The translations under genes were made by a program, and so were the position numbers. Source: Capsulimonas sp. (GTDB lineage Bacteria; Armatimonadota; Armatimonadia; Armatimonadales; Capsulimonadaceae). Taken from it: DNA of 10,804 nt. Below, piece after piece: positions 1 through 10,804 of the stretch. How positions within the stretch are numbered: the stretch's first letter is position 1; each line of letters opens with the position of its first letter. Location: contig JAOQAA010000529.1 in assembly GCA_025963815.1 (NCBI GenBank), positions 1 to 10,804 on the forward strand, given 5' to 3'. The notes under the pieces were generated by a model. The model saw only the letters and a list, made by a program, of their open reading frames with translations, was not told the DNA's origin and did not search any database.

Positions 1-1188
1 ATCCGCCAGCGCGCCGCCGACCGGCCGGAGGAACGAACCCGCAATGATGAAGGGCCAGGTCCACAGACCGACAGTCGCCTTGGGCGCATCGTACTGATCG
101 ACGAAGAACGTGTTGAAGAAGCTGGACATTCCGACGAAGCCGCCGAAGGTGACAAAGTACAGGATGCAGAAGTACCAGGCGTCGGGCTTGGCGAGAACCG
201 CCGCGTAATCGGCGGCGCGGGCCGGACGAACCTGTCCTGGGGGATCCTTGGCGAGCACGGCGAAGGTGACGAGCACGATCACGACCGGGATCATCAGAAA
301 ACCGAAGACCTCATGCCAGCCGTAAGCTTTGGCGAGCATCGGAGCAAAGAGTGTGGCGAGAACCGTTCCCGAGTTACCGGCGCCGGCGATGCCCATCGCC
401 AGGCCCTGAAGGTGAGGCGGATACCACCGCGAGGCGAGCGGCAGCGCCACGGCGAAGGATGCGCCGGCCAGTCCTAAGAAAAACGCGACGAACACCAGTG
501 AGTTGTACGAAGTCGCCATCTGGAAACCGACGGCCAGGGGCAGCAGCGTAAAGAACATGGAGGCGACGCCGACGCGCTTGGAGCCGAAGCGGTCCGCGAG
601 AACGCCCAGCAAAATTCGCCAGAAGCCCGCCGCGAGCAGCGGGATACCGACCAGCAGCAGCTTGGTGGACGCCGGATACCCGTTCGCGATCGGCTGGAAC
701 GTCTTACCAGCCTTCGCCAGCGCCGCGGCGGGCTTGAGGGCGATCACGTTCTCGTTCGGGTTGCCATGCGCTCCGGGAGCGACTTCGATATGGATGAGCT
801 TGGAAGTCGCGTTCACGGCGGCGATGGTGGCGGGGTTCGCGTTGTCCACCACGAACTTCTCGACGGGCTTGACGCTTGCCTTGGTGGCGACACCCGGCGC
901 GCCGGGTTTGATCAGCAGGTTATAAACGTTCTTCGGCTGATCGGCCGCGAGTTTCGGATTCTGCTTGACGGTCTGCGGCCCCTTGATCAGCATCGTGTAC
1001 TGTTCGCCGGTCTGCACCTGCGCGGTGGGCGTCACCTGGAGGTTCTGTCCGGTAAGGGATGGGTCGGTCATGATGAAGGGCATGAGCGCCCCTAAAATCA
1101 CCCACACCATGAAGGAAATATCGAAGTGCAGGAAGGCGCTGAAGAGCGACGGGGCGTGCCCGCTTTGTTTCAAATCACTGAGTTTCAC
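1..1188 (-). CDS. narK: NarK/NasA-type nitrate (nitrate/nitrite) transporter, MFS NNP family, 3' end outside window
   Basis: 396 codons are visible without a stop and the gene continues past base 1. Start chosen: GTG at 1188, preceded by AGGAG with an 8-nt gap. It is an inner-membrane major-facilitator protein of the nitrate/nitrite porter family. TM1 is around residues 20-41 (HFDISFMVWVILGAL). TM2 begins near 174 and carries FWRILLGVLADRFGSKR, where R191 fits the first substrate-binding arginine of NarK (E. coli Arg89). The family glycine signature GAGNSGTVLATLFAP is at 269-283. A second conserved arginine, R388 in FLRPVGGALAD at the window edge, fits E. coli Arg305. The role is nitrate uptake (possibly nitrite exchange) for the reductase encoded upstream. 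Oddity: about 130 residues are inserted between TM1 and TM2, where the family normally has a short loop. Assimilatory rather than respiratory use is inferred from the neighbouring reductase. Confidence 0.9.
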   Translation of the reverse strand, partial: MKLSDLKQSGHAPSLFSAFLHFDISFMVWVILGALMPFIMTDPSLTGQNLQVTPTAQVQTGEQYTMLIKGPQTVKQNPKLAADQPKNVYNLLIKPGAPGVATKASVKPVEKFVVDNANPATIAAVNATSKLIHIEVAPGAHGNPNENVIALKPAAALAKAGKTFQPIANGYPASTKLLLVGIPLLAAGFWRILLGVLADRFGSKRVGVASMFFTLLPLAVGFQMATSYNSLVFVAFFLGLAGASFAVALPLASRWYPPHLQGLAMGIAGAGNSGTVLATLFAPMLAKAYGWHEVFGFLMIPVVIVLVTFAVLAKDPPGQVRPARAADYAAVLAKPDAWYFCILYFVTFGGFVGMSSFFNTFFVDQYDAPKATVGLWTWPFIIAGSFLRPVGGALAD

Positions 1189-1259
1189 GAAGTCTTCTCC
1201 TCTCGCGAACGGTCTTGAGGCTGGGAGCCCATGGGAGGGGTTCGCGGGAAGAAGAACTT

Positions 1260-1274
1260 CCGGCGCTCCGCCAG
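1260..1274 (-). terminator. Possible attenuator hairpin in the transporter leader
   Basis: On the minus strand CTGGCG-GAG-CGCCGG forms a 6-bp, mostly G+C stem with one T.G wobble. It is followed by AAGTTCTTCTTCCC, a weak T-rich stretch. It lies between the ANTAR-like hairpins (1330-1397) and the transporter start, where an attenuator would sit. The T tract is poor and the loop has only three bases, so this is tentative. Confidence 0.25.
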
Positions 1275-1329
1275 CAACTCAAATATCGGGACTCATGGAA
1301 TTGGACCATGGGTCGGTATCTTAAGTGTT

Positions 1330-1397
1330 GGCGACAGTGCCGAAGGGGTGCGTCAAATCTGACGGGGAATTGAACAGCGGCGACAATGCCGCTGTTC
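1330..1397 (-). promoter_or_regulatory. Putative ANTAR-type two-hairpin leader RNA of the nitrate transporter
   Basis: Seen on the minus strand just after the predicted transcription start (about 1404). Hairpin 1 (1397-1372) is a perfect 10-bp stem, GAACAGCGGC / GCCGCTGTTC, around the hexaloop ATTGTC. After a 30-nt linker, hairpin 2 (1341-1330) has a 3-bp GGC/GCC stem around the hexaloop ACTGTC. Known: ANTAR-domain antiterminators such as NasR bind paired hairpins whose hexaloops have A at position 1 and G at position 4, and nitrate-assimilation operons are a classic target. Both loops obey the rule. Inferred: an ANTAR protein, perhaps with a nitrate-sensing domain, controls read-through into the transporter gene. 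Weak point: the second stem is short (a C-A mismatch follows the three G-C pairs), and no clear strong terminator follows. Confidence 0.55.
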
Positions 1398-1410
1398 GTC
1401 TCGTGAGTGT

Positions 1411-1442
1411 AGTATAGAAGAGGGATGTTTCGGGAATGTTTC
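1411..1442 (-). promoter_or_regulatory. Transporter promoter with GlnR/OmpR-type direct-repeat activator box
   Basis: Minus strand: GAAAC (1442-1438), 6 nt, GAAAC (1431-1427), 10 nt, then the -10 box TATACT (1416-1411). As a wider unit it is two tandem 11-bp repeats of CGAAACATYCC. There is no -35 hexamer, because the second repeat lies in its place. Known: OmpR/PhoB-family activators bind 11-bp direct repeats replacing the -35, and actinobacterial GlnR boxes have the form gTnAC-n6-GaAAC-n6. The same arrangement, with identical spacing, precedes the reductase operon. Transcription would start near 1404, right before the first leader hairpin. Confidence 0.7.
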
Positions 1443-1475
1443 GGGGAGAAATGTTTTTTGTAGGTAAGAAGATGC

Positions 1476-1538
1476 GGCCCTCATCCCACAAAGATCCCCC
1501 ACACAGGGGTCGGGGGGCATCTTTACGGGATGAGGGCC
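1476..1538 (-). terminator. Nested hairpin after the porin gene, probable terminator
   Basis: A perfect 12-bp outer stem (GGCCCTCATCCC at 1476-1487 with its complement at 1527-1538) encloses an inner stem of AAAGATCCCCC (1490-1500) with GGGGG-G-C-ATCTTT (1512-1524), which has a small bulge. It begins 7 bp past the porin stop codon. On the minus strand it is followed by GCATCTTCTTACC, so the T tract is weak. It probably separates the porin transcript from the transporter, which has its own promoter. Confidence 0.6.
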
Positions 1539-1544
1539 ACGCCG

Positions 1545-3185
1545 CTAGAACTTGACTTGAAGTTCGCTGATGAACAGGCCGACCTTCTCGGGGTCGACGG
1601 CGCCGGGGGCGTGGGCGACCTTGTTGGGTTTGGTGTACCACAGGCGCAGCCGAGTCGCTTTGTCGAGGCTGTAGAGGACGCCGTAGCCGAGGTTCTTGTC
1701 GGTGTACGAGCTGTCGCTGCCGGTTCCGCTCTTGGCCCGGTTGAACTCGTCGTAGTTGAGCGCAAGGGTCAGCGGATGCGCGCCGGCGGGGCTGAAGGTG
1801 TAGCCGCCCAGCACGTAGTAGCCCTCGATCTTGTTGCCGGGAGCGAACTGGTTCGACGTCAAGGCCAGAGCGCCCTGGGTCGCGCCATTGAAGAAGGTGC
1901 GCTGCTCGAACTTACCTTCCACGTACTCGCCGTTCAGGAAGATGTTGGCGGTCGGGGCAAACTGCACATCGGCGCCCGTCAGCTCTTTTTTGCGCGACGT
2001 ATACGCCGTCCCCGTGTTGGTGAAGTCCGGAACGTGGCCGTTGTAGTAGGAAACTCCCACGCCCACTTTTTTATCCGTGGTCTGATAGGCCGCCCGGTAG
2101 ACCTGGTCCAGCTGCCGATCGGTATCATTGCTCGTGTGGCCGGTTCCGTTGATTAAGGCGGCTGTCAGGCGCAGATTGGCGTTTCCGCCGCTCAGCTGTA
2201 CACCCCGGTCGTAATCCTGGCTGGAGAACAAGCCCTGGCCGCCTTCATTGAAGGCGAGGGGGCGCTCGCCCTGGATAAACGTCGCGGCGGATGACGGCAG
2301 AATGTATCCGAACGGCGTGGCGAACATACCGGCGGTCACGGTGAGGTTCGTCACGGGGTTGCCATCGCCGAAGGTATAGGCGACGTTTCCTTCGCGGATT
2401 GAAACCGCAGCGCTGCCGGCGTTCGAAACCCCGGAGGCGTCGAACTGGATGGCGTACTTGGTGTTCGGCGTCACCTGTCCGGTAAGCTTGAGGCGCGAGC
2501 GGCGGATCACGAACGATGCGCCATTGGAGTTGGCGGCATAGTCGCCGTTATACGGGCTGCTGCCCGGAGCCTTGCCGCGTGGGTACAGAAGATGATCCGT
2601 TCCGGTGTCGCGGCTGCCGCTATCGGCGGCGAAGTAACGCGCCTGGATATAACCGCCGATCTGGAATTTGCGCTTGGCGCCCACACCATAGGAGTTATTC
2701 GCGGTGTCCTGGGCCTTGTTGGCGATCTCCTTGGTGTCCAGAACATCCTGCCGCAGGTCTTCGACCTGACCGCGCAGGGTAGTGATATCCGTCTGGGCCT
2801 TCGCGACGTCGGCCTGGATCGCAGTCAGTTCGGTCTTGAAGCTGTCGACCAGGACCTGGATCTTGTTCAAATCGTCCTGAGTCACGCTGGTCGTCGGCGC
2901 CGCGCCGCTCTTCATGTCGGCGATCGTCTGTAAAAGACGGTCGACGACGCTGGCGAACTCGTAGCGAGTCAGCGCCCGATTGCCCAGAAACTGGCCGTTG
3001 GGGTAACCCTTGACCAGGCCCTTGTCCGCCAGGCTCTGAACCGCCGAGTACGCCCAATGGTTGTCCGGAACGTCCGGGAACGTTGCGGCTTGGGCCTGCG
3101 CGGGCTGTGAGCCCGTCGCCAAAACTCCGCCAAGCGCCAATGCGGAAATCCCGATCAGCGTATGCACTGTCCTTCGTTGATGCAA
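1545..3185 (-). CDS. SLH-domain outer-membrane porin (cyanobacterial/Deinococcus-like, OprO/P-type barrel), nitrate cluster
   Basis: 546 residues. Start chosen: TTG at 3185, with AGGGG 9 nt upstream; an in-frame GTG at 3167 sits too close to a purine tract to be better. Order of parts: signal peptide (about 1-34, cleavage near AQA-AT), one SLH domain (about 35-80: FPDVPDNHWAYSAVQSLADK), and a coiled coil (about 103-160, rich in D/K/Q/L heptads). From about residue 172 a long beta-rich region begins with FQIGGYIQARYF, resembling phosphate-selective (OprO/P) porins. It ends in ELQVKF, a terminal Phe typical of outer-membrane barrel proteins. Known: SLH porins attach by the SLH part to peptidoglycan-linked polymer and form the outer-membrane channel. 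Inferred: it admits nitrate or other anions for the neighbouring transporter. It lies 111 bp after the reductase stop, so it may be co-transcribed or have its own promoter. Confidence 0.85.
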   Translation of the reverse strand: MHQRRTVHTLIGISALALGGVLATGSQPAQAQAATFPDVPDNHWAYSAVQSLADKGLVKGYPNGQFLGNRALTRYEFASVVDRLLQTIADMKSGAAPTTSVTQDDLNKIQVLVDSFKTELTAIQADVAKAQTDITTLRGQVEDLRQDVLDTKEIANKAQDTANNSYGVGAKRKFQIGGYIQARYFAADSGSRDTGTDHLLYPRGKAPGSSPYNGDYAANSNGASFVIRRSRLKLTGQVTPNTKYAIQFDASGVSNAGSAAVSIREGNVAYTFGDGNPVTNLTVTAGMFATPFGYILPSSAATFIQGERPLAFNEGGQGLFSSQDYDRGVQLSGGNANLRLTAALINGTGHTSNDTDRQLDQVYRAAYQTTDKKVGVGVSYYNGHVPDFTNTGTAYTSRKKELTGADVQFAPTANIFLNGEYVEGKFEQRTFFNGATQGALALTSNQFAPGNKIEGYYVLGGYTFSPAGAHPLTLALNYDEFNRAKSGTGSDSSYTDKNLGYGVLYSLDKATRLRLWYTKPNKVAHAPGAVDPEKVGLFISELQVKF

Positions 3186-3296
3186 ATCTCTTATCCCCTT
3201 TTTGTTTATGCGCGACGTTTAAGACGCCGTCTGATGATCTCACCGAAAACGATTTACCAGTTAATTACTAGTGTTTACGAATTATTCCACACTTCT

Positions 3297-5372
3297 TCAA
3301 GCTTTCCCAATACTCACGGCGCAAATCTTAAACTCAGGCATGCGGGACGTGGGATCAAGCGCATCGTTGGTAAGCAAATTCGCCCGGCCTTTACCCGCCC
3401 AGTGAAAGGGAACGAACACGGTATCCTGCCGGATCGACGGGGTCAGCCGCGCCTTGGCTTCCGCAGCTCCCCGGCGGGTGGCGAGACGAACCATGTCACC
3501 CTCAGCGATGCCGAAGCGGCGAGCGAGCGATGGATGGATCTCCACAAACGCCTCGGGCGCATTGGCGCGCAGCTTTTCGACTCGGCGTGTCTGCGTCCCG
3601 GACTGATACTGCGCCATCACGCGCCCCGTGGTCAGGTAGATGGGGTACTCATCGTCGGGCTCCTCGGCGGCGGCCTTGTGGGCGATGGGGTAGAACTTCG
3701 CCCGTCCGTCGTCGGTGGCGAACTTGTCTAAAAACATACGTGGCGTGCCGGGATGCCCTTCGGACGGACAGGGCCAGAAGACGCCGTCCTGCGCGGCGAT
3801 CCGCTCGTAGGAGATGCCGGCGTAGTCCGCCGCGCCGCCGGCGCTGGCGCGGCGCAGTTCTTCAAAGATCTCCCGAGGGCGCTCGGTGAAATATTGGCCC
3901 GCCCCGAGGCGGTCGGCGAGCGCCTTCAAAATCTGGGCGTCGCTGCGCACGCCCGGCGGCGGGTCCATCGCGCGGCGACGCAGCAGCACGCGGCCTTCAA
4001 GATTGGTCATCGTCCCCTCTTCCTCCGCCCACTGCGTCACCGGCAGCACGACATCGGCGCGCGCCGCCGTTTCCGAGAGAAAGATATCCGAGACGACTAA
4101 GAAATCGAGCGCGTCCAGCCGTTCTTCAATATGGCTCGAACGCGGCGCGGAAACGACCACGTTGGAGGCCGCCACCATCAGCGCGCGGACGCCGCCAGGC
4201 GTTCCCAGCGTGTCCAAAAGCTCATATGCCGAGCGTCCTGGCCCGGGAATGGAGGCTTCCTCCACGCCCCAAACACCGGCGATATACGCCCGGTGCGCGG
4301 GGTTGTCGATCTTGCGGTATCCAGGCAGTTGATCGGCCTTTTGCCCATGCTCACGCCCGCCCTGGCCGTTCCCCTGCCCCGTCAAACAGCCGTAGCCGCA
4401 GTGCGGCTTGCCGGCCTTGCCTAAGGCTAGCGCCAGATTGATAAACGCCTGGACATTCTCCACGCCCTTGCTTTGCTGCTCGGCGCCGCGCGCCGTCAGC
4501 ACCATCGCCGTCGCGGCCTCGCCCATCAGGTGCGCCGCTTTGGTGAGATCCTTGACGGGGACGCCGGTGATGCGCTCGACTCGATCCGGCCAGTAGGAGG
4601 CGATCACACGGCGCACGGCGTCGAACCCGGTCGTGCGCGCTTCGATGAAATCATGATCGAGCAGACCGTCGGCCATCGCGATGTGCAGCAGTCCGTTGGC
4701 GAGCGCACCGTCGGTTCCCGGCGTGATCTGCAGGAACACGGCGGCGTTTTGCGCGGTCGGCGTGCGCCTCGGATCGGCGACGATCAAATGGCCGCCCCGA
4801 TTGCGATGCTCCTCGAAATACTGCATGATCGGCGGCATCGTCTCTGCGGGATTGCTTCCAATGAGAAGTATCGTCTCCGCGCCGGGGATGTCTTCTAATG
4901 GGAACGGCAATCCTCGGTCGATCCCAAACGCCTTGATCCCGGCGGCCGCCGCCGAGGACATGCAAAACCGCCCGTTATAGTCGATGTTAGGTGTGCGCAA
5001 GGCGACTCTGGCAAATTTGCCCAGCATATACGCCTTTTCATTGGTGAGGCCGCCGCCGCCAAAGATCCCCACCGAGTCCAGACCGTACTTCTGCTGCGCG
5101 AGCCGTATCTCCGTCACGATTCGGTCCAGCGCTTCGTCCCAATCACACGGGCGCAGCTCGTCGCCCTTGCGATCCCGGATGTACGGCATGGTCAGCCGGT
5201 CGGGGTGCGCAAGCAGGTCCGTGCTGGTCCAGCCCTTTTGGCAAAGACCGCCCTTGTTCGTCGGAAAGTCCGGGCGCGCGGCGACCGTGAGCAGATCCCC
5301 GTCGGGAACCAGGTTCATGCCGCATTGCAGAGCGCAGTAAGGACAGTGGGTGGCGGTGGCGGACGGCGTCAT
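3297..5372 (-). CDS. nasA: Assimilatory nitrate reductase, catalytic molybdopterin subunit (NarB/NasA type)
   Basis: 691 residues, cytoplasmic (no Tat signal). It reduces nitrate to nitrite at a Mo-bis-MGD centre. The N-terminal [4Fe-4S] site is C10-x2-C13-x3-C17-x26-C44 (HCPYCALQCG ... GGLCQKG). The likely Mo-ligand cysteine is C137 in NGRFCMSSAAAAG, as in NapA and assimilatory reductases. Further family blocks are LLIGSNPAETMPP, the run GYGCLTGQGNGQGGREHG, and a C-terminal dinucleotide-binding domain starting near YLTTGRVMAQYQSGTQTRR. The length matches cyanobacterial NarB and Bacillus NasC. It lacks the C-terminal [2Fe-2S] extension of Klebsiella NasA. The ATG at 5372 overlaps the upstream stop codon as TAATG, preceded by GAGGGG, so it is translationally coupled to the 146-residue protein. 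No flavoprotein or ferredoxin donor is encoded in the window. Confidence 0.92.
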   Translation of the reverse strand: MTPSATATHCPYCALQCGMNLVPDGDLLTVAARPDFPTNKGGLCQKGWTSTDLLAHPDRLTMPYIRDRKGDELRPCDWDEALDRIVTEIRLAQQKYGLDSVGIFGGGGLTNEKAYMLGKFARVALRTPNIDYNGRFCMSSAAAAGIKAFGIDRGLPFPLEDIPGAETILLIGSNPAETMPPIMQYFEEHRNRGGHLIVADPRRTPTAQNAAVFLQITPGTDGALANGLLHIAMADGLLDHDFIEARTTGFDAVRRVIASYWPDRVERITGVPVKDLTKAAHLMGEAATAMVLTARGAEQQSKGVENVQAFINLALALGKAGKPHCGYGCLTGQGNGQGGREHGQKADQLPGYRKIDNPAHRAYIAGVWGVEEASIPGPGRSAYELLDTLGTPGGVRALMVAASNVVVSAPRSSHIEERLDALDFLVVSDIFLSETAARADVVLPVTQWAEEEGTMTNLEGRVLLRRRAMDPPPGVRSDAQILKALADRLGAGQYFTERPREIFEELRRASAGGAADYAGISYERIAAQDGVFWPCPSEGHPGTPRMFLDKFATDDGRAKFYPIAHKAAAEEPDDEYPIYLTTGRVMAQYQSGTQTRRVEKLRANAPEAFVEIHPSLARRFGIAEGDMVRLATRRGAAEAKARLTPSIRQDTVFVPFHWAGKGRANLLTNDALDPTSRMPEFKICAVSIGKA

Positions 5373-5812
5373 TAGGATTGCCCCTCGGCGTCGATCTCAA
5401 CCAGGCCGACATCCAGCACTACGGTTCCGGTGAGGCCGCGCGGCGCGGCAAGGCAGACCTCGATTTTCGTACCGGCCGCATAATCCTCCACGATCGCGAG
5501 CGGAACGTGGTTATCGGATTTGGGGCCGACCGGGAAGTAACGTGCGGGCGTTCCATTGGTCGAGATGGAGAGATAGAGAATATCGTCGGAGAGATTGCCG
5601 GCGCGGAAGTAATGGACCTGCGCGACTTTCCCTTTGGGGACGGTGTAAGAAAGCGCATCGTTCAGCGGCGAGAGATCAAACACGCCGCGTCCGGCGAAGG
5701 GATAAACGCCCTGCAAAAATCGCGGCGTGGCGCGATGGGTGCGCAGCAGCAATTGGAGACGAGTCTCGCTGATGACGACCGGTGTTTCCGTCGGCTTTTC
5801 GGGGGAGTTCAT
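5372..5812 (-). CDS. Unrecognised 146-residue beta-rich protein, first gene of the nitrate reductase operon
   Basis: I do not recognise this family. The protein has no signal peptide, no membrane segment and only one cysteine (in IEVCLAAP). An N-terminal stretch with a possible helix (RLQLLLRTHRATPRFLQG) is followed by alternating strands with Gly/Asn turns: GKVAQVHYFRAGNLSDDILYLSIS, then ARYFPVGPKSDNHVPLAIVEDY, then GTVVLDVGLVEIDAEG. This suggests a small beta-sandwich. The ATG at 5812 is the only usable start, since an in-frame TGA lies not far upstream; the ribosome site (GGAAAGG, about 13 nt away) is weak. The stop overlaps the reductase start by one base, so a matched role such as assembly, cofactor insertion, stability or electron transfer is inferred. 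It does not resemble cyanobacterial NarM (nitrate-reductase-associated family) as I recall it. Confidence 0.8.
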   Translation of the reverse strand: MNSPEKPTETPVVISETRLQLLLRTHRATPRFLQGVYPFAGRGVFDLSPLNDALSYTVPKGKVAQVHYFRAGNLSDDILYLSISTNGTPARYFPVGPKSDNHVPLAIVEDYAAGTKIEVCLAAPRGLTGTVVLDVGLVEIDAEGQS

Positions 5813-5882
5813 ATGATGACAAGCGCCTTTCCAGTGATGCCAAATGATACCGCTTCAGAGCGGATTTCACAAGCAAGGGGAA

Positions 5883-5894
5883 GGCGACACTGCC
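5883..5894 (-). promoter_or_regulatory. Third copy of GGCANTGTCGCC, in the leader of the reductase operon
   Basis: Minus strand GGC-AGTGTC-GCC. It is the same 12-mer as the two in the transporter leader (only loop base 2 differs among the three), in the same orientation, shortly after the predicted transcription start (about 5901). It can form a 3-bp stem with an A1/G4 hexaloop. No clear partner hairpin with an A1/G4 hexaloop is visible nearby. A neighbouring 9-bp stem with one mismatch (around 5903-5926, loop GTATTG) does not fit the rule. Confidence 0.5.
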
Positions 5895-5907
5895 GGGGGA
5901 CACCCAT

Positions 5908-5939
5908 ACAATACTATGTGCGTGTTTCCGAACTGTTTC
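5908..5939 (-). promoter_or_regulatory. Reductase-operon promoter with GlnR/OmpR-type direct-repeat box
   Basis: Minus strand: GAAAC (5939-5935), 6 nt, GAAAC (5928-5924), 10 nt, then TATTGT (5913-5908) as -10. The repeat spacing and the distance to the -10 are identical to the transporter promoter at 1411-1442, and no -35 hexamer is present. The shared layout points to a single activator controlling both transcripts. Confidence 0.7.
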
Positions 5940-5960
5940 GACGCGAAAATACTGTCGAAA
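5936..5960. repeat. Inverted repeat TTTCGAC-N11-GTCGAAA
   Basis: Perfect 7-bp arms at 5936-5942 and 5954-5960, with centres 18 bp apart. The left arm overlaps the distal half of the GAAAC box. It could be the site of a second dimeric regulator at the divergent promoter region, or chance. Confidence 0.35.
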
Positions 5961-6026
5961 AAGATCTGTAAAAAAGAATTTAAAATTATTTTTGAATGTC
6001 TTTAGCAAAATCGGGGAAGCATTCGA

Positions 6027-6032
6027 TATAAT
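6027..6032 (+). promoter_or_regulatory. Consensus -10 box, rightward, ahead of the small ORF and sigma gene
   Basis: Perfect TATAAT at 6027-6032 inside an AT-rich stretch (5940-6035). The -35 is poor (TTAGCA at 6002-6007 with a 19-bp gap is the best seen). It would start a transcript near 6039 carrying the 35-codon ORF and then the sigma factor gene. Confidence 0.5.
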
Positions 6033-6109
6033 AACTGTACGGCCCGGGGAGAACGTCACGAGACTTCCCGAACATCGCCGCACCCAATTTACCGAAAGGA
6101 GCCGCACAC

Positions 6110-6217
6110 GTGAAAATCGCAAATATTCGTTTTGCAAATTTAATAATGGTCCCGGTACTCACTGTACCAGAGACCGGACACACGCCGTTCGCCTCGTTTC
6201 GGCGTCTATCTGCCTAA
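6110..6217 (+). CDS. Possible 35-residue peptide or leader ORF upstream of the sigma factor
   Basis: GTG start at 6110 with AAAGGAG 8 nt upstream, and TAA at 6215-6217. The product would begin MKIANIRFANLIMVPVLTVP, with a basic start, a hydrophobic middle, then a polar tail ending FRRLSA. An imperfect hairpin (6148-6158 with 6164-6175, 10 bp with a bulge and a mismatch) lies inside it. It follows a consensus -10 and lies about 145 bp before the sigma gene, so it might be a leader peptide or a small secreted or membrane peptide. No homologue is recognised; base composition drifts from AT-rich to GC-rich along it, so coding is uncertain. The remainder up to 6350 shows nothing definite. Confidence 0.35.
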   Translation: MKIANIRFANLIMVPVLTVPETGHTPFASFRRLSA

Positions 6218-6362
6218 CCCGCTCCCCGCCCGCGACAGTAATTTTTGTCTCGGTCCCCCTTGAAGCCGGTTTTCCCAGATAGCGCCGACGAGAGCCAACC
6301 GCCCAGCCCGTGGAATTTTCACGATCAGGCTAACTCTTGTTTTTTGTTATTTGGAGAAGATT

Positions 6363-6890
6363 TTGGTTTCCAGTTATTCCTATGACCGCGCTCGCTACGG
6401 CGACCGCGAAGCCCGAGAGGCGCTTGTCGCCCGCCTACGACCGCGCATGGCCAAGATGGCCGCGCACTACGCCCGCTGCACCAACGAAAACGCGGACGAT
6501 CTGCTCCAGGAAGCCTGGGTCGGGTTGCTCGACGCCCTGACGCAAATCGATATCTCGATCGGGGATCCCGATCAGTATCTGCTCAAGCACGCCCGGTGGC
6601 GCTTGCTCGACGCCGTCAAGCGATGGCGCCGGCGCCGCTGCGAATTACTGGAGGACGAACAGGTCGCCGCCATTCCGTCGTCGATGGATTGGAACGACGT
6701 GCAGACGGACCTGAGCATCCGCGCCTTCACGGGCGGCCTCAAGCCCACCCAGCAGGCGGTCCTCAAGTCGCTCCTGCGCGGCATGACCTGGCGCGAAGCC
6801 GGCGATGAGCTCGGCTGCTCCAGCGCCAACGTTGCGTACCACGTCAAGCAGATCCAGCGGCAGTACCAGGAATGGAGCGCCGCCGGATAA
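6363..6890 (+). CDS. RNA polymerase sigma-70-family (ECF-like) sigma factor
   Basis: 175 residues from TTG at 6363, which has GGAG 6 nt upstream (6353-6356). A longer in-frame TTG at 6351 would place that ribosome site inside the gene. Region 2 (about 10-92) carries the core-binding motif ADDLLQEAWVGLLDAL and the DNA-melting segment DQYLLKHARWRLLDAVKRWR. Region 4 (about 125-168) has the helix-turn-helix GMTWREAGDELGCSSANVAYH, used to read the -35. Regions 1 and 3 are missing, as in ECF factors. It directs core polymerase to a dedicated promoter set. No anti-sigma gene is adjacent, and a strong terminator follows at once, so it is a single-gene unit. Its targets cannot be told from here. Confidence 0.85.
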   Translation: MVSSYSYDRARYGDREAREALVARLRPRMAKMAAHYARCTNENADDLLQEAWVGLLDALTQIDISIGDPDQYLLKHARWRLLDAVKRWRRRRCELLEDEQVAAIPSSMDWNDVQTDLSIRAFTGGLKPTQQAVLKSLLRGMTWREAGDELGCSSANVAYHVKQIQRQYQEWSAAG

Positions 6891-6926
6891 TGCATACGCC
6901 CGACAACACGATGACCGACACGCAGC

Positions 6927-6970
6927 ACAGCCTGCATTTGCGACACGCCGCAGATGCAGGCTGTTTTGTT
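6927..6970 (+). terminator. Intrinsic terminator of the sigma factor gene
   Basis: Stem of about 16 bp (6927-6942 with 6949-6964, starting ACAGCCTGCAT, one U.G wobble), loop ACACGC, then TTTTGTT. It begins 37 bp after the stop codon. Confidence 0.85.
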
Positions 6971-6983
6971 GTTGGCGGCCAAA

Positions 6984-7009
6984 GAAATTTTACGCTTGCG
7001 TGAAATTTC
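6984..7009. repeat. AT-rich 26-bp inverted repeat
   Basis: GAAATTTTACGC (6984-6995), TT, GCGTGAAATTTC (6998-7009): 12-bp arms with one mismatch. As RNA it makes an 11-bp stem with a CUUG tetraloop, but no T run follows, so it is not an obvious terminator. It could be a regulator site upstream of the candidate small RNA. Confidence 0.5.
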
Positions 7010-7042
7010 ATTTAGCGAGACAAACCACGGCGGCGATAGAGA

Positions 7043-7062
7043 ATTTGAGAGCGCTCTCAAAT
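7043..7062. promoter_or_regulatory. Perfect 20-bp palindrome, LacI-family-type operator
   Basis: ATTTGAGAGC joined directly to GCTCTCAAAT. The central GAGCGCTC with flanking A/T matches the usual look of LacI/GalR-family operators (central CG pair). It differs from the ATCGGT-type sites next to the GntR/LacI regulator in this window, so another regulator is expected. The only things downstream on the plus strand are about 100 nt and a terminator. Confidence 0.7.
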
Positions 7063-7065
7063 ACC

Positions 7066-7183
7066 TTGAAGGGAGACGAAAATGTACAACACACTCGCCT
7101 CCGGAGCGGGCCGCCTGTAAAGGCGAACTCCGGCAAAATAACAGCCGCCAGGACCGAAAGGCCCTGGCGGCTGTTATTTTTTT
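7066..7183 (+). ncRNA. Candidate operator-controlled small RNA (boundaries approximate)
   Basis: Between the 20-bp operator and a strong terminator lies a sequence that can fold: an outer stem CCGGAG/CTCCGG (7101-7106 with 7128-7133) encloses CGCCT-GTAA-AGGCG (7112-7125), a 5-bp stem capped by a GNRA tetraloop. The 18-bp terminator stem follows. A 12-codon ORF with a good ribosome site (GGGAG, ATG at 7082, TAA at 7118-7120) lies within it and could be a leader peptide or coincidence. A remnant of a deleted, operator-controlled gene is the main alternative. No promoter of good quality is visible. Confidence 0.4.
7135..7183. terminator. Strong bidirectional terminator
   Basis: Perfect 18-bp stem (AAAATAACAGCCGCCAGG at 7135-7152 with its complement at 7163-7180), 10-nt loop, T run on the right and a matching A-rich left flank. 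It ends the rightward small unit and, 12 bp past its stop codon, the leftward DUF1559 gene. Confidence 0.92.
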
Positions 7184-7194
7184 GGTGAATGCGA

Positions 7195-7992
7195 TTAGAA
7201 CCCGTCCGCCGAATTTGCCTGCTCCGCCGCAAGCATGTTGGCGAGGCTGTTATTGCCGGGGAGCGTGTTGGCCACGTTCCACATGTTGACGGTCGAGGTC
7301 AGCGTCGCTGTCGGCTTCATGGATTTGGCGTGACCATCCGCGAACACAAAATTGGTCTGGCCGGTATGGCCCTGCATGCGCATATCGTTCGTGTTATCCC
7401 AGAATTCCGGATCGGCGCGCGGAACCCCGGTGTTGCTAGCAGAACGCGTCTCTCCGATAAGAATGGTCGTCGCAGACGCGACAAGCTGCGCGAGGGAGGT
7501 CGGGGCGGGCATGGCGTTGCCGTTGAACGGGGTGTAATATCCCATCGCGACTTTACCGCCGTAGAAGTTTGTCGAGTTGGGGACATCGTCGCCGCCAACG
7601 GCGACATAAGAAATCGGGATCGCTGGAAAGCTTCCATTCGGAGCGGGAGTATTGTTGATGTTTTTGCCGCCACCTGGATTATCAGGACACTTGAACAACT
7701 GCGCGCTTTTGACGTATGGGTAAATAGCGCCCTGCCAAGGCGTGACAGGCGCTGCATCGATGCGCGCGTAGGGCAGGTTCTCATCGTTATCCTGCGTGTA
7801 CTGCATGATCCCGAGACCGATCTGCTTGAGATTCGAGACACAGGAGATCTGGCGAGCTTTTTCGCGAGCTTTGGCGAAAACCGGGAAGAGGATAGCGGCA
7901 AGAATAGCGATAATTGCGATGACCACGAGCAGTTCAATCAGTGTAAAGCCGCGCTGTTCTTTGCGTGCTTTAAAAATACCGTGTGCGTTCAT
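7195..7992 (-). CDS. Prepilin-like DUF1559 protein (type IV pilin N-terminus, H-x9-DG C-terminus)
   Basis: 265 residues. ATG at 7992 with GGAG about 7 nt upstream. A short basic leader ends at G15, followed by [19 protein letters not shown]: the prepilin peptidase site is G15/F16, with Glu at +5 (E20) and a membrane-spanning helix. Next comes [16 protein letters not shown] and NLKQIGLG, a block common in Armatimonadota and Planctomycetota. Near the C-terminus is the family mark H209-x9-D219-G220 ([12 protein letters not shown]). Known: such proteins are made in many paralogues and are thought to be exported by type II secretion or pilus-like machinery. Their substrates are mostly unknown. It lies 84 bp downstream of the GntR/LacI regulator on the same strand with no clear terminator between, so it may be co-transcribed. 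Confidence 0.93.
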
Positions 7993-8076
7993 TGTTTTTC
8001 TCCATGAGACCGTTGAGAAGGGATGATCTTTATTGCTTCCAGGGCGCCTTCTCTCGCCAAGTTATCATTTCTCGAA

Positions 8077-9228
8077 TTACTTCACGCCCCGCCGTCGGGC
8101 AAAAATCGCTTCCACATCCGCATCGCCCCCCACGGGATACGCTCCGATCCGAACCAGCAGCGGGACTGGAAGGACATAGACCTGCGGCGGCAGATCGCCG
8201 GATTGAACGCCGTCCAATAGCGTCTCACAGGCAGTTCCGCCCAGATCCTCGAAATCCGGGGCGGTCGTCACGAACGCCGGCTGAAACCGGCGGGCCGCGA
8301 CGCGGTTGTCGAAGCCGGCCACCAAGACATCGTCGGGGACGCGTACGCCCCGTGCGGCGAGTTGATCGGTCATCGACAGCGCCGCCATATCGTCCATGGC
8401 GATGATCGCATCTGGGGGTTCCGGCAGAGAAAACCATTCATCCAGGACCGGCCCAAGACCGGAGCCGGCATTGTCATATTGATCTCGGTGAACCAGCTGT
8501 GAATCCACAGACAGTCCAAACTCTTTGAGCGCACCGATGTACCCCTGATAGCGCGCATCCAATCCAGGGTGGTGCATATCTTCTTGATAGAATGCGAGGC
8601 CGATGCGCCGACGCCCCTGCTCCAGCAGCCAGTTCGTGATCTGCGCTCCGGCGCGCCGGTTATCGAAAATGATCTGCGTATGTCCCTGGTCGCGAGTACA
8701 GGTATCGACCAGGACGAGCGGGACGCCTAGATCCTCGGTGCGAAGATACTCTTTCTCCTGAAGGGAGCCGTGGCGCAGCGCCGGATAGATCACTAGCCCC
8801 TGCGCTCCGGCGGCGATCATCTCCTGCGCTGCTGCCCGCTCGTGCTCCATACTGTCGCCGGAGCTGGCCATCAGCACGCGCCACCCTCGCCGCTGCGCGA
8901 CGCGGTCGATACCAGAAAAGACGTCTTGCGACAGTTCCGCTCCATACAGAGGGGCAATATATCCAATGATCTTGCGCGCTGGCGGCAGGGCTTGCTCAGG
9001 GTCGGACGCCGCCGGAAGGGCGAACATACCACGCCCCGCCTCTTTGACCAGCACGCCTTCCGCCGCCAGGGACGCCAGCGCCTTGCTGATCGTCGGACGG
9101 CTCACCCCGTATTGCTCCTGAAGCTCGTTGAGAGTCGGCATCCGCTCCAGACCTCGGTCGGATTGCGGCAAGCACCAATCCTTCCGAATCTGCTCTTTAA
9201 TACGAAGATATAACGGCTCAAACTCCAT
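8077..9228 (-). CDS. GntR/LacI chimeric transcriptional regulator (AraR-like)
   Basis: 383 residues from ATG at 9228 (MEFEPLYLRIKEQIRKDW). An in-frame GTG at 9240 directly abuts the GGAGGA ribosome site and cannot use it; the site lies about 13 nt from the ATG, which is long. An N-terminal GntR winged helix (about 1-70) contains MPTLNELQEQYGVSRPTISKALASLAAEGVLVKE. From about residue 85 (RKIIGYIAPLYGAELSQDVFSGI) a LacI-type periplasmic-binding fold follows, with VLVDTCTRD and PDAIIAMDDMAALSMTDQLAARGVRVPDDV as landmarks. Known: this architecture usually senses a sugar and represses nearby carbohydrate genes. It probably represses itself and the divergent hydrolase through two matching palindromes in the gap between them. 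The ligand cannot be told from sequence. Confidence 0.9.
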   Translation of the reverse strand: MEFEPLYLRIKEQIRKDWCLPQSDRGLERMPTLNELQEQYGVSRPTISKALASLAAEGVLVKEAGRGMFALPAASDPEQALPPARKIIGYIAPLYGAELSQDVFSGIDRVAQRRGWRVLMASSGDSMEHERAAAQEMIAAGAQGLVIYPALRHGSLQEKEYLRTEDLGVPLVLVDTCTRDQGHTQIIFDNRRAGAQITNWLLEQGRRRIGLAFYQEDMHHPGLDARYQGYIGALKEFGLSVDSQLVHRDQYDNAGSGLGPVLDEWFSLPEPPDAIIAMDDMAALSMTDQLAARGVRVPDDVLVAGFDNRVAARRFQPAFVTTAPDFEDLGGTACETLLDGVQSGDLPPQVYVLPVPLLVRIGAYPVGGDADVEAIFARRRGVK

Positions 9229-9258
9229 CGCGCCAATCACTCCTCCAGTAGCCCCTCA

Positions 9259-9275
9259 AATCGATAAAACCGATG
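9259..9275. promoter_or_regulatory. Probable operator 1 of the GntR/LacI regulator
   Basis: AATCGATAAAACCGATG. Its reverse complement agrees at 15 of 17 positions with the perfect palindrome at 9361-9377. It lies about 15-30 bp downstream of the predicted start of the regulator's own transcript, a place suited to self-repression. Confidence 0.65.
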
Positions 9276-9296
9276 CATTGGATTACTGTTGGACTT

Positions 9297-9325
9297 ATTA
9301 TAGTACAGCGTCACGCGTGAGTCAA
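9297..9325 (-). promoter_or_regulatory. Promoter of the GntR/LacI regulator
   Basis: Minus strand: TTGACT (9325-9320), a 17-bp gap, then TATAAT (9302-9297), close to the sigma-70 consensus. Transcription would begin near 9290, just ahead of operator 1. Confidence 0.8.
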
Positions 9326-9360
9326 GAACTATTTTAGAAAACCGATCAGCACAAACAGTC

Positions 9361-9377
9361 AATCGGTTTTACCGATT
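9361..9377. promoter_or_regulatory. Probable operator 2 of the GntR/LacI regulator, upstream of the hydrolase
   Basis: Perfect palindrome AATCGGT-TTT-ACCGATT. A half site, AAAACCGAT, lies at 9338-9346. The centres of the two full sites are 102 bp apart, which would allow DNA looping. No convincing rightward promoter is seen; TTGGAT (9278-9283) with TATAGT (9299-9304) is the best, with a short 15-bp gap. Confidence 0.7.
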
Positions 9378-9474
9378 AATAAAAGACGCGCTGATTGCCT
9401 TCCATTTGAGTGAAGGCGCTTCGTCAGGCGATAGAGAATATGTTTCGGTATCTTTGATGAGGAGAGAATACTGT

Positions 9475-10443
9475 ATGATGAACCGAAGAGAACTGCTGAA
9501 GAGTTTTGCGGGACTGGCGGGGTCTGCTGCACTGGGCGGCGCGCTCACCTGGGACGCCCGAGCGGCGGACGCGCCCACGAAGTCCTCTGTCCCGCCTGTG
9601 ATTGACTTCGACCACAACAAAGCGGAACTTCAGCCCATTTCCAAAAACCTCTATTTATTGGCCGGACTGGGAGGAAATATCCTCGTTCTCACCGGCAGTT
9701 CGGAAACGCTGATCGTCGACAGCGGCGTTCCGCCCCGCTCCAAAGACATCGCCGAGGCGATCGCCGGCGTCAGCCCCCACCCCATCACCACGCTTGTCAA
9801 TACGCACTGGCATTTCGACCATACCGGCGGCAACGCGTTTCTGGCGGGCAGGGGCGCCCATATCATCGGCCATACGAATGTCCGAAAACGCCTCTCCCAT
9901 CCGGAAGTCATCGAACTGATGCACGCGAAATTTCCCGCCCAGCCACGCGCCGCATGGCCGGTGGAGACATTTACCAGCACAAAGACGATCCGCAAAAACG
10001 GCGAGGTCCTGCACCTTCAGTATTTCGCGCCCGCACATACCGACAGCGACAGCCTCGTCCACTTCCGCCACGCCAATGTGATTCATGCCGGCGATGTCTT
10101 CTTCAACGGCTTTTATCCCTTCATCGACTACAGCAGCGGCGGCTGGATCGGCGGCATGATCGCCGGTCTGGACCGCGTTCTCGCCCTAGCCGACGCGCAT
10201 ACTAAGATCATTCCCGGCCATGGCCCGCTCGCCGGTCGCGCCGAAGTCCAGCGCTCCCGCGACATGCTCGCCACCGTCCGCCGGCGTATCGAGCCGATGG
10301 TCCACGCCGGGAAAACGGCGGATCAAGTGGTCGCCGCCAAGCCGACACGCGACCTGGACGCGAAATGGGGCGGCGTCGTACTTTCCGGAGATCTGTTCAC
10401 ACGGGATGTGTATGAAGGACTGAAGCGGCTTTCGAGCCGATAA
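9475..10443 (+). CDS. Tat-exported metallo-beta-lactamase-fold hydrolase
   Basis: 322 residues. Start chosen: ATG at 9475 with GGAGAG 8 nt upstream; the reading frame is open back to 9406 but that part has no ribosome site and would bury the signal. A twin-arginine signal (NRRELLK at 3-9, then a small-residue hydrophobic stretch and an ARA-AD type cleavage site near 30) sends it across the inner membrane folded. Metal ligands are H111, H113, D115 and H116 (NTHWHFDHTGG), H188 (APAHTDSDS), D207 (HAGDVFF) and H249 (IIPGHGP), so the dinuclear zinc site is complete. It resembles periplasmic glyoxalase-II-like or lactamase-fold hydrolases of unassigned substrate. Divergence from a sugar-type regulator with shared operators suggests it is induced by that regulator's ligand. 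Confidence 0.9.
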   Translation: MMNRRELLKSFAGLAGSAALGGALTWDARAADAPTKSSVPPVIDFDHNKAELQPISKNLYLLAGLGGNILVLTGSSETLIVDSGVPPRSKDIAEAIAGVSPHPITTLVNTHWHFDHTGGNAFLAGRGAHIIGHTNVRKRLSHPEVIELMHAKFPAQPRAAWPVETFTSTKTIRKNGEVLHLQYFAPAHTDSDSLVHFRHANVIHAGDVFFNGFYPFIDYSSGGWIGGMIAGLDRVLALADAHTKIIPGHGPLAGRAEVQRSRDMLATVRRRIEPMVHAGKTADQVVAAKPTRDLDAKWGGVVLSGDLFTRDVYEGLKRLSSR

Positions 10444-10467
10444 GCCCAGTGCACCAAACAACCGCAA

Positions 10468-10503
10468 GACAGCCGCCGGAACGCAACGGTTCCGGCGGCT
10501 GTC
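10468..10503. terminator. Bidirectional hairpin between convergent genes
   Basis: Perfect 15-bp stem GACAGCCGCCGGAAC / GTTCCGGCGGCTGTC with a 6-nt loop, 25 bp after the hydrolase stop and 22 bp before the end of the leftward gene. No T run follows on the plus strand. On the minus strand TTGCGGTTGTTTGG follows, so it suits the leftward gene better. Confidence 0.7.
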
Positions 10504-10524
10504 GCATTGTGAAGCAGAACGCAG

Positions 10525-10804
10525 TTAGCGGGCTTTGGTCGCGGATGTCAGACTATTGAAACTCAGACTGTATTGCCGCTTGGAGCGGATCTGCTGGCTG
10601 GGCAGGATCTCCAGCTCCTCAACCGCCAGGGAGTAGCTGTACGACGTTCCAATCTCATCCCGGCCGCCGATGCGGCGATACAGGACGAACTTCGCGTCGC
10701 GCGATTCTCCTGCGGCGAGCGAGAAATCGGCGTTCGCGGACGTAGAGGCGACCGTTCCGATCCCGGTCGCGCTGCGATCGGGGCCGCCTGGATTCCCCCA
10801 TCCG
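10525..10804 (-). CDS. C-terminal part of an unrecognised protein, 5' end outside window
   Basis: The frame is open from the right edge to TAA at 10525-10527 (93 codons before the edge). The visible part is Ser/Ala-rich and beta-like: DFSLAAGESRDAKFVLYRR, then IGTSYSYSLAVEELEILPS, and it ends LSFNSLTSATKAR. It reads like the last beta-sandwich or capping strands of a larger secreted or surface protein, but no family is recognised. The coding call rests on the open frame, GC-rich third positions and the terminator just downstream. Confidence 0.65.
   Translation of the reverse strand, partial: GWGNPGGPDRSATGIGTVASTSANADFSLAAGESRDAKFVLYRRIGGRDEIGTSYSYSLAVEELEILPSQQIRSKRQYSLSFNSLTSATKAR

Follow-up and report, generated by a model that had tools for sequence, protein, structure and literature searches.

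Organization of the nitrate gene cluster

The window, i.e. the whole stretch of 10,804 nucleotides analysed here, is one contig (C404) of a genome (G000) of 4.77 Mb in 734 contigs, which is 69 % complete. Its minus strand carries genes encoding a nitrate/nitrite transporter (narK), a porin and, as a pair, a protein of 146 amino acids and an assimilatory nitrate reductase (nas; Table 1). The reductase contains the Pfam domains Molybdopterin, Molydop_binding and Molybdop_Fe4S4, and its closest named relative, with 76 % identity, is from an uncultured Armatimonadetes bacterium, which fits the guess of a preliminary description of this DNA that the genome belongs to Armatimonadota. The 146-amino-acid protein is perhaps a helper of the nitrate reductase; its homologues precede nas in six genomes of the order (that of the window and five others). 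A second copy of this protein (49-56 % identity) is found near nirB or narK in several genomes.

The C-terminal end of narK was found at the end of another contig of the genome (C148, 14600-15052), on which the cluster appears to continue. There the narK piece is accompanied by nirB, a nirD-like gene and then, 282 nt beyond the latter and on the same strand, a gene encoding an OmpR-type regulator. The identity of NirB was tested on the orthologue from a genome of the same genus, G001 (TIGR02374, above cut-off), while NirD was just below the cut-off of TIGR02378. The gene order nirB, narK, porin, nas is also present in G001, where the cluster lies on a single contig of 7.6 Mb.

Further features were observed around these genes. 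A strong inverted repeat with arms of 25 nt, 88 % complementary, occupies positions 1476-1538 of the window, between the end of the porin gene and the narK promoter, and a small gene resembling sigma70-ECF factors (6351-6890, plus strand) diverges from the nas promoter. Genes for a nickel/cobalt transporter-like protein, a histidine kinase and a canonical OmpR regulator (locus L117, 4862-7807, plus strand) are convergent to the nirB, nirD and regulator genes.

Table 1 Coordinates of genes, promoter elements and leader hairpins in the window
Feature	Position	Strand	Remarks
narK-type nitrate/nitrite transporter gene	1..1188	-	TIGR00886, 1.3e-55, below family cut-off; truncated at contig end
narK leader hairpin P2, GGC-ACTGTC-GCC	1330..1341	-	hairpin search of leaders
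narK leader middle hairpin, CGTC-AGATTT-GACG	1351..1364	-	by eye; 9 nt before P2
narK leader hairpin P1	1372..1397	-	10-bp stem, hexaloop ATTGTC
narK -10 hexamer, TATACT	1411..1416	-	10 nt downstream of box
narK GlnR-type box, GAAAC-N6-GAAAC	1427..1442	-	exact match; orthologue in G001
Assimilatory nitrate reductase catalytic subunit gene (NasC/NasA type)	3297..5372	-	NF047855, 2.7e-257, below curated cut-off
First gene of nas operon, 146 amino acids	5372..5812	-	without Pfam or NCBIfam match
nas leader hairpin P2, GGC-AGTGTC-GCC	5883..5894	-	hairpin search of leaders
nas -10 hexamer, TATTGT	5908..5913	-	10 nt downstream of box
Nitrate reductase operon GlnR-type box	5924..5939	-	exact match

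Promoters of narK and nas

The preliminary description held that both nitrate promoters consist of GAAAC-N6-GAAAC, 10 nt and a -10 hexamer, without a -35, and exact matches bore this out. Read on the minus strand, the narK promoter (1442 down to 1411) is GAAAC-ATTCCC-GAAAC-ATCCCTCTTC-TATACT and the nas promoter (5939 down to 5908) is GAAAC-AGTTCG-GAAAC-ACGCACATAG-TATTGT. No -35 was found at either one, the best match to TTGACA with spacers of 15-19 nt being 2/6 for narK and 1/6 for nas. These are the only exact occurrences of GAAAC-N6-GAAAC in the whole window. When up to two mismatches were allowed, the window was not enriched (10 matches vs 9.1 expected from shuffles); what counts is therefore that the matches are exact, where they lie and that both have the same distance to the -10.

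The pattern GAAAC-N6-GAAAC-N10-TANNNT has three exact matches in the genome and none for the reversed control pattern. All three precede nitrate/nitrite genes: two are the narK and nas sites of the window, and the third, on another contig, belongs to nirB. This is the outcome that the preliminary description had predicted, the motif being neither common nor unrelated to nitrogen genes. A scan with one mismatch added three further sites against three for the control, which is not above chance.

A GlnR-like regulator encoded beside nirB and nirD

A GlnR-like OmpR regulator had been postulated in the preliminary description, and the gene that follows nirB and nirD encodes a protein that clusters with actinobacterial GlnR. 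Its only Pfam match is Trans_reg_C (PF00486, 9.5e-22), the C-terminal winged helix of OmpR. The best solved structures were 8hig, 8hih and 8hml, ahead of PrrA; these three were taken as GlnR because they are also strong matches of an Amycolatopsis protein that matches 4o1h ('Transcription regulator GlnR').

Relatives at E 1e-22 or better were found in 56 of 151 Armatimonadota genomes. A tree with 103 rows placed 53 of the 55 Armatimonadota sequences in one clade with six actinobacterial GlnR and two SAR202 sequences (support 100/99), and this clade of 61 rows stood apart from the 42 other rows; the sequences of G039 and G052 fell among ordinary regulators. The G012 hit (which has an internal stop), the second-ranked hit of G025 and the Micromonospora orthologue were outside the tree. 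With the DNA-binding domain alone the GlnR clade was not recovered (four label changes), and a single origin was still compatible with the result.

The Asp of the receiver pocket is retained in 45 of the 53 Armatimonadota members of the clade, the first position of the acidic pair in one, Thr/Ser in two and Lys in two, and eight members lack even the Asp. In the alignment the regulator of the window's genome has kept the Asp and lost the acidic first position, the Thr and the Lys. The corresponding counts, in the same order, are 6/6, 0/6, 0/6 and 0/6 for actinobacterial GlnR and 39, 39, 40 and 38 for 40 other OmpR proteins. Passages in PMC10704036 and PMC12632262 describe the Asp of GlnR as serving dimer formation without phosphorylation. 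Together, the tree, the pocket and the box make the protein a predicted member of the GlnR family.

Within about 3 kb of the regulator gene, glnA was found in 17 clade members, nirB in nine and amt in two, counts that are lower bounds because the stretches reach 1.5 kb or more unless the contig ends. The box lies between the regulator gene and glnA in G040, G053, G089 and G094. A kinase gene is present near the GlnR-like gene in G000 and G001, but directly before another, canonical regulator gene. Neither a box nor glnA was found in the loci examined for the GlnR-like genes of SAR202.

Distribution of the box in Armatimonadota

Summed over 61 genomes, the exact pattern gave 40 matches vs 4 for the reversed control, and with N10 or N11 allowed the summed counts over 151 Armatimonadota genomes were 84 and 21. 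Both gaps were then varied, giving 87 rows among the matches listed, 59 from genomes with the regulator and 28 from genomes without it. In the former, 29 rows had gaps of (6,10) and eight of (6,11), the other 23 cells holding 0-5 each; in the latter the gap spectrum was flat, with one row at (6,10). Regulator and box occurred together in 37 of the 151 genomes, the regulator only in 17, the box only in 14 and neither in 83 (Fisher p 3.5e-11, with G012 counted as regulator-bearing and G039 and G052 not). Thus an exact box was missing from 17 of 54 regulator genomes, and the regulator, at the cut-off, from 14 of 51 genomes with a box.

The sites examined with their surrounding DNA comprise 83 distinct ones, since one genome holds two identical sites; two of the 83 end less than 350 nt from a contig end. 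Core nitrogen genes follow 47 of the 83: amt (15, two amt genes having two boxes each), glnA (14), nas (7), nirB (5), narK (3) and glutamine synthetase II (3). The distance from box to gene, or to the first gene of the operon, was mostly within about 360 nt, with three sites at 600-680 nt. At L300 and L304, although the glnA alignment overran the box, a start codon is present 44 or 42 nt past it. Eight further sites precede genes for a circularly permuted ATP-grasp protein (3), PEP carboxylase (2), a DHH/DHHA2 protein (2) and an NMT1-type protein (1). Pfam was run on one representative per type for amt, glnA, glutamine synthetase II and these four further targets. No target was assigned to the remaining 28 sites, 15 of which are in regulator-bearing genomes. 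By a hand tally, core nitrogen targets account for 45 of 68 sites in regulator-bearing genomes vs 2 of 15 elsewhere (Fisher p 2.8e-4).

Outside the search pattern, an A follows the first GAAAC at 37 and the second at 43 of the 47 core nitrogen sites, whereas among the 28 unassigned sites the numbers are 11 and 10. At the eight sites before other metabolic genes this A is present in only three and two cases, respectively, and some of these sites are therefore possibly not real. Most sites consist of two half-sites; upstream half-sites at -11, -22, -33 and -44 were seen in 4, 2, 3 and 4 of the 47.

In both of two genomes of one genus (G007 and G010), the box precedes amt (twice, about 540 nt apart), glutamine synthetase II, PEP carboxylase, the circularly permuted ATP-grasp gene and the DHH/DHHA2 gene (L128 9173, L275 1462 and 5028, L271-L274, L204, L122, L127). 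This hints at a wider regulon.

The expectation that the box would be found before glnA, amt and nir genes thus held across the phylum and failed for amt and glutamine synthetase near the lineage of the window. There, seven genomes (six from the window's order, and G025 from another family) provided 23 amt and glutamine synthetase loci, and the box was present at none of these in the DNA examined; the window's own genome contributed an amt, but no such glutamine synthetase. The boxes found near this lineage all precede nitrate/nitrite genes. In two other genomes of one genus, G009 and G016, in which the regulator is absent at the cut-off, GAAAC-N6-GAAAC is followed after 8 nt by TAAGGT, in nearly identical form (G009:C270:4255-4284, G016:C460:17746-17775).

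Comparison with GlnR and NnaR of Actinobacteria

To our knowledge, GlnR, a family of nitrogen master switches, has so far been studied in Actinobacteria. A scan of 59 nitrate loci from Actinobacteria (1.2 Mb) for G..AC-N6-G.AAC followed by TANNNT, with gaps from 4 to 21, gave 12 sites with a gap of 10, one with a gap of 13 and none with any of the 16 remaining gaps. Half-site gaps of 5 or 7, with GAAAC as the second half-site, did not occur in these loci. All 12 sites with gap 10, each of which precedes a narK-like gene (25-30 % identical), come from Micromonospora and are hence related rather than independent. The geometry common to Armatimonadota and Micromonospora suggests the same mode of action. 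Upstream of nas, within 400 nt, the box was found 0 times in exact form and once in loose form, in a Chloroflexota locus; none was found there in the 59 actinobacterial loci, perhaps because nas is often inside an operon.

The Armatimonadota system resembles that of actinobacterial GlnR in that the regulators share one clade, that the Asp is mostly retained and the remaining pocket lost, that the direct repeats have the form 5 + 6 + 5 bp, that the targets are nitrogen genes and that 10 nt separate the box from a -10-like hexamer, as at the 12 Micromonospora narK-like promoters. It differs in belonging to another phylum, in having mostly a single box per promoter, in the position of the regulator gene by glnA or after nirB and nirD and, near the window's lineage, in the restriction of the boxes found to nitrate/nitrite genes. 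Both half-sites are GAAAC(A) here, partly as a result of the search pattern, whereas the actinobacterial box is given as gTnAC-n6-GaAAC in a passage of PMC10704036.

NnaR, an orphan regulator of nitrate genes, is likewise of the OmpR type. NnaR has a HemD-like domain ahead of its DNA-binding domain, whereas the regulator described here has no HemD domain, PF00486 being the only one found with Pfam. In Streptomyces and mycobacteria, NnaR is presented as a nitrate regulator working with GlnR (a passage in PMC6277429).

Hairpins in the leader RNAs

Twelve leaders were compared: those of narK, nas and nirB from G000 and G001, of nas and nirB from G002 and G006 and of nas from G004 and G017. In eleven of them a hairpin P1, whose loop begins the series 20-25 nt past the -10, is accompanied by a hairpin P2 of the form GGC-RNNGNN-GCC, whose loop is found at 67-81 nt; both are hexaloops with a purine at position 1 and G at position 4. 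The exception is the nas leader of G000, in which P1 is absent and which is 95 nt long vs 150 nt in G001. The P1 stem of G001 narK has one mismatch. Loop position 1 is G, not A, in 3 of 11 P1 and 3 of 11 P2 loops. In several leaders a middle hairpin was recognized by eye 8-11 nt before P2.

Hexaloop hairpins with R1 and G4 and a stem of at least 3 bp numbered 30 in the leaders vs 9.2 in 200 shuffles (maximum 18), and those with A1 only 20 vs 4.1 (maximum 12), although these counts are not independent since the leaders are related. In the 11 aligned leaders, four of six pairs of the P1 stem changed on both sides, and the covariation score and the double-change cells exceeded those of 500 out of 500 shuffles, while two other measures for P1 were unremarkable (69 and 377 of 500 shuffles as high). 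P2 is invariant and thus uninformative on covariation.

A covariance model run against the 151 genomes recovered all 11 training leaders (E up to 6.7e-6) and 19 weaker matches (E 1.6e-4 to 0.05), of which the one inspected, in G025 of another family (E 0.011), is a narK leader that has a 9-of-10 box with the same geometry, 257 nt before the start. Rfam gave no match in the window. The sequence CGGCANTGTCGCC, common to the leaders, was considered as a DNA operator and rejected, its exact genome matches being 10 vs 5 for the control, with 4 of the 10 in three leaders; as the stems change yet still pair, an RNA hairpin is the better reading of it.

Pairing of the P2 3' arm with the sequence ahead of the start codon exceeded that in shuffles for 4 of the 12 leaders, which did not include any from the window's genome, and hiding of the ribosome site was therefore rejected as a general rule. 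The leaders' own pairs averaged 6.7 vs 6.0 for cross-genome pairs.

ANTAR proteins and similarity to ANTAR targets

According to passages in PMC3369931 and PMC8164766, hexaloops with A1 and G4 mark ANTAR-target RNAs, such as the nasF leader bound by NasR, and the linkers measure 5-12 nt for eut RNAs and 2-25 nt for an actinobacterial set. The leaders resemble ANTAR targets (nasF/NasR, amiE/AmiR, eut/EutV) in their small hexaloop stems with a purine, mostly A, at position 1 and G4, in the covariation of P1 and in the receiver-ANTAR protein of the same genomes. They differ from them in the distance between P1 and P2, which is 35-44 nt in the 11 leaders having both as against shorter linkers, in the G at loop position 1 of some hairpins and in that no clear terminator was seen in the leaders.

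ANTAR proteins were found in all 13 genomes searched. An extra receiver-ANTAR class, set by identity rather than by a tree, is 59-96 % identical to its G001 member and present in G000, G002, G004, G006 and G017, which together with G001 are the nitrate genomes of the window's order. The best ANTAR proteins of G003, G005, G007 and G010 have about 52 % identity to the G001 member, and a second ANTAR protein of G004 reaches 54 %. In G001 and G017, a distance of 2-3 kb separates the gene of this extra class from one for an ammonium transporter, and a gene for a beta-barrel porin-like protein is also found nearby (L344, L338, G001:C1:5186136, G017:C133:18668).

Discussion

The two sites in the window are predicted operators of a GlnR-family regulator that would activate nitrate uptake and nitrate/nitrite reduction, a reading to which we give a probability of about 0.8. 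The regulator would be an OmpR-type protein with a pseudo-receiver, probably independent of phosphorylation, whose dimer would sit head-to-tail on the two GAAAC half-sites, spaced by 11 bp, in place of a -35 and recruit RNA polymerase to the -10. All three steps, from the uptake of nitrate through its reduction to that of nitrite, would in this way be switched on together, presumably at nitrogen shortage. The computed observations behind this reading are the sites, their link with nitrogen genes over the phylum, the clade and pocket of the regulator, its co-occurrence with the box and the geometry in Micromonospora; from them we infer binding, dimerization, activation as opposed to repression, and the signal. 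As the candidate reader of both promoters, the GlnR-like regulator is supported.

Repression by the same protein at the same sites appears improbable. Actinobacterial GlnR is also a repressor of some genes, according to PMC4140684, but the promoters here have no -35, and a protein on the box, 10 nt upstream of the -10, would be placed so that it could contact the polymerase as an activator. Slightly less probable still is that another OmpR-family protein binds the box, for example the canonical, kinase-partnered regulator encoded in the convergent neighbourhood (L117, 7106-7807, plus strand). That protein is of the OmpR type, with MtrA as its best NCBIfam model (below cut-off), and in G000 and G001 its gene adjoins the GlnR-like gene and has the histidine kinase gene before it. 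However, only these two genomes gave the kinase gene at an identity of at least 80 % among the loci examined, whereas the box and the GlnR-type gene track each other over the phylum and four genomes have the box between the GlnR-type gene and glnA.

The sigma70-ECF-like gene adjoining the nas promoter could be taken to mean that GAAAC serves as a -35 for an alternative sigma factor, possibly the product of this gene. We regard this as very unlikely: the spacers from GAAAC to the hexamer would be 10 or 21 nt, the motif is a pair of direct repeats 11 bp apart, and no homologue of the sigma-like gene was found in the 37 kb around the G001 cluster. Chance resemblance, with which the background level of the window at up to two mismatches would agree, deserves as little credence, being contradicted by the excess of matches over the control in the 151 genomes, by the peak in the gap spectrum and by the target genes.

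Since the leaders carry ANTAR-like hairpins, the GlnR-type promoters may be only half of the control. Two-step control, with GlnR-type initiation followed by an ANTAR-like leader, is likely, the second step being the weaker claim; in it, the hexaloop hairpins of the leader RNA would be bound by the receiver-ANTAR protein. More specifically, but only tentatively and at somewhat less than even odds, an old GlnR-type master regulator of nitrogen metabolism in Armatimonadota may have been supplemented on the nitrate genes with a second, newly wired lock, composed of an ANTAR-like leader with hexaloop hairpins far apart and a dedicated receiver-ANTAR protein; in some genomes P2 would in addition compete with a helix that covers the ribosome site. 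The genes would then open only at nitrogen shortage in combination with nitrate or another signal.

The GlnR regulon and the ANTAR leader are each of a known kind. Apparently new are the phylum, the neighbourhood in which the gene lies and the combination of GlnR with ANTAR, none of which was found in the open-licence literature searched; that search returned no report of an OmpR-type GlnR in Armatimonadota (titles and starts of abstracts) and none of an ANTAR domain together with Armatimonadota. If the proposed reading is true, the nitrate genes couple GlnR-type initiation to ANTAR-like RNA control, and a little-studied phylum gains a nitrogen regulator, its operator and its target genes at once. 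The GlnR family would then either predate Actinobacteria or have been passed beyond them, and its origin and its signal would become testable amid other gene neighbourhoods.
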